64,000 nt of DNA from an uncultured Pseudophaeobacter sp. (GTDB lineage: Bacteria > Pseudomonadota > Alphaproteobacteria > Rhodobacterales > Rhodobacteraceae). The notes beneath the pieces were generated by a model. That model was not told the origin of the DNA and made no database searches. It was given only the letters and a program-made list of their open reading frames with translations. A program made the position numbers and the translations under genes. The stretch lies in NCBI GenBank assembly GCA_905479575.1, contig CAJQNB010000005.1, positions 1 to 64,000 of the forward strand. Direction: 5' to 3'. Of the stretch, positions 1 through 64,000 are shown piece by piece. Each line of letters starts with the position of its first letter. The stretch's first letter is position 1.

Positions 1-38
1 AGTAGCGAAAGCGCGGCAGTGTCGGTATTGTTCTTCAT
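1..38 (-). CDS. N-terminal fragment of an unidentified gene, cut by the window start
   Basis: Reading leftwards, an ATG at 38-36 opens a frame that stays open to base 1 (MKNNTDTAALSL...). It is preceded at a normal distance by a GGGAG ribosome binding site (positions 48-52). Only 12 full codons are visible, so the product cannot be named. It is divergent from the persulfide dioxygenase operon. In related bacteria that position is often taken by an ArsR-family regulator of the BigR/SqrR type, but nothing in the fragment proves this. Confidence 0.5.
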   Translation of the reverse strand, partial: MKNNTDTAALSL

Positions 39-189
39 GGCGTGATCTCCCTGGCGGTTGCTGCCGCCGGTTGGGTGGGTTCAGTTCACCCGGAGATTAC
101 GCCACCTTCAAATTTCCACCACCTTCGCGACACGACCGAAACTAATTTAGACTGATCCATAATCAAAGCGACAGCAGCACTTGAAACAT

Positions 190-205
190 ATTCCTTATTT
201 TGTAT
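190..205. promoter_or_regulatory. Candidate BigR/SqrR/SoxR-type operator before the blh operon
   Basis: The 16 bases read ATTC-CTTATTTT-GTAT, one mismatch from ATTC-N8-GAAT, which is the SqrR-type motif as I remember it from the literature and is perfect at three sox sites in this window. It lies in an AT-rich patch 33 bases before the blh start codon, where a repressor could block transcription. Assignment is by similarity only. Confidence 0.4.
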
Positions 206-238
206 ATATCAAATGAAACGAAAGGGAGTGCCCAGACA

Positions 239-1102
239 ATGAACCCCACCGTCAAAGCTTTTTTCGACGAGGCCACCAACACAGTATCCTACGTTCTGCG
301 GGACCCGACCGGAGTGGCCTGCGCTGTTGTCGATTCCGTGTTGGACTTTGATCATGCCTCGGGGCGCACCGACACGGCCTCGGCGGATGAGATCATCGCC
401 TGGATCACCGCAGAAGGGCTCAAATGTGAGTGGATCCTGGAGAGCCACGTGCATGCGGACCATCTCTCGGCGGCGCCCTATCTGCAGGAGCGTCTGGGCG
501 GCAAGATTGGCATTGGCGCCAATATCACCGTGGTTCAGGACACCTTTGGCAAGGTCTTCAACGAAGGCACAGCCTTTCAGCGCGATGGCAGCCAGTTTGA
601 TGCGCTGTTCAAAGAAGGCGACAGCTTTATGATTGGGCAACTGCGTGGCGACGTTCTGCACACGCCCGGCCATACCCCGGCCTGCCTGACCTATGTGATT
701 GGCGATGCGGCCTTTGTTGGCGACACCCTGTTCATGCCCGATTTTGGCACTGCGCGCTGCGATTTTCCCGGCGGCTCTTCCGAGGTGCTGTACCAGTCGA
801 TCCAAAAGATCCTGGCCCTGCCTGAGGAGACCCGGATCTTTGTCGGCCACGACTACAAGGCACCGGGGCGTGATGACTACGCCTGGGAAACCACCGTCGG
901 TGAGCAAAAAGCGCTCAACGTGCATATCGGGGAGGGTCGTCCACTGGAGGAGTTCACCGCAATGCGCGACGCACGCGATTCCACCTTGGCAATGCCGCGA
1001 CTGATCCTGCCCTCGCTGCAGGTCAATATGCGGGCAGGCCAGATGCCGGAACCGGACGAACAGGGCGACATCTTTCTGAAACTGCCGGTGAACAAGATTT
1101 AA
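239..1102 (+). CDS. blh: MBL-fold persulfide dioxygenase / Blh-type hydrolase
   Basis: A metallo-beta-lactamase fold protein of 287 aa, of the Blh/ETHE1-like group that oxidises glutathione persulfide to sulfite during sulfide detoxification. The HxHxDH metal motif is at residues 70-75 (HVHADH); later signatures are HTPGHT and FVGDTLF. The start at 239 is preferred over an in-frame upstream codon at 200 because AAGGGAGTG lies just before it and homologues begin near NPTVKAFFD. It heads an operon with two YeeE-type membrane proteins and a DUF442 sulfurtransferase, the arrangement of the BigR-controlled operons of Agrobacterium and Xylella. The persulfide role is inferred from family and neighbours. 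Confidence 0.9.
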   Translation: MNPTVKAFFDEATNTVSYVLRDPTGVACAVVDSVLDFDHASGRTDTASADEIIAWITAEGLKCEWILESHVHADHLSAAPYLQERLGGKIGIGANITVVQDTFGKVFNEGTAFQRDGSQFDALFKEGDSFMIGQLRGDVLHTPGHTPACLTYVIGDAAFVGDTLFMPDFGTARCDFPGGSSEVLYQSIQKILALPEETRIFVGHDYKAPGRDDYAWETTVGEQKALNVHIGEGRPLEEFTAMRDARDSTLAMPRLILPSLQVNMRAGQMPEPDEQGDIFLKLPVNKI

Positions 1103-1274
1103 TCCCCTGCTTTTGGGTTTGGCGGCATAGAAATTTCCCGCCAAACCGCTGTGGCTCGGTCGGGGGCAATTGCATGGTCAGATGGGCTTGTTCTCGCAGG
1201 CTGATCTGTCCATCGCGGCGGCAGGGATGAAACACGACCCGATAGCTAAATTGACAAAATAGGAACGCGCGAAA

Positions 1275-1703
1275 ATGGAAATGGATTGGATCTGGGGGCT
1301 CGTCGGTGGCGGCCTGATTGGATTGGGAGGCGCAGTCTTCCTGCTCGGCAATGGTCGCATCATGGGGGCCAGTGGCATTCTTGGTGGCCTAGTGGACGGC
1401 TCGGGCCGCAGCAATATGGCAGAGCGCCTGGTCTTTTTGATTGGGGTGCTGGTCGCGCCAATGCTGCTCTATCCCCTGTATCAAAACGGTGTGGACACGC
1501 ATATGACCAGCAATATTGCTGTGATCATTGCCGCTGGCCTGTTGGTTGGTATTGGCACCAGAATTGCCAATGGCTGCACCTCTGGCCATGGGGTATGTGG
1601 GATTTCCCGCCTGTCCCTGCGTGGCATTGTCGCCACCGTTTTCTATATCATTGCCGGCGGGGTCACCATTGCCCTGTTTCGCCACGTATTGGGAGTGATC
1701 TGA
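1275..1703 (+). CDS. YeeE/YedE-family membrane protein, first half-size subunit
   Basis: A 142-aa polytopic membrane protein with about four hydrophobic segments. It carries the family's conserved cysteine loop [11 protein letters not shown] near residue 97. Full-length YeeE/TsuA proteins (about 350 aa) import thiosulfate; here the fold appears split over two adjacent genes, as in BigR-type operons. AGGAA at 1261-1265 serves the ATG. Its stop overlaps the start of the next gene (TGATG), implying translational coupling and a heteromeric pair. Transport of a reduced sulfur species, perhaps export of a detoxification product or uptake of thiosulfate, is inferred from context. Confidence 0.87.
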
Positions 1704-2137
1704 TGCAGCGCTTGTTTCTCTCGCTTGTTTCCGGCGCGTTATTTGGTGCCGGGCTTTTTGTTTCCGGCATGACCGACACCACCAAGGTCCAGGGTTGGCT
1801 GGATGTCTTTGGCAGTTGGGATCCCACCCTCGCCTTTGTTATGGGCGGCGCCATTGTACCAATGTTTATCGCCTGGCGTCTGACCAAGGGGCGGCACCCC
1901 TTGGTTGGTGGAGAATTTCCCATTGCCCCGCGCCCGGAAATGGATCACCGGCTGATCACCGGATCCATTCTGTTTGGCATGGGCTGGGGACTGGCCGGTC
2001 TTTGCCCCGGACCAGCGATTGCCTCGCTCAGCTATAATGGCTCTGGGGGTCTTATCTTCATGGGGACGATGCTTGTGGGCATGTGGGCGGCGCCCTTTTT
2101 TGGCAGGCAACTGGACGGGCTGGCGGCAAAGGTTTAA
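1703..2137 (+). CDS. YeeE/YedE-family membrane protein, second half-size subunit
   Basis: A 144-aa membrane protein starting on the ATG at 1703 that overlaps the stop of the previous gene. It has four hydrophobic segments and the second-half signature GLCPGPAIAS, whose cysteine would face the conserved cysteine loop of its partner in a two-subunit version of the YeeE/TsuA fold. It is followed after 10 bases by the sulfurtransferase gene, so all four genes are probably one transcript. Family assignment is solid; the exact substrate is unknown. Confidence 0.87.
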   Translation: MQRLFLSLVSGALFGAGLFVSGMTDTTKVQGWLDVFGSWDPTLAFVMGGAIVPMFIAWRLTKGRHPLVGGEFPIAPRPEMDHRLITGSILFGMGWGLAGLCPGPAIASLSYNGSGGLIFMGTMLVGMWAAPFFGRQLDGLAAKV

Positions 2138-2147
2138 AGAACCCACC

Positions 2148-2573
2148 ATGGATGCACGTATAATCACCCCCCGCTACGCCGTCTCGCCGCAAATCTCGGC
2201 GGAAGACATGCCAAAAATCGTTGCTGACGGCTACAAAACGGTGATTTGCAATCGCCCGGATTCCGAAGTCCCGCCCAGCCATCAGGCCGCTGCCATTCGT
2301 GCCGCAGCCGAGGCGGCAGGGCTGATCTTTCGGGAGCTGCCGCTCACCCATCAGACCATGACACCAGAAAATGTCGCGCAACAGCGCGCCTTTTATGAAG
2401 AAAGCCCAGGCCCGGTTTTGGCCTATTGTGCCTCTGGAACCCGCTGTTCGGTGATCTGGTCTCTCGGTGTTGCCACCGAAATGAGCCCGGACGAGATTTT
2501 GCAAAAAACCAGCGCTGCTGGCTATCAACTTGATGGTCTGCGGCCGGCACTGGAAACAATCTTCGCCGGATAA
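2148..2573 (+). CDS. DUF442 / TIGR01244-family sulfurtransferase (rhodanese/phosphatase-like fold)
   Basis: A 141-aa protein of the family found as the N-terminal domain of many Blh proteins. The active-site loop is CASGTR, with Cys94 as the likely sulfur-carrying residue; Cys34 and Cys100 are further candidates. It probably moves persulfide sulfur to or from the dioxygenase encoded at the head of the operon, since here the two domains are separate genes. The ATG at 2148 gives the family's normal length; a longer frame reading back into the preceding gene is not used. Confidence 0.85.
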   Translation: MDARIITPRYAVSPQISAEDMPKIVADGYKTVICNRPDSEVPPSHQAAAIRAAAEAAGLIFRELPLTHQTMTPENVAQQRAFYEESPGPVLAYCASGTRCSVIWSLGVATEMSPDEILQKTSAAGYQLDGLRPALETIFAG

Positions 2574-2664
2574 ATGTGGCAAGCCCCCTGTGGTTCGCCC
2601 GCGGGGGGGATACGGCGTTTGAACACTGCGGTGCATCCTGCCCGCCAGTCAAACCCAAAGGGCG

Positions 2665-2707
2665 CAAACCAAAGGCCCGGCCATCATTTGGCCGGGCCTT
2701 TGGTTTG
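2665..2707. terminator. Bidirectional terminator between the blh operon and the FliM-like gene
   Basis: A perfect 19-bp stem (2665-2683 with 2689-2707) around a 5-base loop, GC-rich in the middle with A/T-rich ends. It sits between two convergent transcription units, so it most likely stops both. Confidence 0.9.
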
Positions 2708-2769
2708 TTGTCTTGCGACAAAGCAGCTGCCGACCGTCGCTACAGAACGCCACGATCGGGTCGGCGGCA

Positions 2770-4131
2770 TCAGAGCCCAGGTGCTGCGTCCCCTTCCAGG
2801 CCTGCAAGTTTTGATATTTCTGCAGCCGCATCATCGGGGTTAAACTGATCCGCGCCATCACCAAGCCCGGCGAACTCCCCCATTGGGGCTGCGCTCAGAT
2901 CCGCGCCCAGGTCCGCGCCCAGATCCCCACCGAGACCGCTGCCAAGGTCGCCTCCCAGGTTGCCCAGATCCGCACCAAGGTCCGCTCCTAAGCCAAGCCC
3001 AAGATCGCCCCCGAGATCACTCATGTCGTCGTCCATCCCAGCGGGATCAGAGCCCATGCCATCCAGGGTAAGCCCCCCTGCCGGAGCCCCAAAGCCCATG
3101 GGGTCATCCAGTGGATCCTGCAAATCCTGCGCCGCAATCCCCAGATCCAGCGTTGCCGGTTCTTCGATCATAGGCAGAGCCGGGGGCACGTCAGAACCAA
3201 TGCTATCGGCAAACCCATCGCCCATTTGAGCGGGGTCCGCCTGCTGGCTGGGTCCAGTGTTCAACCGCACCGCACGGGCGCCATTCAACTGGCCCAGACG
3301 GCCCTTGGCAATGGAATGACCGCCAATGTCGATTAAATCGGTTTCATACAAAAAGGCCTGATCCAGCGGCAGCACTTCGCCCACGCGCAGGGCCGAAAAT
3401 TCATTCAACGGCACCCGCACCTTGCACAGAATCGCAGAGAGCTCCGCCCGCATGGCCCCCATGCCGCCAGCCAAGGTTGGCCCGGATTTTGCACCGCTCA
3501 GGCCGAGCTCCTCTGGGGTGGGTTCCGGCAGGATCAGCTTCAGCTCCCCCTGCATCGCCCCAATGGCCAAATCCACAGTCATGGTGATCAGACGGTAGTC
3601 TTCCCGCTCCATCCCCAGGATCAGCGAGCGCACGTCTTCGATCTGTGCGCCGTAGCGATAGCCAGAAAACACCAGTTGATCTTTTTCCCCCTGCAACAAC
3701 GCCTGCACCTTGGAAAAGGACTTTTCCAGGAACTCTGCGGTCATCGCCGCATCCGTTGGGGTGTAGTTCCGCTCAGATGGGGCCTTGCCCATGATCTGGC
3801 CAATGGTCTGTTTCTGGATCAAGGCCGTCACCAGCGCCGCATCCAAGGTGGCCGCGCCAATCCGTCCGTCGGGCCCGTCGAGAATCACCAATAGATCCTT
3901 GTCAGACAGCTCTTCGACCAGGTCTTCGGGGGCACGGTTGGCCTGGCGCGCCGCCAGAACGGCCAGCGGCAGGTCGCATTGCTCCGACGCCGCACGGGCA
4001 AGCGAACGACGCAAAGCTTTGAGGGTCAAAGACCCTTTTTGAGCCGCTCCCCCGTCCTTTGACGCCGCAAGTTTACGCGCGAGTCCACCGGACCCGCCGT
4101 TCCCAGCTTGCTGTTTTTCCGCTTCAGACAT
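2770..4131 (-). CDS. FliM/FliN-family (SpoA-domain) protein with a Gly-Asp-Leu repeat tail
   Basis: A 453-aa protein. Residues about 25-230 resemble the FliM middle region, and about 232-300 form a SpoA surface-presentation domain (LSAILCKVRVPL...GQLNGARAVRLN). Normal FliM is roughly 330 aa. Here an acidic extension of about 150 residues follows, with a stretch at 372-413 built from GADLG, GGDLG and GSGLG units (bases 2893-3018). No other flagellar gene lies nearby; the next gene upstream is a sensor kinase 68 bases away. It may be a divergent flagellar C-ring component or a motor-switch-like protein with another role. The domain call is firm, the cellular role is not. Confidence 0.75.
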   Translation of the reverse strand: MSEAEKQQAGNGGSGGLARKLAASKDGGAAQKGSLTLKALRRSLARAASEQCDLPLAVLAARQANRAPEDLVEELSDKDLLVILDGPDGRIGAATLDAALVTALIQKQTIGQIMGKAPSERNYTPTDAAMTAEFLEKSFSKVQALLQGEKDQLVFSGYRYGAQIEDVRSLILGMEREDYRLITMTVDLAIGAMQGELKLILPEPTPEELGLSGAKSGPTLAGGMGAMRAELSAILCKVRVPLNEFSALRVGEVLPLDQAFLYETDLIDIGGHSIAKGRLGQLNGARAVRLNTGPSQQADPAQMGDGFADSIGSDVPPALPMIEEPATLDLGIAAQDLQDPLDDPMGFGAPAGGLTLDGMGSDPAGMDDDMSDLGGDLGLGLGADLGADLGNLGGDLGSGLGGDLGADLGADLSAAPMGEFAGLGDGADQFNPDDAAAEISKLAGLEGDAAPGL

Positions 4132-4199
4132 CAGCCATCAACCTGCACGTTTTGCGCTCCCTTTTTAATTGTCTTAACGCCCGTTCGTTACCAAGACCT

Positions 4200-6893
4200 T
4201 TAAAACGCCCCCTCCGGGGAGATTTTCCGCGCAAATGGCAGGGAAATTCTGAAACTGCCTCCCTTTTGCCCCGGCAGGTAGGAAATGTCGCCCTCAAGGC
4301 GCTGCATGATCTCACGGCAAATCGCCAACCCAAGCCCGGCTCCCCCGGCCCGTTCGGGGCTAACCCGCGAGAATTTCTCAAAAATTAGCTGTTGGTGGTC
4401 AGCGGGAACGCCGCTGCCATTGTCGGTGAAATCTATCCAGACCTCCCCTAAGCTGCGGGTCACCCGAATGGTCATTTCCGCCGGTTGCCCGTCGCAATAC
4501 TTCTGGGCATTGGCAATCAGGTTGATAAAGACCTGCGCCAATCGATCCAGGTCAGAGGAAATCCGTATTTGCTCTGATTTTGGGTCGCGGTGCACCTGAA
4601 TGGGGTGATCCGAACCCGCCAAAGCAGTGGAAATCGCATGGTCCATCACCTCGCTCAGAGTCCCCGTCGACATATTCAAACTCACCTGTCCGCTTTCCAG
4701 CACGCTCAGGTCCAACAAATCATTCAACAGCCGGGTCAGACGCAGCGCCTCGTCATGGATGATGGTGGCATACCGGGCTTTGTCCGCCAAAGGCATATCG
4801 CCCTCATCGCGCAGGATCTCGGAGAAGGCCCGGATTGAGGTCATCGGCGTGCGCAGCTCATGGCTCACCTGGCTGAGAAAGGCATCTTTTTGCTGGGAAA
4901 TCTGGGTCAGCTTTTCATTGGAGACCCGCAATTGTCGTGCGGTGCGCGACAGTTCCGCGGATTGCTCTTCCAGTTGATTGGAGTACTCCAGCATCTGCGC
5001 CGTTTCATCCGCCACCGCCAGCAGATCCTGCACCGACACCGAGGAGCCGCCGACGATTTGGCCAATCATCGCATGGGCCGCGGCCGCCCCGATCGAGGCC
5101 CCCAGTTCGCGCTCCAGCCGCTCCAGGAAGGCCGGTGTGGGCTCTGGCAGGGTGCCGCGCCCGCCTTGCCTGACAAGTTCACGTTGAAAAAACGCCTGCG
5201 CCTCGGTCGCGCCTAAGATGCGTTGCGACATCACCATCAGATCTTCGCTTTGCGCCACAGAGCCAGTCCAGCCGCGTGGCCCCGAGGAATGTTCAAACAC
5301 ATTGACAAACTGCGCGCCCTGCAAACGCTCAATAGGGCTTGGAAAGGTCATCAGCGAGACCAGACAAAACACCACCGCATTGAGGCTCATCGACCAGAGC
5401 ACCGCATGCACCGTGGAATCCAGCCCTTCGATACCAAACAGGGCCTGTGGGCGCAGCCAAGAGAGGCCAAACAGCCCTTCGGCCAGGATATGATCCGGCA
5501 ACAAGCCCCCCCCCAAGGCCGGCAGCAACATGGTATAGACCCAGATGGCAAAGCCCACGGACAGGCCACAAAGGGCGCCGGTACGGGTGGCACCGCGCCA
5601 GAACAGCCCGCCAACAAGTGGCGGCAACATCTGGGAAATACCGGCAAACGAGATCAACCCCACGGCGGCCAGCGCGGCGCCACCGCCGGAGAGCTTGTAA
5701 TAGAAATACCCCAGGCCAAGAATGACAGCGATGGAGATCCGCCGGGCAAACAGCACCACATTGCGCACGTCTCCGGACACCGAAGCCCCCTCGCCGCCTT
5801 GCAGATGCAGCCAGATCGGCATCACCATATGGTTCGACACCATGGTCGACAGCGCCATCGCCGCCACGATCACCATCGATGTAGCCGAGGAAAATCCGCC
5901 CAGGAAAGACAGCATCGCCAGCCCCTGTTGCCCCTGTGACAGAGGCAAGGCCAGGACAAACAGATCCGGGTTTGATCCCGGCGGCAGCAGCTCCAGGCCG
6001 ATGGCCGCAATCGGCACCACAAACATCGAAATCAGAAACAGATAAAGCGGAAAGGCCCAGGCCGCGACCCGCAGATGGCGCTCGTCCTCGTTCTCGACGA
6101 CCATGACCTGAAACATTCGCGGCAGGCAGACAAAGGCCGCAGCGGACAGGAAGGTAATGGTTGCCCAGCGGCCACCATCCACCCGCCAATCACCAATTTG
6201 CGAGGCATCAATCCGCGCCAGTGTATCTGAGATCCCATCGGACAGACCCCAGACCACAAAGATACCAACCGCCAGCAGCGCCACCAGTTTGACCACCGCC
6301 TCCAGCGCCACCGCCGTGACCACGCCGTGGTGGCGTTCATTCGCGTTCAGGTTGCGGGTTCCAAACAGAATGGCAAAGACCGCCAGCCCCGCAGTCACCC
6401 AGAACACCGTCGTGGTCTCGTGGTAGCTGCGCAGCGGATCGGCCTCGGCAAAAGTTGAAAAAGACAGGGTAATAGACTGTAGTTGCAGGGAAATATACGG
6501 GGTAATGCCAATCACCGCCAGGACCGTGACACCGATGGCCAGAGCATTGGACTTGCCATAGCGTGCCGACAACAGATCCGCGATCGAAGTCACCCGCTGG
6601 CTGCGCCCAACCCGGACCAGTTTACGCAGCCCCCACCACCAGCCAACCATGACCAGAGTCGGCCCCAGATAGATGGTCAGAAATTCCAGCCCTGAACGCG
6701 CCGCGTATCCGACCGCCCCGTAAAATGTCCAGGCTGTACAGTAAATTGACAGGGACAGTGTATAAATCAGCGGCGAGCGTATCCAGGCAGAGCTTTGGCC
6801 GCGCGCGGCGCGGCGGTCCGCAACAAAGGCAACAAAGAACAACAACGCCACATAGGCCAGACAGACCAGCGCCAGAACATTAAGCGAGGCCAT
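4200..6893 (-). CDS. Sodium:solute symporter-type sensor histidine kinase (CbrA-like)
   Basis: A hybrid membrane kinase of 897 aa. Residues 1 to about 500 are a solute:sodium symporter module with some 13 transmembrane segments. A linker and coiled coil follow, then HisKA with phospho-acceptor His678 (SHELRTP), and an HATPase with N box (NLIANAQKY), G1 (DNGSGVP) and G2 (GGAGLGLAI). The start at 6893 overlaps the upstream stop as TGATG and gives the hydrophobic start expected; a longer frame to 7076 is spurious. The layout matches CbrA-type kinases, which couple transport or sensing of a carbon/nitrogen source to transcription. The cognate regulator is likely the single-domain receiver encoded at 7311-7709. 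The ligand cannot be read from sequence. Confidence 0.9.
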   Translation of the reverse strand: MASLNVLALVCLAYVALLFFVAFVADRRAARGQSSAWIRSPLIYTLSLSIYCTAWTFYGAVGYAARSGLEFLTIYLGPTLVMVGWWWGLRKLVRVGRSQRVTSIADLLSARYGKSNALAIGVTVLAVIGITPYISLQLQSITLSFSTFAEADPLRSYHETTTVFWVTAGLAVFAILFGTRNLNANERHHGVVTAVALEAVVKLVALLAVGIFVVWGLSDGISDTLARIDASQIGDWRVDGGRWATITFLSAAAFVCLPRMFQVMVVENEDERHLRVAAWAFPLYLFLISMFVVPIAAIGLELLPPGSNPDLFVLALPLSQGQQGLAMLSFLGGFSSATSMVIVAAMALSTMVSNHMVMPIWLHLQGGEGASVSGDVRNVVLFARRISIAVILGLGYFYYKLSGGGAALAAVGLISFAGISQMLPPLVGGLFWRGATRTGALCGLSVGFAIWVYTMLLPALGGGLLPDHILAEGLFGLSWLRPQALFGIEGLDSTVHAVLWSMSLNAVVFCLVSLMTFPSPIERLQGAQFVNVFEHSSGPRGWTGSVAQSEDLMVMSQRILGATEAQAFFQRELVRQGGRGTLPEPTPAFLERLERELGASIGAAAAHAMIGQIVGGSSVSVQDLLAVADETAQMLEYSNQLEEQSAELSRTARQLRVSNEKLTQISQQKDAFLSQVSHELRTPMTSIRAFSEILRDEGDMPLADKARYATIIHDEALRLTRLLNDLLDLSVLESGQVSLNMSTGTLSEVMDHAISTALAGSDHPIQVHRDPKSEQIRISSDLDRLAQVFINLIANAQKYCDGQPAEMTIRVTRSLGEVWIDFTDNGSGVPADHQQLIFEKFSRVSPERAGGAGLGLAICREIMQRLEGDISYLPGQKGGSFRISLPFARKISPEGAF

Positions 6894-7216
6894 CAGCTCT
6901 TGTCGTCCTGAGGGCCGCCCTCTGTCCAGTGCCCGGCCCAAAGCCGCACCGCCAATCCAAAGACAAAGCTGGCAGCGATCAAACCGCCCCAGACCGCAAA
7001 GATGTAGGTGATTGCAGCAGAGGTGGCCATGCCACCGTGATTGCCGGGGGCAGGATAGGGATCTGGATTTGGCCACATCAGGGGCACCGTAAACAGCAAT
7101 GCGCCCAGAATGGGCAGCAAGCGGGCAATATCCATCAGGCGACGACGACGATAGGTGCGCCGCTCTACAAAGGGGCTTTTGAACGCGTCCTGATGCCCTG
7201 CCCCATCGCCGCGCAT
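6893..7216 (-). CDS. Small membrane protein coupled to the symporter-kinase
   Basis: A 107-aa protein with a basic N-terminus (ERRTYRRRR near residue 19) followed by two hydrophobic segments (about 28-48 and 60-87). Its stop overlaps the kinase start by one base, so the two are translationally coupled. I do not recognise a named family. The tight linkage suggests an accessory subunit of the kinase's transporter half. The start at 7216 is chosen from a plausible upstream GGAAC; a start at MDIARLL, 27 codons later, is possible. Confidence 0.7.
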   Translation of the reverse strand: MRGDGAGHQDAFKSPFVERRTYRRRRLMDIARLLPILGALLFTVPLMWPNPDPYPAPGNHGGMATSAAITYIFAVWGGLIAASFVFGLAVRLWAGHWTEGGPQDDKS

Positions 7217-7310
7217 CACAGCTGTTCCAGGGTAACTATGGTGGCAGTTTCCATGAAAACTTGCGGGCCTGTCACAGGGCTGCGCGCCGGGCTGCTGGCG
7301 GGCGGACAAT

Positions 7311-7709
7311 TCACGGGGCGGCGTCCTGCGGTTCCTGATAGGCCTGCGCATAAAGGTCGCGCACCGCCGTCAGCACCTCGGAATTGGAAAAAGGCTTGGT
7401 CATAAACCGGGTCACCCCAGCTTTTTCCGCCATTTCGCGATCTTTTAGCTGGCCACGGGCGGTCAGCATCAAGACCGGCAGGCGCTGCATCTGTTCGACA
7501 AGGCGCAGCTCTTGGATCACCTCAAGACCGCTTTTCCCCGGCAGCATCAGATCAAGGATCACCAGGTCGGGGCTGGCAGCCTGGATGACCTCCGCCGCGT
7601 CACTGCCATTTCCATGCACATCCACAGTCCAATTGTCGCGGGTCAGCAGAAACCGAATGGCCTCTGCGATATTTGGCTCATCTTCAATTAAAACGACATG
7701 TCTGCTCAT
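7311..7709 (-). CDS. Single-domain response regulator (CheY-like receiver)
   Basis: A 132-aa receiver domain without an output domain. The acidic pocket (IEDEP), phospho-acceptor Asp53 (LVILDLMLPG), Thr83 and Lys105 (FMTKPF) are all present, so it should be phosphorylatable. It lies 94 bases upstream of the small membrane protein and symporter-kinase genes on the same strand and is probably their partner. Lacking a DNA-binding domain, it must act through protein contacts or as a phosphate relay or sink. Confidence 0.9.
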   Translation of the reverse strand: MSRHVVLIEDEPNIAEAIRFLLTRDNWTVDVHGNGSDAAEVIQAASPDLVILDLMLPGKSGLEVIQELRLVEQMQRLPVLMLTARGQLKDREMAEKAGVTRFMTKPFSNSEVLTAVRDLYAQAYQEPQDAAP

Positions 7710-7804
7710 TGGCAGAAGTTCCTCCCAGCGCGGCTATTTCGGACTGTTTTGCCCAAGACCACGTTCTCATCCCAGGGCAGACTACCCCTGCCGCCGGGCA
7801 CAAG

Positions 7805-9103
7805 TCAAAACTCTTCCTTCAGGATCGACGGCTCGCGGCGTGCTTCACAGGTTTGACGGGGGCAGATCCGGCAGCTGCTGCCCACCGGTTGCGCCTGCGG
7901 CGGCACCTCTCGGCGGGGCAGGATCAGCATCACCGCATGATAGAGCGGATCCCGGTCAAACGAGCTGGGCACATGATTCCAGGCCACCGCCAGGCATTCG
8001 AACCCCAGCGCGCTGCGCCCCTGTTGCACCACATTGCGCCGCAAGGGTACATCCGGCCGCTGCAATGCCGTGTAAATCGGCCAAAGCGGACAGGAAGCGC
8101 CAAAGCGCGGCAGCGCAAAACCCGCAACCGGTTTGCGAAATAGGATCGACCCCGAAGCGTCACAAACCACCAGTCCTGCCTCATGCCCCAGCACATCAAC
8201 CGGCAACACCCCCAGGCGCCGCAGCACCACCGGCAGGGGGACGTCAAACCGCCGCGCCAGCGCCGAGGGATCCACTCCCTGAGACTGGATAATCGGCGCC
8301 ACCTCCGCCAGGGGCATCTGCAGCGCGTCCTTTTGGTATTGTTCCAGCGCGCCACGGGCAATCAATCGGGCCGAGTCACTGACCAGCTCCGGCGCGGCTG
8401 CAACCAGGGCTTTGGGATTGCTGCGCCCCTGTTCCAGTTCTGGAAAGTGATAGCTATTGGACAGCAGGAACTCCTCGGCTTCCTCCTGTGGCATCCCGCG
8501 ACGCTCGGCGCTGCTGTCGCTTTCATCGAGAAAGTTCACCAGCGCCCGGCTGCTTTCGGCCAGGCGTCGCGAATCCTCGTTCAGGTTATTGTGAAAGCGA
8601 TCGCGCCATTCCGGCTCCAGCTCTCCGGTTTCCGCCAGGATCGAGGCCGTGGAGCGGATCGCCGCCGCTGTTGACAGCACCTCATGCAAGGAGGCCGCAA
8701 GATGCGGGTCATGGGTCAGCCGGTCCGACAGGGTTTCGACCGTGCGTTCCAGCCGGGCAATCCGCTGATGATTGCTCGCCAAGACCTCGGCCCAGCCTGG
8801 AAAACGGCCGGCAAACTCATCAGTCCGGTCAAGTTCAGCCACCTTGGCGCCTGCATCGGCTGCCGCCTCACGCAGGGCGGCAAGCAATGCTGCCTCAGCG
8901 CCTTCGGTCAACATAGAGGGCTCCACCCCCAAGACCTGCGCCAAACCCACCAGGAGTTTACCGCCGATTCTACGGCGGTTGTGTTCGATCAAATTGAGAT
9001 AAGACGCCGAGATACCAGCCTTGCGCGCCAGCTCTGCTTGTCGAATACTCAGGATCAAACGCCGCTCCCGAATGCGGCTGCCTGTCAGCGTGTCACGCGC
9101 CAT
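7805..9103 (-). CDS. XRE-family short-chain acyl-CoA regulator (RamB/PrpR/ScfR-like)
   Basis: A 432-aa transcriptional regulator with an N-terminal Cro/CI helix-turn-helix (about residues 10-58), a long central region and the C-terminal domain of the RamB/PrpR family. Members of that family respond to short-chain acyl-CoAs and control acetate/propionate metabolism. The C-terminus has a cysteine cluster, Cys411, Cys414 and Cys419 (CRICPRQTC), like that of [4Fe-4S] PrpR proteins. The ATG at 9103 is preferred over TTG at 9121 because a GGGGG ribosome site lies just before it. It is divergent from the ABC importer operon, its probable target, and two direct repeats lie between them. Confidence 0.85.
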   Translation of the reverse strand: MARDTLTGSRIRERRLILSIRQAELARKAGISASYLNLIEHNRRRIGGKLLVGLAQVLGVEPSMLTEGAEAALLAALREAAADAGAKVAELDRTDEFAGRFPGWAEVLASNHQRIARLERTVETLSDRLTHDPHLAASLHEVLSTAAAIRSTASILAETGELEPEWRDRFHNNLNEDSRRLAESSRALVNFLDESDSSAERRGMPQEEAEEFLLSNSYHFPELEQGRSNPKALVAAAPELVSDSARLIARGALEQYQKDALQMPLAEVAPIIQSQGVDPSALARRFDVPLPVVLRRLGVLPVDVLGHEAGLVVCDASGSILFRKPVAGFALPRFGASCPLWPIYTALQRPDVPLRRNVVQQGRSALGFECLAVAWNHVPSSFDRDPLYHAVMLILPRREVPPQAQPVGSSCRICPRQTCEARREPSILKEEF

Positions 9104-9165
9104 CAGCTGGCCCCCTGTCAAAACTCCGCCATTTCAACGGCTTTCTGCGTTGCAACATAACAAAC

Positions 9166-9208
9166 TTTACAGAATACCGCTGAATACTGTGCATTTGTTT
9201 ACAGAATA
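9166..9208. promoter_or_regulatory. Direct repeats, candidate operator for the XRE regulator
   Basis: TTTACAGAATA occurs twice (9166-9176 and 9198-9208). The repeats start exactly 32 bases apart, about three helical turns, so both would face the same side of the DNA. They lie in the divergent promoter region between the XRE regulator and the substrate-binding protein gene. A role as its operator is inferred. Confidence 0.4.
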
Positions 9209-9336
9209 GATGATCATTTCAAGGGTTTTATTGCGCAATTTTACAACTCGCTCCCATACTGATTTTGCACAAAACGTGCAGACGCCTGGGCAGAAGTGAG
9301 GAGCTGCTCAGCGTTTTACACATAAGGGAGGAATTT

Positions 9337-10683
9337 ATGTCCAAGTCAGCATTCTCGCGTCGCGGGGTCCTGAAGTCAGGCGCTCTCGCAGGCACTGGCC
9401 TTGCGCTTCCAACAATTTTCACCGCGTCTTCTGCAGCCGCATTTACAAATGACCCAACCGGCAGCTCGGTCACGCTGGGTTTCAACGTTCCACAGACCGG
9501 CCCCTACGCCGATGAGGGCGCCGACGAGCTGCGCGCCTATCAGCTGGCCGTTGAGCACCTGAACGGTGGCGGCGACGGTGGCATGATGAACACCTTCTCG
9601 TCCAAAGAGTTGCAGGGCAACGGCATCCTGGGCAAAGAAGTCAAGTTCGTCACCGGCGACACCCAGACAAAATCTGATGCGGCCCGTGCCTCGGCCAAGT
9701 CGATGATCGAAAAAGACGGCGCAGTGATGATCACCGGTGGCTCGTCCTCCGGTGTGGCCATCGCGGTTCAGGGCCTGTGCCAGGAAGCTGGCGTGATCTT
9801 CATGGCGGGTCTGACACATTCCAACGACACCACCGGTAAAGATAAGAAAGCCAATGGCTTCCGTCACTTCTTTAACGGCTACATGTCCGGTGCTGCGCTG
9901 GCGCCAGTGCTGAAGAACCTCTATGGCACCGACCGTAACGCCTACCACCTGACCGCCGACTACACCTGGGGCTGGACTCAGGAAGAAAGCATCGCAGCCG
10001 CGACCGAAGCTCTGGGCTGGAACACTGTGGAGAAAGTCCGTACGCCGCTGGCGGCCACTGACTTCTCTTCCTACATTGCGCCGGTTCTGAACTCCGGTGC
10101 AGACGTGCTGGTTCTGAACCACTACGGCGGCAACATGGTGAACTCGCTGACCAACGCGGTTCAGTTTGGCCTGCGTGAGAAGGTGGTGAATGGCAAGAAC
10201 TTCGAAATCGTTGTTCCGCTCTATTCGCGTCTGATGGCCAAAGGTGCTGGTGCCAACGTTAAAGGCATCCACGGTTCCACCAACTGGCACTGGTCCCTGC
10301 AGGACGAAGGCAGCCAGGCCTTTGTGCGCTCCTTTGGTACCAAATATGGCTTCCCACCCAGCCAGGCGGCTCACACCGTTTACTGCCAGACACTGCTTTA
10401 TGCAGATGCGGTTCAGCGCGCCGGTTCCTTTAACCCATGCGCCGTGGTCGAAGCGCTGGAAGATTATGAGTTCGACGGTCTGGGCAACGGTAAAACACTG
10501 TACCGTGGCGAAGATCACCAGTGCTTCAAAGACGTTCTGGTCGTACGTGGTAAAGAAAACCCCACGTCCGAGTTTGACCTTCTTGAAGTGGTTGAAGTCA
10601 CACCTGCGGCACAGGTTACCTATCCTGCGGATCACCCAATGTTTGCCGGTGGCGCACTGGGCAGCTGTAACTCGGGCGCCTAA
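9337..10683 (+). CDS. ABC transporter substrate-binding protein (branched-chain amino acid/amide type)
   Basis: A 448-aa periplasmic binding protein of the type I receptor-ligand fold (Peripla_BP_6). It has a Tat-type signal (SRRGVLKSG, then a hydrophobic run to about residue 35). AAGGGAGG before the ATG at 9337 fixes the start. It heads a complete HAAT importer (two permeases, two ATPases). A hairpin right after the gene probably lets the binding protein be made in excess over the membrane parts. The ligand is not evident. A short-chain acyl-CoA-type regulator on one side and an acyl-CoA synthetase on the other point to an organic acid rather than an amino acid, as an inference. Confidence 0.87.
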   Translation: MSKSAFSRRGVLKSGALAGTGLALPTIFTASSAAAFTNDPTGSSVTLGFNVPQTGPYADEGADELRAYQLAVEHLNGGGDGGMMNTFSSKELQGNGILGKEVKFVTGDTQTKSDAARASAKSMIEKDGAVMITGGSSSGVAIAVQGLCQEAGVIFMAGLTHSNDTTGKDKKANGFRHFFNGYMSGAALAPVLKNLYGTDRNAYHLTADYTWGWTQEESIAAATEALGWNTVEKVRTPLAATDFSSYIAPVLNSGADVLVLNHYGGNMVNSLTNAVQFGLREKVVNGKNFEIVVPLYSRLMAKGAGANVKGIHGSTNWHWSLQDEGSQAFVRSFGTKYGFPPSQAAHTVYCQTLLYADAVQRAGSFNPCAVVEALEDYEFDGLGNGKTLYRGEDHQCFKDVLVVRGKENPTSEFDLLEVVEVTPAAQVTYPADHPMFAGGALGSCNSGA

Positions 10684-10697
10684 TTCAGGTACTCATC

Positions 10698-10723
10698 GCC
10701 GGGCGCTTGCTATAGCGCCCGGC
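10698..10723 (+). terminator. Attenuating hairpin after the binding-protein gene
   Basis: A perfect 10-bp GC-rich stem (10698-10707 with 10714-10723) with a 6-base loop, followed by ACTTTAT. It probably causes partial termination and 3'-end protection, giving more binding protein than permease. Confidence 0.75.
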
Positions 10724-10859
10724 ACTTTATCTTCATTCTGACATCGCGGTTTTACCTGACGCGGCCTAGGCTGTTTGGGCGTGCCGTTAAGCCGGGGCAT
10801 GAGGCCTCGCAGGGTCGGAATCCACCACTTCCACATCGAAGAACCCAAGGGTGGGGACT

Positions 10860-11882
10860 ATGGACGCAATCCTATTGCAAATTTTAAACGGGCTGGACAA
10901 AGGCTCTGCCTATGCGCTGATCGCGCTAGGCCTGACACTCATTTTTGGCACGCTGGGCGTGGTGAACTTTGCCCATGGCGCATTGTTCATGATCGGTGCC
11001 TTCTGCGCTGTCACCGTGCAGCGTATCCTAAACCTCAGCTATGAGGTGGTCGACGAAACCCAAAAGGATTTCCTTGGCAACCCACTGAAAGTAAAAGCAA
11101 CCTATGTGGAAAGTTGGTTCGGCCCCGAAATGGGGGGCGCCATAATAGACTGGGCAGTGCCCATCGCGATTATCTTTGCCATCCCGATCATGATCTTAAT
11201 CGGTTTTGTCATGGAACGCGGGTTGATCAAGCATTTTTACAAGCGCGAACACGCGGATCAGATCCTGGTGACCTTTGGTCTCGCCATCGTGTTGCAGGAA
11301 GTGATCAAATACTTCTACGGTGCCAACCCGATCCAAACCGCCTCCCCCGAGGCCTTGAGCGGCGTTGCCAATGTCGGCGCGCTGTTTGGCACCGAAATCT
11401 TTTATCCGGTCTGGCGTATCGTCTACTTCTTCTTCTCGGTTGTCATCATCGGCGGCATCTTCTCCTTCCTGCAGTTCACCACCTTTGGGATGGTTGTGCG
11501 CGCCGGCATGGCAGACCGTGAAACCGTTGGCCTGCTGGGCATCAATATCGACCGCCGCTTTACCATCATGTTTGGCATTGCTGCTGCCGTCGCCGGGCTT
11601 GCCGGGGTGATGTATACCCCGATCAACTCCCCCAACTATCACATGGGCATGGACTTTCTGGTGCTGAGCTTTGTGGTTGTGGTTGTTGGCGGTATGGGCT
11701 CGCTGCCTGGTGCCGTTCTGGCCGGCTTCATGCTGGGTATTCTTGAGGCCTTTGCCTCGATGAACGAGATCAAATCTTTCCTTCCCGGTATTGACCAAAT
11801 CATCATCTACGTCGTTGCGATCATCATTCTGCTCACCCGTCCGCGGGGTCTCATGGGCCGCAAAGGTGTGATGGAGGAATAA
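10860..11882 (+). CDS. Branched-chain-type ABC permease, LivH family
   Basis: An inner-membrane permease of 340 aa with eight or so transmembrane segments and the LivH signature NFAHGALFMIGAF near the N-terminus. The ATG at 10860 follows AAGGGTGGGG at good spacing; a GTG nine bases earlier is possible. It pairs with the LivM-type permease that begins three bases after its stop. A loop of about 30 residues near residue 60 is slightly longer than in E. coli LivH. Confidence 0.9.
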   Translation: MDAILLQILNGLDKGSAYALIALGLTLIFGTLGVVNFAHGALFMIGAFCAVTVQRILNLSYEVVDETQKDFLGNPLKVKATYVESWFGPEMGGAIIDWAVPIAIIFAIPIMILIGFVMERGLIKHFYKREHADQILVTFGLAIVLQEVIKYFYGANPIQTASPEALSGVANVGALFGTEIFYPVWRIVYFFFSVVIIGGIFSFLQFTTFGMVVRAGMADRETVGLLGINIDRRFTIMFGIAAAVAGLAGVMYTPINSPNYHMGMDFLVLSFVVVVVGGMGSLPGAVLAGFMLGILEAFASMNEIKSFLPGIDQIIIYVVAIIILLTRPRGLMGRKGVMEE

Positions 11883-11885
11883 CAC

Positions 11886-13088
11886 ATGTTCGGACTTGAT
11901 AAAAAAGACACGCGGATGCTCTTGGTCGTCGCTATATTGACGCTCTGTGCTCCCTTCATCCTCAATCCCTTCCCCACTGACAGCGCCATGGCGCAGTTCA
12001 ATGCGGGCTACCCGGATCTGATGCAACGCTTTGTGATATTTGGCATCTTTGCCATCGGTTTCAATATTCTCTTTGGCCTCACCGGCTATCTCTCCTTTGG
12101 TCACGCGGCCTTTCTGGGTGTCGGCTCCTACTCTGCCGTTTGGATGTTCAAACTGCTGAGCATGAACGTGGTGCCAGCCATCCTGCTTGCGGTGGTGATC
12201 TCGGGATTGTTTGCACTGCTCATTGGCTTTGTTTCGCTCAGACGCTCGGGGATCTACTTTTCGATCCTGACGCTGGCCTTTGCCCAGATGTCCTTCAACC
12301 TGGCCTATTCGGTGCTGACCCCGATCACCAACGGTGAAACCGGTCTGCAGCTGACACTGGATGACCCCCGCGTGCTGGGTGTTTCCGCCACAGCAGATGG
12401 CTCCATCCCGGTGACCAGCCTGTTTGGTCTGGAAATGCGTTCAACCTTTGAGATGGTTGTTGGCCCCTGGGCCTTCCAGTTCAACGCCGGATACTACCTC
12501 TGTGCGCTGGTACTGCTGGCGGCCTTCTACTTGTCGATCCGCATCTTCCGCTCGCCCTTTGGCATGATGCTGCGGGCTGTGAAGTCGAACCAGCAGCGAA
12601 TGAACTACACCGGTCTCAACACCAAACCCTACACATTGGCGGCCTTTGTGATCTCCGGCATGTATGCGGGTCTGGCCGGTGGCCTGATGGCCTCGATGGA
12701 TCCTCTGGCTGGTGCGGAACGGATGCAGTGGACCGCCTCGGGCGAGGTTGTTCTGATGACCATCCTCGGCGGTGCCGGCACTCTGATCGGCCCGGTTCTG
12801 GGCGCGGGCTTCATCAAGTACTTTGAAAACATCTTCTCCAAGATCAACGACACCGTGCTGCACAACTGGTTCAACTTTATGCCAGACGGGCTGGAGGACT
12901 TTGTGGTCTTCATCGTGCACCCCTTTATCGGCAAGGGCTGGCACCTGACCCTGGGCATCCTGTTCATGCTGGTTGTGGTGTTCCTGCCTGGTGGCCTGGT
13001 TGAGGGTGGTCAGCGTATCGCCAAATGGGTGAAGGGTCGTAAAGATAAAGACGGCTCCAGCTCAGCCACAAAAACCCCTGCGGAATAA
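11886..13088 (+). CDS. Branched-chain-type ABC permease, LivM family
   Basis: A 400-aa inner-membrane permease of the LivM family, with the conserved [15 protein letters not shown] segment and the [13 protein letters not shown] segment near the coupling helix. It follows the LivH-type gene after three bases, with GGAGG lying inside the upstream gene's end, so the two permeases are translated together. The C-terminus is a charged Lys/Asp/Ser tail. Confidence 0.9.
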
Positions 13089-13100
13089 GGAGACGGATTG

Positions 13101-13856
13101 ATGGGTATTCTTGAAGTCAAAAACGTAGGCAAACGCTTTGGTGGCCTGCAAGCGCTGGGAGATGTCAATCTCAGCGTTAAGGAAAACACCGTCCACGCCA
13201 TTATCGGACCCAATGGCGCGGGCAAATCCACCCTGCTGAACTGTCTGGTGGGCAAGCTGATCCCTGATACCGGATCGGTGATGTTCGACGGCCAGTCGGT
13301 GCTGGGGCGCAAACCCTATGAGATCAATCAGATGGGCATCAGCCGCGTGTTTCAAACGCCTGAAATCTTTGGCGATCTCACGGTGCTGGAAAACATGTTG
13401 ATCCCCTGCTTTGCCAAACGGGATGGCGCCTTTTCCCTGAATGCGATCACCTCGGTTCCCAGTGAAACCGACGTGCTGGAAAAGGCCGAAGCCATGCTGG
13501 TAGAAATGAATATGGCAGACAAGCGCCACATGCATTCTGCCTCGCTGTCGCGGGGGGACAAACGCCGTCTTGAGATCGGCATGTGCCTGTCGCAAGAGCC
13601 GCGTCTGTTGCTACTGGATGAACCCACCGCCGGGATGGCGCGGGCGGATACCAACAACACCATTGATCTGTTGAAAGAGATCAAGGAACAGCGCGACATC
13701 ACCATCGCCATTATTGAGCACGACATGCATGTGGTGTTTTCTCTTGCGGATCGGATCACCGTTCTGGCCCAGGGCACGCCCCTGGTCGAGGATGATCCCC
13801 AAAACATCCGTGGCAATCCAAAAGTGCGCGAAGCCTATCTCGGCGAGTCGGCGTAA
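13101..13856 (+). CDS. ABC transporter ATP-binding protein, LivG family
   Basis: A 251-aa ATPase with Walker A GPNGAGKST, an unusual signature LSRGDKRRLEIG (usual form LSxGxxRR), Walker B LLLLDEPTAGM and H-loop histidine (IIEHDMH). AGGAGA precedes the ATG at 13101; a TTG one codon earlier is unlikely. It is the first of the two ATPases of the importer and lies 12 bases after the LivM-type gene. Confidence 0.9.
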   Translation: MGILEVKNVGKRFGGLQALGDVNLSVKENTVHAIIGPNGAGKSTLLNCLVGKLIPDTGSVMFDGQSVLGRKPYEINQMGISRVFQTPEIFGDLTVLENMLIPCFAKRDGAFSLNAITSVPSETDVLEKAEAMLVEMNMADKRHMHSASLSRGDKRRLEIGMCLSQEPRLLLLDEPTAGMARADTNNTIDLLKEIKEQRDITIAIIEHDMHVVFSLADRITVLAQGTPLVEDDPQNIRGNPKVREAYLGESA

Positions 13857-13933
13857 AAACGGACACTCCCGGCCCCTCCTGCTGTGCGGCACCCCCGCCT
13901 CAGGATGGGTCAGAGTAAGAAAGGACAAGACAG

Positions 13934-14689
13934 ATGAACGTCAAACCCGACTTTTCCAAGAACGCCAATGCGGCAACCACCGCGCCGGCCTTTCTGTCGG
14001 TCTGGGACATGCATGCCTATTATGGCGAAAGCTATATCGTGCAGGGCATCAACTTTAACGTCCACGAGGGCGAAATCCTGGCACTGCTGGGCCGCAACGG
14101 CGCGGGCAAGACCTCGACCCTGCGCTCCATCGCCCGTACCGGCTCGCCGATGGTGACCCAGGGGGAGATCTGGCTGGATCACCAGCCGCTGCACCTGATG
14201 GAAAGCCACGAGGCCGCAGCCGCCGGTCTGGGCCTGGTGCCCGAAGATCGCCGCATCATTGCCGGCCTCACCGTCGAGGAAAACCTGCAACTGGCGCAGA
14301 TTGCCCCGCCCATCGGCTGGTCGATCGAACGGCTTTATGATCTGTTCCCGCGTCTGGGCGAACGTCGCAAGCAAGAGGGCGTGACCCTGTCAGGCGGCGA
14401 ACAGCAAATGCTGGCCATCGCCCGTGCCCTGGCGCGGGACATCAAGGTGCTGCTGCTGGATGAACCCTATGAAGGCCTGGCACCGGTGATTGTTGATGAG
14501 ATCGAAAAGACCCTCATCCACGTCAAGGAACAGGGCATGACCACCATTCTGGTGGAACAAAACGCTGTGCGGGCGCTGGAGCTGGCGGATCGTGCGGTGA
14601 TCCTGGACACTGGTGGCATCGTCTTTGACGGCACCGCCGCTGAGGTTCTGGAAAACGCCGAGCTGCGGGCGGAATATCTGGCGATCTGA
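13934..14689 (+). CDS. ABC transporter ATP-binding protein, LivF family
   Basis: A 251-aa ATPase with Walker A GRNGAGKTS, signature LSGGEQQMLAIARAL and Walker B LLLDEPYEGLAP. An N-terminal extension of about 20 residues precedes the fold. It is the last gene of the importer operon, 77 bases after the LivG-type gene, with AAAGGACAAG as ribosome site, and is followed by a strong terminator. Confidence 0.9.
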   Translation: MNVKPDFSKNANAATTAPAFLSVWDMHAYYGESYIVQGINFNVHEGEILALLGRNGAGKTSTLRSIARTGSPMVTQGEIWLDHQPLHLMESHEAAAAGLGLVPEDRRIIAGLTVEENLQLAQIAPPIGWSIERLYDLFPRLGERRKQEGVTLSGGEQQMLAIARALARDIKVLLLDEPYEGLAPVIVDEIEKTLIHVKEQGMTTILVEQNAVRALELADRAVILDTGGIVFDGTAAEVLENAELRAEYLAI

Positions 14690-14741
14690 TTTCCGGGCCA
14701 CTCCCCGTTGCTCAGGCCAAAAGCCCAGGCAATACCACTCT

Positions 14742-14768
14742 GACCGGCCCCCCTCTGGGGGGCCGGTC
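14742..14768 (+). terminator. Terminator of the ABC importer operon
   Basis: A perfect 12-bp GC-rich stem (14742-14753 with 14757-14768), 3-base loop, followed by TTCCTTTTGTT. A classic Rho-independent terminator. Confidence 0.9.
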
Positions 14769-14813
14769 TTTCCTTTTGTTGCTTCACAGGAAATATACAG
14801 GCGGCACAAAATT

Positions 14814-14838
14814 AAAGGCGGCACAGGGTACCGCCTTT
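14814..14838 (-). terminator. Terminator of the cyanovirin-like gene
   Basis: An 8-bp stem (14814-14821 with 14831-14838) followed on the minus strand by an AT-rich stretch containing TTTT. It lies 26 bases past the stop codon of the CVNH gene. Confidence 0.65.
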
Positions 14839-14863
14839 ATTCTGGTGGACTGTGTAGAGAGCG

Positions 14864-15247
14864 TTAGTAGCTCAGAACCCCATCTTGATTGGAGATGCCA
14901 TCAATTTCGATCGAGGTTTCAATGAATTCGCCATTTGGGGCACGGCAGTTTGCCGTCAGCGTCACCGATCTGAGGTCACTCCACAACCCGATGTTGCCAC
15001 AGCTTTTCTGGAACGAACTGGGAGCCCCATCCTGGGTTAAAATACCATTCTGATTGGATATTCCACGGATGACAATGCTCGTCTGGTTGGCGTCGCCATT
15101 GCTGGTCAGACAGGTTGCGGTAATACCCGCGTCATTGCCCAGATAGGAAAATTGGAAATTTGAACAGGTGTTCTGAAATGAGCTCCCAGCCAAAGCGGCA
15201 GTGCTCAAGATCGCAGCAGGAACGCAAAGCGAAAGAAGTAGCTTCAT
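14864..15247 (-). CDS. Secreted cyanovirin-N homology (CVNH) lectin-like protein
   Basis: A 127-aa protein with a Sec signal peptide (1-20, ending TAALA) and a mature part made of two tandem CVNH repeats. Each repeat has the layout SSFQ-x2-C ... C ... TSI-x4-GISNQ-G-x-L. The mature protein has four cysteines (28, 46, 83, 101), one pair per repeat, as in cyanovirin-N; spacing within each pair is 18 instead of 14-15. The ATG at 15247 with GAGGGG upstream is chosen; the frame extends further but without a signal peptide. Cyanovirins bind high-mannose glycans. The bacterial role is unknown; surface carbohydrate binding, adhesion or defence are possible. It lies next to a repeat element, outside any operon. 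Confidence 0.88.
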   Translation of the reverse strand: MKLLLSLCVPAAILSTAALAGSSFQNTCSNFQFSYLGNDAGITATCLTSNGDANQTSIVIRGISNQNGILTQDGAPSSFQKSCGNIGLWSDLRSVTLTANCRAPNGEFIETSIEIDGISNQDGVLSY

Positions 15248-15353
15248 AATAATACCCCTCAAGGTGAAAATGGAAAGATCCCAACAACCATACCGAGACA
15301 TTAGACAACTTTGGCATATTTGCAAGGCAGGTCCCCCGGCTGAGCGAAGCTGC

Positions 15354-15623
15354 CCTGGGCTCTGGACCCATTAATCTTACGTGCTCAGCGGCTATTTCGC
15401 GAGATTTCAGGGGCTTGGGGTGCGCAGCCAATAGTGGTTCTATTTGCAAGTGATCCGAGACATTGAAATGAAGTGAAATAGCCGCCCTTCGGGTTTGACG
15501 GATTTTCCCGCTGGAGGCGTCACATCTGATTGAAATAGAACCACTATTCCTGCGCAGATGCTCCTAACCAGCGAAAAAATCTGTCAAACTGAGCACGTAA
15601 GATTAATGGGTCCTGAGCCTAGG
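15354..15623. repeat. Nested inverted-repeat element of about 270 bp, MITE-like
   Basis: The ends are a 35-bp inverted repeat with 33 matches (15354-15388 and 15589-15623), of which the inner 25 bp are perfect. Inside are two more inverted pairs: an 11-bp pair (15388-15398 with 15475-15485, GCGGCTATTTC) and a 16-bp pair (15430-15445 with 15533-15548, AATAGTGGTTCTATTT). No credible gene is inside. This fits a non-autonomous mobile element or a structured repeat family. No clear target-site duplication was seen. It fills most of the gap between the CVNH gene and the acyl-CoA synthetase gene. Confidence 0.75.
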
Positions 15624-15647
15624 TGCCGATGGTCTTTAGCAAGGGCT

Positions 15648-17147
15648 TTACAGCAATCGCGCCCGCAATTCGGTTTTCAACACCTTGCCGTAGTTGTTCT
15701 TGGGCAGCTCGGGAACAAAGACATAGGCCTTGGGGCATTTGAAGCGGGCAATCTGGTCGCGGCACAGGGCGTCCAGATCGGCCTCCGCCACCTCTCCCAC
15801 CACAAAGGCCACCACCTCTTCGCCCCAATCCGCATGGGGCCGCCCCACAACAGAGACCTCCTGCACCTGGGGGTGGGTCAGCAGCACCTCCTCGACCTCG
15901 CGCGGATAGATGTTTGAGCCACCGGAAATGATCAGATCCTTGGAGCGGTCCTGCAAAGTCAGATAGCCGGCCGTGTCCATAACTCCCATATCGCCGGTCA
16001 TCAGCCAGCCGTCCTTTAGGGTCTGCGCAGTGGCCTGTGGGTTGTTCCAATACCCCGGCATCACCGCATCGCCGCGCACCATGATTTCGCCCAGCTCTCC
16101 CGCTGGCAGAGGCTGCCCCTCTGGGGTGCCAATACGCAACTCGACACCGCTTTGGGCGCGCCCTACCCCTGCAAGGCGCAATTTCCAGTCGGGATGGCTG
16201 CGGTCGCTGACCTCGGCCCGTTTCAGCGCGGTAATGCCCATCGGACATTCGCCCTGACCGTAGATCTGAATAAAGATCGGGCCAAAATGCGCCTCGGCCT
16301 CGATGATGTCGGCCAGATACATTGGCCCCCCAGCATAGACGACGCTGCGCAGCCCGGTGCCACTGCGCCCCTGCGCCTTGGCCACTGCGGTCATCCGCGT
16401 CACCATGGTGGGGGCCGCGAAGATCTGCACCCGGCCAAAATGTTCCGCCAGATCAAAGATCTCTGCCTCGTCAAAGCCGCCTGACACCGGGCAGACATGG
16501 GCCGCGCCAACCAGAACATGCAGCATATTATACAGCCCTGCGCCGTGGCTCATCGGGGCCGCATAAAGGATCTGATCAGCACCCGTGGCCGCATCCACAT
16601 CGGCAAAATAGCTCAGCGAGACCGCCACCAGCATGCGATGGGTGATCTGCACCCCCTTGGGCTGCCCGGTGGTGCCAGAGGTATAAAACAGCCAGGCCAG
16701 ATCCTGTGGATGCCGCTGCACGGGCTCCGCAACGGGTGCACAGCCCATAGCCTGCCGATAGCGATCAGCCGCGATCGACACCACCGGTGTTTCAACCCCG
16801 ACTTCCGCCAGGGCGCTGTCCAGCCCCGCAGAGACAATAACCATCCGCGCCCCGGAATCCTGCAGAATATACTGCGCCTCACGGCCGTGCAGCTTGGCGT
16901 TGATGGGCACCGCCGCAGCGCCGGCATACCAAATGCCATAAAGCGAGATCAGATAGTCCGGGCAGTTCTTCATAAACAGGGCGATCCGATCGCCGGGCTG
17001 CACCCCCTGCGCCAACAACCACCCCGCAAGTGCGGCGGCTTTGTGATGGAATCTCTGATAGTTGGCCTCCAGATCCTGCCCCAGGTAAAGCGCCGGACGG
17101 TCGCCCTCTGCCTGCGCCTGCCGATACAGCCATTGCGCGATATTCAT
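15648..17147 (-). CDS. Acyl-CoA synthetase (AMP-forming, ANL superfamily)
   Basis: A 499-aa adenylating enzyme with the AMP-binding P-loop YTSGTTGQPKG, the YGQGE motif, TGD, the hinge region DRSKDLIISGG and the catalytic lysine near the C-terminus (PKNNYGKVLK). It activates a carboxylic acid to its CoA thioester in the cytoplasm. AGGAGGAG before the ATG at 17147 fixes the start. It is divergent from the PAS-LuxR gene and convergent with the ABC importer, and probably activates the acid the importer brings in. Chain-length preference cannot be read from sequence. Confidence 0.9.
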   Translation of the reverse strand: MNIAQWLYRQAQAEGDRPALYLGQDLEANYQRFHHKAAALAGWLLAQGVQPGDRIALFMKNCPDYLISLYGIWYAGAAAVPINAKLHGREAQYILQDSGARMVIVSAGLDSALAEVGVETPVVSIAADRYRQAMGCAPVAEPVQRHPQDLAWLFYTSGTTGQPKGVQITHRMLVAVSLSYFADVDAATGADQILYAAPMSHGAGLYNMLHVLVGAAHVCPVSGGFDEAEIFDLAEHFGRVQIFAAPTMVTRMTAVAKAQGRSGTGLRSVVYAGGPMYLADIIEAEAHFGPIFIQIYGQGECPMGITALKRAEVSDRSHPDWKLRLAGVGRAQSGVELRIGTPEGQPLPAGELGEIMVRGDAVMPGYWNNPQATAQTLKDGWLMTGDMGVMDTAGYLTLQDRSKDLIISGGSNIYPREVEEVLLTHPQVQEVSVVGRPHADWGEEVVAFVVGEVAEADLDALCRDQIARFKCPKAYVFVPELPKNNYGKVLKTELRARLL

Positions 17148-17281
17148 CGCCTGATCTCCTCCTGAATGGTCGGCTCTTTTGCTCCCTCCCCGGAGCATTG
17201 CGACAAAGAACCTGTCAAAAACACCCTTCCATGGTGCAGCTTCCCCTTCAATTCCGCAAAAATACCCGGTTAATAGGAGGC

Positions 17282-17821
17282 ATGAGCGATATAGCCTTTG
17301 ACCATGCCCCTGTGGGGCTCGCCGTTTTGGAAAACCGTGTGATCAAACGGTGTAACCAGCAGTTTGCCGTCACCTTTGGCGGCACCCCTGCGGATCACGC
17401 CGATGTATTGATTGCCGAGCTGTATCCCAGCCAGGAAGATTACCACCGCATTGGTCAACTGCTGCAGCAAGACGAAGGCGCCAAAACCGGGCTTTACAAT
17501 GATGAACGCATCATGCGTCGCCACTCTGGCGAATTGTTCTGGTGTCGGGTGCGGGGGCGCTCCATCAGCCCAGAGGATCCGTTTCGCACCGGCATCTGGT
17601 CCTTTGCCGATATCTCAGAGGATCGGCCGGTGGTCAGCCTCACCCCGCGTGAACGCGAGGTGGCGATCCTCACCTGCAAGGGGCTTTCGGCCAAAGAAAT
17701 CGGCCTGAAGCTGGACCTGTCCTATCGCACGATTGAAACCCATCGCGCCCATCTTTTGCAGAAATTCAACGCCCGCAAGCTGCCAGAGCTGGTGGCAAAG
17801 CTGGGCGGCATGCCGCTGTAA
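17282..17821 (+). CDS. PAS-LuxR transcriptional regulator
   Basis: A regulator of 179 aa: a PAS domain (about 1-115) and a GerE/LuxR helix-turn-helix (about 118-175, LTPREREVAILTCKGLSAKE). It lacks an autoinducer-binding domain. The ATG at 17282 matches the usual start of such proteins, but the AGGAGG at 17275-17280 is only one base away; an in-frame ATG at 17231 would add 17 residues. It is transcribed away from the acyl-CoA synthetase gene, which it may control. Confidence 0.85.
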   Translation: MSDIAFDHAPVGLAVLENRVIKRCNQQFAVTFGGTPADHADVLIAELYPSQEDYHRIGQLLQQDEGAKTGLYNDERIMRRHSGELFWCRVRGRSISPEDPFRTGIWSFADISEDRPVVSLTPREREVAILTCKGLSAKEIGLKLDLSYRTIETHRAHLLQKFNARKLPELVAKLGGMPL

Positions 17822-18002
17822 CTGACGGTCGGTGATGAAAATTTTGGCTCAGCGATTGCGAATCCCGGCAAGCCTGCCCATTTTATCACTGTAATCGACA
17901 GTGCTTTCCTTGTGGTAAAGCTTCCCCTATAAGCGCTGTTAATTTCCAGGCTGCCCAAGTGGCAAACCTGTGGCAGATCTGTCGGAACCGGCTGAGGACA
18001 CA

Positions 18003-18494
18003 ATGACAAACAAAACGCACGAAGCAGATGTGGCATTCATCAAGGCACTGGCCGAATTGCTGCGCGACAACGACCTGACCGAACTGGAGGTCAAACGCGA
18101 CTATAGCGAAGACGACAGCCTGAATGTGCGCGTATCGCGCCAGGCCATCGCCGCGCCAGCAGCCCCTGTACAGGTGGCCGCGCCTGTGGCCGCCGCACCC
18201 GTTGCTGCAGCAGCGGCTCCCGCCGCCCCAGCCCCAGCAGCCGAGGATCCGGCCAGCCACCCCGGCGCTGTTACCTCGCCGATGGTTGGCACCGTGTATT
18301 TGCAGGCAGAACCCGGTGCGCCTGCCTTCATCGCTGTTGGCAAACAGGTCAATGAGGGCGACACTATTTTGATCGTCGAAGCGATGAAAACCATGAACCA
18401 TATCCCGGCGCCAAAATCCGGTACCGTCAAGCGCATCCTGGTTGAAGATGGCGCTGCCGTCGAATTTGGATCTCCGCTGGCCATCATCGAGTAA
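18003..18494 (+). CDS. accB: Acetyl-CoA carboxylase biotin carboxyl carrier protein
   Basis: A 163-aa carrier protein: N-terminal segment, Ala/Pro-rich linker (about 48-85) and C-terminal biotinyl domain with biotinylated Lys129 in EAMKTM. It carries CO2 from biotin carboxylase to the carboxyltransferase in the first step of fatty acid synthesis. GAGG before the ATG at 18003 supports this start. accC follows 9 bases later. Confidence 0.97.
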
Positions 18495-18503
18495 GGGCAG
18501 CCC

Positions 18504-19856
18504 ATGTTTGACAAGATCCTGATTGCCAACCGCGGAGAGATTGCGCTGCGCGTGATCCGGGCCTGCCGCGAGATGGGCATCAAATCGGTTGCGGTGCATT
18601 CCACCGCAGATGCCGATGCAATGCACGTGCGCATGGCTGACGAATCCGTCTGTATCGGACCGCCCTCTGGCGCGCAGAGCTACCTGTCGATCCCGGCCAT
18701 TATCTCGGCCTGTGAAATCACCGGCGCGCAGGCGGTGCATCCCGGCTATGGCTTTTTGTCGGAAAACGCCAACTTTGTGCAGATCATCGAAGACCACGGG
18801 CTGACCTTCATTGGCCCCTCGGCCGCCGATATCCGCACCATGGGCGACAAGATCACCGCCAAAGAGACCGCCAAGGCCCTGGGGATCCCCGTGGTTCCCG
18901 GCTCTGAAGGCGGCGTGCCCGATGTGGAAAGCGCCCGCAAGGCTGCTGCCGACATGGGCTACCCTGTGATCATCAAGGCCACCGCAGGTGGTGGCGGCCG
19001 CGGCATGAAGGTTGCCACCTCGGCGGCTGATATTGATGTGGCCTTCTCCACCGCCCGCTCGGAAGCGAAAGCCGCCTTTGGCAATGACGAAGTCTATATG
19101 GAGAAATACCTCCAGAAACCGCGTCACATCGAAGTGCAGGTCTTTGGCGATGGCAAAGGCAACGGCGTACATCTGGCAGAGCGCGACTGTTCGCTGCAAC
19201 GCCGCCACCAGAAAGTGTTCGAGGAAGCCCCCGGCCCCTCGATCAGCCCTGAAGAGCGTGCGCGCATTGGCAAAATCTGCGCCGATGCGGTTGGCGCCAT
19301 GTCCTATTCCGGGGCTGGCACCGTTGAATTTCTCTATGAGGACGGCGAGTTCTATTTCATCGAGATGAACACCCGTTTGCAGGTGGAACACCCGGTCACC
19401 GAGGCCATTTTTGGTGTTGATCTGGTGCGCGAACAAATCCGCGTTGCAGAAGGTCTGCCGCTCTCCTTTACCCAGGACGATTTGCAGATCAATGGCCATG
19501 CAATTGAGGTGCGGATCAATGCTGAAAAGCTGCCGAACTTCTCTCCCTGCCCCGGTAAAATCACCGCGTACCATGCCCCCGGTGGTCTGGGCGTGCGGAT
19601 GGATTCGGCGCTTTATGATGGCTATTCGATCCCGCCCTATTACGACAGCCTGATTGGCAAGCTGATCGTGCATGGCCGCGACCGTCCCGAAGCCCTGGCG
19701 CGTCTGAGCCGCGCCCTGGGGGAGCTGATCGTGGATGGCATCGACACCACCGTACCGCTGTTCGATGCCCTGCTGCAAGAGCCCGATGTGCAATCTGGCG
19801 ACTACGGCATTCACTGGCTGGAACACTGGCTGGAAGAAAATCTCGGGGGTAAATAA
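18504..19856 (+). CDS. accC: Acetyl-CoA carboxylase biotin carboxylase subunit
   Basis: A 450-aa ATP-grasp enzyme of normal length. It starts [16 protein letters not shown], has the glycine-rich ATP loop ([10 protein letters not shown]), the [12 protein letters not shown] segment and the [14 protein letters not shown] metal/active-site motif. It carboxylates biotin on AccB with bicarbonate and ATP. It shares an operon with accB and ends before a hairpin terminator. Confidence 0.98.
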
Positions 19857-19868
19857 GCCTCCTACTGG

Positions 19869-19900
19869 ATTGGGGCGTTTCCATAGCGGAACGCCCCAAT
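19869..19900 (+). terminator. Terminator after accC
   Basis: A 10-bp GC-rich stem (19869-19878 with 19891-19900) 12 bases past the accC stop. A T-run is weak, so some read-through into aat is possible. Confidence 0.7.
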
Positions 19901-20003
19901 TCACATCTGCCACTCTGGCAGTGAGACCAACCGCCCTGCCCCGTTTCAAAGCCCCTTATCGTTGTCCCGTTTCCTTGTCCCCACTCGTTGTCCAGGCAGA
20001 TTG

Positions 20004-20639
20004 ATGAGCCTCACCCCGGATCTTTTGCTGCATGCCTATTCTGTCGGTGTTTTTCCGATGGCCGAGCACCGCGAAGATGATGAGATTTTTTGGGTCGATC
20101 CCAAACGCCGCGGCATCTTTCCCATTGATGATTTCCATATCTCGCGCTCGCTGGCCAAAACCATTCGCCGCAACGCCTATGATATTTCGGTGAACCGCGC
20201 CTTTGACCAGGTGGTCGATGCCTGCGCCGACCGGAAAGAGACTTGGATCAATGGCGAAATTTTTGCCCGCTACCAAGATCTTCACGCCATGGGACATGCC
20301 CATTCGCTTGAGGTCTGGGATCAGGAGGGCAACCTGGTTGGCGGCGTCTATGGCGTCTCTCTGGGGGCGGGCTTTTTTGGCGAGAGCATGTTCTCGCGCC
20401 AGCGCGACACCTCAAAAATTGCCCTGGCCTATCTGATGGATCGGTTGCGCCAAGCCGGGTTTCAACTCTGCGACACTCAGTTCCTGACGCCGCATCTCGC
20501 CTCGCTAGGCGCGATAGAGATCAGCCGCGCCGCCTATAAGGCGCGCCTGCAACAGGCGTTGGAACACGACGCGGATTTTGAGGCGCCTCAGCTGCCCTCG
20601 CCCGCGCTGCTGTTGCAGCGGATGACCCAGACATCATAG
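20004..20639 (+). CDS. aat: Leucyl/phenylalanyl-tRNA--protein transferase
   Basis: A 211-aa enzyme that adds Leu or Phe to proteins with N-terminal Arg or Lys, marking them for the ClpS/ClpAP N-end rule pathway. Recognisable motifs are GVFPM, WVDPKRRG, the GGVYG(V)SLG block and FGESMFS. The start MSLTPDLLLHAYS at 20004 follows AGGCAGA; an upstream in-frame TTG is unlikely. The 3' end overlaps the convergent DUF2155 gene by 52 bases. The order accBC-aat-DUF2155 recurs in alphaproteobacteria. Confidence 0.95.
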   Translation: MSLTPDLLLHAYSVGVFPMAEHREDDEIFWVDPKRRGIFPIDDFHISRSLAKTIRRNAYDISVNRAFDQVVDACADRKETWINGEIFARYQDLHAMGHAHSLEVWDQEGNLVGGVYGVSLGAGFFGESMFSRQRDTSKIALAYLMDRLRQAGFQLCDTQFLTPHLASLGAIEISRAAYKARLQQALEHDADFEAPQLPSPALLLQRMTQTS

Positions 20640-21025
20640 CGGGCGTGATCCAGGGCCGACAGCGCCGGGCTGGAGGCAATCATCCAGCCGTCAAAAAAGA
20701 CTTCGCCACTCAGCGGATCCCGGATGGTGAGATAGGCATAGGCATCCCCGGTTGGGTTGGCCACCGGATAGCGACACTCGGCCAGAGTGACAATCAACCC
20801 ATAGATCTCGGCGCTGCCCCCGACCTGGACTTCAATGTCGGCGTGATGGCCGTTGACCTTATCCAGCCCGCGTAAAATGGCCGCCACTCCACGCTCTGCA
20901 GGCTCCTGAGCAAACAGCGGGCTTGGGGCGACAGTGGTGCTGAGCCCGAGCGCCAGAAGGCCAAAGGCAAGGGGCATTGCCCGCAAGGCGTCAGACAGGC
21001 CGGAAAATGCGCGTCCCAAAATCAC
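20588..21025 (-). CDS. DUF2155 protein, secreted
   Basis: A 145-aa protein with an N-terminal signal segment (hydrophobic run about 17-36, cut near LFAQ) and a DUF2155 domain (about 45-140) rich in beta strands, with two cysteines (AECRYPV and VIRCNSS). Its GTG start overlaps the mlaD stop (GTGA) and is preceded by GGGGGG; an internal ATG 16 codons later has no ribosome site. Function is unknown; pairing with mlaD suggests an envelope role. Confidence 0.85.
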   Translation of the reverse strand: MILGRAFSGLSDALRAMPLAFGLLALGLSTTVAPSPLFAQEPAERGVAAILRGLDKVNGHHADIEVQVGGSAEIYGLIVTLAECRYPVANPTGDAYAYLTIRDPLSGEVFFDGWMIASSPALSALDHARYDVWVIRCNSSAGEGS

Positions 21026-21474
21026 GAGTCCCCCCCGCTGCCAGACACAAACTTCACCAACAGGGAAATCAGACTGACCGCCCCCTGGGTGTCCAGAACC
21101 TCGTCTCCTGGTTCAAAATTGTAGGGTGATCCCCCGGGCATCACCTCGACAAAGTTGCCGCCCAACAAACCTTCGGATGAGATGATCACCGAACTGTCAT
21201 CCGGGACCTGAATGCCCTCAAGAACCGAGAACCTGGTATCCGCCCGAAAGGTGTCCGCGTTCAGATCCACCCCGGTAACGGTGCCGATCTTGACCCCGGC
21301 AAGGCGCACATCGGTGCCGACGCCAACGCCTTCCAGCGATCGAAAAGAGGCCGTGAGCTCATAGCCGCTGCCCGCGGTAGACAGCCCGGCGACCTGCCCT
21401 GCATAGACAGCAAAACCAATGGCCGCTGCCAGAACCAGCCCGCCTGTCAGAACTTCAGTTGTGTTATGCGACAT
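21022..21474 (-). CDS. mlaD: Outer-membrane lipid asymmetry protein MlaD (MCE domain)
   Basis: A 150-aa protein with one N-terminal transmembrane anchor (about 7-30) and a single MCE domain (about 37-115), ending in a hydrophobic stretch (AVSLISLLVKFV) like that which lines the MlaD pore. It binds phospholipid in the Mla transport system between inner and outer membrane. No mlaE, mlaF or mlaC lies beside it here, so its partners must be encoded elsewhere. Confidence 0.93.
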   Translation of the reverse strand: MSHNTTEVLTGGLVLAAAIGFAVYAGQVAGLSTAGSGYELTASFRSLEGVGVGTDVRLAGVKIGTVTGVDLNADTFRADTRFSVLEGIQVPDDSSVIISSEGLLGGNFVEVMPGGSPYNFEPGDEVLDTQGAVSLISLLVKFVSGSGGDS

Positions 21475-21577
21475 AGCGTGTCTGCCTAGATCTATGGGTC
21501 AAAAAGAGGAAAGGACCAAAGAGCGTTCCGCCCTTGGGTCCAGTGATATATGCGATCGGAGGTCCTGGGATCAGGCC

Positions 21578-21964
21578 CTATTCCGGCACCCATGCCTCGT
21601 AATCGCTGCGCGATGCGGGGCTGGCGCCACTGCGGATCGACCCGGCCGGTGCATAGGCCTGCAATGTACCTGTCAGGTTTTCCTGATGCGGCTTTTCCCA
21701 GACCTTGTGAACAAGTGGCTTTTTGCTGGGCAGCTCATCAAAGGTGCGGTGCAGCCAGCCATGCCAATCAGCGCCAATGCGCGAGGCCTCGATTTCGCCG
21801 TTGAAAATGACCCAGCGACGGCTGTCATCGGCATTGCGGTAGAACACATTGCCCTGGTCATCCTCTCCCACCTTGATCCCCTTGCGGGCGGTAAAGATCT
21901 GGGTATTCAGCGTCTGACCGTTCCACCAGGTCACAGCGCGTAAAAGAGTGTTCAGAATTCCCAT
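21578..21964 (-). CDS. NDUFA12/B17.2-type complex I accessory subunit
   Basis: A 128-aa protein homologous to the mitochondrial complex I subunit NDUFA12, found in alphaproteobacteria such as Paracoccus. Signatures are [29 protein letters not shown] and the C-terminal Tyr-Glu-Ala-Trp. GGAGGCATTC before the ATG at 21964 fixes the start. It lies 103 bases upstream of mlaD on the same strand. The nuo operon is not in this window. Confidence 0.93.
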
Positions 21965-22293
21965 GAATGCCTCCGAAGATTTCCCTATCCGTATGACGCA
22001 GTTTCCCGCCAAGGTCCAGTGGCTTGCGATGTGCAAGGCCAGCCCCGGCAGGTTTTGGCACAGGCTACTGCAAGAGCCTTAAGCATTGGTAGATGCCCCC
22101 TTGCAATACGCAGGCTTATCCCCATGTGAACACTATGGTGACAGGCTCAGACAGCGACGGTTCCTCATCATGCCGCCGCTATGCAGGTCCCGACCGCAGA
22201 TGCCGCCACAGGATCAGGGCTTGGCCCGGCGCCGCCATATGGTATAGGATTGCTCTATACCCAATCAGAAATGATACAAAAGGAAACAGACCA

Positions 22294-22323
22294 ATGATGC
22301 GCGAAGGTTTTGGTAACGGCTGA
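22294..22323 (+). CDS. Possible 9-aa leader peptide or sRNA-embedded ORF
   Basis: The frame MMREGFGNG runs from 22294 to a TGA and is preceded by AGGAAACAG at good spacing. A hairpin followed by TTTTTT begins three bases after the stop. A well-placed ribosome site, short frame and terminator resemble a leader peptide with an attenuator, or a small RNA gene. The residue content (no run of one amino acid) does not point to amino acid attenuation. Speculative. Confidence 0.3.
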   Translation: MMREGFGNG

Positions 22324-22325
22324 TA

Positions 22326-22368
22326 GCCCCAAAATTATCTCAACACCTTGGTCTTTGGGGCCTTTTTT
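22326..22368 (+). terminator. Rho-independent terminator/attenuator before the DUF4760 pseudogene
   Basis: An 8-bp stem GCCCCAAA/TTTGGGGC (22326-22333 with 22354-22361), 20-base loop, then C and a run of six T. It stands between the short frame and the DUF4760 reading frame. Confidence 0.65.
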
Positions 22369-22397
22369 CTTTGGGTAGATCCTTACAGGTAATTTTT

Positions 22398-23105
22398 GTG
22401 ACCGCCACCGCAGTTCTGGCAGCGTCGGTGATTCTGGTCTTTGCTGCCTTATCTACCTTTCTCATCACTGGGGAATTCCAGGCGTTGCTGCGCCATATTC
22501 CTGATCAACCTTCCGAAGATTACAAAATTCTGGTCACGCTGTTTGGCATTGCTGCCGCCACACTGACCGCAGTCCTGGGCCTTTTGGTCGCCCTCTAGAC
22601 CTATCGCCGCTCCAGCAAGGCCACCCGGCTGGCGCAGCGCAAGCAGCACACCATCACCATCCTGTTTGAAACCCGGCTTTCGGAATACTTCCAACGGACG
22701 AACACCCAGCGCAAACTGGCCTTTCCTGTCGATCAGGACATCACCCTGGCCGACTGGCGCGCCGCGCGAACAGCAACAGGCTGCTCCCCCCAGGATGAAG
22801 CGCGCGCCGCAGCGCTTAGGGACGGGGCTGATGCGCTGCAGCAGATGCTGAACTACTATGAATTCCTTGCGGTTGGCATCGCCCAGCAGGATCTGGACAA
22901 AGACCTGCTTAAGGCCTCTATTCGAGGGATCATGTGCAATCTGGTGGATGATGCGCGTATCATGATTGCCGAACTGCGCCAGAACGATCCCAAAACAATG
23001 GAACACCTCGTGCATCTCTACGAAGAATGGCGCCGCGATGACGCCATCAATCATAACGGCGAAATCACCGAACGTCCGATCCCACGCCTGCCGGATCCCC
23101 GTTAA
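22398..23105 (+). pseudogene. DUF4760-type membrane protein interrupted by an in-frame amber codon
   Basis: One continuous frame with two transmembrane segments (from about 22398 to 22595) and a soluble helical part (22599-23105), interrupted only by TAG at 22596-22598, right after the second membrane segment. Without that codon it would encode about 235 residues ending RPIPRLPDPR. Both halves look coding (ATRLAQRKQH, LNYYEFLAVGI), so this is a recent nonsense mutation or a sequencing error. A GTG at 22398 after AGG is the likeliest start. Translation could restart at ATG 22845, giving an 86-aa remnant. The function of the family is unknown; the DUF number is from memory. Confidence 0.7.
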
Positions 23106-23473
23106 CTGGCGCCCGGCGCCAAAGCGGTCACTTCGATCTCGATGCGGTATTTCGGGTCGATCAAGCCACATTCAATCATCGTCGCCGCCGGTGGATTGTC
23201 GCCAAAGACCTCTGCCAGTATCGGCCAACAGGCCTCAAACTCCCGACGGTCAGGCAGGTAGTAATTCACCCGCACCACATCGGAGAATCCAACCCCTGCC
23301 TCTTCCATGGCATTGGCGATGATGTCCAAAGCGGACCGGCATTGGCTCACTACATCGGCGCCCTGGCCCACGGTGCCGGCCACATGCACAAATCCGCCCG
23401 CAACCACGGCGCGACAATAGCCAACCTTTTTTTCAAATTCGCCACCGGACGAAATACGCGTGATCCTAGCCAT
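23102..23473 (-). CDS. RidA/YjgF-family enamine/imine deaminase
   Basis: A 123-aa protein of the RidA superfamily, which hydrolyses reactive enamine/imine intermediates made by PLP enzymes. The conserved C-terminal block with Arg (DPKYRIEIEVTA) and the VRVNYYL segment are present. Its stop overlaps the end of the convergent pseudogene by four bases. It is a divergent member, so exact substrate preference is open. Confidence 0.88.
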   Translation of the reverse strand: MARITRISSGGEFEKKVGYCRAVVAGGFVHVAGTVGQGADVVSQCRSALDIIANAMEEAGVGFSDVVRVNYYLPDRREFEACWPILAEVFGDNPPAATMIECGLIDPKYRIEIEVTALAPGAS

Positions 23474-23572
23474 CTGTAATCCCTTTCATTTGGCCCCAAA
23501 ACCCTGATGGAGCGAATGCCCAACAGGCAACAGGTCGCAAAGCCCCCTGTGAACCGCCCGCTACAAAACAAA

Positions 23573-23602
23573 AATGGCCAATGTTTTTAAACATCGGCCA
23601 TT
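23573..23602 (-). terminator. Terminator after clpX
   Basis: A 14-bp stem with one mismatch (23573-23586 with 23589-23602), followed on the minus strand by TTTTTGTTTT. It lies 36 bases past the clpX stop. Confidence 0.85.
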
Positions 23603-23638
23603 CCAAAGGGGATGCATCTACATCCCGAAATCAATCGC

Positions 23639-24913
23639 TTAACTCGCCGAGGCCGGCTCTTTTTCCGCCTCATTATCCGTATGGATCATCAAAGGCTGCG
23701 CATCAGAAGTGACCGCCTCTTCATTGACCACCACCTTGGTGACGCTCTCCATCCCGGGCAGCTCGAACATGGTTTCCAGCAGCAGATCCTCTAGGATAGA
23801 GCGCAGACCCCGAGCACCGGTTTTACGTTCGATCGCCCGTTTGGCGATGGCGCTCAGCGCCTCATCGGTAAAGTCCAGCTCGGTCTCTTCCAGCTCAAAC
23901 AGGCGTTGGTACTGTTTCACCAGCGCGTTCTTTGGCTTGGTCAGGATTGTGACCAGCGCGTCTTCATCCAGATCTTCCAGCGTTGCCAGAACCGGCAGAC
24001 GGCCCACAAATTCCGGGATCAGACCAAATTTCAGCAGATCTTCTGGCTCCAGCTCCTGGAAGATCTCCCCGACACCACGGTCATCATTGTTGCGCACATC
24101 GGCGCCAAAGCCCATGGCAGAGCCCTTGCCGCGCTGCGCGATGATCCGGTCAAGACCGGCAAAAGCGCCGCCGCAGATGAACAGGATATTGGTGGTATCC
24201 ACCTGAAGGAATTCCTGCTGCGGATGCTTGCGGCCGCCCTGTGGCGGTACCGAGGCCACAGTGCCTTCCATCAGCTTCAACAGCGCCTGCTGCACGCCTT
24301 CGCCCGATACATCGCGGGTGATAGACGGGTTTTCCGACTTGCGGGTGATCTTGTCGACTTCGTCAATATAGACGATTCCGCGCTGCGCCCGCTCGACGTT
24401 ATATTCGCTGGCCTGCAACAGCTTCAGAATGATGTTCTCGACATCCTCACCCACATAGCCGGCTTCGGTCAATGTGGTGGCATCGGCCATGGTAAAGGGC
24501 ACATCCAGGATCCGCGCCAGGGTCTGGGCCAGCAGCGTCTTACCGCAACCGGTGGGACCGATCAGCAGGATGTTGGATTTTGCCAGCTCAATGTCATTGC
24601 CGGCCTTTTGCGAATGGTTCAGGCGCTTGTAGTGGTTGTGCACCGCCACCGAGAGTACCTTCTTCGCCATGGCCTGACCAATCACATAGTCATCCAGAAC
24701 TTCGCAGATATCTTTGGGGCTCGGCACACCATCGGTTGCCTTCAGACCAGAGGCCTTGGTTTCTTCACGGATGATATCCATGCACAACTCAACGCATTCG
24801 TCGCAGATGAACACGGTGGGGCCCGCAATCAGTTTACGTACCTCATGTTGGCTTTTGCCACAGAAGCTGCAGTAAAGCGTGTTCTTGCTGTCGCCACTCG
24901 AATTCGTCGCCAT
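23639..24913 (-). CDS. clpX: ATP-dependent Clp protease ATP-binding subunit ClpX
   Basis: A 424-aa AAA+ unfoldase. N-terminal zinc-binding domain with Cys15, Cys18, Cys37 and Cys40; Walker A GPTGCGKT, Walker [10 protein letters not shown], the pore loop GYVG and the ClpP-binding IGF loop equivalent. It unfolds tagged proteins and feeds them to ClpP. It lies downstream of clpP in the usual order, 144 bases away, with a hairpin between them. Confidence 0.98.
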
Positions 24914-25009
24914 GGTCTACCTTTCAGTCCGCTCGCAGCGCCGGTTTCTCCGGATGCCGCGCCTATCAGTCAGCTTATGACAGCCCATCGGCGGCCACAA
25001 TGTCAAAAT

Positions 25010-25036
25010 ATGTGCTCCGTAAAAACCGGAGCACAT
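25010..25036 (-). terminator. Hairpin between clpP and clpX
   Basis: A perfect 10-bp stem (25010-25019 with 25027-25036), 7-base loop, then ATTTTG on the minus strand. Probably a partial terminator that lowers clpX transcription relative to clpP. Confidence 0.7.
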
Positions 25037-25057
25037 GTTGTATCAGAAAGGCGAGCC

Positions 25058-25690
25058 TCAGCTCTCCTCGTCGTCACCCTTGGCGCGGTTTTCAACGATC
25101 TCATCAATCAGACCAAAGGCCTTGGCCTCTTCGGGATCCATGAAGTTATCACGCTCCAGCGCCGCTTCAACCTTGTCCAGCTCCTGGCCGGTGTGCTTGA
25201 CGTAGATCTCGTTCAGACGACGCTTCAGCTTCAGGGTCTCTTCGGCATGGATCATGATATCCGTAGCCTGGCCCTGGAACCCACCAGAGGGCTGGTGCAC
25301 CATAACCCGGGAATTGGGCAGCGAGAACCGCATGCCAGCCTCACCTGCGGTCAGCAGCAGCGATCCCATTGAGGCCGCCTGGCCGATAACCAGGGTCGAA
25401 ACCTTGGGTTTGATATACTGCATTGTGTCGTAGATCGACAGCCCTGAGGTCACAACACCACCGGGGGAGTTGATATACATCGAGATTTCCTTGGAGGGAT
25501 TCTCGGCCTCAAGGTGCAACAGCTGCGCCACGATCAGCGAAGACATGCCGTCATGCACCGGACCGTTGAGAAAGATAATCCGCTCTTTCAGCAGGCGTGA
25601 AAAGATATCGTAGGCCCGCTCACCCCGGCTGGTCTGTTCGACCACCATAGGTACGAGGGTATTCATATAAGTTTCTCTGGGATCAATCAT
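25058..25690 (-). CDS. clpP: ATP-dependent Clp protease proteolytic subunit
   Basis: A 210-aa serine peptidase of normal length with catalytic Ser107 (GQAASMGS) and His132 (MVHQPSGG) and a downstream Asp. The start [14 protein letters not shown] at 25690 agrees with rhodobacterial ClpP, which begins with a short DPxETYMN stretch, and has GCAGG upstream; the longer frame to 25726 is unlikely. Acidic C-terminal tail. Confidence 0.97.
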
Positions 25691-26035
25691 GCGAACCTGC
25701 CTGCGTTGTGTACTGTCCGGCACCATACCAGACAGAGTGTTACCTGAGTCTTAGTATCGCCCTCTGGGGCCTGCAAGAGGTCGCTTTTGTTTTTACCGCC
25801 CAGCTCCCGATCTACCCCCCAATGAAGGCAGACCTGTGGCACAGGCGTCGCAAAACATCTTAACGCTGTCGCTATTTCAGGGCCTTCAGTTGCCACGGCA
25901 CAGTACATGCAGTGCAGGATAGGTCAAAGGTGCCGCCCATTCAGGATGTCGCAAAATCCGGCATTTTGGATATGTTTTCACCAAATCCGCTCTTGCCATA
26001 GCGGCTATTACTGCCTTTTGGACCAGGACATTGCC
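25691..26035. other. Divergent promoter region clpP / GlxA-type regulator
   Basis: A gap of 345 bases with no credible gene. It must hold the clpP promoter and that of the regulator. The only clear structure is the inverted repeat at 25952-25968. Confidence 0.6.
25952..25968. promoter_or_regulatory. Inverted repeat before the GlxA-type regulator
   Basis: CAAAAT-CCGGC-ATTTTG, perfect 6-base arms around 5 bases, 67 bases before the start codon at 26036. Possibly an operator, for example for autoregulation; no direct evidence. Confidence 0.3.
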
Positions 26036-27043
26036 ATGACAGAAGACAATTTTGTTCAAAAAGGTGCATCCGCCACCCTGGCAGTTCCCCATTCAGGCGC
26101 ACCGCAGGATTTTTATTTTCTGTTGTTGCCCAAGGCGACAATGCTGGCGGTTGCCGCTGCAATCGAACCTCTGCGCATTGCCAATCAAGTCACCAACTCC
26201 AAGCTGTACCGCTGGTATATCCTCACCGAGGACGGTGCCCCTATCCGCTGTTCCAATGGTATGATGGTGACACCGGATATGGCACTGCAGCCGATGACCT
26301 CGGAGGCGTTGGGGTTTGTCTGTTCCGGTGTCGAGCCGCAATCGACCGCAGGCGATGCCACCCTGAACTGGCTGCGTCGCGAAAGCCGGTTTGGCCGCGC
26401 GATTGGCGGCATCTGCACCGGTGCCTTTGCCCTGGCCCAGGCCGGGTTGATCCGCGATCAGGCCTTTACCCTGCACTGGGAAAACCAGCCCGGTTTTCAG
26501 GAGAGCTTCCCGGACCTTACGCCCTCGGCCAATACCTTTGAGATCAGCGGCGCCCTGATGACCTGTGGCGGCGGCAATGCGGCCACCGATCTGATGCTCA
26601 ACTTGATCGAAGCCCGTCATGGCAAACAATTGGCCATTATCGTCGCCGATATGTGCCTGCATGTGCGCTCTGGTGGCCAGGCGACACCACAGAAATCCAA
26701 CTATGCTGTGGCCATCGGCAGCCGCAACCAGCGGCTTTTGAACGCGTTGCAACTGATGCAATCCGCTATTGAGGACCCCCTGTCAATTGGCGAGCTATGT
26801 GAACAGCTGGACATCTCGCGGCGCCAGCTGGAGCGCCTGTTCTCGCGCTATCTGGCTCAAAGCCCGATGCATGTCTATTTCGACATGCGCCTGTCCCATG
26901 CCTTTGCCCTGATGAACGAAACCTCGATGAGTGTCACAGAAATCGCGCTGGCCTCTGGCTTTAACAGCTCGACCCATTTCTCCCGCCAGTTCAAACGAAA
27001 ATTCGGCGCCTCACCACATTTTTTCCGCAAGGGCTGGAGCTAA
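26036..27043 (+). CDS. GlxA-family transcriptional regulator (DJ-1/PfpI + AraC HTH)
   Basis: A 335-aa regulator: N-terminal DJ-1/PfpI-like domain (about 20-205, nucleophile-elbow Cys in GGICTGAF) and C-terminal AraC-type double helix-turn-helix (about 235-330, ending SGFNSSTHFSRQFKRKFG). Related proteins such as GbdR, CdhR and ArgR-type regulators control use of quaternary amines or amino acids. AGGA before the ATG at 26036 supports the start. No obvious target lies next to it, so the ligand is unknown. Confidence 0.88.
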   Translation: MTEDNFVQKGASATLAVPHSGAPQDFYFLLLPKATMLAVAAAIEPLRIANQVTNSKLYRWYILTEDGAPIRCSNGMMVTPDMALQPMTSEALGFVCSGVEPQSTAGDATLNWLRRESRFGRAIGGICTGAFALAQAGLIRDQAFTLHWENQPGFQESFPDLTPSANTFEISGALMTCGGGNAATDLMLNLIEARHGKQLAIIVADMCLHVRSGGQATPQKSNYAVAIGSRNQRLLNALQLMQSAIEDPLSIGELCEQLDISRRQLERLFSRYLAQSPMHVYFDMRLSHAFALMNETSMSVTEIALASGFNSSTHFSRQFKRKFGASPHFFRKGWS

Positions 27044-27078
27044 CCCCCAACGGTTTGGCGCGGCGCCCGCCAAACGGT

Positions 27079-27108
27079 AACGGCCACCGTCTATGCGCGG
27101 TGGCCGTT
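27079..27108 (+). terminator. Hairpin after the GlxA-type regulator
   Basis: A perfect 11-bp stem (27079-27089 with 27098-27108) with 8-base loop, followed by GTATTT. A second weaker hairpin around the GGTTTGGCG/CGCCAAAC pair lies just upstream of it. Confidence 0.7.
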
Positions 27109-27157
27109 GTATTTGCGCGCAACGGATCTGGCTAAACCCCCACGGCAGCGCTCTGCC

Positions 27158-28762
27158 CTATGCGGCGCGCACCGTGTTGTGCGCCGACGCTGGTGCGGCA
27201 CGTGCCGCCTCAGGTGCAGCCGGGATCAGACCCAGTGATTTACACAGAGGCATCCGGCGCGCGGCAAATGCAGCGGCCCGCGCCTGCAATAGCGCTAGGT
27301 TTTCCTCCGGCGTTACCAACACCCGTCCTTCATGCTGCAGCCGCTGCCCCTGCGCGGACAGAATGCTCCAGGCCAGGTCCGCCCAGTCGGTTGGCTGCGC
27401 CTTGCCTTCGCCATAGGCCAAAAGGAACAGCAGCTCGACCCGGTCCAGCTGCAGCCCGCCCCCAGTCACCGGAGAGGCCAGAAACCGCAGCGTTTCGCTG
27501 TCCTCGGCCCGTTTGCAAACCGCCAGATTAAAGGCCTGACAGCGCGCCTGACGCTCTGTGATGCCGTCCAGTGGCAGACAGGGCGCCACGACCCCGGACC
27601 CGGCCAACAGGCGCAGCAATCGCGATATTTCGCCCCAGGTCATTTGGCCAAAGGCTCCTTGATCCAGAAGGCTGCGCACCGTGGCTGGCCCGGACTGCAA
27701 AGCTTCCAGAATCGGCCCATATTGCGCCGGGTCCAAAGCGATCTCTCCCTGGCGCCAGCTGAGCTTCAACGGCCCGCCACTGTAGCGCTGCATCAGCGCC
27801 AGCGGGGTCTCGAACCAGGCCCCAATGGCGCCGCGTTCCGTATGGCTGCGCCCCCCCTTTACAAACAGGTCAGAGCGAAACTGTTCGTTCACCAGAATAT
27901 CCCGCAGGTTTTCGCGCTGCACCGGGTCGCTTTCGCCCTCCAGCACCGCAGTTTGGTCGGGGGTCAGGCAAATGTCGTCCACATGGTCCAGAATACTGGT
28001 TGAGCCCAGGAAACTCAGCTTGGCCTGTGACAGATCACCGGCAAGATCTGCAAAATGAAACGGCGTCCAGTCGGCATTGAACATCTCATGGGCCAGATAG
28101 TTGGCCGACATCTGCTGGGATTTTTCCAGTCTGGTGCAGGCGATGGGATTGGCTTTGAAAAACTTGGCCCCTGCCCCTTCCAGATTCCCGGCAAAACTCA
28201 GCGCCTCAACGATCCTGTCCTCCAGCGGGCCCGTGCCCTGGGCGGCGCGATCCTGCAGAATACGCCGCAATGGCATCACCGAGGCCCAGCCCGACAGGGA
28301 ATTGTAGCTGACATAGACCATGCCGCCAGGTTTCAAACGGCGGCGGATAAACTGGACGATATGCTGCCGATTTTCCTGCGAGACCCAGCTCATCACCCCG
28401 TGCAGGGCAATGATGTCAAACTGCTTGGGCAGGCTGTCTTCTTGCTCAAAATCAGCAAAGGAGCGCTCGTAGAAATGAACATTATCCAGATCCGTTTCTG
28501 CGGCCAGGTCCCGGGCGCCGGCAATGTGGGCCGGGTTAAAATCCATTGCGTGAAACTGAATATGCGGGTTGGCCGCTGCCAAGAGATTGGCGGTGAAACC
28601 CTGACCGCAGCCCAGCTCGCAATAGCTGAGGTCCCTCTGTGTCAGATTGTGTTTTTGACCCTTTGAAGTTGCAGCCAGGGCCATGACTGCCGGCGTCATT
28701 TCTTGAAAAAAATCATGTGTATAGTCAACCTCAGCTACGTAGCCGGAAGTCCAGTCGCTCAT
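27158..28762 (-). CDS. SAM-dependent methyltransferase with regulatory domain (PF10119-type)
   Basis: A 534-aa protein. Residues about 45-190 are a class I Rossmann methyltransferase with motif I ELGCGQGF and an acidic residue at the end of strand 2. The middle (about 220-300) matches the methyltransferase regulatory domain found in this family. The C-terminal 200 residues look like a winged-helix-like accessory part, ending in an Ala-rich tail. The target molecule is not known. It lies alone between a regulator and the sox operon. Confidence 0.82.
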   Translation of the reverse strand: MSDWTSGYVAEVDYTHDFFQEMTPAVMALAATSKGQKHNLTQRDLSYCELGCGQGFTANLLAAANPHIQFHAMDFNPAHIAGARDLAAETDLDNVHFYERSFADFEQEDSLPKQFDIIALHGVMSWVSQENRQHIVQFIRRRLKPGGMVYVSYNSLSGWASVMPLRRILQDRAAQGTGPLEDRIVEALSFAGNLEGAGAKFFKANPIACTRLEKSQQMSANYLAHEMFNADWTPFHFADLAGDLSQAKLSFLGSTSILDHVDDICLTPDQTAVLEGESDPVQRENLRDILVNEQFRSDLFVKGGRSHTERGAIGAWFETPLALMQRYSGGPLKLSWRQGEIALDPAQYGPILEALQSGPATVRSLLDQGAFGQMTWGEISRLLRLLAGSGVVAPCLPLDGITERQARCQAFNLAVCKRAEDSETLRFLASPVTGGGLQLDRVELLFLLAYGEGKAQPTDWADLAWSILSAQGQRLQHEGRVLVTPEENLALLQARAAAFAARRMPLCKSLGLIPAAPEAARAAPASAHNTVRAA

Positions 28763-29125
28763 ATACTACCTCTTGGTCTGCTTAGAAAACTTCGCGTCTG
28801 GGCAACCTGTCCAAAATTGGTGATCAAGAGGTTAAGCTATCAACATTTCTATTCAAGTTTTCGAGATCTCCCGCCCCGGCGCAGAAGGTGCACAACACCG
28901 CCGCTTGTGCCCGTGGTTGCGCGGTTGGGGTCGAAAAAGAGCCAGGTCCGCCCCGGAGCCAGGAAAAATGTTCAGGAAAAGCGGCAGGAAATAAGCCTCC
29001 CAGTTTCAAACGTCACAGAGACCACAGCCGAAGCTGACGGCAGCAAAAAGGGCGGAATGATCCGCCCTTGATCCCATGCTGGTGGGGTTTGTCCCCAGCT
29101 GTTTTGTCAGGCCCCACGGCGGGGA
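28763..29125. other. Gap between the methyltransferase and soxD
   Basis: 363 bases without a credible gene. It holds the methyltransferase promoter on one side and the sox terminator at 29048-29069 on the other. A plus-strand frame crossing it has basic, repetitive composition and overlaps the methyltransferase gene, so it is not called. Confidence 0.6.
29048..29069 (-). terminator. Terminator of the sox operon
   Basis: A perfect 9-bp stem AAGGGCGGA/TCCGCCCTT (29048-29056 with 29061-29069), 4-base loop, followed on the minus strand by TTT. It lies 57 bases past the soxD stop and so marks the end of the operon. Confidence 0.85.
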
Positions 29126-30181
29126 TTAATCAAAGCTTCTGAGGTAGCTCACAACCGCTTCGATATCGCGCTCCTTGCGCAGCCCCGCAAACGACATCTT
29201 GGTGCCCTTCATGAACTTTCTTGGTTTGGTCAGAAAGGCAGCCAGGGCCTCTTCGTCCCAGACCAGACCATCTTCGCCCGCGGCCAGCATCGGCTTGGAG
29301 TATTTGAAACCCTCCACCATGCCCGCAGTGGCGCCAAAGATACCGTTCAGGATCGGGCCGGTGCTGTTCTTGGCCCCTTCGCCCACCTTGTGGCAGGCCT
29401 TGCACTTCTTAAAGACCTTGGCGCCCTTGGCGACCAATTCCGGGTCCAGTGCAACTGCCTCGACCACCGGCTCTGCGGCCGCTTCGACCACAGGTTCTGC
29501 TGCAACCGGTTCAGCAGCGGCCTCTTCCACAACCGCCTCAGTGGCCACTGCTTCTTCTGGTGTCACATCCAGAACCCGCGCCCGCATGGTGATTTCGACA
29601 CTGTCCTTACAATCCGCCATGCAGGGTTCTGGCTTCCAGAAATGCGCCTCGCTTTGCAGCCGGTCATCGACAAAAAAGCCTTCGGCGTTGGGCAGGGTGA
29701 CATCGGCGAATGTCTCATTTGACAGCACAAAATCCTCATCCACCAGATCGTTGGAATAGAGGATATAGGCGACGATGGCATAGACCTCATCTGGTTCCAG
29801 CGTCTGCGCCGCACCAAAGGGCATAGAGCGGTTCACATAGTCCCAGGTGGTCGACAGATAGGGCCAGTAGGAGCCCACTGTTTTCAGCGGATCCTCATGG
29901 TCCAGCGTGCCCTGCCCCCCGGCCAGTTTGGGCCAGTTGTCGACACCCTCGGCAAAATCGCCGTGACAGACGGCGCATTTCTCGGCAAAGACTTCCTCAC
30001 CGGTCAGCGCATCGCCCGAGCCCACGGGCAAGCCGGTACCATCTGGAGACACGTCAATATTCCAGGCGGCAATTTCTTCCGGCAGGGCGGGACGGCCCAG
30101 ACCGTATGTGCCGGCATAGGCCGGCAGGGTGAGCCCGGCTGAGAGAGCCGCTGCGGCGATAACTTTAGGAAACTTCGACAT
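29126..30181 (-). CDS. soxD: Sulfur dehydrogenase dihaem cytochrome c subunit SoxD
   Basis: A 351-aa periplasmic cytochrome with a Sec signal (1 to about 23), a first haem site C69-AV-C72-H, an Ala/Glu/Pro/Val-rich linker (about 209-244) and a second cytochrome c domain with C260-KA-C263-H. With SoxC it forms the Sox(CD)2 sulfur dehydrogenase that oxidises SoxY-bound sulfane sulfur and passes electrons to the respiratory chain. GGGGAGG before ATG 30181 sets the start, which lies inside the end of soxC (17-base overlap). Confidence 0.95.
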   Translation of the reverse strand: MSKFPKVIAAAALSAGLTLPAYAGTYGLGRPALPEEIAAWNIDVSPDGTGLPVGSGDALTGEEVFAEKCAVCHGDFAEGVDNWPKLAGGQGTLDHEDPLKTVGSYWPYLSTTWDYVNRSMPFGAAQTLEPDEVYAIVAYILYSNDLVDEDFVLSNETFADVTLPNAEGFFVDDRLQSEAHFWKPEPCMADCKDSVEITMRARVLDVTPEEAVATEAVVEEAAAEPVAAEPVVEAAAEPVVEAVALDPELVAKGAKVFKKCKACHKVGEGAKNSTGPILNGIFGATAGMVEGFKYSKPMLAAGEDGLVWDEEALAAFLTKPRKFMKGTKMSFAGLRKERDIEAVVSYLRSFD

Positions 30182-31457
30182 TTTCTGCCTCCCCATTGGC
30201 TTTGACCCACCAGGTCTGGATGGCGTTGTTGTGATAGATCGAGTTCAGACCGCGCACCTCGCGCAGCTCTGCTTTTGTCGGCTGGACATAGCCCGCGCTG
30301 TCACGCGCCCGGCTTTGCAGCAGCATTTCGGAGCCGTCCCAGTTCACATCGAGGTAGAACCGCGCCAGCGCCTTGTCGACACCAGGCGCGCCCAGACGGG
30401 CCTCGGTCCAGGTCTTGCCGCCATCAATCGAGACATCCACCCCGGTGATGGAGCCGCGACCGGACCAGGCCAGGCCTGTGATCACCAGCGGGCCGCTGCC
30501 ATGGGTGATGGGCGACTGCGGGCTGGGGCTGGTCACGACGGATTTGGCATCCATTTCCCAGGTCCATTTGCGCGCCGAACCATCTGCCATGGTGTCGGTG
30601 TATTTTGAGGTCTCTTCGCGGCTTTCCACCGGGCCATCCATGACCTCGATGCGGCGCAGCCATTTGATCCACATGTTGCCTTCCCAGCCTGGCACAACCA
30701 GACGCACCGGGTAGCCATGCTCTTTGCGCAGGGCCTCACCATTGGCCTTAAAGGCCACCAGCACATCGTCCAGCGCCTTTTCCAGCGGGATCGAGCGGCC
30801 ATTGGACGAGGCATCAGCGCCTTCAACGTAGACCCATTTGTCCTTGAAATCGCCAGCTGCGGCCAGTCCGGCCTCTTCCAGCAAGCTGCGCAGCGATACC
30901 CCGGAGTATTCCATATTGTGGATCATGCCATGGGTGAACTGAGCCCCATTGAGCTGAGCACCCGCCCATTCCATGCCCGAATTCGCAGCGCATTCGCAAA
31001 AATAGACCCGGTTCTCGCGCGGGAAACGCTCCAGATCGGCGTAGGAGAACACCAGCGGTGTATCTACCAACCCGTTGATCATCAGGCGGTAGTCTTCCTT
31101 ACGCAGCTCGATCGCCCCCGAGTGGTGACGCTCAAAGGCGCAGCCTTGTGGGGTGATGGTGCCATCCAGTGCATGGATCGGTGTGAAGTTGATCGAAGAG
31201 ATCGTATCTGCGGTCAGCCATTCCACATTGCGCCGCACCACGTCCTGCTCAAACTGGATCGGCAGGCCATAGGGGGTGGCATCCACACCATCGCCCAATC
31301 CACTGGCCCACTCCTGCACTTCGGTGATCAGTGGGTCCGGCGTCGCGGCCTGGGCCGCCTGGCCTGCGCCAACGGCGGCGGCCCCTACTCCGGTTGCGGC
31401 TGCACCGGCCAGAAACTGGCGGCGCGATGGCGCAAAATCATCTGCTTTATCGCTCAT
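30165..31457 (-). CDS. soxC: Sulfur dehydrogenase molybdenum subunit SoxC
   Basis: A 430-aa molybdopterin enzyme of the sulfite oxidase family. Tat signal SRRQFLAGA followed by an Ala/Gly-rich hydrophobic stretch; Moco ligand Cys in VYFCECAANSG; C-terminal dimerisation domain. It is the catalytic part of Sox(CD)2. AAGGAGG precedes the ATG. A 16-bp operator and a hairpin separate it from soxB, so soxCD may also be transcribed on their own. Confidence 0.96.
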   Translation of the reverse strand: MSDKADDFAPSRRQFLAGAAATGVGAAAVGAGQAAQAATPDPLITEVQEWASGLGDGVDATPYGLPIQFEQDVVRRNVEWLTADTISSINFTPIHALDGTITPQGCAFERHHSGAIELRKEDYRLMINGLVDTPLVFSYADLERFPRENRVYFCECAANSGMEWAGAQLNGAQFTHGMIHNMEYSGVSLRSLLEEAGLAAAGDFKDKWVYVEGADASSNGRSIPLEKALDDVLVAFKANGEALRKEHGYPVRLVVPGWEGNMWIKWLRRIEVMDGPVESREETSKYTDTMADGSARKWTWEMDAKSVVTSPSPQSPITHGSGPLVITGLAWSGRGSITGVDVSIDGGKTWTEARLGAPGVDKALARFYLDVNWDGSEMLLQSRARDSAGYVQPTKAELREVRGLNSIYHNNAIQTWWVKANGEAENVEVS

Positions 31458-31481
31458 TTTCTTTCCTCCTTACATCGATAA

Positions 31482-31497
31482 ATTCGCCTTTGTGAAT
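31482..31497. promoter_or_regulatory. SoxR-type operator before soxC
   Basis: ATTC-GCCTTTGT-GAAT, a perfect match to ATTC-N8-GAAT, 24 bases before the soxC start codon. Identical half sites occur before soxX and soxB. Confidence 0.6.
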
Positions 31498-31526
31498 TCA
31501 TCAGCGCAAAAAATTTTGATCAGGAA

Positions 31527-31562
31527 GAGGTGCTGCTAGAGACGTCCCCCCAGCAGCACCTC
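31527..31562 (-). terminator. Hairpin between soxB and soxC
   Basis: A perfect 11-bp stem (31527-31537 with 31552-31562), 14-base loop. The T-run on the minus strand comes about 14 bases later, so termination is probably partial. Confidence 0.55.
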
Positions 31563-31572
31563 CGGGTCAGGC

Positions 31573-33270
31573 CTAGGCGCCGACCACATTGACCGATGTG
31601 TTAGGGGTGACGGAGACCGTCCCCTGTTTGCGAATGTGATCTTCGACCACATCCCAGATCATGGGACCCTCGGTGCCCTCGTTGACGCTGGCCCAACCAG
31701 AAACCATGTAGGATTTGCTGGCGTCGATTTTCTCGCCGGTTTTCAACAGGGTCATTTCGCTGATGCGATCCCCCTGCGGCTTGGTGATATCAATCCGGTA
31801 GCCCATGCCACCAATGCGCACCATGTCACCGCCCTGCTGATAATAGGGGTCGGGGTTAAAGATGTTATCGGCCACATCCTCCAGAATCACCTTGATAAAT
31901 TCCCCTGTCATCTCAGACCGGTAGGCAGCGCCGTAGCTCATCGAGGTGACATTCCAGATGTCTTCGCGGGTGATGTCATCCCCAGGCACCAGCGACGGCC
32001 CCCAGCGCACACCGGGCGACATGGCGATATCCGCCTCGCGCTCGCTGAGCAGCGCGTCACAGATCAAGTCATCCCAGGTGCCGTTGAAATTGCCGCGACG
32101 ATAGAGCAGCGAGTCGGTCTTGCCGATCACTTCAGCCAGCTGATCCGCAAAAGGAGCGCGCTGCTCGTCGATCAGTTTGGTGATCACCGGATCCGGCGCA
32201 ATCACATCCGAGAAGATCGGGATCAGCTTATGGCGGATGCCCATCATCTGACCATCGCGCACATCCAGATCAATGCGGCTGACAAACTTGCCGTTGGAGC
32301 CGGAGGCGATAATATGGGTTTTGCCAACCAGAACCGGCTCTGGCAGCGCGTCATGGGTGTGACCGGACAGGATCACATCAATGCCGGTGACAACGCTGGC
32401 CATCTTTTTGTCCACGTCAAAGCCGTTGTGCGACAGCAATACAACCAGATCAGCCCCCGCAGCGCGGACCTCATCCACCATCTCCTGCATGTGCTCATCG
32501 CGGATGCCAAAGGAATACTCGGGGAACATCCAACCGGGGTTGGCGATGGGCATATAGGGGAAGGCCTGACCGATCACTGCTACCTTGGCGCCACCGCGAT
32601 CAAAGAATTTGTAGGGTTTAAACAGTTCCGCCGGTTCGTCCCACTCGGAATCAAAGATGTTCTGGCCAAGCGCCGCAAAAGGCAGGCCTTCGACGATCTC
32701 ATTCACCCGGTCAGAGCCCAGGGTGAACTCCCAGTGGAAAGTCATCGCATCGGGCTTGAGCGCGTTCATGACGTTGACCATGTCCTGACCTTCGGTCTTG
32801 TGACAGGTCATGGAGCCATGCCAGGTGTCACCGCCGTCCAGCAGCAGCGCATCGGGGCGCTCGGCGCGGATGGCGTTGATCACGGTGGCGACGCGGTCCA
32901 TGCCACCTACCCGGCCATAGCCCTGTGCCAGTGAAGAAAAATCATCATGGGTCAGCGCATAGGCAGAAGGGCTGCCATCCTGGATGCCATATGCCTTCCG
33001 GAAGTCAGCGCCGGTGATATGGGGCACATGGCCCTTGTTGCCCCCAACCCCAATGTTGACCGAGGGCTCGCGGAAATAGATCGGTTTCAGCTGCGCGTGA
33101 ATATCAGTGATATGGATCAGGCTGATATTGCCAAAGGTGTCAAACTGGAGCAGCTGATCCTGGGTCAAGCTTTGCTGTGCGGCCAAACGGCCCCAGTTGC
33201 CAAAACCGGATGCACCAACCAGGGCGGAAGCGGCCATCGATACCTGCAAAAAGTCACGGCGCGAGATCAT
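31573..33270 (-). CDS. soxB: Thiosulfohydrolase SoxB
   Basis: A 565-aa periplasmic dimanganese enzyme of the 5'-nucleotidase superfamily that removes sulfate from SoxY-S-sulfonate. Tat signal ISRRDFLQ; metal motifs ITDIHAQ, GGDTWHGS, LLSHNGFD and LSGHTHD are intact. It stands 115 bases from soxA, with a terminator and a 16-bp operator between them, so it may have its own promoter. Confidence 0.97.
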   Translation of the reverse strand: MISRRDFLQVSMAASALVGASGFGNWGRLAAQQSLTQDQLLQFDTFGNISLIHITDIHAQLKPIYFREPSVNIGVGGNKGHVPHITGADFRKAYGIQDGSPSAYALTHDDFSSLAQGYGRVGGMDRVATVINAIRAERPDALLLDGGDTWHGSMTCHKTEGQDMVNVMNALKPDAMTFHWEFTLGSDRVNEIVEGLPFAALGQNIFDSEWDEPAELFKPYKFFDRGGAKVAVIGQAFPYMPIANPGWMFPEYSFGIRDEHMQEMVDEVRAAGADLVVLLSHNGFDVDKKMASVVTGIDVILSGHTHDALPEPVLVGKTHIIASGSNGKFVSRIDLDVRDGQMMGIRHKLIPIFSDVIAPDPVITKLIDEQRAPFADQLAEVIGKTDSLLYRRGNFNGTWDDLICDALLSEREADIAMSPGVRWGPSLVPGDDITREDIWNVTSMSYGAAYRSEMTGEFIKVILEDVADNIFNPDPYYQQGGDMVRIGGMGYRIDITKPQGDRISEMTLLKTGEKIDASKSYMVSGWASVNEGTEGPMIWDVVEDHIRKQGTVSVTPNTSVNVVGA

Positions 33271-33316
33271 GTCTATCTATCATCCTGTGCGATCATAAGC
33301 AGCAAATATGATTCAT

Positions 33317-33332
33317 ATTCGCATCTATGAAT
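33317..33332. promoter_or_regulatory. SoxR-type operator before soxB
   Basis: ATTC-GCATCTAT-GAAT, perfect ATTC-N8-GAAT, 46 bases before the soxB start. It is part of a wider 22-base inverted repeat from 33311 (ATTCAT/ATGAAT arms). Confidence 0.6.
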
Positions 33333-33345
33333 TCATTAAAAGCGA

Positions 33346-33377
33346 AACACCCCGCGCCTGCAAAGACGCGGGGTGTT
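33346..33377 (-). terminator. Hairpin after soxA
   Basis: A perfect 11-bp stem AACACCCCGCG/CGCGGGGTGTT (33346-33356 with 33367-33377), followed on the minus strand by TCGCTTTTAA. It lies 8 bases past the soxA stop. Confidence 0.8.
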
Positions 33378-33385
33378 GGTGTGTT

Positions 33386-34237
33386 TTAGTTACGGACCGA
33401 GGGGCCTTCGACGGACAGACCATTGCCGCGCGACGCGACATAGAGCTCAAGCGCGACAAACTCGGACGAACCGGGCTTGTAGGTCTCGGCGCGGGTATCG
33501 CGCACGCAGCCTTTGAAACGGGCCTGCACGTTGTTGAGCTTGGCGTTTTTCAGACGATAGGTCGGAAAGCCGTTGATATGGCCCTGGCTCAGGTGATCAG
33601 CGCGGATCATCAGACCATAGCTGTCCTCGTGGCAATTGGCACAGGACAGTTCCAGCTGACCGGTACGGGCATAGTACATTTCTTTGCCCTGCTCCCAGAC
33701 CGACTGAGCCGGTCCATCAATGGCGACATTGACCGGCATGCCACGTGACTGCACCGAAATAAGAGCCTCCATCGCGGTCATGTCACCGCCGGTGTATTTC
33801 CATGCTTTGGCACCCATCTGGTTTTCGCGGCAGTCATTGACCTGCATCGCCAGGGTACGGACTTCGCCGGCCTGTTCATTCCATTTAGGATAGACCGCAC
33901 GCACCCCAGCCATGCTTTGCTCCACGTCATCATGACAGGAGGCGCAGGATTTACCCTCGGACCCCTCGACGGTGTTCCAAGCATCATAGGCCTTATCGAC
34001 AAAGACCATGGCGGGGTTTTCAAAATCGTCCATCTGCAGGGCCTGGGTCTCATCCGACCGGAAGTGCCACCCCGACATCACCTCGTCCAGCACATCGGCC
34101 ACATGGGCCGGTGCCGCGGTTTTGGTTACCAGAGTTTGTTCTTCGTTGAGCACCAGTGTGTCGTCATCCGCATCCGCATGGGCAGAAAGCGGCAGGCTCA
34201 GTGCGACAGCAATGGCGGTAAGCGCCTTATAGTTCAT
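33386..34237 (-). CDS. soxA: SoxAX cytochrome complex subunit A (dihaem)
   Basis: A 283-aa periplasmic cytochrome with Sec signal (1-21). Haem sites C98-AS-C101-H and C199-AN-C202-H, and Cys244 (FKGCVRD), the cysteine persulfide haem ligand of SoxA. With SoxX it joins thiosulfate to the SoxY cysteine. The start at 34237 follows GGGAGGACAAGG. It is thus the dihaem type of SoxA, as in Paracoccus and Rhodovulum. Confidence 0.97.
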   Translation of the reverse strand: MNYKALTAIAVALSLPLSAHADADDDTLVLNEEQTLVTKTAAPAHVADVLDEVMSGWHFRSDETQALQMDDFENPAMVFVDKAYDAWNTVEGSEGKSCASCHDDVEQSMAGVRAVYPKWNEQAGEVRTLAMQVNDCRENQMGAKAWKYTGGDMTAMEALISVQSRGMPVNVAIDGPAQSVWEQGKEMYYARTGQLELSCANCHEDSYGLMIRADHLSQGHINGFPTYRLKNAKLNNVQARFKGCVRDTRAETYKPGSSEFVALELYVASRGNGLSVEGPSVRN

Positions 34238-34312
34238 TCCTTGTCCTCCCTTGGGTATCCACCCTGGCCACATCTGCGGCCAGGATGCCGTGCCTTTGAG
34301 ATCCGGAAGGGA

Positions 34313-34642
34313 TCAGGCGATAGCGATAGATTTAGATGTCTCATAAACAGAGCCATCGTCGTCATACCAGGTAAAGGCAAAATCGCCGGCCTCTGGCACA
34401 ATGGCCTCGAACTGGAAATAGGGGTTGGTCGAAACCGCAGGTTCAATCGTAACATCCACGACCAGCTGGCCGTTGAATTCGCAGGTAAAGCGATTGATGA
34501 TCGAGCGCGGGATAACATTGCCTTCCTTATCCTTGCGCTGGCCGCTTTCCATCTGGTGGCTGATCAGGGTCTTGATGGTGATCGCCTCACCAGCAGTTGC
34601 CTTCTTGGGGACTTTGACGCGGGGTTTTACACCGGATGCCAT
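34313..34642 (-). CDS. soxZ: Thiosulfate oxidation carrier complex subunit SoxZ
   Basis: A 109-aa immunoglobulin-like protein without signal peptide, exported together with SoxY as a heterodimer. It starts MASGVKPRVKVP after AAGGAGTT. Normal family length, with the HxMESGxRxDxxG segment. It lies 66 bases from soxY. Confidence 0.96.
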   Translation of the reverse strand: MASGVKPRVKVPKKATAGEAITIKTLISHQMESGQRKDKEGNVIPRSIINRFTCEFNGQLVVDVTIEPAVSTNPYFQFEAIVPEAGDFAFTWYDDDGSVYETSKSIAIA

Positions 34643-34708
34643 GTCTTTAACTCCTTCGTATTCAGGCCGTATTTCAGGCCGCAATCGGATATGAGCGGGG
34701 CTGAATGC

Positions 34709-35128
34709 TTAGCCGCCGCAGCCACCGATGGTCACTTTCACAGATGCGCTTGCCTTGGCAAAGCTGCCGTCGGCCAGCTTGGCGATGGCCACTACATCCT
34801 GGGTGCCTGCAAGGCGGATCCGGGTGGCAGCAGACTGGCTGCCGGCCAGGGGGCCAAAATTGAAGGTTGCAACACCCGGCGTCGGGTTGCCGGTGGCCAG
34901 AACCATGATCGCAGTGGCGCCCGGGGCACTCACTTCGATTGGCACGGTATTGCCGTTTTCAGCAATCTCCGGCGCCGTTAGTTCAACTCCGGTGTCGGCC
35001 ATGTCGGCACCACCTGTAAATTCGGCAATCCGATCCTCGGTGCTGGCGCTGACCCGCAGCGGCAGCACCGTCATCACAGCAGCACCCAGGGCCATGCCCA
35101 GGGTCTCACGGCGTGAGAACTCCATCAT
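34709..35128 (-). CDS. soxY: Thiosulfate oxidation carrier protein SoxY
   Basis: A 139-aa substrate carrier with a Tat signal (SRRETLGMAL, 1 to about 29) and the C-terminal swinging arm GGCGG, whose Cys137 binds the sulfur intermediates. It starts on one of two adjacent ATGs (35128 or 35125) behind AAAGGAGA. Confidence 0.97.
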   Translation of the reverse strand: MMEFSRRETLGMALGAAVMTVLPLRVSASTEDRIAEFTGGADMADTGVELTAPEIAENGNTVPIEVSAPGATAIMVLATGNPTPGVATFNFGPLAGSQSAATRIRLAGTQDVVAIAKLADGSFAKASASVKVTIGGCGG

Positions 35129-35175
35129 ATGTCTCCTTTGACGTTTCGCAAAGCGGCTGGGCTGTCGCCCTCGCT

Positions 35176-35652
35176 TTACTCTTCTTTTAGGGTCGCGATG
35201 AACGCGATCACATCTTCGATTTCCTGGGCGGACAGGATCGGTGTCAGCGCCTCTGTGGGGGCCTTGCCGGTATAGGCATCACCAGGACGCAAAAAGCCGT
35301 CGACCTTGTAGAATGCAGGCATCATTGTGCCTTCAAAGGTCATTTTGGCATTGGTCATCAAACCGCGAAGCTCCGCTTCGGTCCAGCGATCCCCGGCGCC
35401 ATCCAGCGACGGGCCGATTTCGCCGTGAAACGGCACATCAGCCAAGGCTGTCAGCTGGTGACAGGCGACACAGTTGCCCAGCGATTTGGTGCCTGCGATA
35501 ACAGCACCGCTTGCCGCATCACCTGGTTTGCCGGTCAAGGAGGCCGCAACTGCGCCATCCTCGTCAAATTGCACATCCTTTGGCGCGACCTCTGCCGCCA
35601 AGGCTGCACTCCCGATCAGGCTCACGGCCAGTGTCAGAGATAGTCTCTTCAT
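35176..35652 (-). CDS. soxX: SoxAX cytochrome complex subunit X (monohaem)
   Basis: A 158-aa periplasmic cytochrome c with Sec signal (1-20), haem site C61-VA-C64-H and Met ligand in GTMMPAF (110/111). It receives electrons from SoxA. CGGGAGGAACC precedes the ATG at 35652; the frame further upstream is not coding. It is the first structural gene after the 16-bp operator at 35740. Confidence 0.96.
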   Translation of the reverse strand: MKRLSLTLAVSLIGSAALAAEVAPKDVQFDEDGAVAASLTGKPGDAASGAVIAGTKSLGNCVACHQLTALADVPFHGEIGPSLDGAGDRWTEAELRGLMTNAKMTFEGTMMPAFYKVDGFLRPGDAYTGKAPTEALTPILSAQEIEDVIAFIATLKEE

Positions 35653-35739
35653 GGTTCCTCCCGTTGGCTGCCACCCGCAGTCTGGCGGGCTTAGCTGTTG
35701 TATACCGTAGGGCACCCTGCCCTCTAAACGCAACAACAA

Positions 35740-35755
35740 ATTCAATAGTATGAAT
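35740..35755. promoter_or_regulatory. SoxR-type operator before soxX
   Basis: ATTC-AATAGTAT-GAAT, a perfect ATTC-N8-GAAT inverted repeat, 87 bases before soxX and between soxW and soxX. In Pseudaminobacter and Rhodovulum, SoxR represses from sites in the soxV and soxW-soxX regions, which matches this position. Confidence 0.65.
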
Positions 35756-35777
35756 TAATATATTCGTTCGCCCGCAC

Positions 35778-36371
35778 TCAGTCTGCAGACCCATTGTTGC
35801 GCTCCGAGATGCGGCGCGCGTGGTAGCGTTGAAAATCTTCTCCATTGTCAGAGAGATACCGCTTTTCGTTCACCCAGGTAAACATGTCCAGTGTTGTTCC
35901 CGAACCAAAGGCACCGGGCATTGTCGCCACCGCCGCCTGGGGGGCTGTCTGCCCCTCCTCCACCTCTTCCGGCAGGAACAGAATCGTTGGCGTAAACAGG
36001 ACGCCCCATTTGCGCGCCATGTCTTTTTCCGACAGGCTCTCGCCATCAAAGTCAGTGACCTCCACATCGCCGTAAAGGTTCATCTGCACCACAAAGTAAT
36101 TCTCGTCGATGTAGCTGCTCACCTCGGGGCGAGGGAACACATCGGTGTGCATCTTGGTGCAGTAGATGCAGCCACGTTGTTCAAAGAACAACACCAGACG
36201 TTTGCCTTCGCTGTTGGCCTCCTCCAGGTCTTCGCGCAGATCCTTGAAGGTCTCGCGCATCCAGGGCGTTTTATGCAGCCCGTCATCGCCCAGTTCAACC
36301 GCTGCAACATCCGTTGCAATCAAGGGCAACGCCAGTGCCAGGGCGGCAAGTTTCAACATCCAGTTCTTCAT
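35778..36371 (-). CDS. soxW: Periplasmic thioredoxin SoxW
   Basis: A 197-aa thioredoxin-fold protein with Sec signal (1 to about 24) and redox pair CIYC (QRGCIYCTKMH). SoxW takes electrons from the membrane protein SoxV and keeps Sox proteins, chiefly SoxY, reduced. The gene follows soxV by 36 bases. Confidence 0.92.
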   Translation of the reverse strand: MKNWMLKLAALALALPLIATDVAAVELGDDGLHKTPWMRETFKDLREDLEEANSEGKRLVLFFEQRGCIYCTKMHTDVFPRPEVSSYIDENYFVVQMNLYGDVEVTDFDGESLSEKDMARKWGVLFTPTILFLPEEVEEGQTAPQAAVATMPGAFGSGTTLDMFTWVNEKRYLSDNGEDFQRYHARRISERNNGSAD

Positions 36372-36407
36372 GTTTCTCTCCCAAAATCTCGCATTCTGTC
36401 TTGGTCA

Positions 36408-37145
36408 CTATCCAATTGTGGCAAAGCTTGGCATCCAGCGGATCATCAGATCTGCAATCCAGCGCACGCCGCCGGTGACGATCAGGATGGCAAACAGGAT
36501 CAGCATGGCGCCCATGATCTTTTCGACCCAGTGAAAGGCCGCCCGGTGCCGCGCCACCCAGGCCAAAAACGGCTTGGCAAACAGCGCCGCCACCACAAAA
36601 GGAAAGGTCATTGCCGCGCCATAGACAAACAGCAACGCGCCGCCGCGCCAGACCTCTCCCAGCCCGGAGGCCACCATCAGGATCGAGGCCAGAGCCGGCC
36701 CCACACAGGGCGTCCAGCCAAAGCCAAAGGCCAGCCCCATCAGGTAGGCCCCGGCCAGGCTAGATGGGTCGGCAGAGCTTTCCATCCGTGCCTCACGGTA
36801 CAGCAACCCGATGCGAATGACCCCCAGAAAATGCAGGCCAAAGACCATCAGAATCGCCGCTGCCCCGTAGGACAGGATCTCCATATACTGCCCAAACAGC
36901 TGCCCCAGCGCCGTCGCCCCCATTCCCATCAGCATAAAGACCGAGGTCACCCCATAAGCAAAGCACAGGGAAGCCAGGACCATACGCCGCTGCGCTCCCG
37001 GTGCGATCTCGCCGTCACTGCGCAGTTCGGACATGGACAACCCGCCCAGATAGGACAGGTAAAACGGCACCATCGGCAGAATGCAGGGGGTGAAAAAGCT
37101 CAACAATCCGGCAAAAGCAGCGCCCAGGTATGAAATTTCCAGCAT
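36408..37145 (-). CDS. soxV: CcdA-family membrane thiol transporter SoxV
   Basis: A 245-aa, six-helix membrane protein of the CcdA/DsbD family with the two conserved cysteines in FFTPCILPMVP and GWTPCVGPALA. It carries reductant from cytoplasmic thioredoxin to periplasmic SoxW. The start is taken at ATG 37145; a GTG one codon earlier is equally near the GGAAGG site. It is divergent from soxS. Confidence 0.93.
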   Translation of the reverse strand: MLEISYLGAAFAGLLSFFTPCILPMVPFYLSYLGGLSMSELRSDGEIAPGAQRRMVLASLCFAYGVTSVFMLMGMGATALGQLFGQYMEILSYGAAAILMVFGLHFLGVIRIGLLYREARMESSADPSSLAGAYLMGLAFGFGWTPCVGPALASILMVASGLGEVWRGGALLFVYGAAMTFPFVVAALFAKPFLAWVARHRAAFHWVEKIMGAMLILFAILIVTGGVRWIADLMIRWMPSFATIG

Positions 37146-37198
37146 CACGATTTTATGACCTTCCGCGCCTTAAGCTGTCTTGGCGCAAGACTTGTGTT

Positions 37199-37214
37199 AT
37201 TCACATATTCAAAT
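37199..37214. promoter_or_regulatory. SoxR-type operator between soxV and soxS
   Basis: ATTC-ACATATTC-AAAT, one mismatch from ATTC-N8-GAAT, in the 117-base divergent promoter of soxVW... and soxSR. Confidence 0.5.
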
Positions 37215-37262
37215 TATGTAGTATCAAGCCGCAAATCGCGGATGCCGTCAACGGTTGAGGTC

Positions 37263-37715
37263 ATGAAAAATCAACGCCCCCTTTCTGTAACCCGCCGCAG
37301 CTTTGCAGCGACCGCCTTGTCAGTGGCTATTGGCCTGGCGGTTGTAAACCCGTTGCCTGCGCTGGCTGACGTGGATTTGCCCTGGGCTGACAAGGGTCGC
37401 GCGCTGGTCATGGTTGAGCAGGCAGGCTGTGAATGGTGCAAACGCTGGAACGAAGAAATCGGCCCCATTTACCCCAAAACCCGCGAGGGCGCTTTTGCGC
37501 CGCTGCACCGGGTGGATCTGCGGGCCATTCCCGCTGACCTGCAGTTGACACGTCGGGTGACTTTTACGCCAACATTCTTGATTGTAAACGACGGACATGA
37601 GATGGCCCGCCTGGAAGGCTATCCAGGGGAAGACTTTTTCTGGCCCTTGATCGCCCAACTTATGCGCCAGTATCTGGGGTTGCCCACCGAAGAGGCCGAC
37701 CCACCCGAGAGCTAG
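37263..37715 (+). CDS. soxS: SoxS-type periplasmic thioredoxin
   Basis: A 150-aa thioredoxin-like protein with a twin-arginine-like leader (VTRRSFAATAL) and redox pair CEWC (QAGCEWCKRW). In Paracoccus SoxS activates thiosulfate oxidation by reducing SoxY disulfides. The ATG at 37263 after GAGGT is chosen; an in-frame ATG seven codons earlier is possible. It precedes soxR by 63 bases, as in other soxSR operons. Confidence 0.88.
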   Translation: MKNQRPLSVTRRSFAATALSVAIGLAVVNPLPALADVDLPWADKGRALVMVEQAGCEWCKRWNEEIGPIYPKTREGAFAPLHRVDLRAIPADLQLTRRVTFTPTFLIVNDGHEMARLEGYPGEDFFWPLIAQLMRQYLGLPTEEADPPES

Positions 37716-37778
37716 CCGATATTAAGACCGCATTGGGAGGAGCGGCGCCCGCGCGCTGCCACCACAGGAGACGAGACT

Positions 37779-38117
37779 ATGGGACTACCGCAATTCTCGG
37801 CCGACATGGCCCCGGAAGAGCTGGACAACATGGTGGACAACGCCACCACAGCGTCAAATTTCCTCAAGGCGATCAGCCATGAGGGACGATTGATGATCCT
37901 GTGCCACCTGGTCACCGGTGAAAAATCGGTTACCGAACTCGAAGATCTACTGGCCGCACGCCAGGCCGCCGTGTCGCAGCAGCTGTCGCGGTTGCGGCTC
38001 GAAGGGCTGGTCGTGCCACGCCGGGACGGCAAGGCCATCTATTACCGTTTGGCAGACGACCGTCCACGGCGGATCCTCGAAGTGGTCTATGAGCTGTTCT
38101 GCAACGACGCCAACTAG
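37779..38117 (+). CDS. soxR: ArsR-family sulfur-oxidation repressor SoxR
   Basis: A 112-aa winged-helix repressor with the recognition segment VSQQLSRLRLEGLV and the two cysteines expected of thiol-sensing SoxR/SqrR/BigR proteins (ILCHL near residue 48 and ELFCND near 109). Persulfide formation between them would release DNA. CAGGAGACG precedes the ATG. It probably binds the ATTC-N8-GAAT sites of this cluster, including the one at its own operon. Confidence 0.94.
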   Translation: MGLPQFSADMAPEELDNMVDNATTASNFLKAISHEGRLMILCHLVTGEKSVTELEDLLAARQAAVSQQLSRLRLEGLVVPRRDGKAIYYRLADDRPRRILEVVYELFCNDAN

Positions 38118-38325
38118 GGCCAGATCCCTTGAAATTGACGCCCAGCGCGCTGGTCAGGATGCAAAACCATTGCGCAAAACCCATTGCAATGGATCCTGCA
38201 ATGACGCTTCACTGCGCCCATAGATGCATCCCCTGAGCCGCCGCCGGAAAGACCTCAGGCGCACATGCGGGAGCGACATCGCTTGAGGTCAGCGCCAACC
38301 GCCCAGCCCAGGAGGAGAGTTGCCC

Positions 38326-39384
38326 ATGTTTGATCTGTTCAGCGATCACCAGTTGGTCACCGGTATCGGCCTGTTGGGGGGGATCTTATTGGGTCTGGCA
38401 GCCCGGTTGGGCCGGTTCTGCACCCTGGGCGCCATCGAAGATCTGCTATATGGCGACTCGTCGCAGCGGATGCGCATGTGGGGGCTGGCAATTGGCACCG
38501 CCATCATTGGCAGTTTCACCCTCATCGGGCTGGGGCTGTTTGACCCCTCGCACTCTTTTTACCTTTCAGTGCGCTGGATGCCGATGGCCTCGATTATTGG
38601 TGGCCTGATGTTTGGCTATGGCATGGCCCTAAGCGGCAACTGTGGCTACGGCGCCATTGCCCGGCTTGGCGGCGGCGATCTGCGCAGCTTTGTCATTGTG
38701 CTGGTGATGGGCATCTCAACCTATGTGGTGCTGTCTGGCCCCCTCGCCCCACTGCGCAACCTGCTGTTTCAGCAACAGGATGTCACCAGCGAGCTGCCCC
38801 CAGGACTGGCACATCACCTGGCCGCGCTGACCCACCTGCCGCTGGCGGGTATTGGGATCGTTGTCGGCGTCCTCCTGATTGGCATCAGCCTATGGGATGC
38901 GGACTTCCGCCGAGATCGCAAAAGCCTGTTTTGGTCCGTCATTGTCGGTGTGGCCGTGGTCTCTGGCTGGGCGGGCACCGCCTATATCAACGCCCGCGGG
39001 TTTGAGGCGCTGCCGGTGGTTTCACATTCTTTCTCAGCGCCTCTGGGGGAAACCATCCTCTGGACCATGACCGGCAGCCTGCGGCCACTGTCCTTTGCGG
39101 TGGGTTCGATCACCGGGGTTTGGCTCGGCGCCTTTATTGGCTCGCTGATCAAAGGACATTTCCGCTGGGAGGCCTGTGACGATCCGCGTGAATTACGGCG
39201 CCAGATCATTGGTGCCGCCATCATGGGCGCGGGCGCTGTGATCGCCATGGGCTGCACCGTGGGGCAAGGGCTCAGCGCCTTCTCCTTGCTCTCGCTCTCC
39301 GCCCCTGTCACCTTTGTGGCGATCTTTGCCGGGGCCGCCCTGGGGCTGCGACAGCTGATCGAAGGCTTTCGCCGCACCACCTAG
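38326..39384 (+). CDS. soxT: SoxT-like YeeE/YedE sulfur transporter
   Basis: A full-length 352-aa YeeE/YedE protein with about nine transmembrane segments and conserved cysteine loops RFCTLGAIED, SGNCGYGAIA and MGCTVGQGLSA. SoxT proteins accompany soxSR in several alphaproteobacteria and are thought to move thiosulfate or a regulatory sulfur signal into the cytoplasm. The ATG at 38326 lies eight bases from GGAGGAG. It is 208 bases downstream of soxR. Confidence 0.85.
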   Translation: MFDLFSDHQLVTGIGLLGGILLGLAARLGRFCTLGAIEDLLYGDSSQRMRMWGLAIGTAIIGSFTLIGLGLFDPSHSFYLSVRWMPMASIIGGLMFGYGMALSGNCGYGAIARLGGGDLRSFVIVLVMGISTYVVLSGPLAPLRNLLFQQQDVTSELPPGLAHHLAALTHLPLAGIGIVVGVLLIGISLWDADFRRDRKSLFWSVIVGVAVVSGWAGTAYINARGFEALPVVSHSFSAPLGETILWTMTGSLRPLSFAVGSITGVWLGAFIGSLIKGHFRWEACDDPRELRRQIIGAAIMGAGAVIAMGCTVGQGLSAFSLLSLSAPVTFVAIFAGAALGLRQLIEGFRRTT

Positions 39385-39453
39385 GGCCAGTCTAACCTGT
39401 GCCATCGCTGTGCCGCAGTGTTTGCTATCTGGCTGGTCACATTGCCGCCTGAC

Positions 39454-39508
39454 ATATACCCGGTGATATGTGCCCCTTGTTATGTACCCTGTGATATGTA
39501 CCCTGTGA
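39454..39508. repeat. 14-bp tandem repeats before phoX
   Basis: TATGTACCCTGTGA occurs twice in perfect tandem (39481-39494 and 39495-39508). Two degenerate units precede it (from about 39454 and 39467). The array lies 110 bases before the PhoX-type gene. The 14-base spacing does not match the 11-base spacing of a Pho box. Confidence 0.6.
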
Positions 39509-39617
39509 CATTCTGATGAATTCGCTTTGATCATAATCTATCTGTTACACAGCGGCTGCAAATCACCAGGCATCTGCCGGGGTTCTCCCGCCTACACCGT
39601 TATGAAAAGAGCACGCC

Positions 39618-41648
39618 ATGGACCGCAAGCAAATCATCAACGATCCTGAGATCGGCAACAAGGCCGAAGCCTATGAGGCCTTTGACGACATCCCAACCAA
39701 CCCCAACCTGGATGCCACCATTGGCGATGTCATCAATACCCGCTATGGCCGCCGCGATATGCTGCGCGGTATGCTTGGTGTCTCGGCAGCGGCCACCCTG
39801 TTTGGCACCTCCGCGCTGATCGCCCCCAACCGCGCTACAGCCTCTGCGGCGCCTGAAAGCCGCTATCGCTTTGATGAGCTGACCTGGGGCAATGATGAAA
39901 CCCATCACATCGCCAATGGCTATGAGGCAGACGTGCTGCTGCGCTGGGGCGATCCGATCACCGCTGATGCGCCTGAATTTGACGTGATGAACCAGACAGC
40001 TGAGGCCCAGCTGCAGCAGTTTGGCTATAACAACGACTATGTGGGCTTTACCCCACTGAACGCCGAAGGCACCCATGGTCTGCTCTGTGTGAACCACGAA
40101 TACACCAACGAAGAAGTCATGTTCCCCGGTCTTGGCCGTCAGGACAAACAGGGCTTTGCCGGTATGACCAAGGCGCTGATCGACATCGAGATGGCCGCCC
40201 ATGGTGGCACCGTGGTTGAGATCGCGCGCGACGCAAGCGGCAAATGGGCGGTTGTGCGTGATGGCGCCTTTAACCGGCGCATCACCCCGCTGAACACCGC
40301 AATGACCATCGACGGTCCCGCCGCAGGGCACGCCCGAATGCAAACCAATGCTGATGCCTCTGGCAAAGCTGTCATTGGCACGCTCAACAACTGTGCCGGC
40401 GGCATGACACCCTGGGGCACCTGGCTGATGGCTGAAGAGAACTTCCACGGCTATTTCTGGACCGATGCCCGCGACAGCGACGGCAAGCCGGATCTGACCG
40501 CGCACCAGGATGCTGCCAGCAAGAAACGCTATGGCGTCCCCGGTGGCTGGTATGCCTGGGGTCAGCACTATGACCGGTTCAACATCGACAAAGAGCCAAA
40601 CGAGCCAAACCGCTTTGGCTGGGTGGTCGAGGTCGACCCCCGCAAACCAGACGCAAAACCAGTAAAACACACTGCCCTGGGCCGCTTCCGCCATGAGGGC
40701 TGCGAGACAACCATCTCAGCGACCGGCAAATTGGTTGTCTATATGGGCGATGATAACCGCTTTGATTACCAGTACAAATATGTCTCCAACGGGACAGTGT
40801 CCCACACCGATGATGCCAATGGAAACCTGCTGAGCGACGGTATTCTATATGTTGCCCGCTTTGATGCCGATGGCACCGTGCACTGGCTGCCATTGGTTCA
40901 CGGCGAGGGGCCGCTGACCGCAGAGAACGGTTTTGCCAGCCAGGCTGATGTGCTGATCGATACCCGCCTGGCCGCGGATGCCCTTGGCGCCACACCAATG
41001 GACCGTCCCGAAGATGCCCAACCGCGCGGCGACGGCACCGCCTATATCATGCTGACCAACAACTCCAAGCGCAAGGATACGCAGCTCAACGCCGCAAACC
41101 CCCGCGCCAAATCCAACTTTGGTCACATCATCGAAATCAAAGAAGCGGCAGGCGATCATGCCTCCACCACAGGCACATGGTCGATCCTGGTGAAATGTGG
41201 CGACCCAGAGCTTGCGGAAGTGGGCGCTCAGTGGAACCCGGAAACCAGCGAAAACGGCTGGTTTGGCTCCCCCGACAACTGTGCCTTTGACGCCGATGGC
41301 CGCCTGTGGATCTCTACCGATCAGGGCAGCAAATGGGGCAAGACCGGCAAATCCGACGGGCTGTATGCGCTGGAAACCGAAGGCGAACTGCGTGGCCATT
41401 CAAAACTGTTCTTCCGCTGCCCTGTTGGCGGGGAACTCTGCGGGCCTTACTTCACCGAGGATAGCGAAACGCTCTTTTTGGCGGTGCAACACCCCGGCAC
41501 CGATGGCACCAAGGCGCTGCAAGGGTTTGAGCGCGCCTCGACTTTCGAAGATCCCGCCACCCGTTGGCCCGACTTCGATCCAAAAATGCCGCCGCGCCCC
41601 TCGGTTGTTGTGGTCACCAAAACAGGCGGTGGCCGGATCGCTGTCTAG
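39618..41648 (+). CDS. phoX: PhoX/DUF839-family phosphatase
   Basis: A 676-aa protein with a Tat signal (GRRDMLRGML, about residues 43-75) and the PhoX fold with motifs CVNHEYT, NCAGGMTPWGTWL, EENFHGYF and RHEGCE. PhoX enzymes are calcium/iron-dependent alkaline phosphatases that free phosphate from organic esters in the periplasm, common in marine bacteria. No pho regulator or clear Pho box lies nearby, so phosphate control is not shown. Confidence 0.88.
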   Translation: MDRKQIINDPEIGNKAEAYEAFDDIPTNPNLDATIGDVINTRYGRRDMLRGMLGVSAAATLFGTSALIAPNRATASAAPESRYRFDELTWGNDETHHIANGYEADVLLRWGDPITADAPEFDVMNQTAEAQLQQFGYNNDYVGFTPLNAEGTHGLLCVNHEYTNEEVMFPGLGRQDKQGFAGMTKALIDIEMAAHGGTVVEIARDASGKWAVVRDGAFNRRITPLNTAMTIDGPAAGHARMQTNADASGKAVIGTLNNCAGGMTPWGTWLMAEENFHGYFWTDARDSDGKPDLTAHQDAASKKRYGVPGGWYAWGQHYDRFNIDKEPNEPNRFGWVVEVDPRKPDAKPVKHTALGRFRHEGCETTISATGKLVVYMGDDNRFDYQYKYVSNGTVSHTDDANGNLLSDGILYVARFDADGTVHWLPLVHGEGPLTAENGFASQADVLIDTRLAADALGATPMDRPEDAQPRGDGTAYIMLTNNSKRKDTQLNAANPRAKSNFGHIIEIKEAAGDHASTTGTWSILVKCGDPELAEVGAQWNPETSENGWFGSPDNCAFDADGRLWISTDQGSKWGKTGKSDGLYALETEGELRGHSKLFFRCPVGGELCGPYFTEDSETLFLAVQHPGTDGTKALQGFERASTFEDPATRWPDFDPKMPPRPSVVVVTKTGGGRIAV

Positions 41649-41691
41649 CTGGGTCTCATAGCGCAAGCCACCGCTATACCTCACACTGGCC

Positions 41692-41715
41692 CAGGCCCGG
41701 ATTCGTCCGGGCCTG
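41692..41715 (+). terminator. Terminator after phoX
   Basis: A perfect 10-bp stem CAGGCCCGGA/TCCGGGCCTG (41692-41701 with 41706-41715) with a TTCG tetraloop, then ACCTTT. Confidence 0.85.
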
Positions 41716-41855
41716 ACCTTTCTGCGCTTATGGCAGGATCCTGCCTTGCCCCCCTCCGCCGCACTTGACGACCCAAAATGCTACACTGCAATGTGATGCC
41801 TTAGCCCGCAAATCTATGCCAATCTGCGGTCAGCTTAATCCAAGGGGTCTTTCCA

Positions 41856-42422
41856 ATGCGCTCTCTGTGCCTATCACGCTCTGCCCTGTGTCGCAGACTT
41901 CCCCAGATGCTAAGGGCGCTGAGCCTCGCCCTACCACAGGCTGCTCTCCCGGCGTTGCTCATGGTGGTGATCCTCAGTCTCAGTTCGTTGCCCCAACCCG
42001 CCGGGGCGAGCGAACTTGGCAAACGCAAAGGCTGGGTGATCTTTGAAAGCGAGAAACCCTATGAAACGCTGCTGCAGGATCTGCGTGCCGCAGTAAAGGC
42101 CGAGGGGCTCGTGGTGGTCACACAGGCCGGCCCGACGCAGGCAGCCGCAGCCCGTGGCATTTCCATTCCCGGCAACCGGGTGATTGGTGTCTTCAACAAT
42201 GACTACGCGGTGCGCATTCTGGCCCTGTCCACCGCCGCGATGATCGAAGCCCCCCTCCGGTTTTATGTCACCGAGGTCGACGCAGATCACACCCATCTGG
42301 CCTATAAGCGTCCCAGCTTTGTCTTTGCCCCCTACCTCAATGAGGGCGGAGGTCGGCTGCTGCGCATTTCCACCGACCTGGACCGCCGCTTTGCGGCCAT
42401 CGCTGAGGCTGCACTACACTAA
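41856..42422 (+). CDS. DUF302 protein, exported
   Basis: A 188-aa protein with a long N-terminal basic region and hydrophobic segment (about 28-52, ending PAGAS) as signal or anchor, then a DUF302 domain (about 55-185) of mixed alpha/beta fold. Function of the family is unknown. It stands alone, 195 bases before the TPP enzyme. A shorter start at ATG 41907 or 41961 is possible. Confidence 0.8.
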   Translation: MRSLCLSRSALCRRLPQMLRALSLALPQAALPALLMVVILSLSSLPQPAGASELGKRKGWVIFESEKPYETLLQDLRAAVKAEGLVVVTQAGPTQAAAARGISIPGNRVIGVFNNDYAVRILALSTAAMIEAPLRFYVTEVDADHTHLAYKRPSFVFAPYLNEGGGRLLRISTDLDRRFAAIAEAALH

Positions 42423-42617
42423 GGAATTGGCAGGGCGGCCCGGACGGCAACAAAGCCCGCCCCCACCATGCCCCCCAGCTGACCAGTTTAGGGCGCCCTG
42501 TGGTCAGTGCCGAGGCCACTATGTAACACACAGCAAGACACAGAGTCGTGATACGGCTTGCGCCGCCTGCCGCAACCCGCGAATTCTAGCTTCTGGAACA
42601 AGTGGGAAATCAAAAAC

Positions 42618-44237
42618 ATGACACAGACCCTTCGCGCCGCCGACGTTCTGGCCCGCCGCCTCTACGAGGCCGGCTGCCGTCACGCCTTTGGCATGCCCGG
42701 CGGCGAGGTGCTGACCCTGGTGGATGCGCTGATCAAGGCCGGCATTGCGTTTCACCTGGCCAAACATGAAAACGCCGCCGGCTTTATGGGCGAAGGCCTG
42801 CACCACAGCGACGGCGCCCCGGTTATTCTGGTTGCCACCCTGGGGGCTGGGGCGCTCAACGGCGTCAATGTGGTGGCCAATGCCCATCAGGACCGGGTGC
42901 CGATGCTGGTGCTCACCGGCTGCGTCGATGCTGCCGAGGAACACAGCTATACCCATCAGGTGCTGGATCACCGGGCGGTGTTTTCTCCCATAACCAAGGC
43001 CACATTCCGCCTGGATGCCGAGGCTGCGGACCTGATCGCCGACAAGGCCGTCGCCATCGCCACCCAGCCACGCAATGGTCCGGTGCATATTGACGTGCCG
43101 ATCTCGGTTGCAGATGCCCCTGCCAGAGATCGCGGCTCTCGCCGCGCGCCTGCGGCGCTGACCCGGCCAGAAGACGCCGCGCTGGCGCAGGCGCTGTCCT
43201 GGCTCGACGCCGCCCAGCGTCCCATCGCCATCATCGGTCTCGACGCCCTGCAGGAACAGGCCGCCCCCGAGATCAAGACCTTCCTCGAACACCACCAGAT
43301 CCCCTTTGTCACCACCTACAAGGCCAAGGGCATTCTGCCGGAAACCCACCCGCTGTGCCTGGGCGCCGCCGGGCTGGCGCCGCTGGCGGACAAATATCTG
43401 CTGCCCCTGGTGCAAAAATCCGATTTGATCCTGGCCCTGGGCTATGACCCCATCGAGATGCGCCCCGGCTGGCGCAATGTCTGGGATCCTGCGGTGCAGC
43501 GGATGATCGACATCACCCCTGAGCCCAACAGCCACTACATGCATCAGGCCAGTCTGGCCCTGGTCGCTGCCTTGAAACCCACCCTTGCGGATCTGACCCG
43601 CTCCGGGACCGCAACAGATCGCCCCAAATGGCCCTGCGCCACCCCGGCACAGGTTCGCCAGGAACTTGCAGCGGCCTTTTCCACCACCGATGACTGGGGC
43701 CCGGCCGGGGTGATTGCCCAGTGCCGCGCCTCCCTGCCCGAAACCACCCTGGCGACAGCGGACAGCGGCGCTCATCGCATTTTGCTCAGCCAGATGTGGC
43801 CCTGCGCTGAACCGCGCGCCCTGATCCAATCCTCCGGCCTGTGCACCATGGGCTGCGCCGTGCCCATGGCCATTGGCCGCAAGCTGGCAGAGCCCGATCG
43901 TCCGGTTGTCAGCTTCTCTGGGGATGCCGGGTTTTTGATGGTTGCCGGGGATCTGGCCACCGCCGCCGAGCTGGGCGTGGCACCGATCTTTGTGGTCTTT
44001 GCCGATGCCAGCCTGGCCCTGATCGAGCTGAAACAGCGGGGCCGCCAGATGTCCAATGCCGGGGTTGATCTGGGGCGCCACGACTTTGCGGCCATCGGCC
44101 GCGCCTTTGGCGGCACGGGTGTAACGGTGCGTAATCGCGCTGAATTGGACCAGGCCTTGCAACAGGCCTTGGCCTCGGACCGCTTCACTGTCATTTCTGC
44201 CGAAATCGAACCCGGAGGATATGATGGACGCATCTAA
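42618..44237 (+). CDS. Thiamine pyrophosphate enzyme, acetolactate synthase-like
   Basis: A 539-aa three-domain TPP enzyme: PYR domain with catalytic Glu51 (KHENAAG), central Rossmann domain (about 190-330) and PP domain with the GDA motif (SFSGDAGFLM). The second half of the metal motif reads FADAS, where an Asn usually supplies a Mg ligand. It lacks the full acetolactate synthase signature and has no regulatory subunit nearby. It overlaps the CoA-transferase gene by 14 bases, so the two likely work in one pathway, such as making or breaking a 2-oxo or 2-hydroxy acid. Substrate unknown. Confidence 0.85.
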   Translation: MTQTLRAADVLARRLYEAGCRHAFGMPGGEVLTLVDALIKAGIAFHLAKHENAAGFMGEGLHHSDGAPVILVATLGAGALNGVNVVANAHQDRVPMLVLTGCVDAAEEHSYTHQVLDHRAVFSPITKATFRLDAEAADLIADKAVAIATQPRNGPVHIDVPISVADAPARDRGSRRAPAALTRPEDAALAQALSWLDAAQRPIAIIGLDALQEQAAPEIKTFLEHHQIPFVTTYKAKGILPETHPLCLGAAGLAPLADKYLLPLVQKSDLILALGYDPIEMRPGWRNVWDPAVQRMIDITPEPNSHYMHQASLALVAALKPTLADLTRSGTATDRPKWPCATPAQVRQELAAAFSTTDDWGPAGVIAQCRASLPETTLATADSGAHRILLSQMWPCAEPRALIQSSGLCTMGCAVPMAIGRKLAEPDRPVVSFSGDAGFLMVAGDLATAAELGVAPIFVVFADASLALIELKQRGRQMSNAGVDLGRHDFAAIGRAFGGTGVTVRNRAELDQALQQALASDRFTVISAEIEPGGYDGRI

Positions 44238-45447
44238 CCCACAGCCAAGCTCGCCCCAGAGCAGCCTCACCCATGGCGCCCTGAAGGGCATCAAGGTACT
44301 GGATCTTTCCCGCATTCTGGCAGGCCCCACCTGCACCCAGATGCTGGGCGATCTCGGCGCTATCGTGGTCAAAGTGGAAAACCCCAAAACAGGCGGCGAC
44401 GACACCCGCCAATGGGGCCCTCCTTATGTGGAAAATGAGGCCGGCGAACGCTCTGATCTGTCGGCCTATTTCATGGCCGCCAACCGCAACAAACGCTCCA
44501 TTGCCCTGGATATCGCCAGTGCCGAAGGTCAGGACGTGATCCGTCGCCTTGCGGCAGAGGCGGATATTCTGGTGGAGAATTTCAAACCCGGCGGTCTGGC
44601 CAAATACGGGCTGGATTTCGCCAGCCTGCGCGCCGCGTGTCCCAGCCTGATCTATTGCTCTATTTCCGGCTATGGCCAGACCGGCCCCAACAGCGCCAAG
44701 CCCGGCTATGATCTGATGGCCCAGGGCTATGGCGGCCTGATGTCCCTCACCGGGGAGCCCAAGGGCCAGCCGGTGAAGGCCGGCGTTGGCATCGCCGATG
44801 TGATGTGCGGCATGTATGCCACCATCGGCGTTCTGGCCGCGCTGCACCACAAGACCCAGACCGGCGAAGGCCAGCAGATTGATCTGGCGCTGGTGGATGC
44901 CCAGGTGGCCTGGCTGATCAACGAGGGTGTGGCCTATCTCAATACCGGCGAGCTGCCCCAGCGGCGCGGCAATGAACATCCCAGCATCGTGCCCTATGGT
45001 CTCTATGAAACCTCAGATGCCCATGTGATCCTGGCGGTGGGCAATGACAGCCAGTTCCGCCGCTTTATGGAGTTTCTCGGGCTTGAAGGCCTGGCAGAGG
45101 ATCCGCGTTTTGCCACCAACCCCGCCCGCCTCAGGCATCGCGACGCGCTGAATGATATCCTGCACCCGGCGCTGAAACGCTTTACCATGGATGCAGTCAT
45201 CGCCGGCATGGAAGCCCGCAAGGTGCCCGCCGGGCCGGTGCAGACCCTGGACCGGGTCTTTGCCTCCGATCAGGTCGCCGCCCGCGAAATGGCCATTGAA
45301 ATGCAGTCTGGCGCAGGTCCGGTACAGCTCTTGGGCAATCCGCTGAATTTCTCCCGTACGCCAGTGACCTACCGCTACGCCCCGCCCCAATGCGGCGAGG
45401 CCACCGAGGAGATTCTGCAGGCCGCAGATCCCTTTGCCGAGACCTGA
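44224..45447 (+). CDS. Class III (CaiB/BaiF) CoA-transferase
   Basis: A 407-aa family III CoA-transferase. N-terminal LKGIKVLDLSRILAGP, catalytic Asp in PGYDLMAQ, the GYGQTGP loop and the C-terminal RTPVTYRYAPP. It transfers CoA between carboxylic acids through an aspartyl-CoA adduct. Two adjacent ATGs (44221, 44224) follow GGAGG; the second has better spacing. The start lies inside the end of the TPP enzyme gene. Confidence 0.9.
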   Translation: MDASNPQPSSPQSSLTHGALKGIKVLDLSRILAGPTCTQMLGDLGAIVVKVENPKTGGDDTRQWGPPYVENEAGERSDLSAYFMAANRNKRSIALDIASAEGQDVIRRLAAEADILVENFKPGGLAKYGLDFASLRAACPSLIYCSISGYGQTGPNSAKPGYDLMAQGYGGLMSLTGEPKGQPVKAGVGIADVMCGMYATIGVLAALHHKTQTGEGQQIDLALVDAQVAWLINEGVAYLNTGELPQRRGNEHPSIVPYGLYETSDAHVILAVGNDSQFRRFMEFLGLEGLAEDPRFATNPARLRHRDALNDILHPALKRFTMDAVIAGMEARKVPAGPVQTLDRVFASDQVAAREMAIEMQSGAGPVQLLGNPLNFSRTPVTYRYAPPQCGEATEEILQAADPFAET

Positions 45448-45495
45448 CCCCGCCGGGCCGGTCGCACCGCTGACTGCCTAATGTTACAAAAACGC

Positions 45496-45526
45496 GCAAG
45501 CACCCGTCCCCAAGGGGGGTGCTTGC
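45496..45526 (+). terminator. Terminator after the CoA-transferase gene
   Basis: A 10-bp stem GCAAGCACCC/GGGTGCTTGC (45496-45505 with 45517-45526) with additional C/G pairing inside the loop, then TTGTTATT. Confidence 0.85.
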
Positions 45527-45717
45527 TTGTTATTGCACCTTCAATTGCCAAAAGGCGCAAAAATCCGCCTGTTCGGGTGTCAGACTTCGCGCCTTTCCGC
45601 ACGAAGCACACACGCGTCATCACCAAACCGCGAGCGACGTCGCGCGGTTGTGCGCTCTGGTTTAGTCTTTTGAGCAACAACAGTGGTTTGTGAACATAGG
45701 CAGCGATTGGACCCTCA

Positions 45718-47082
45718 ATGACGCAAGATATCTTTGGACAGGACACCAGCCTCAGCAGTGCCGCCACCCAAGCACGCTGGGATGCAGCGCAGATGGGGGT
45801 GCTGGCGCATTCCGCGGCCACAGCAGATCACCTGGGCGCCGTTCTGGCAGCCGCACCTGATTTTGCCCAGGCCCAGGCCATCAAGGGGCTGTCGGTGCTG
45901 ATGCTGGGCCGCTCCGAACTGGTGCCGATGGCGCAGGAGGCGCTGAGCGACGCCAAATTGGGATATGAGGCTGCCCTGCCGCGGGAACGCAAATATGTCG
46001 ATGCGCTTGCGGCCTGGCTGGCTGGACGTCCCTCGCGGGCAGTGGTGCTGATGGAGCAGATCCTGGATGTTGATCCCTGCGATGCCCTGGCGATGAAGCT
46101 CAGCCATGGGATCCGCTTTATTCTGGGCGATTGCACCGGCATGCGCGCCTCGGTTGAGCGGGTGATGCCTGCCTATGCCCCGGATCACGCCGCGCGCGGC
46201 TATCTGCTGGGCTGTCACTCCTTTGCGCTGGAGGAAACCGGGTCTTACGAGAAGGCAGGGATTGCCGGGCGTCAGGCGCTGTGGATGGCGCCGGATGATG
46301 CCTGGGGACTGCATTCTGTCGCCCATGTGCACGAAATGACCGGCAATGCGGCACAGGGGTTGGAGTGGCTGACCGGACGCGAAGAGGCCTGGGCCCATTG
46401 CAACAACTTCCGCTATCACGTCTGGTGGCACAAGGCGCTGATGCATCTGGATCTTGGCCAGATTGATCAGGCGTTGATGCTGTATGATACCGAGGTGCGC
46501 AAGGACAAGACCGATGACTACCGCGACATCTCCAATGCCACCTCGCTGCTGATGCGGCTGGAACTGGAAGGGGTGCCGGTTGGCAACCGCTGGGAGGAGC
46601 TTTCCGAGCTCTGCGCCAATCGCACCGAGGACGGCAGCCTGATCTTTGCCGATTTGCACTACCTGCTGGCCCTGGCCGGTCACAACCGGCAGGCGGAAAC
46701 CCGCCGCCTGGTCAGCCGCATTCACGCCGATGCAAAGGCGCGCAATACCGAGGCCCAGGAACGCATGGCGACGCCGGGTTGCGACGCGGCCAACGGGCTG
46801 GAGGCCTTTGGCGATGGCAACTATGCCCAGGCCTTTAGCCATCTGTCGCGCGCCCGCAGCACCCTGCAATTGGCGGGCGGCAGCCATGCCCAGCGCGATG
46901 TATTTGAGCGCATGACCATCGACGCTGGTCTACGTGCCGGAGAATTCGACGCAGTCGAGGTCATTCTGGACGATCGCCGTGCCAAACGCGCCGGCGGAGA
47001 GGACAATTATGCCCTGGCCCGGCGCAGTCTGATTGCCCAGGCCCGCAGCACCCCGGACCCCCATAGCGTGCCCGCAGAATAA
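45718..47082 (+). CDS. TTC38-type tetratricopeptide repeat protein
   Basis: A 454-aa all-helical protein without signal peptide. It has several TPR-like helix pairs and the TTC38-family segment WGLHSVAHVHEMTG, followed by WWHKALMHLD. Bacterial members are uncharacterised; the eukaryotic homologue is also poorly understood. It lies 270 bases after the CoA-transferase, beyond a terminator, but the three genes face the same way. Confidence 0.8.
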   Translation: MTQDIFGQDTSLSSAATQARWDAAQMGVLAHSAATADHLGAVLAAAPDFAQAQAIKGLSVLMLGRSELVPMAQEALSDAKLGYEAALPRERKYVDALAAWLAGRPSRAVVLMEQILDVDPCDALAMKLSHGIRFILGDCTGMRASVERVMPAYAPDHAARGYLLGCHSFALEETGSYEKAGIAGRQALWMAPDDAWGLHSVAHVHEMTGNAAQGLEWLTGREEAWAHCNNFRYHVWWHKALMHLDLGQIDQALMLYDTEVRKDKTDDYRDISNATSLLMRLELEGVPVGNRWEELSELCANRTEDGSLIFADLHYLLALAGHNRQAETRRLVSRIHADAKARNTEAQERMATPGCDAANGLEAFGDGNYAQAFSHLSRARSTLQLAGGSHAQRDVFERMTIDAGLRAGEFDAVEVILDDRRAKRAGGEDNYALARRSLIAQARSTPDPHSVPAE

Positions 47083-47204
47083 CCGCTGGTAAAGATCTGG
47101 AAAACAGCTCAGAGAGCACAGACAGATACTGGACCCAAGACCCCGCAGTTTCGATTTAGAATCAGGGGCAGAACCGGCTTTAAAAGACCAATAAGGAATT
47201 CCCC

Positions 47205-48485
47205 ATGGCGAAGATTTCGCCCTTCCCCACCCTACAGCAGGATCCAGGACCTGCGGCCAACCGGAGCGCCTCTCCCGGACCTGTTGATCTGGATAAGGCG
47301 CCCGCCAAGCGCCAGCGCGACCCTCGGCTCGATTTTTACCGTGGCATTGCCATGTTCATCATTCTGGTGGCCCATATCCCCGGCAATCGCTGGACCGGCT
47401 GGATCCCGGCGCGGTTTGGCTTTTCTGATGCAACCGAAATCTTTGTGTTCTGCTCTGGCATGGCCTCGGCGATTGCCTTTGGCAGCTCTTACGCGCAGCA
47501 GGGCTGGGCTTTGGGCACCACGCGGGTGGTGTTTCGCTGCTGGCAGGTGTTCTGGGCCCACATCGGCCTGTTCTTCTTTGTCGCCATGACCATGGCGGCG
47601 CTGGACACCTATGGCAGCTTTGACAAGACCTATATCAACTCCCTGAACCTGCAACATTTCTTCAACAATCCCGCGCCGCAGCTGGTGGGGCTCTTCACCC
47701 TCACCTATGTGCCAAACTATTTTGACATCCTGCCGATGTATCTGGTGGTTTTGGCGCTGATGCCAGTGATGATGGGGGTTGAGCGCCTTGGCCTCTGGGC
47801 GGTGGCGCTGACTTCTGGTCTGATATGGCTCGCTGCCAACCCCTATCTTGTCGGGCTTGGCCCCGATGGGCTCTCGCTCCCGGCAGAGCCCTGGTCGCAG
47901 CGCGAATGGTTCTTTAATCCCTTTGGCTGGCAGCTTTTGTTCTTTACCGGCTTTGCCTTCATGAAGGGCTGGCTGCCCCCGCCGCCTGTCTCGGCCCTGC
48001 TGGGCGCTGCCGCAGCTGCCTTTCTGCTGCTGTCGGCGCCCTTTGGCTCGTGGAAGGTGTTTCTTTGGGTGGATGCCGCCAATGGCGATCTTGGCGATAT
48101 GATCCGACCCTGGTGGCAGACCACGGCCCAGTGGCGTGAAAAGAGTGATTTTGGCCTGCTGCGCTACACACATTTCCTGGCCCTGGCCTATCTTGGCTGG
48201 CTGATTGCCGGGACCGGCGGCAAGCGCCTGATTGCCTCGGGTCACAGCCTTGGTGCCCGAATCTGGGCGCGGCTGCTGGGGATCATCACCAAGGTCGGCC
48301 AGCAAAGCCTCGCGGTCTTTGTCTTCTCCATGGCGCTGGCGCGGCTCATCGGCTTTGCCCTGGATCAGACCGAGCGCGGCATCGCGATCACCGCCCTGGC
48401 CAATCTGACGGGCTTTGCCCTGATCATCGCCTGCGCCTATGGGGCGGGCTGGTTCAAATCCCAGCCCTGGAGGGCCAAGCGATGA
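47205..48485 (+). CDS. opgC: OpgC-type acyltransferase for periplasmic glucans
   Basis: A 426-aa protein with about ten transmembrane segments and the acyltransferase-3-like start DPRLDFYRGIAMFIILVAH, HIPGN and EIFVFCSG. OpgC adds succinyl groups to osmoregulated periplasmic glucans in Rhodobacter sphaeroides. The ATG at 47205 follows AAGGAATTCCCC. It overlaps the next gene by four bases, heading a three-gene operon. Confidence 0.9.
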   Translation: MAKISPFPTLQQDPGPAANRSASPGPVDLDKAPAKRQRDPRLDFYRGIAMFIILVAHIPGNRWTGWIPARFGFSDATEIFVFCSGMASAIAFGSSYAQQGWALGTTRVVFRCWQVFWAHIGLFFFVAMTMAALDTYGSFDKTYINSLNLQHFFNNPAPQLVGLFTLTYVPNYFDILPMYLVVLALMPVMMGVERLGLWAVALTSGLIWLAANPYLVGLGPDGLSLPAEPWSQREWFFNPFGWQLLFFTGFAFMKGWLPPPPVSALLGAAAAAFLLLSAPFGSWKVFLWVDAANGDLGDMIRPWWQTTAQWREKSDFGLLRYTHFLALAYLGWLIAGTGGKRLIASGHSLGARIWARLLGIITKVGQQSLAVFVFSMALARLIGFALDQTERGIAITALANLTGFALIIACAYGAGWFKSQPWRAKR

Positions 48486-49999
48486 GCACTCTTAGCCGCC
48501 GCGCCTTTGTAGCCTCTGCACTCTCCAGCACCCTGCTCACCGCGCTGCCGACGGGCGCCACAGAGAGCCCTCAGCCTGCGGCCTTTGACCCGGCCCAGGT
48601 GATCGCCCGCGCCCGCGCCCTGGCCACCCAGGGCTACCAGCCCCGGCAACAGGTGCCACAGGATTGGCTGGATCTGACTTATGATCAGTACAAGGCACAT
48701 CGGTTCCGCACCAAGGACGCGATCTGGTCCAAGACCGACAGCAGCTACAACGTCGATCTCTTTCTGCCGGGGCTGTATTTTCGCCACGCGGTTCAGGTGA
48801 ACACCGTTAAAGACGGCATGACCCGCCCCTTTGGCTTTGACATGGCGCTGTTTGATCGCAGCGAGATTGCGCCGCCTCTCAGCACCACCGGCGCTCTGGG
48901 CTATAGCGGGCTGCGTCTGCGCACCCAGTTGGATCAGCCCAATAAGAAAACCGAATTCTGCGTCTTTCAGGGGGCCAGCTATTTCCGCGCCATCGGTATC
49001 GGCCAGGCCTATGGTCTGTCAGCACGCGGGCTGGCGCTGAAAACTGGCGATCCCATGGGGGAGGAATTCCCCGATTTCATTGAGTTCTGGCTGGAGGCCC
49101 CCGGCCCCAACCAGCGCAGTATGGTGGTCCATGCGCTGATGGATTCGCCCTCGGTCACGGGGGCCTACCGCTTTACCATCACCCCCGGAGCCACCACGGT
49201 GATGGATGTCGAGGCGCATCTGTTTGCCCGCGAGGATCTGACCCACGCCGGGCTGGCGCCGCTCACCTCGATGTTCCTGTTTGACCGCACCAACCGCAAC
49301 CGGTTTGACGATTTCCGCCCCAATGTGCACGACAGCGACGGGATGTTGATCCTCAACGGCAATGGCGAGCGGCTGTGGCGGCCCCTGGCCAACCCGGTGC
49401 ATTTGCAAATCTCCTCCTTCGTGGATGAAAACCCCCGTGGCTTTGGCCTGATGCAACGGTCGCGCAATCTGCAGGACTTTGAAGACCTGGAAGCCAATTA
49501 CCACCGCCGCCCCAGCCTCTGGGTGGAACCAAAGGGCAACTGGGGCAAAGGCGCGGTCACCCTGGTTGAAATCCCTGCCGACAAGGAAATCTACGACAAT
49601 ATCGTCGCCTATTGGCGGCCTCAGGACACCCTGCCCGCCGGAACCGAGCTGCCGCTGTCCTATCGGCTCAGCTGGGGCGAGGACCCAGAGATGGATCTGG
49701 CCCGAGTGATTGATACCGCCGCAGGCGCGCGCATCTTTGGGGAGCCCGGACGGTTGATGACGGTGGATTTTGAAGCCCACCCGCTGCTGGACGGCGATCC
49801 CGAGGACATCGAGGTGCATCTTTCCTCCCCCCATGTGGAAACCAGCGAAGGGGTGCTGCAACGCAACCCCGCCACCGGTGGGCTGCGACTGGCCTTCAGC
49901 TTTGCCCCCAATGAAGAAAACCATGTTGAGCTGCGCCTGCAGCTGCGCCGCAATGGCGCCGCCGCCAGCGAAGTCTGGCTGTACCGGTGGACTGCATGA
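48482..49999 (+). CDS. opgD: Periplasmic glucan biosynthesis protein OpgD/OpgG family
   Basis: A 505-aa periplasmic protein of the MdoG family with a Tat signal (TLSRRAFVASAL), which fits OpgD rather than the Sec-exported OpgG. Motifs include FGxxVQ-type strands in FRHAVQVN, GASYFRAIG and the C-terminal immunoglobulin-like domain (about 390-505). It acts on the glucan backbone in the periplasm, possibly as a beta-glucanase or branching factor. The choice between D and G is uncertain. Confidence 0.88.
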   Translation: MSTLSRRAFVASALSSTLLTALPTGATESPQPAAFDPAQVIARARALATQGYQPRQQVPQDWLDLTYDQYKAHRFRTKDAIWSKTDSSYNVDLFLPGLYFRHAVQVNTVKDGMTRPFGFDMALFDRSEIAPPLSTTGALGYSGLRLRTQLDQPNKKTEFCVFQGASYFRAIGIGQAYGLSARGLALKTGDPMGEEFPDFIEFWLEAPGPNQRSMVVHALMDSPSVTGAYRFTITPGATTVMDVEAHLFAREDLTHAGLAPLTSMFLFDRTNRNRFDDFRPNVHDSDGMLILNGNGERLWRPLANPVHLQISSFVDENPRGFGLMQRSRNLQDFEDLEANYHRRPSLWVEPKGNWGKGAVTLVEIPADKEIYDNIVAYWRPQDTLPAGTELPLSYRLSWGEDPEMDLARVIDTAAGARIFGEPGRLMTVDFEAHPLLDGDPEDIEVHLSSPHVETSEGVLQRNPATGGLRLAFSFAPNEENHVELRLQLRRNGAAASEVWLYRWTA

Positions 50000-51897
50000 G
50001 TGATCCGATCCCGACCTCACCCCTACAGCCAGCCGAACCGCTGATGCCACCGCAGCAGCCGCTGGCCATGCCCGAGCAGGATTTCGCCAGGCCGTTTCAC
50101 GACCACAACGCCCCGGAGTTTGAGCCACCGCGCCATCTGGCGCTCTGGCGTCTGCTGGCCTTCTCCCCCGCCATGCTGGCCACCGCCGTGTTAACCTGGG
50201 TGATGCAGGGCTGGTTCGCCAAGGGCGGCTTTATGGCGCTGGAGCTGGTGCTGCTGGCGTTGATCGCCTTCAACTTTTTCTGGATCTGCTTTTCGGTCTC
50301 CACAGTGGTCCTGGGGCTGTATTCCCTGTCCAAACGCAACCGCGACCGCCCCCAGGCCAGGCCCGCGCCGATGCGGGTCGCCCTGCTGGTTCCGGTCTAT
50401 AATGAGACCCCCTGGTATGTACTGGGCAATGTGCGCTCCATGCTGGAAGAGCTGCACCAGCGCGGCGGTAAGCACAGCTATGACATGTTTGTGCTGTCGG
50501 ACACCCGCGACGACAACCTCGCCGACCAGGAACGGTTAAGCGTCGAGGCCCTGCGCGCCGCCCTGCCTGCTGGCGTGGCGCTCTATTATCGCCGCCGCGC
50601 TTTGAACACCGGCCGCAAGGTGGGCAATATAAGCGATTGGCTGCGCCGCTGGGGCGCGGGCTACGAGGCCATGCTGGTGTTGGATGCCGACAGTCTGATG
50701 ACCGGGCGGGCCATTGCCCGGCTGGCGGATGCGCTGTCGCGCGATCCCAGCGCCGGTTTAATCCAAAGCTTCCCGCAACTCATCGGGGCGCAATCCGTTT
50801 TTGGTCGCATGCAGCAGTTTGCCAATGGCGTATACGGCCTGGCTCTGGCCGAAGGTCTGGCCCGCTGGACCGGGTTTGAGGGCAACTATTGGGGCCACAA
50901 TGCCATTATGCGGGTCCAGGCCTTTGCCGCCTGTGCCGGGCTGCCGCCGCTGCGCTCGCGCTTTTGGGGCGGTGACAAGCTGATCATGAGCCATGATTTT
51001 GTCGAGGCCGGCCTGTTGCGCCGTGCCGGGTGGCGGGTGCGGTTTCTGCCGCGTCTGGGGGGATCGTTTGAGGAAACGCCGCCAACGCTGATAGATCACA
51101 TCCTGCGCGATCGGCGCTGGTGTCAGGGCAATCTGCAACACCTCAATCTGCTGGGGGCGCGCGGCTTTTTTGCCATCTCGCGGTTTCACCTGCTGCACGG
51201 GGCCATTGGCTATTTGATGGCGCCGATCTGGTTTGCGCTCTTGGTGATCTGGGCGCTGATTGGCCGGGGCGAAGACAGCTCTGTGATCCATTACTTCAGC
51301 GCCGCCAATCCCTCGCGGCCCTCCTGGCCCGATATGTCAGAGCCGCGCCATGTACTGGTGATCTTGCTGATCTACGCCATGCTGCTGGCACCCAAACTGC
51401 TGGCGGTGCTGGCGCTGGCCCTCACCAGTGGGCGGCTGTCCGACTATGGCGGACCTCTCCGCTTTGCCGCCTCCGTAGGAGTCGAGATCCTGCTGGCGGT
51501 GCTCTATGCGCCGATCCTCATGGTGCAGCAGATGATCGCGGTGTTTCGCACCACCTTCGGCCTGCAGCGTGGCTGGTCACCCCAGGCGCGGGCCGGCGGC
51601 CAATATGGTCTGGCAACCCTGCTGAGCTGCCACGCGCTGGAAACCCTCAGCGGTCTGGCTTTGTGGGGTGGCATCGCCACCGGGCTGGTGTCGCTCTGGC
51701 TGGTGCCCATCGCCCTGTCCCTGGTGCTTGCGGTGCCCCTGTCGGCGCTGTCAGGGCGCCGCGCCGGTAAATCCAAAGCCGGCTGGATGGCCACCCCGGT
51801 GGTTTATTCGGAACCCAAGATCACCCAGGCCGCCCACCGCTACCGGGCGCAGCTGAAACGCTACCTCGATGTGGTCAACCAACATCCGGCGCAGTAG
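49996..51897 (+). CDS. opgH: Glucan biosynthesis glucosyltransferase OpgH
   Basis: A 633-aa membrane glycosyltransferase (GT2) with about seven transmembrane segments. The cytosolic domain carries LVPVYNETP, the DxD in VLDADSLMTG and the RRWCQGN (QxxRW-type) motif. It builds the glucan backbone from UDP-glucose. The ATG at 49996 overlaps the previous stop (ATGA). It is shorter than E. coli OpgH at the N-terminus. Confidence 0.93.
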   Translation: MSDPIPTSPLQPAEPLMPPQQPLAMPEQDFARPFHDHNAPEFEPPRHLALWRLLAFSPAMLATAVLTWVMQGWFAKGGFMALELVLLALIAFNFFWICFSVSTVVLGLYSLSKRNRDRPQARPAPMRVALLVPVYNETPWYVLGNVRSMLEELHQRGGKHSYDMFVLSDTRDDNLADQERLSVEALRAALPAGVALYYRRRALNTGRKVGNISDWLRRWGAGYEAMLVLDADSLMTGRAIARLADALSRDPSAGLIQSFPQLIGAQSVFGRMQQFANGVYGLALAEGLARWTGFEGNYWGHNAIMRVQAFAACAGLPPLRSRFWGGDKLIMSHDFVEAGLLRRAGWRVRFLPRLGGSFEETPPTLIDHILRDRRWCQGNLQHLNLLGARGFFAISRFHLLHGAIGYLMAPIWFALLVIWALIGRGEDSSVIHYFSAANPSRPSWPDMSEPRHVLVILLIYAMLLAPKLLAVLALALTSGRLSDYGGPLRFAASVGVEILLAVLYAPILMVQQMIAVFRTTFGLQRGWSPQARAGGQYGLATLLSCHALETLSGLALWGGIATGLVSLWLVPIALSLVLAVPLSALSGRRAGKSKAGWMATPVVYSEPKITQAAHRYRAQLKRYLDVVNQHPAQ

Positions 51898-51988
51898 CTC
51901 AGAACCTCGCTTGGCTCAATGTGATTTGAAACAGGCGCAACCGCCTCCGTTGCCCCTTGGGCGACGGAGGCCCGGCCCAAGGCTTTGT

Positions 51989-52007
51989 CTCTCATCTGAG
52001 ATGAGAG
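51989..52007. terminator. Hairpin after opgH
   Basis: CTCTCATC/GATGAGAG (51989-51996 with 52000-52007), 3-base loop. Two further overlapping stems (CCTTGGGC/GCCCAAGG and GCCTCCGT/ACGGAGGC) lie 10-45 bases before it. They separate two convergent units; no strong T-run. Confidence 0.5.
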
Positions 52008-52090
52008 GCAAAGGCACGGGAGCCCGCCCGTCTCAAAGCACACAGATTTGCCAACCTTCTCCCTGCCAGACCCTATTTATAATCACAGCC

Positions 52091-53023
52091 TCACTCGGCG
52101 CCTTTTTGTGGTCTCTCAAACCAGTCCAACACCGCTCCCGGCCACCAGCCGGGCACCCGATGCCCCTGAGGAAACAAAAGAAATTCGATGTCCGCCCCCG
52201 GACCACAGTCCCAGCTACGCCCCAGGACATCGCCCTGTTGCCAGCGCTGATCCGGCGCGTGCTCACTACAGTGATTGGTGTCGCGCCACAGCTCCAGCCC
52301 GGCAAAAATGTCGCCCTGCTGGAACCGCTTGCCATCCAGATAACGCCCCTCAAGCGGCACCACCCCATCACTCCAGCCATGGCTGTGAAACAGCCGTATC
52401 TCTCCGCTGCAGGTCTCTGGCTGCGGGCGCCAGAAGCCACCGGCAATGGGCGCGTAGCCGGCAAAAGCCTCAGGTGCGGCGCAGGCCAGATAGTTGACCA
52501 TAAAGCCCCCCGCCGAAAACCCCGCCAATAGCATGGTCTGGCGATCCAGACCAAAGCGCGCCGCCGCATCCGCTGCCACATCCTGCAGGAATTCCACCTC
52601 GTCGCGGCCCTGCCAGCCGGGAAAGAAATTCCAAGAGCGCGGACCACCGCGCCGGGGCAAGGCATCTGGCGCAATAACCGCATAGCCCCGCGCCGTCAGC
52701 CCCTGCGCCACGGCCTGGTTGTTCAGTGCAGCCAAACCTGACCCACCGTAGCCATGCAGAAACACCACTGCGGGCATCGCCGCGGTCTGCTCCGCCTGCA
52801 CAGGGCTGCGCTGATCCGGACTTGGCAGCGCGATATGATAGCTCCCCTGGGGCATCGCGCAGGCCCGCGCCACTGTGGGGCCACAGCCCGCCGCTGCCGC
52901 ACGCGGGCTGGCCAGCGCCACCATCAGGGGCAATGCGACCAGCGCCAGCGCCGACGCGCACCGCCGCGCGCCCCTGCGGCCGAACCCGACCGCCATCCCC
53001 AGCCCCAGCCCTAGCCCTGCCAT
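52091..53023 (-). CDS. Secreted polyhydroxybutyrate depolymerase/LpqC-like esterase
   Basis: A 310-aa alpha/beta hydrolase with a signal peptide (hydrophobic run about 24-44, ending PRAAAA). Oxyanion segment FLHGYGGSG, nucleophile GFSAGG, and a C-terminal His (PQGHRVPG). It resembles feruloyl esterase/PHB depolymerase proteins. The ATG at 53023 overlaps the rhodanese gene by 13 bases; an alternative ATG at 52996 follows a G-rich repeat that could act as ribosome site. Confidence 0.82.
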   Translation of the reverse strand: MAGLGLGLGMAVGFGRRGARRCASALALVALPLMVALASPRAAAAGCGPTVARACAMPQGSYHIALPSPDQRSPVQAEQTAAMPAVVFLHGYGGSGLAALNNQAVAQGLTARGYAVIAPDALPRRGGPRSWNFFPGWQGRDEVEFLQDVAADAAARFGLDRQTMLLAGFSAGGFMVNYLACAAPEAFAGYAPIAGGFWRPQPETCSGEIRLFHSHGWSDGVVPLEGRYLDGKRFQQGDIFAGLELWRDTNHCSEHAPDQRWQQGDVLGRSWDCGPGADIEFLLFPQGHRVPGWWPGAVLDWFERPQKGAE

Positions 53024-53517
53024 CGGGTCACCGGTAGATTTCCTGCAATCCAGCCAGGACCGCTTGCGGATCCCAGCATGCCCTCTGGCACATCGATAAT
53101 CCTGCTATAGCCAGCCGCCGCCAGGGCCCGCGTCATCCGCGCCGAGCGCACCCCCCGGGCACAGATCAGCGCAACCGGCGCCGCCAGGTTCCCAGCAGTG
53201 GCCTCGCTCAGGGCCTGCAAAAAGTCATCACGCCGCATATCGATGGCAACGGCCCCCTCCGGCAGACCAGTTTGGCGCCATTCACCCGGCGTGCGAATGT
53301 CAACCAGCGTGATCTCTTTTGCCTTGGCCGCCGCAAAGGCCTGCGCCGGGGTCAGCCGTGGATAGTCATGGTCCACTGGCTGGCTACGCCACCAATAGGT
53401 GCCGCCGCCGAGCGCCAGGCCAATTCCGCCAAGGCCGAGCAGCAGCTGGCGCCGCGACATCCCCGAGGCTCTGCTTGTTTCAGGGAGAGATCCCTGCATC
53501 TGTTCATGTCGTGCCAT
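53011..53517 (-). CDS. Rhodanese-domain protein with Tat-type/membrane leader
   Basis: A 168-aa protein with a twin-arginine leader or anchor (MSRRQLLLGLGG then hydrophobic, about 20-42) and one rhodanese domain (about 55-160) with active-site loop CARGVRS. The start is uncertain: ATG 53517 is taken; TTG 53553 has GGAG upstream and ATG 53460 would begin at the twin arginine. It would act on sulfur compounds at the outer face of the inner membrane. It overlaps the esterase gene, an odd pairing. Confidence 0.75.
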   Translation of the reverse strand: MARHEQMQGSLPETSRASGMSRRQLLLGLGGIGLALGGGTYWWRSQPVDHDYPRLTPAQAFAAAKAKEITLVDIRTPGEWRQTGLPEGAVAIDMRRDDFLQALSEATAGNLAAPVALICARGVRSARMTRALAAAGYSRIIDVPEGMLGSASGPGWIAGNLPVTRWQG

Positions 53518-53921
53518 AATGCCCTGCAGCTGAGTGACGATATCCGGTATCAAGGTGCTCCGCCTTCTGCTTCCGGTCGCAGACGGATCGGTTTCTTATA
53601 ACAGCTATTGCGGCGCGGATCAGCTCTGGCTGCGCCCCGGTTCTTCAACTTATCGGCACCCCCAAGCAGCCACTGGCCCCAACAAGCCCCCCACTTCGCC
53701 CCAACGGATACGCCGCCAGCGCACCCGGCCTTTAAATTCCACGAGAAGAAGGAAAAATTCAGCGCCCCGGCCTACAAAAAGCGCCAGTGCAGACCTAAAT
53801 GCCCCCCAATCGAACAACAAAACCTCACTCAAGAGGCACTTACGCGGTCGCAGGGCTGGAACAGTTGCAAGAAATTGCCTAAGCCTTGACTAATGCCTAA
53901 GCCCAGCCAGGAGAACTGCAC
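53518..53921. other. Gap before the Mrp antiporter operon
   Basis: About 400 bases between divergent genes. No credible gene or strong hairpin is seen. GCCTAAGCC occurs twice near 53878-53904, just before the antiporter's ribosome site. It should contain the promoters of both units. Confidence 0.5.
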
Positions 53922-56813
53922 GTGTCCCTGTTTTTGATTGCGGCCCTGCCCTTTCTCGGAGCGGTCTTTCCCGCTCTATTGATCCGTGCCGGGCGCAACG
54001 CCTCGGCCTCAGCAGCAGGTCTGACCACGTTTCTTGCCTTTGTTGGCCTGTTGCTACACGCGCCTGCGGTGTTTCGCGGCGAGGTAATCCAGGTCGGCGT
54101 TGACTGGCTGCCCGGCCTTGGCCTCAATGCCAATTTCTTTCTTGATGGGCTTGGTTTTCTCTTTGCCGCGATGATCCTTGGCATTGGCTTGCTGGTCATC
54201 CTCTACGCCCGGTTTTACCTGTCGCGTGAAGATCCCATGGGGCAGTTCTACACCTATCTGCTGCTGTTTCAGGGCGCCATGGTTGGCATCGTTCTGTCAG
54301 ATAACATACTGCTTTTGCTGGTGTTCTGGGAGCTCACCTCGCTGTCCTCGTTTTTGCTGATCGGCTATTGGAAACACCTGCCCGAGGGCCGACAGGGCGC
54401 ACGGATGGCACTGGCAGTCACCGGATCCGGTGGCCTGGCGATGATCGGTGGCATGATGATCCTGGGCAATATCGCGGGCTCTTATGATCTGAGCGTGATT
54501 TTGCAGCACAAGGACATGATCCAGGCCTCGCCGCTGTATCTGCCCGCGCTGATCCTGATCCTCTTGGGCTGTTTTACCAAATCGGCGCAGTTCCCGTTTC
54601 ATTTCTGGCTGCCCCACGCCATGGCAGCGCCCACACCTGTTTCGGCCTATCTGCATTCCGCCACCATGGTCAAAGCCGGTCTGTTCCTGATGGCGCGGCT
54701 TTGGCCGGTGCTTGCGGGCACGCCTGAGTGGTTCTATATCGTCGCCACAACCGGGTTGATCACCATGTTGCTGGGCGCGGTGATTGCCCTGTTCAAGGAT
54801 GATCTGAAGGCGCTTTTGGCCTTTTCCACCGTGTCGCATCTGGGGCTGATCACCATGCTGTTGGGATTTGGCACCAAGATCGCAGCGGTAACGGCGGTGT
54901 TTCACATCATCAACCACGCCACATTCAAGGCCGCATTGTTCATGTCGGCCGGCATTGTCGACCACGAGGCCCATACCCGCGACATCAAACGTCTGGGCGG
55001 GCTGCGCCATCTGATGCCGGTGACCGCAACCATTGCCATTGTCGCCGCCCTGTCGATGGCCGGCATTCCCCCCTTCAACGGGTTCCTGTCCAAGGAGATG
55101 ATGCTGGAAGAGACCGTGCATACGCTCTGGGGCGGCTCACATTATGTGGTGCCGGGTTTGGCGCTGCTGGCGGCGCTGTTTTCCGCCGCCTATTCCTTTC
55201 GCTTTATTGGCCATGTGTTTCTGGGCAGAACCCGCGATGACTATCCGGCGCAGCCCCATGATCCGGGGTTTGGCATGTGGGCCGGTCCCGGCTTGCTGAT
55301 GATGCTGGTGGTCTTGATCGGGCTGTTTTCGGCCAATCTGGCAGGGCCACTTGTGGCTGTCGCAGCTGGCGCCGTGATTGGTGGCGCAGATCTGCCCTAT
55401 TATTCGCTCAAGCTATGGCACGGATTGACACCGGCGCTGTATATGTCCGCAGGAGCTGTTGTTGGCGGCTTGGTTTTGCTCAAGCTGCACGCGCCGCTGA
55501 TGGCGGCCTGGAACCGGGCACCACGCCCCGAGGCCAAGCAAATCTTTGACGCCCTGATGCGCGGGCTCACCAAACTGTCGCAGCTGATCACTGATGGCCT
55601 GCATAATGGCGCCATTACCCGCTATGCCTTTGTGATGATGCTGTTCATCATCGGCCTCAGCTACTACGCCTATGCCAGTGGCACCCTCAGCCTCCCCAGC
55701 CGCGCGGTGCAAAGCGTGGGGCCGATCACCGTGATCGCCTGGTTCTGCCTGATGGTGGCCACCCTGGCTGTGGTGGCAAAGCACCGTCAGCGTCAGCTGT
55801 CGCTGGTACTGATCGGCGTGGTTGGTCTGGTGGTTTCGCTGGGCTTCAACTACCTCTCGGCACCAGATCTGGCGCTGACCCAGCTGTCAGTGGAGGTGGT
55901 GACCATGGTGCTGCTGCTGCTGGCGCTGAACTTCATGCCAAAGGACAGCCCCGTTGAATCGCCGCTTTGGGTGCGGCTGCGCGACGGCGGCATTGCGATG
56001 ATTGCCGGGCTGGGCGCTGCGACGCTGATCTATATGCTGATGCTGCGCGACTTTGCGATGCCCAGCATTTCTGAATTCCACCTGGCCAATTCCTACAAAG
56101 GCGGCGGCGGCACCAATGTGGTCAACGTGATCCTGGTGGACTTCCGTGGCTATGACACCTTTGGCGAGATCATCGTTCTGGGCATTGCCGCGCTGGTGAT
56201 CTACGCCCTGACCGAAGCGGTGCTGGGCACACGGGTGCGCGCCTATCTGCTGAACCGCAAACCCGATATTCCGCAGGCTGGCGATGCCCATCCAATGATG
56301 ATGGTTGTCGCCACCCGGGTGATGATGCCGCTGGCACTGATGGTGGCGGCCTATATCTTTTTCCGCGGTCACAACCTGCCCGGCGGCGGTTTTATCGCCG
56401 GTCTGATCGCCGCCATCGCGCTGTTGATGCAATATATGGCCTCTGGCTTTAGCTGGGCGTCCGAGCGCCAGCGGATGTTCTACCACGGCACCATCGGGTC
56501 CGGGGTGCTGATTGCCGCCGCCACCGGGCTTGGCTCCTGGTTCAGCGGCCTGCCCTTCCTGACCAGCGCCTTTGGCTATCTGCACTGGGCACCACTGGAA
56601 GAGTTCGAATGGGCCACCGCTGCGCTGTTTGACCTCGGAGTGTTCCTGGCTGTGGTTGGCGCCGTGCTGCTGGCGCTGGAAAGCCTGGCGCGCTTTGCCT
56701 GGCAGCCGGGAATTTCTTCGGAACATGCGATGGATATCAACCCGGCCCGCGATCACGCGGCAGAAGAGGCTGCGGCGGAAGCCGCAGCAGCAGCGGCAAA
56801 AGGCGAGGCATGA
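53922..56813 (+). CDS. mnhA: Mrp cation/proton antiporter subunit A fused to B
   Basis: A 963-aa membrane protein. The first 760 residues are MrpA, homologous to complex I NuoL, with GCFTKSAQFPFHFWLPHAMAAPTPVSAYLHSATMVKAG-type segments around residues 205-245. The last 150 residues are the MrpB domain (FRGHNLPGGGFIAG near 827). The GTG at 53922 follows AGGAGA. Fusion of A and B is usual for alphaproteobacterial Pha/Mrp systems. The complex exchanges Na+ or K+ for protons and helps with salt and alkaline stress. Confidence 0.93.
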   Translation: MSLFLIAALPFLGAVFPALLIRAGRNASASAAGLTTFLAFVGLLLHAPAVFRGEVIQVGVDWLPGLGLNANFFLDGLGFLFAAMILGIGLLVILYARFYLSREDPMGQFYTYLLLFQGAMVGIVLSDNILLLLVFWELTSLSSFLLIGYWKHLPEGRQGARMALAVTGSGGLAMIGGMMILGNIAGSYDLSVILQHKDMIQASPLYLPALILILLGCFTKSAQFPFHFWLPHAMAAPTPVSAYLHSATMVKAGLFLMARLWPVLAGTPEWFYIVATTGLITMLLGAVIALFKDDLKALLAFSTVSHLGLITMLLGFGTKIAAVTAVFHIINHATFKAALFMSAGIVDHEAHTRDIKRLGGLRHLMPVTATIAIVAALSMAGIPPFNGFLSKEMMLEETVHTLWGGSHYVVPGLALLAALFSAAYSFRFIGHVFLGRTRDDYPAQPHDPGFGMWAGPGLLMMLVVLIGLFSANLAGPLVAVAAGAVIGGADLPYYSLKLWHGLTPALYMSAGAVVGGLVLLKLHAPLMAAWNRAPRPEAKQIFDALMRGLTKLSQLITDGLHNGAITRYAFVMMLFIIGLSYYAYASGTLSLPSRAVQSVGPITVIAWFCLMVATLAVVAKHRQRQLSLVLIGVVGLVVSLGFNYLSAPDLALTQLSVEVVTMVLLLLALNFMPKDSPVESPLWVRLRDGGIAMIAGLGAATLIYMLMLRDFAMPSISEFHLANSYKGGGGTNVVNVILVDFRGYDTFGEIIVLGIAALVIYALTEAVLGTRVRAYLLNRKPDIPQAGDAHPMMMVVATRVMMPLALMVAAYIFFRGHNLPGGGFIAGLIAAIALLMQYMASGFSWASERQRMFYHGTIGSGVLIAAATGLGSWFSGLPFLTSAFGYLHWAPLEEFEWATAALFDLGVFLAVVGAVLLALESLARFAWQPGISSEHAMDINPARDHAAEEAAAEAAAAAAKGEA

Positions 56814-57184
56814 CCATGGGCTTTCTGAATATCGAATTTCTGGTGGCCTCTGCGGTGGGGCTGCTGACGGCGGCGGGGATCTATCTGATCCTGCGGCGGC
56901 GCACCTTTCCGGTGATCCTGGGGCTGTCGCTGCTGACCTATGGGGTGAACATCTTTCTGTTTGCCACTGGCAGGCTGATGGTCAATGCGCCGCCGATCCT
57001 GAACAAATACGCCGAGGTGCCCTATACCGATCCGCTGCCGCAGGCATTGGTGCTGACCGCCATCGTGATTTCTTTTGGCATGACGGCAGTGGTGGTGATG
57101 ATCGCCCTGGCCGCCTATCTGTCGGCCCGTGATGACAAGATCGATATGCCCCATCATCCCGAAGACGAAGGGGAAGACGCATGA
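56810..57184 (+). CDS. mnhC: Mrp antiporter subunit C
   Basis: A 124-aa membrane protein with three helices, homologous to complex I NuoK. Conserved segment GLSLLTYGVNIFLF. Overlaps subunit A and subunit D by four bases on each side (ATGA). A second ATG at 56816 is possible. The acidic tail (HHPEDEGEDA) is outside the core fold. Confidence 0.94.
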   Translation: MTMGFLNIEFLVASAVGLLTAAGIYLILRRRTFPVILGLSLLTYGVNIFLFATGRLMVNAPPILNKYAEVPYTDPLPQALVLTAIVISFGMTAVVVMIALAAYLSARDDKIDMPHHPEDEGEDA

Positions 57185-58743
57185 ACCATTTCCTGATTGC
57201 ACCGGTTGTTCTGCCGGCGCTGGTGGCGCCCTTCATTATCATGGTGGTGCGCCACCATATGGATCTGGCGCGGATCTTTTCGCTGGCCAGCACGGTCTTT
57301 CTGGTGGCGATCTCGCTGGTCCTGGCCGCGCAGGCCAGCACCGGAGAAGTGCAGGTCTATGAGCTGGGCAACTGGTCGGCGCCCTTTGGCATCGTGCTGG
57401 TGCTGGACCGCCTGTCGGCGATGATGGTCTTGCTGACCTCGGTGCTGGCGCTGGTGATCAACCTCTATGTCATTGGCTCGGACTGGGATAAACGCGGCGC
57501 CAATTTCCATGCGCTGTTTCAGTTTCAGCTGATGGGCATCATCGGCGCCTTCCTCACCGGAGACGCCTTTAACCTGTTTGTTTTCTTTGAGGTTCTGCTG
57601 ATCGCCTCTTATGGGTTGATGATCCATTCCGGTGGCACCCGGCGGTTTCAGGCCGGGGTGCAATATGTGGTCTATAACCTCTTGGGCTCAACCCTGTTCC
57701 TGTTTGCGCTGGGGACGCTTTATTCCGTCACTGGCACGCTCAACATGGCGGATCTGGCGTTGCGGGTGGCAGAGATCCCGGCGGAAGACACCGCTCTGCT
57801 GCGCGTCGGCGCGGTGATGCTCTTGCTGGTTTTTGCCATCAAGGCCGCCGTCATTCCGCTGCATTTCTGGCTGCCGGCCTCTTATGCCAATGCGCCCCTG
57901 CCGATTGCGGCGCTCTTTGCCATTATGACCAAGGTCGGCGCCTATGCCATCCTGCGGGTCTATACCCTGGTCTTTGGCCCAGATCTGGCGATCACCCAGG
58001 GGCTGGCCGGGGCCTGGCTGATGCCAGCCGCGCTGGTTACTCTGATGATCGGCGCCGTGGGCATCCTTGGCTCTTACCGCATTGGCCGCCTGGTGGCCTT
58101 TGGCGCCATCACCTCCATGGGCACGCTGCTCACGGCGATTGCGCTGTTCTCCCCCGAAGGGGTCGCCGCGGCGCTGTATTACACGGTGCATTCCACCCTT
58201 GCTGCCGCCTTTCTGTTTCTGGTGGCGGATCTGGTGGCTGAGCGCCAGGGCATCGAGATCACCGGCCAGCGCCTGATGCCGCAAAGCGGGCTGATCGCGG
58301 TGCTATTCTTTACCGGCGCCATTGCCATGGCGGGCATGCCGCCCTTGTCGGGCTTCCTGGGCAAGCTGCTGGTGCTGGATGCGGCACGCGACCACGATCT
58401 GGTCTGGTGGATCTGGGGCACCATTCTGATCGGCTCTTTGATCACCATCCTTGGCATGGCCCGTGCCGGCAGCCTGTTGTTCTGGAAAAGCCACGGCGTC
58501 ACCGCCCAAACCGACCCAGATTCTGCGCCCTCTTATGAGGAAGAGGCCAACGAGCAGGACGAGGACAACACCAATCCGCGCCCCGCCGCCCTGCCCTTTG
58601 TCGCCTGTTTTGCCCTGCTGAGCGGCCTGATCCTGCTCACCGTGTTTGCCGGCCCCGCCAGCCGCTACGCCGAGGCAACAGCCGCGCAGCTCTTTGCGCC
58701 CGAGATCTATATCAAAGCCGTGCTGGGAAAGGTCACACCATGA
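57181..58743 (+). CDS. mnhD: Mrp antiporter subunit D
   Basis: A 520-aa membrane protein with about 14 helices, homologous to complex I NuoN/M. Segments FFEVLLIASYGLM and AVIPLHFWLPASYANAP carry the conserved Glu and Lys/His of the proton path. Overlaps neighbours by four bases. An acidic loop (about 445-460, EEEANEQDEDN) precedes the last helix. Confidence 0.95.
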   Translation: MNHFLIAPVVLPALVAPFIIMVVRHHMDLARIFSLASTVFLVAISLVLAAQASTGEVQVYELGNWSAPFGIVLVLDRLSAMMVLLTSVLALVINLYVIGSDWDKRGANFHALFQFQLMGIIGAFLTGDAFNLFVFFEVLLIASYGLMIHSGGTRRFQAGVQYVVYNLLGSTLFLFALGTLYSVTGTLNMADLALRVAEIPAEDTALLRVGAVMLLLVFAIKAAVIPLHFWLPASYANAPLPIAALFAIMTKVGAYAILRVYTLVFGPDLAITQGLAGAWLMPAALVTLMIGAVGILGSYRIGRLVAFGAITSMGTLLTAIALFSPEGVAAALYYTVHSTLAAAFLFLVADLVAERQGIEITGQRLMPQSGLIAVLFFTGAIAMAGMPPLSGFLGKLLVLDAARDHDLVWWIWGTILIGSLITILGMARAGSLLFWKSHGVTAQTDPDSAPSYEEEANEQDEDNTNPRPAALPFVACFALLSGLILLTVFAGPASRYAEATAAQLFAPEIYIKAVLGKVTP

Positions 58744-59237
58744 GACTGCTACGGCGGCTGCTGCCGCATCCGATCCTGACCCTGCTGCTGACCCTTGCCT
58801 GGGTGCTGCTGACCAGTACCTGGACGCTGAACTCGTTGGTTTTTGGCTTTTTGCTGGGGCTGCTGATCCCCTTTTTGACCCAGCCCTACTGGCCAAATCA
58901 GATGCGGCTGAAAAAGCCGCTGAAGATCATCGAATACATCCTGATTGTGCTCTATGATATTGTTGTTGCCAACGTGGTTGTGGCCCGCATCGTGGTGTTC
59001 AAATCCAATGCCAAACGCCAGCCCGCCTGGGTCGCCGTGCCGCTGGATCTGCTCACCCCCGAGGCGATCTCGGTTCTGGCCGGCACCATCACCATGACGC
59101 CGGGCACGGTGGCGGCTGATGTCTCGGCTGAGGGCCACGCCCTGTTGGTGCATTGTCTGGATGCGCCAGACCCAAATGCCGTCCGCGATGAGATCAAACA
59201 CCGCTATGAGCGCCGCCTGAAGGAGATCTTTGAATGA
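58740..59237 (+). CDS. mnhE: Mrp antiporter subunit E
   Basis: A 165-aa membrane protein with two or three N-terminal helices and a soluble C-terminal part. Contains ITMTPGTVAADVS, the MnhE family hallmark. Four-base overlaps on both sides. Confidence 0.94.
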   Translation: MRLLRRLLPHPILTLLLTLAWVLLTSTWTLNSLVFGFLLGLLIPFLTQPYWPNQMRLKKPLKIIEYILIVLYDIVVANVVVARIVVFKSNAKRQPAWVAVPLDLLTPEAISVLAGTITMTPGTVAADVSAEGHALLVHCLDAPDPNAVRDEIKHRYERRLKEIFE

Positions 59238-59506
59238 TTATTACCTATGCCACGCTCTTTGCCTTTACCTGCTTTGCCCTAGCGCTCCTGATGAACCTGT
59301 GGAAAATCATCTTCGCCGCCGAGATCGCTGACAGGATCCTGGCGCTGGATTCCATGTTCATCAATGGGTTGGCGCTGATGGTGCTTTATGGGCTGGCCCT
59401 GGGCAGCGAAATCTATTTCGAGGCCTCGCTGATCATTGCCATGCTGGGCTTTGTCTCAACCGTGGCCTATGCGCGCTTTATTCTGCGCGGCAATATTATC
59501 GAATGA
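59234..59506 (+). CDS. mnhF: Mrp antiporter subunit F
   Basis: A 90-aa membrane protein with three helices, containing ADRILALDSMFINGLALM as in the MrpF family. Overlaps the stop of subunit E by four bases. Confidence 0.93.
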   Translation: MIITYATLFAFTCFALALLMNLWKIIFAAEIADRILALDSMFINGLALMVLYGLALGSEIYFEASLIIAMLGFVSTVAYARFILRGNIIE

Positions 59507-59520
59507 TGGGAGGCGCAGAG

Positions 59521-59907
59521 ATGGTGTATGACTACCTGGTCGCAGGCTTTTTGATCATGGCGGGCATCTTTGGCTTTGTCGGCTCCTTTGGCCTGCTCAA
59601 GCTCAACGATCCGATGTCGCGGCTGCATGCCCCCACCAAGGCCACCACGCTGGGCGTTGGTGGCGTGCTGCTCGCCTCGATGCTGCACGGCGCGGTGGTT
59701 GAGGGAAATCTGTCGCTTCATGAGCTGATGATCACCCTGTTTTTGTTCCTCACTGCACCGGTCACGGCCTTGTTTATTGCCAAGGTCCATATTCACCGCC
59801 ATGAGACAAAGGCCAGCCTGCCAAAGGCCGGCGCAGATGGCATCTGGGCCACCCATGATGTGCCAGAGACCAAAACTGAGAGCGAAACGGATCCCGCGCA
59901 GGGCTAA
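59521..59907 (+). CDS. mnhG: Mrp antiporter subunit G
   Basis: A 128-aa membrane protein with three helices and the MnhG segments FGFVGSFGLLKLNDPMSRLH and KATTLGVGG. GGGAGG at 59508-59513 points to ATG 59521; an earlier ATG at 59503 would overlap subunit F by four bases as elsewhere in the operon. It is the last gene of the operon. Confidence 0.93.
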   Translation: MVYDYLVAGFLIMAGIFGFVGSFGLLKLNDPMSRLHAPTKATTLGVGGVLLASMLHGAVVEGNLSLHELMITLFLFLTAPVTALFIAKVHIHRHETKASLPKAGADGIWATHDVPETKTESETDPAQG

Positions 59908-60124
59908 AACCCGGCGTGAGGGTGCCTGGCTGCACGACCAGCCGCCGCGCCTCTGATCTGAGTTGCCCGGTGCGGGTGTTGCCAGCTGTTTTGCCAGCAA
60001 CGGCCAGCTACCACCCGCGACGGTGAGAGGTGATCTGTCACTTTGTTCTGGCTCAAGGCAGTTCCCGCTGCTGGCCCTAAACAGGTCAGGACTGACAAGA
60101 TAACTGACACAAAGGCGCCGCCCC
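59908..60124. other. Gap between the Mrp operon and the NDH2-SelD gene
   Basis: 217 bases without a gene. A long imperfect hairpin (outer arms GCGGGTG at 59972-59978 and CACCCGC at 60012-60018) could end the antiporter transcript; it has no T-run. Confidence 0.4.
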
Positions 60125-62293
60125 ATGTACAGCCCTCCTCTTCCGGCAACCAAAGATGTGGTTCTGATCGGCGGTGGCCATGCCCATGCGCTGGTTTTGC
60201 TAAAATGGGGCATGCGGCCCCTGCCGGGCGCGCGGCTCACTCTGATAAACCCCGGTCCTACAGCGCCCTATTCCGGCATGTTGCCGGGGTTTGTGGCCGG
60301 TCATTACCAGCGCCAGGATCTGGATATTGATCTGGTGAAACTGGCGCGGTTTTGCGGCGCACGGCTGATCCTGGGGGCGGCTGACGGGCTGGACCCGCAG
60401 GCGCGCCTGGTCAATGTGCCCGGACGTGCGCCCATTGCCTATGATTTTGCCTCAATCGACGTTGGCATCACCTCAGAAATGCCGGATCTTCCCGGCTTTG
60501 CCACCCATGGCGTCCCGGCCAAACCCTTGGGCACCTTTGCCAGCTCCTGGGAGGCGTTTCGCCGCGATCATGGCCGCAGTGACCCGGCACATATTGCCGT
60601 TATCGGCGGGGGTGTTGCCGGGGCCGAACTGGTACTGGCCATGGCCCATGCTCTGTCCCGGCAGGGGCGGTTGGGACAGGCAACGCTGATCGACAGCGGC
60701 CCGGTGCTGGGACAGGCCAGCCCGGAGGTTGCCAAACGTCTGCGCCGCGCCTTTAGCGAACATCGAGTCTCCTTGGTGGAAAACACCGGCGTCGACCGGG
60801 TCGAGCCGGGTCTGATCCACCTGTCGGATGGGCGCGAGGTGCTCTCTGACTTCACCACCGGCGCTGCCGGCGCCCACCCCCATGATTGGATCGCCGGGTC
60901 AGGCCTTACGCTGCATCAGGGCTTTGTCACCGTGGATGAGACCCTGCAAAGCTCTGATCCCAATGTCTTTGCCGTGGGCGACTGCGCCCATCTCGGGTTT
61001 TCCCCCCGCCCCAAGGCTGGCGTCTATGCAGTGCGTCAGGCCCCGATTCTGTATCACAATCTGCGCGCCCGTCTGACCGCAGACCCGCTGCGCCGCTACC
61101 GCCCGCAAAAGGACTACCTCAAGCTGATTTCCATGGGCCGTAAAGAGGCTTTGGGAGATCGTTTTGGCCTGCAGTTTTCCGGTGCCCTGGTCTGGGGCTG
61201 GAAGAACCGGATCGACCAGGCCTTTATGGAGCAGTTCCGCCACCTGCCGCAAATGGAGCAGGTGAAACTGCCTGCCGAACATACCTATGATCTGCCCGAG
61301 GCCCTGGGCGACAAACCCATGTGTGGCGGCTGCGGCGCCAAGGCCGGACGCGGCGCGCTGCGGGCTGCGCTGACCGCCCTGACGCCACTGCAACGACAGG
61401 ATGTCACCGCCCTGCCCGGCGATGACGCGGCGCTGGTACAGACAGGGGGTGTGCAACAGGTGATCACCACCGATCATCTGCGCGGCTTGGTCCTGGATCC
61501 GGTGGTGATGGCGCGCATTGCAGCGGTGCATGCTCTGGGTGATATCTGGGCCATGGCCGCCGACCCGCAGGTGGCCACAGCCAACCTGATCCTGCCCCGC
61601 CTGACGCCCGCCCTGCAACAGCGAACCCTAAGTGAAATCATGTCCAGCGCGGGCGAGATCTTTCACGCCGCCGGGGCGGATATTGTCGGCGGCCACACCT
61701 CGATCGGCGATGAGCTGTCGATTGGCTTTACCGTCACTGGGCTGTGCCCATCGGCTCCGGTGACCCTGGCTGGGGCGCAGCCGGGGGATGTGCTGATCCT
61801 AACCAAACCCCTCGGCTCGGGCGTGATCATGGCGGCGGAAATGGCAGGCGCGGCCAAAGGCGACTGGGTGGCGGCAGCCCTGACGCGGATGTGCCAGCCC
61901 CAGGGCGCCGCCGCCCGCATTCTGTCCGGTGCTCATGCGATGACCGATGTCACCGGCTTTGGTCTGGCCGGGCACCTCTTGGGGCTCTGCGAGGCCTCCG
62001 GTCTGGCCGCGCAGGTGGATCTGGCAGCGGTGCCCCTGATGCAGGGGGCGGCAGAGCTCAGCGCGGGCGGTATCCGCTCCTCCCTGTTTGAAGACAACCG
62101 CGCCATAGCGCCCGGCCTGCCGCGCGGAGCAGAGGCAGATCTGTTGTTTGACCCACAAACCGCCGGTGGCCTGCTGGCGGCTATCGCCCCCGAGACCGCA
62201 GATAAGGTGCTGAAACAGCTGCAGGACGCGGGCTATAGCGCCGCCAGAATTGGCAGCCTCACCTCTGGCACGGCAGAGCTGCACCTGATCTAA
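60125..62293 (+). CDS. selD: NDH2-like FAD dehydrogenase fused to selenophosphate synthetase
   Basis: A 722-aa fusion. Residues 1 to about 380 are an NDH-2-like pyridine nucleotide-disulfide oxidoreductase with the FAD motif GGGHAHA, NAD motif GGGVAGAE and VFAVGDCAH. From about 395 on is SelD, which makes selenophosphate from selenide and ATP; the active-site loop CGGCGAK has Cys403 and Lys406 (Cys, not selenocysteine). The flavoprotein half may reduce a selenium compound for the synthetase, or act on the membrane quinone pool. It converges on mnmH with a four-base overlap. Confidence 0.93.
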   Translation: MYSPPLPATKDVVLIGGGHAHALVLLKWGMRPLPGARLTLINPGPTAPYSGMLPGFVAGHYQRQDLDIDLVKLARFCGARLILGAADGLDPQARLVNVPGRAPIAYDFASIDVGITSEMPDLPGFATHGVPAKPLGTFASSWEAFRRDHGRSDPAHIAVIGGGVAGAELVLAMAHALSRQGRLGQATLIDSGPVLGQASPEVAKRLRRAFSEHRVSLVENTGVDRVEPGLIHLSDGREVLSDFTTGAAGAHPHDWIAGSGLTLHQGFVTVDETLQSSDPNVFAVGDCAHLGFSPRPKAGVYAVRQAPILYHNLRARLTADPLRRYRPQKDYLKLISMGRKEALGDRFGLQFSGALVWGWKNRIDQAFMEQFRHLPQMEQVKLPAEHTYDLPEALGDKPMCGGCGAKAGRGALRAALTALTPLQRQDVTALPGDDAALVQTGGVQQVITTDHLRGLVLDPVVMARIAAVHALGDIWAMAADPQVATANLILPRLTPALQQRTLSEIMSSAGEIFHAAGADIVGGHTSIGDELSIGFTVTGLCPSAPVTLAGAQPGDVLILTKPLGSGVIMAAEMAGAAKGDWVAAALTRMCQPQGAAARILSGAHAMTDVTGFGLAGHLLGLCEASGLAAQVDLAAVPLMQGAAELSAGGIRSSLFEDNRAIAPGLPRGAEADLLFDPQTAGGLLAAIAPETADKVLKQLQDAGYSAARIGSLTSGTAELHLI

Positions 62294-63357
62294 AGCGGAT
62301 TGTCCTGCGGGGCCTGCAGCAAATCACAGATCTGCTGCGCCACCCGGTCCAGATCCGTTTCAGACATCTGTCCCAGATCCAGTTCAGCCGTCACCGCAGC
62401 GCCGCTGAGGCGGCTGGATTTCTGGTAAGAGGGATCATAATGGTCCTGCATCAAGGCCAGGGTCAGCGCCGCTTTATCCCCCGTGGCGATCAGGTCGAAC
62501 CAATGGTCAATCACCGCATTGGCGCGGTGACCGCGCAGAAAGCTCAGCTTTTCGCGCAGCATGTCCTTATCCGACAGGATATCGTCATAGGCCTGGGTCA
62601 GGTAGCGGCAGCGCGCCGCCACGGGCGCGTGCACCTCGATGCGGGGCGCCTGTTTCATGGCGCGCCACAGGCTGGGCGGCAGGATTCGCGCACCGACCTT
62701 GCTGGACTCCGCCTCAACCAGAACCGGGCGGGCCGGATCCAGCTGCAACAGCGCCTGCGCCAAGGCGCTCTCAAAGCCTTTTTGGCAGGGCTGAGGCTGC
62801 GCCATCCCCCCCAACAGCGAGCCGCGATGATTGGCCAGCGCCTCCAAGTCAATCACCTGCCCGCCCAGCGCCCGCACCCGCTGCAACAGCTCGGTTTTGG
62901 CGCTGCCGGTATAACCGTCCAAGGCGATCAGGCGAAACGGCAGCTGTTGGTCATAAAGATAGGAATGCACCAGCCGCCGATAGCTTTGATAGCCGCCCTC
63001 AATCAGGCCAGCCCGCCAGCCGATCTGGCTCAACATCCAGGAAAAACTGCCCGAGCGCTGGCCACCACGCCAGCAATAGACCAAGGGTCGCCAGCCGCCC
63101 TCATGGTGGCTGAGACTGGTTTCGATATTGTTGGCGGCATTGCGGAACACCAGCGCCGCGCCCAGTTTGCGCGCCTTAAAGGGGCTGTCCTGCACGTAGA
63201 TGGTGCCAACTTTGGCCCGTTCTTCGTTGTTCAACACCGGCAGATTGATGGCACCTGGCAGATGGTCATCGGCAAATTCCGCCGGGCTGCGCACATCTAT
63301 GACGGTGTCATAGCCGTGGGCCATCAGGTCTTGCAGGGTTTCATAGCGATTGGGCAT
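62290..63357 (-). CDS. mnmH: tRNA 2-selenouridine synthase
   Basis: A 355-aa enzyme with an N-terminal rhodanese domain (active Cys95, CWRGGQRS) and a C-terminal P-loop part (GYTGSAKT, 148-155). It replaces sulfur by selenium in 2-thiouridine at the wobble base of tRNAs for Lys, Glu and Gln, using selenophosphate from the adjacent SelD. No selA, selB or selC is in this window, so selenium use here points to tRNA modification. Confidence 0.95.
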   Translation of the reverse strand: MPNRYETLQDLMAHGYDTVIDVRSPAEFADDHLPGAINLPVLNNEERAKVGTIYVQDSPFKARKLGAALVFRNAANNIETSLSHHEGGWRPLVYCWRGGQRSGSFSWMLSQIGWRAGLIEGGYQSYRRLVHSYLYDQQLPFRLIALDGYTGSAKTELLQRVRALGGQVIDLEALANHRGSLLGGMAQPQPCQKGFESALAQALLQLDPARPVLVEAESSKVGARILPPSLWRAMKQAPRIEVHAPVAARCRYLTQAYDDILSDKDMLREKLSFLRGHRANAVIDHWFDLIATGDKAALTLALMQDHYDPSYQKSSRLSGAAVTAELDLGQMSETDLDRVAQQICDLLQAPQDNPL

Positions 63358-63466
63358 AGGGTTTGCTTACCCCGCAGCCGCGCTGAATAAAAGAAAGATC
63401 TCGCCTGCCTGCGCGCAGCAGCGCCCCGAGGGAGCCCCGACGGGGCCCAGACAGCAAATCAAGGGC

Positions 63467-64000
63467 TCAGATCAGACGCGGCTCGGTTTCGTGGGCCAAT
63501 TGTGCCGGCAAGTCAGCATCCTGAGGCTGGGCAGGCTCCTGTTCTGCGTCCTCATAAAACGGCTCGATCAGCTCTGGCCCTGCCGCGCGATTGCTGTTCA
63601 CCTGCGGCGCAACCCGGTGCATCTGCAGCTGCCCAACTGGCCCGGGCTGCATCAGCGCCGCCGCGCCCTTGCCTGCCTCCCCCAGCCACAGGGGCCAGTG
63701 CTGCGGTTCCAGCACCAAGGGCATCCGGTGGTGGATCGCAGAAATCGTCTGGTTGGCTGCGGTGGTCACAATGGCGCAGGTTTTCTGCGGATCTTGCTGG
63801 CCCCAGCTTTGCCAGATGCCGGCAAAGGCCAGCGGTGTCTGGTCCGAAGCCTGAATATACCAGGGCAGAGGTTTGCCGTCGCCATCCTTGACCCATTCAT
63901 AAAACCCGGTTGCCGGGATCAGGCAGCGGCGCGTCCGGCAGGCCTCGGCAAAGGCGGGCTTTTGCGCCAGTGTTTCGGCGCGGGCATTGATCAACAGTGG
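63467..64000 (-). CDS. SOS response-associated peptidase (SRAP/YedK family), 5' end cut off
   Basis: The C-terminal 177 residues of a YedK/HMCES-like protein, open to the window end. Visible are NARAET, RCLIPATGFYEW (with the catalytic Glu) and IHHRMPLVL with the active-site His. The N-terminal Cys2 that crosslinks abasic sites in single-stranded DNA lies outside. The C-terminal 30 residues are an acidic Gln/Ala/Pro-rich tail. Confidence 0.93.
   Translation of the reverse strand, partial: PLLINARAETLAQKPAFAEACRTRRCLIPATGFYEWVKDGDGKPLPWYIQASDQTPLAFAGIWQSWGQQDPQKTCAIVTTAANQTISAIHHRMPLVLEPQHWPLWLGEAGKGAAALMQPGPVGQLQMHRVAPQVNSNRAAGPELIEPFYEDAEQEPAQPQDADLPAQLAHETEPRLI

Follow-up and report, generated by a model that had tools for sequence, protein, structure and literature searches.

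Cyanovirin-N (CV-N) binds sugars and is known for its ability to block viruses. The lectins of its family (CVNH) have been studied mainly as antivirals, and the benefit that they bring to the organisms that own them is little understood. According to published work, CVNH proteins are known in cyanobacteria, fungi and ferns, in agreement with an earlier note on this DNA. By the account in PMC8091458, six of the seven key hydrogen bonds of CV-N come from backbone atoms, and the contacts named in PMC11112747 include E41, S52, N53, E56 and R76. Microvirin, a further cyanobacterial member, is termed a monovalent lectin in the title of one reference. No report of a roseobacter CVNH protein was found among the open-licence PMC literature (titles and abstract openings among the matches listed in a partly loose search). 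The family is already known and covered by an NCBI naming model; the roseobacter lectin described here adds a member to it and is no new kind of system.

The gene lies in a stretch of 64,000 nt (the window) from a roseobacter, an attribution made in the earlier note that fits the nearest named relatives, Phaeobacter and Pseudophaeobacter. The ORF (15247..14864, minus strand) starts with ATG and encodes 127 aa followed by a stop codon. The protein matched the CVNH profile of Pfam (PF08881) over residues 24–125 (profile positions 1–101 of 102, E 4.5e-10, 40.6 bits against a cut-off of 24.5) and the whole NCBIfam model NF052356, ‘mannose-binding lectin’, over residues 22–127. The margin for the latter was just 7 bits (87.3 against 80), and the mannose binding in its name is taken as a suggestion from sequence. 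A weak Pfam match to the TonB plug was dismissed (18.3 bits, below the cut-off of 23.9).

Alignment to CV-N revealed one complete CVNH domain of two tandem repeats, with C28, C46, C83 and C101 aligned with C8, C22, C58 and C73 of CV-N. The predicted fold matched the solved cyanovirins when the structure models were compared; two of the five models were confident (80.4 and 79.0) and the other three scored 61.2, 59.5 and 50.9. Both the family assignment of the earlier note and its two repeats with four cysteines were therefore borne out. Identity to the cyanobacterial lectins microvirin and Cyt-CVNH was ~28 to 35% in the alignments. The roseobacter lectin differs from CV-N of Nostoc ellipsosporum by a signal peptide, which had also been claimed earlier and was supported by eye: MKLLLSLCVPAAILSTAALA, followed by G, has a basic start, a hydrophobic core and an ALA–G junction, presumably a Sec signal. 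In the predicted structure, pLDDT was below 50 in residues 1–21 alone.

Table 1. Features in and around the lectin gene (positions in the window)
Feature	Position	Strand	Basis or remark
livF-like ABC transporter ATPase, left flank, syntenic marker	13934..14689	+	
Terminator-like hairpin directly 3' of the lectin gene	14813..14839	-	12 pairs, tail ATTTTGTG
CVNH lectin gene	14864..15247	-	ORF list, Pfam and NCBIfam profile matches, predicted fold
Predicted Sec signal peptide, residues 1–20, cleavage after ALA	15188..15247	-	By eye
Lectin leader region (lectin side of the repeat) with conserved G-rich, ribosome-binding-site-like stretch	15248..15339	-	Alignment of five carriers
About 273 nt missing at the same site in same-species G010; contains the MITE-like element; ends approximate	15346..15618	.	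Comparison with carriers
AMP-binding acyl-CoA synthetase, right flank, syntenic marker	15648..17198	-	Codirectional with the lectin gene

The livF-like gene on the left is part of a branched-chain amino-acid ABC transporter, and the synthetase on the right is followed by a LuxR/PAS regulator and then a biotin-carrier gene (Table 1). The earlier note had placed the lectin gene outside any operon. This needs qualifying, as the gene runs in the same direction as the synthetase upstream, so transcriptional linkage is possible; the gap between them is 127 nt in the same-species genome G010 and 400 nt in the window, the difference being due to a repeat. Three terminator-like sites were found in the lectin region, compared with a mean of 1.3 after shuffling, and the segment downstream of the gene (14795–14860) gave a fold z of −5.27. 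Nothing exceeded the Rfam gathering scores over 14600–15720. The earlier note had suggested that the lectin could serve adhesion to algae or defence; no family of the PADLOC-DB defence models was matched at E up to 1.

Five of 12 genomes of the genus carried the lectin gene, all at the junction of livF and the acyl-CoA synthetase gene: the window genome (G000), G010, whose lectin protein is identical to that of the window, G006, G009 and G011. Pairwise dN/dS of the lectin ranged from 0 to 0.14 (ten comparisons), and the lectin is under purifying selection. It is a genuine CVNH protein, maintained by selection and probably exported. The seven genomes that do without the gene indicate that its function is dispensable. 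Their junctions have spacers of 109–172 nt in four cases (125 nt in G001) and of 1.6–1.9 kb with other ORFs in three. Chance-level matches (E 0.16 and 0.42) were all that a search for lectin remnants returned in two of the seven, and the other five gave none at E up to 1. By eye, a small secreted PepSY-like ORF and a cytochrome-b561-like ORF replace the lectin at the junctions of G004, G005 and G008 (L086, L087 and L090), which marks the junction as a variable site.

In trees of the flanking genes, no clade of carriers excluded all non-carriers; G001 fell with or next to G000 and G010, and G004 paired with G011. Loss or exchange has therefore occurred. Between G006 and G011, DNA identity was 93.0% for the lectin, 79.7% for the synthetase and 88.4% for the liv genes (livF only in G011). 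The higher identity of the lectin than of its flanks hints at its exchange between these species.

The repeat upstream of the leader is MITE-like (15354–15623), with terminal inverted repeats of 35 nt (15354–15388 and 15589–15623, 94% complementary) that enclose 200 nt including a second, perfect 16 nt inverted pair, AATAGTGGTTCTATTT. Both G000 and G010 contain close copies at other places (91–97% identical, some partial), and related ones occur in 11 records of roseobacter plasmids, including those of Phaeobacter and Pseudosulfitobacter. The earlier note had correctly recognized a repeat element adjoining the gene; the element is dispersed and no part of the lectin. The note had further taken it as a sign of acquisition, and a recent horizontal transfer of the lectin brought by the repeat would suit both the adjacency and the patchy distribution in the family and class. 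However, the gene occupies the same site in all five carriers, with flanks that share 81 to 99% DNA identity with the window, whereas the repeat is absent from that site in the other four and had no match anywhere in the genomes of G006, G009 and G011. Recent acquisition of this kind is contradicted within the genus and we consider it highly improbable; mobile origin via the repeat was rejected on account of the four carriers without it at the site. Given this absence, the lectin gene is probably older than the adjacent repeat.

The window retains GGGCAGCTTCGCTCAG (minus strand), which resembles the sequence of carrier G009 and is missing in G010. G010 may therefore have deleted the element between short repeats, and to state that the repeat inserted in the window strain only goes too far, given the G009-like stretch.

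Beyond the genus, CVNH is rare. In the family, 4 of the 394 genomes sampled had a match, one of which (G349) has a longer, multi-repeat protein. In the class, 9 of 385 genomes matched at E 0.001 or less (8 above the cut-off; four of the nine match about half of the model), and in the phylum 5 of 398 (2 above the cut-off); the three samples overlap, and the window genome is part of each. With the NCBIfam mannose-binding-lectin model, matches at E 0.001 or less came from 10 of the 385 class genomes, two of them above the cut-off. No CVNH match occurred in 14 control genomes. These counts agree with the patchy occurrence described earlier. A pattern scan of genome contigs returned seven loci: three of the genus, two of Rhizobiales and two of Caulobacter.

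The Rhizobiales, Sinorhizobium and Caulobacter proteins (L012–L015 and L092) were 46 to 50% identical to the lectin over the mature domain and have the FQNTCSN and N-x-[ND]-G signatures in common with it. Their genomic sites differ from that of the lectin: by eye, ffh adjoins the gene in Caulobacter and a trigger-factor gene in Rhizobiales, and the Sinorhizobium plasmid relative is near transposases. In two other Rhodobacteraceae genera the neighbour is leuD (by eye); in L094 (~4761–5069) and L095 (4161–4472) the CVNH gene adjoins it on different sides and on the strand opposite the leu genes (gene names by eye). No partner gene common to different genera was seen. Other architectures were also observed. 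What appears by eye to be a beta/gamma-crystallin-type domain follows a half-length CVNH match in L076 and L079, from two genomes of a single further alphaproteobacterial genus, and two more genomes of that genus have similar half-length matches. The alphaproteobacterial genome G666 encodes two full CVNH genes (L069 and L077), both scoring over the cut-off of the NCBIfam mannose-binding-lectin model.

In a tree built from a selection of 14 sequences, a split with 96% support set CV-N, one Nostoc protein and the divergent L069 apart from the remaining alphaproteobacterial proteins. G010 was omitted as identical to the window. Also omitted were the hits of G349 (L008), G407, G417, G549, G641, G568, G664, the f63 group and the second G666 copy, which inspection by eye showed to be more distant, incomplete or differently arranged. 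A tblastn search with the lectin against 50,697 phage records gave nothing at E up to 0.001, and the 21 pattern matches in viral contigs included no gene for a relative. Among 72,556 plasmid records, two had a match (Sinorhizobium alkalisoli and Nostoc). The patchy distribution beyond the genus leaves room for an older horizontal origin, perhaps a transfer before the carrier species parted. The CVNH gene resembles an independent module that was mobile on a long evolutionary time scale, though not recently here.

For the sugar pocket, 12 domain-B residues of CV-N given in PMC8091458 were compared by alignment (CV-N numbering), and domain-A positions such as E23 were paired by a correspondence inferred from repeat symmetry. 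In this high-affinity mannose pocket three residues are identical (N42, S52 and F54), four conservatively exchanged (D44 to N, N53 to S, T57 to S and K74 to R) and five replaced non-conservatively (E41 to S, V43 to Q, E56 to K, R76 to P and Q78 to G). In domain A, E23 of CV-N is L in the lectin. R at 74, G at 78, L at 23 and S, G or A at 41 recur in 11 of 12 aligned alphaproteobacterial sequences, the twelfth, L069, agreeing with them at position 78 only. All 12 sequences have N, F and S at positions 42, 54 and 57, respectively. The other pocket positions are variable, with R76 kept in carrier G009 and both E56 and D44 in Sinorhizobium.

With E41, E56, R76, Q78 and E23 replaced, an affinity for Man-alpha-1,2-Man like that of CV-N cannot be taken for granted. 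Sugar binding is still possible because the key hydrogen bonds of CV-N are mostly made by the backbone, and binding of mannose is plausible from the sequence. Loss of sugar binding by the CVNH fold, with another role taken on instead, would account for the few identical residues (3 of 12) and the five non-conservative changes, but it is unlikely in view of those backbone contacts, the three positions constant in all alphaproteobacterial sequences and the score above the cut-off of a model named for mannose binding. The pocket suggests instead that the protein binds glycans, perhaps with a specificity unlike that of CV-N.

Whose glycan would be bound is a separate matter. The lectin might bind the bacterium's own exopolysaccharide, LPS or periplasmic glucans and serve in biofilm or envelope organization rather than on a foreign host. 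A Sec-type signal with no anchor visible by eye, relatives in other alphaproteobacterial orders (Caulobacter and Rhizobiales) and pocket residues shifted away from CV-N are consistent with this. Against it, no polysaccharide gene was present among the seven neighbours scanned in the window and none was recognized by eye beside the CVNH relatives, although a missing linkage is weak evidence. We regard this explanation as doubtful, yet well worth keeping in mind.

On balance we favour, with some reserve, an exported two-repeat CVNH lectin that acts alone, probably binds a glycan that contains mannose, or one akin to it, on a marine host or alga for attachment or recognition, and is inherited at one site. 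The protein would be exported via the Sec pathway and fold in the periplasm, where two disulfides (C28–C46 and C83–C101) would form, and would then be kept there or released. Presumably monomeric, it appears to act without a partner. Oligosaccharides would most likely be bound in two shallow pockets, largely via backbone atoms as in CV-N, and the target would probably be exposed on the surface of the host or alga, so that binding could give attachment or recognition. In part of the genus the gene would have been inherited at a single chromosomal site, with loss or exchange in some members.

A conserved single-gene lectin that bears a signal peptide and occurs in marine roseobacters amenable to culture, one carrier apparently coming from an algal culture, would offer a simple system for the role of CVNH proteins in their owners, and its variant pocket provides extra sequence diversity for studies of lectin specificity. 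The most interesting possibility, which we put forward tentatively and hold to be somewhat less probable than not, is that exported CVNH lectins of alphaproteobacteria form a branch of their own, with re-tuned pockets and a changed glycan preference, which may recognize a glycan other than terminal Man-alpha-1,2-Man and serve as a free-standing recognition module of host-associated bacteria.
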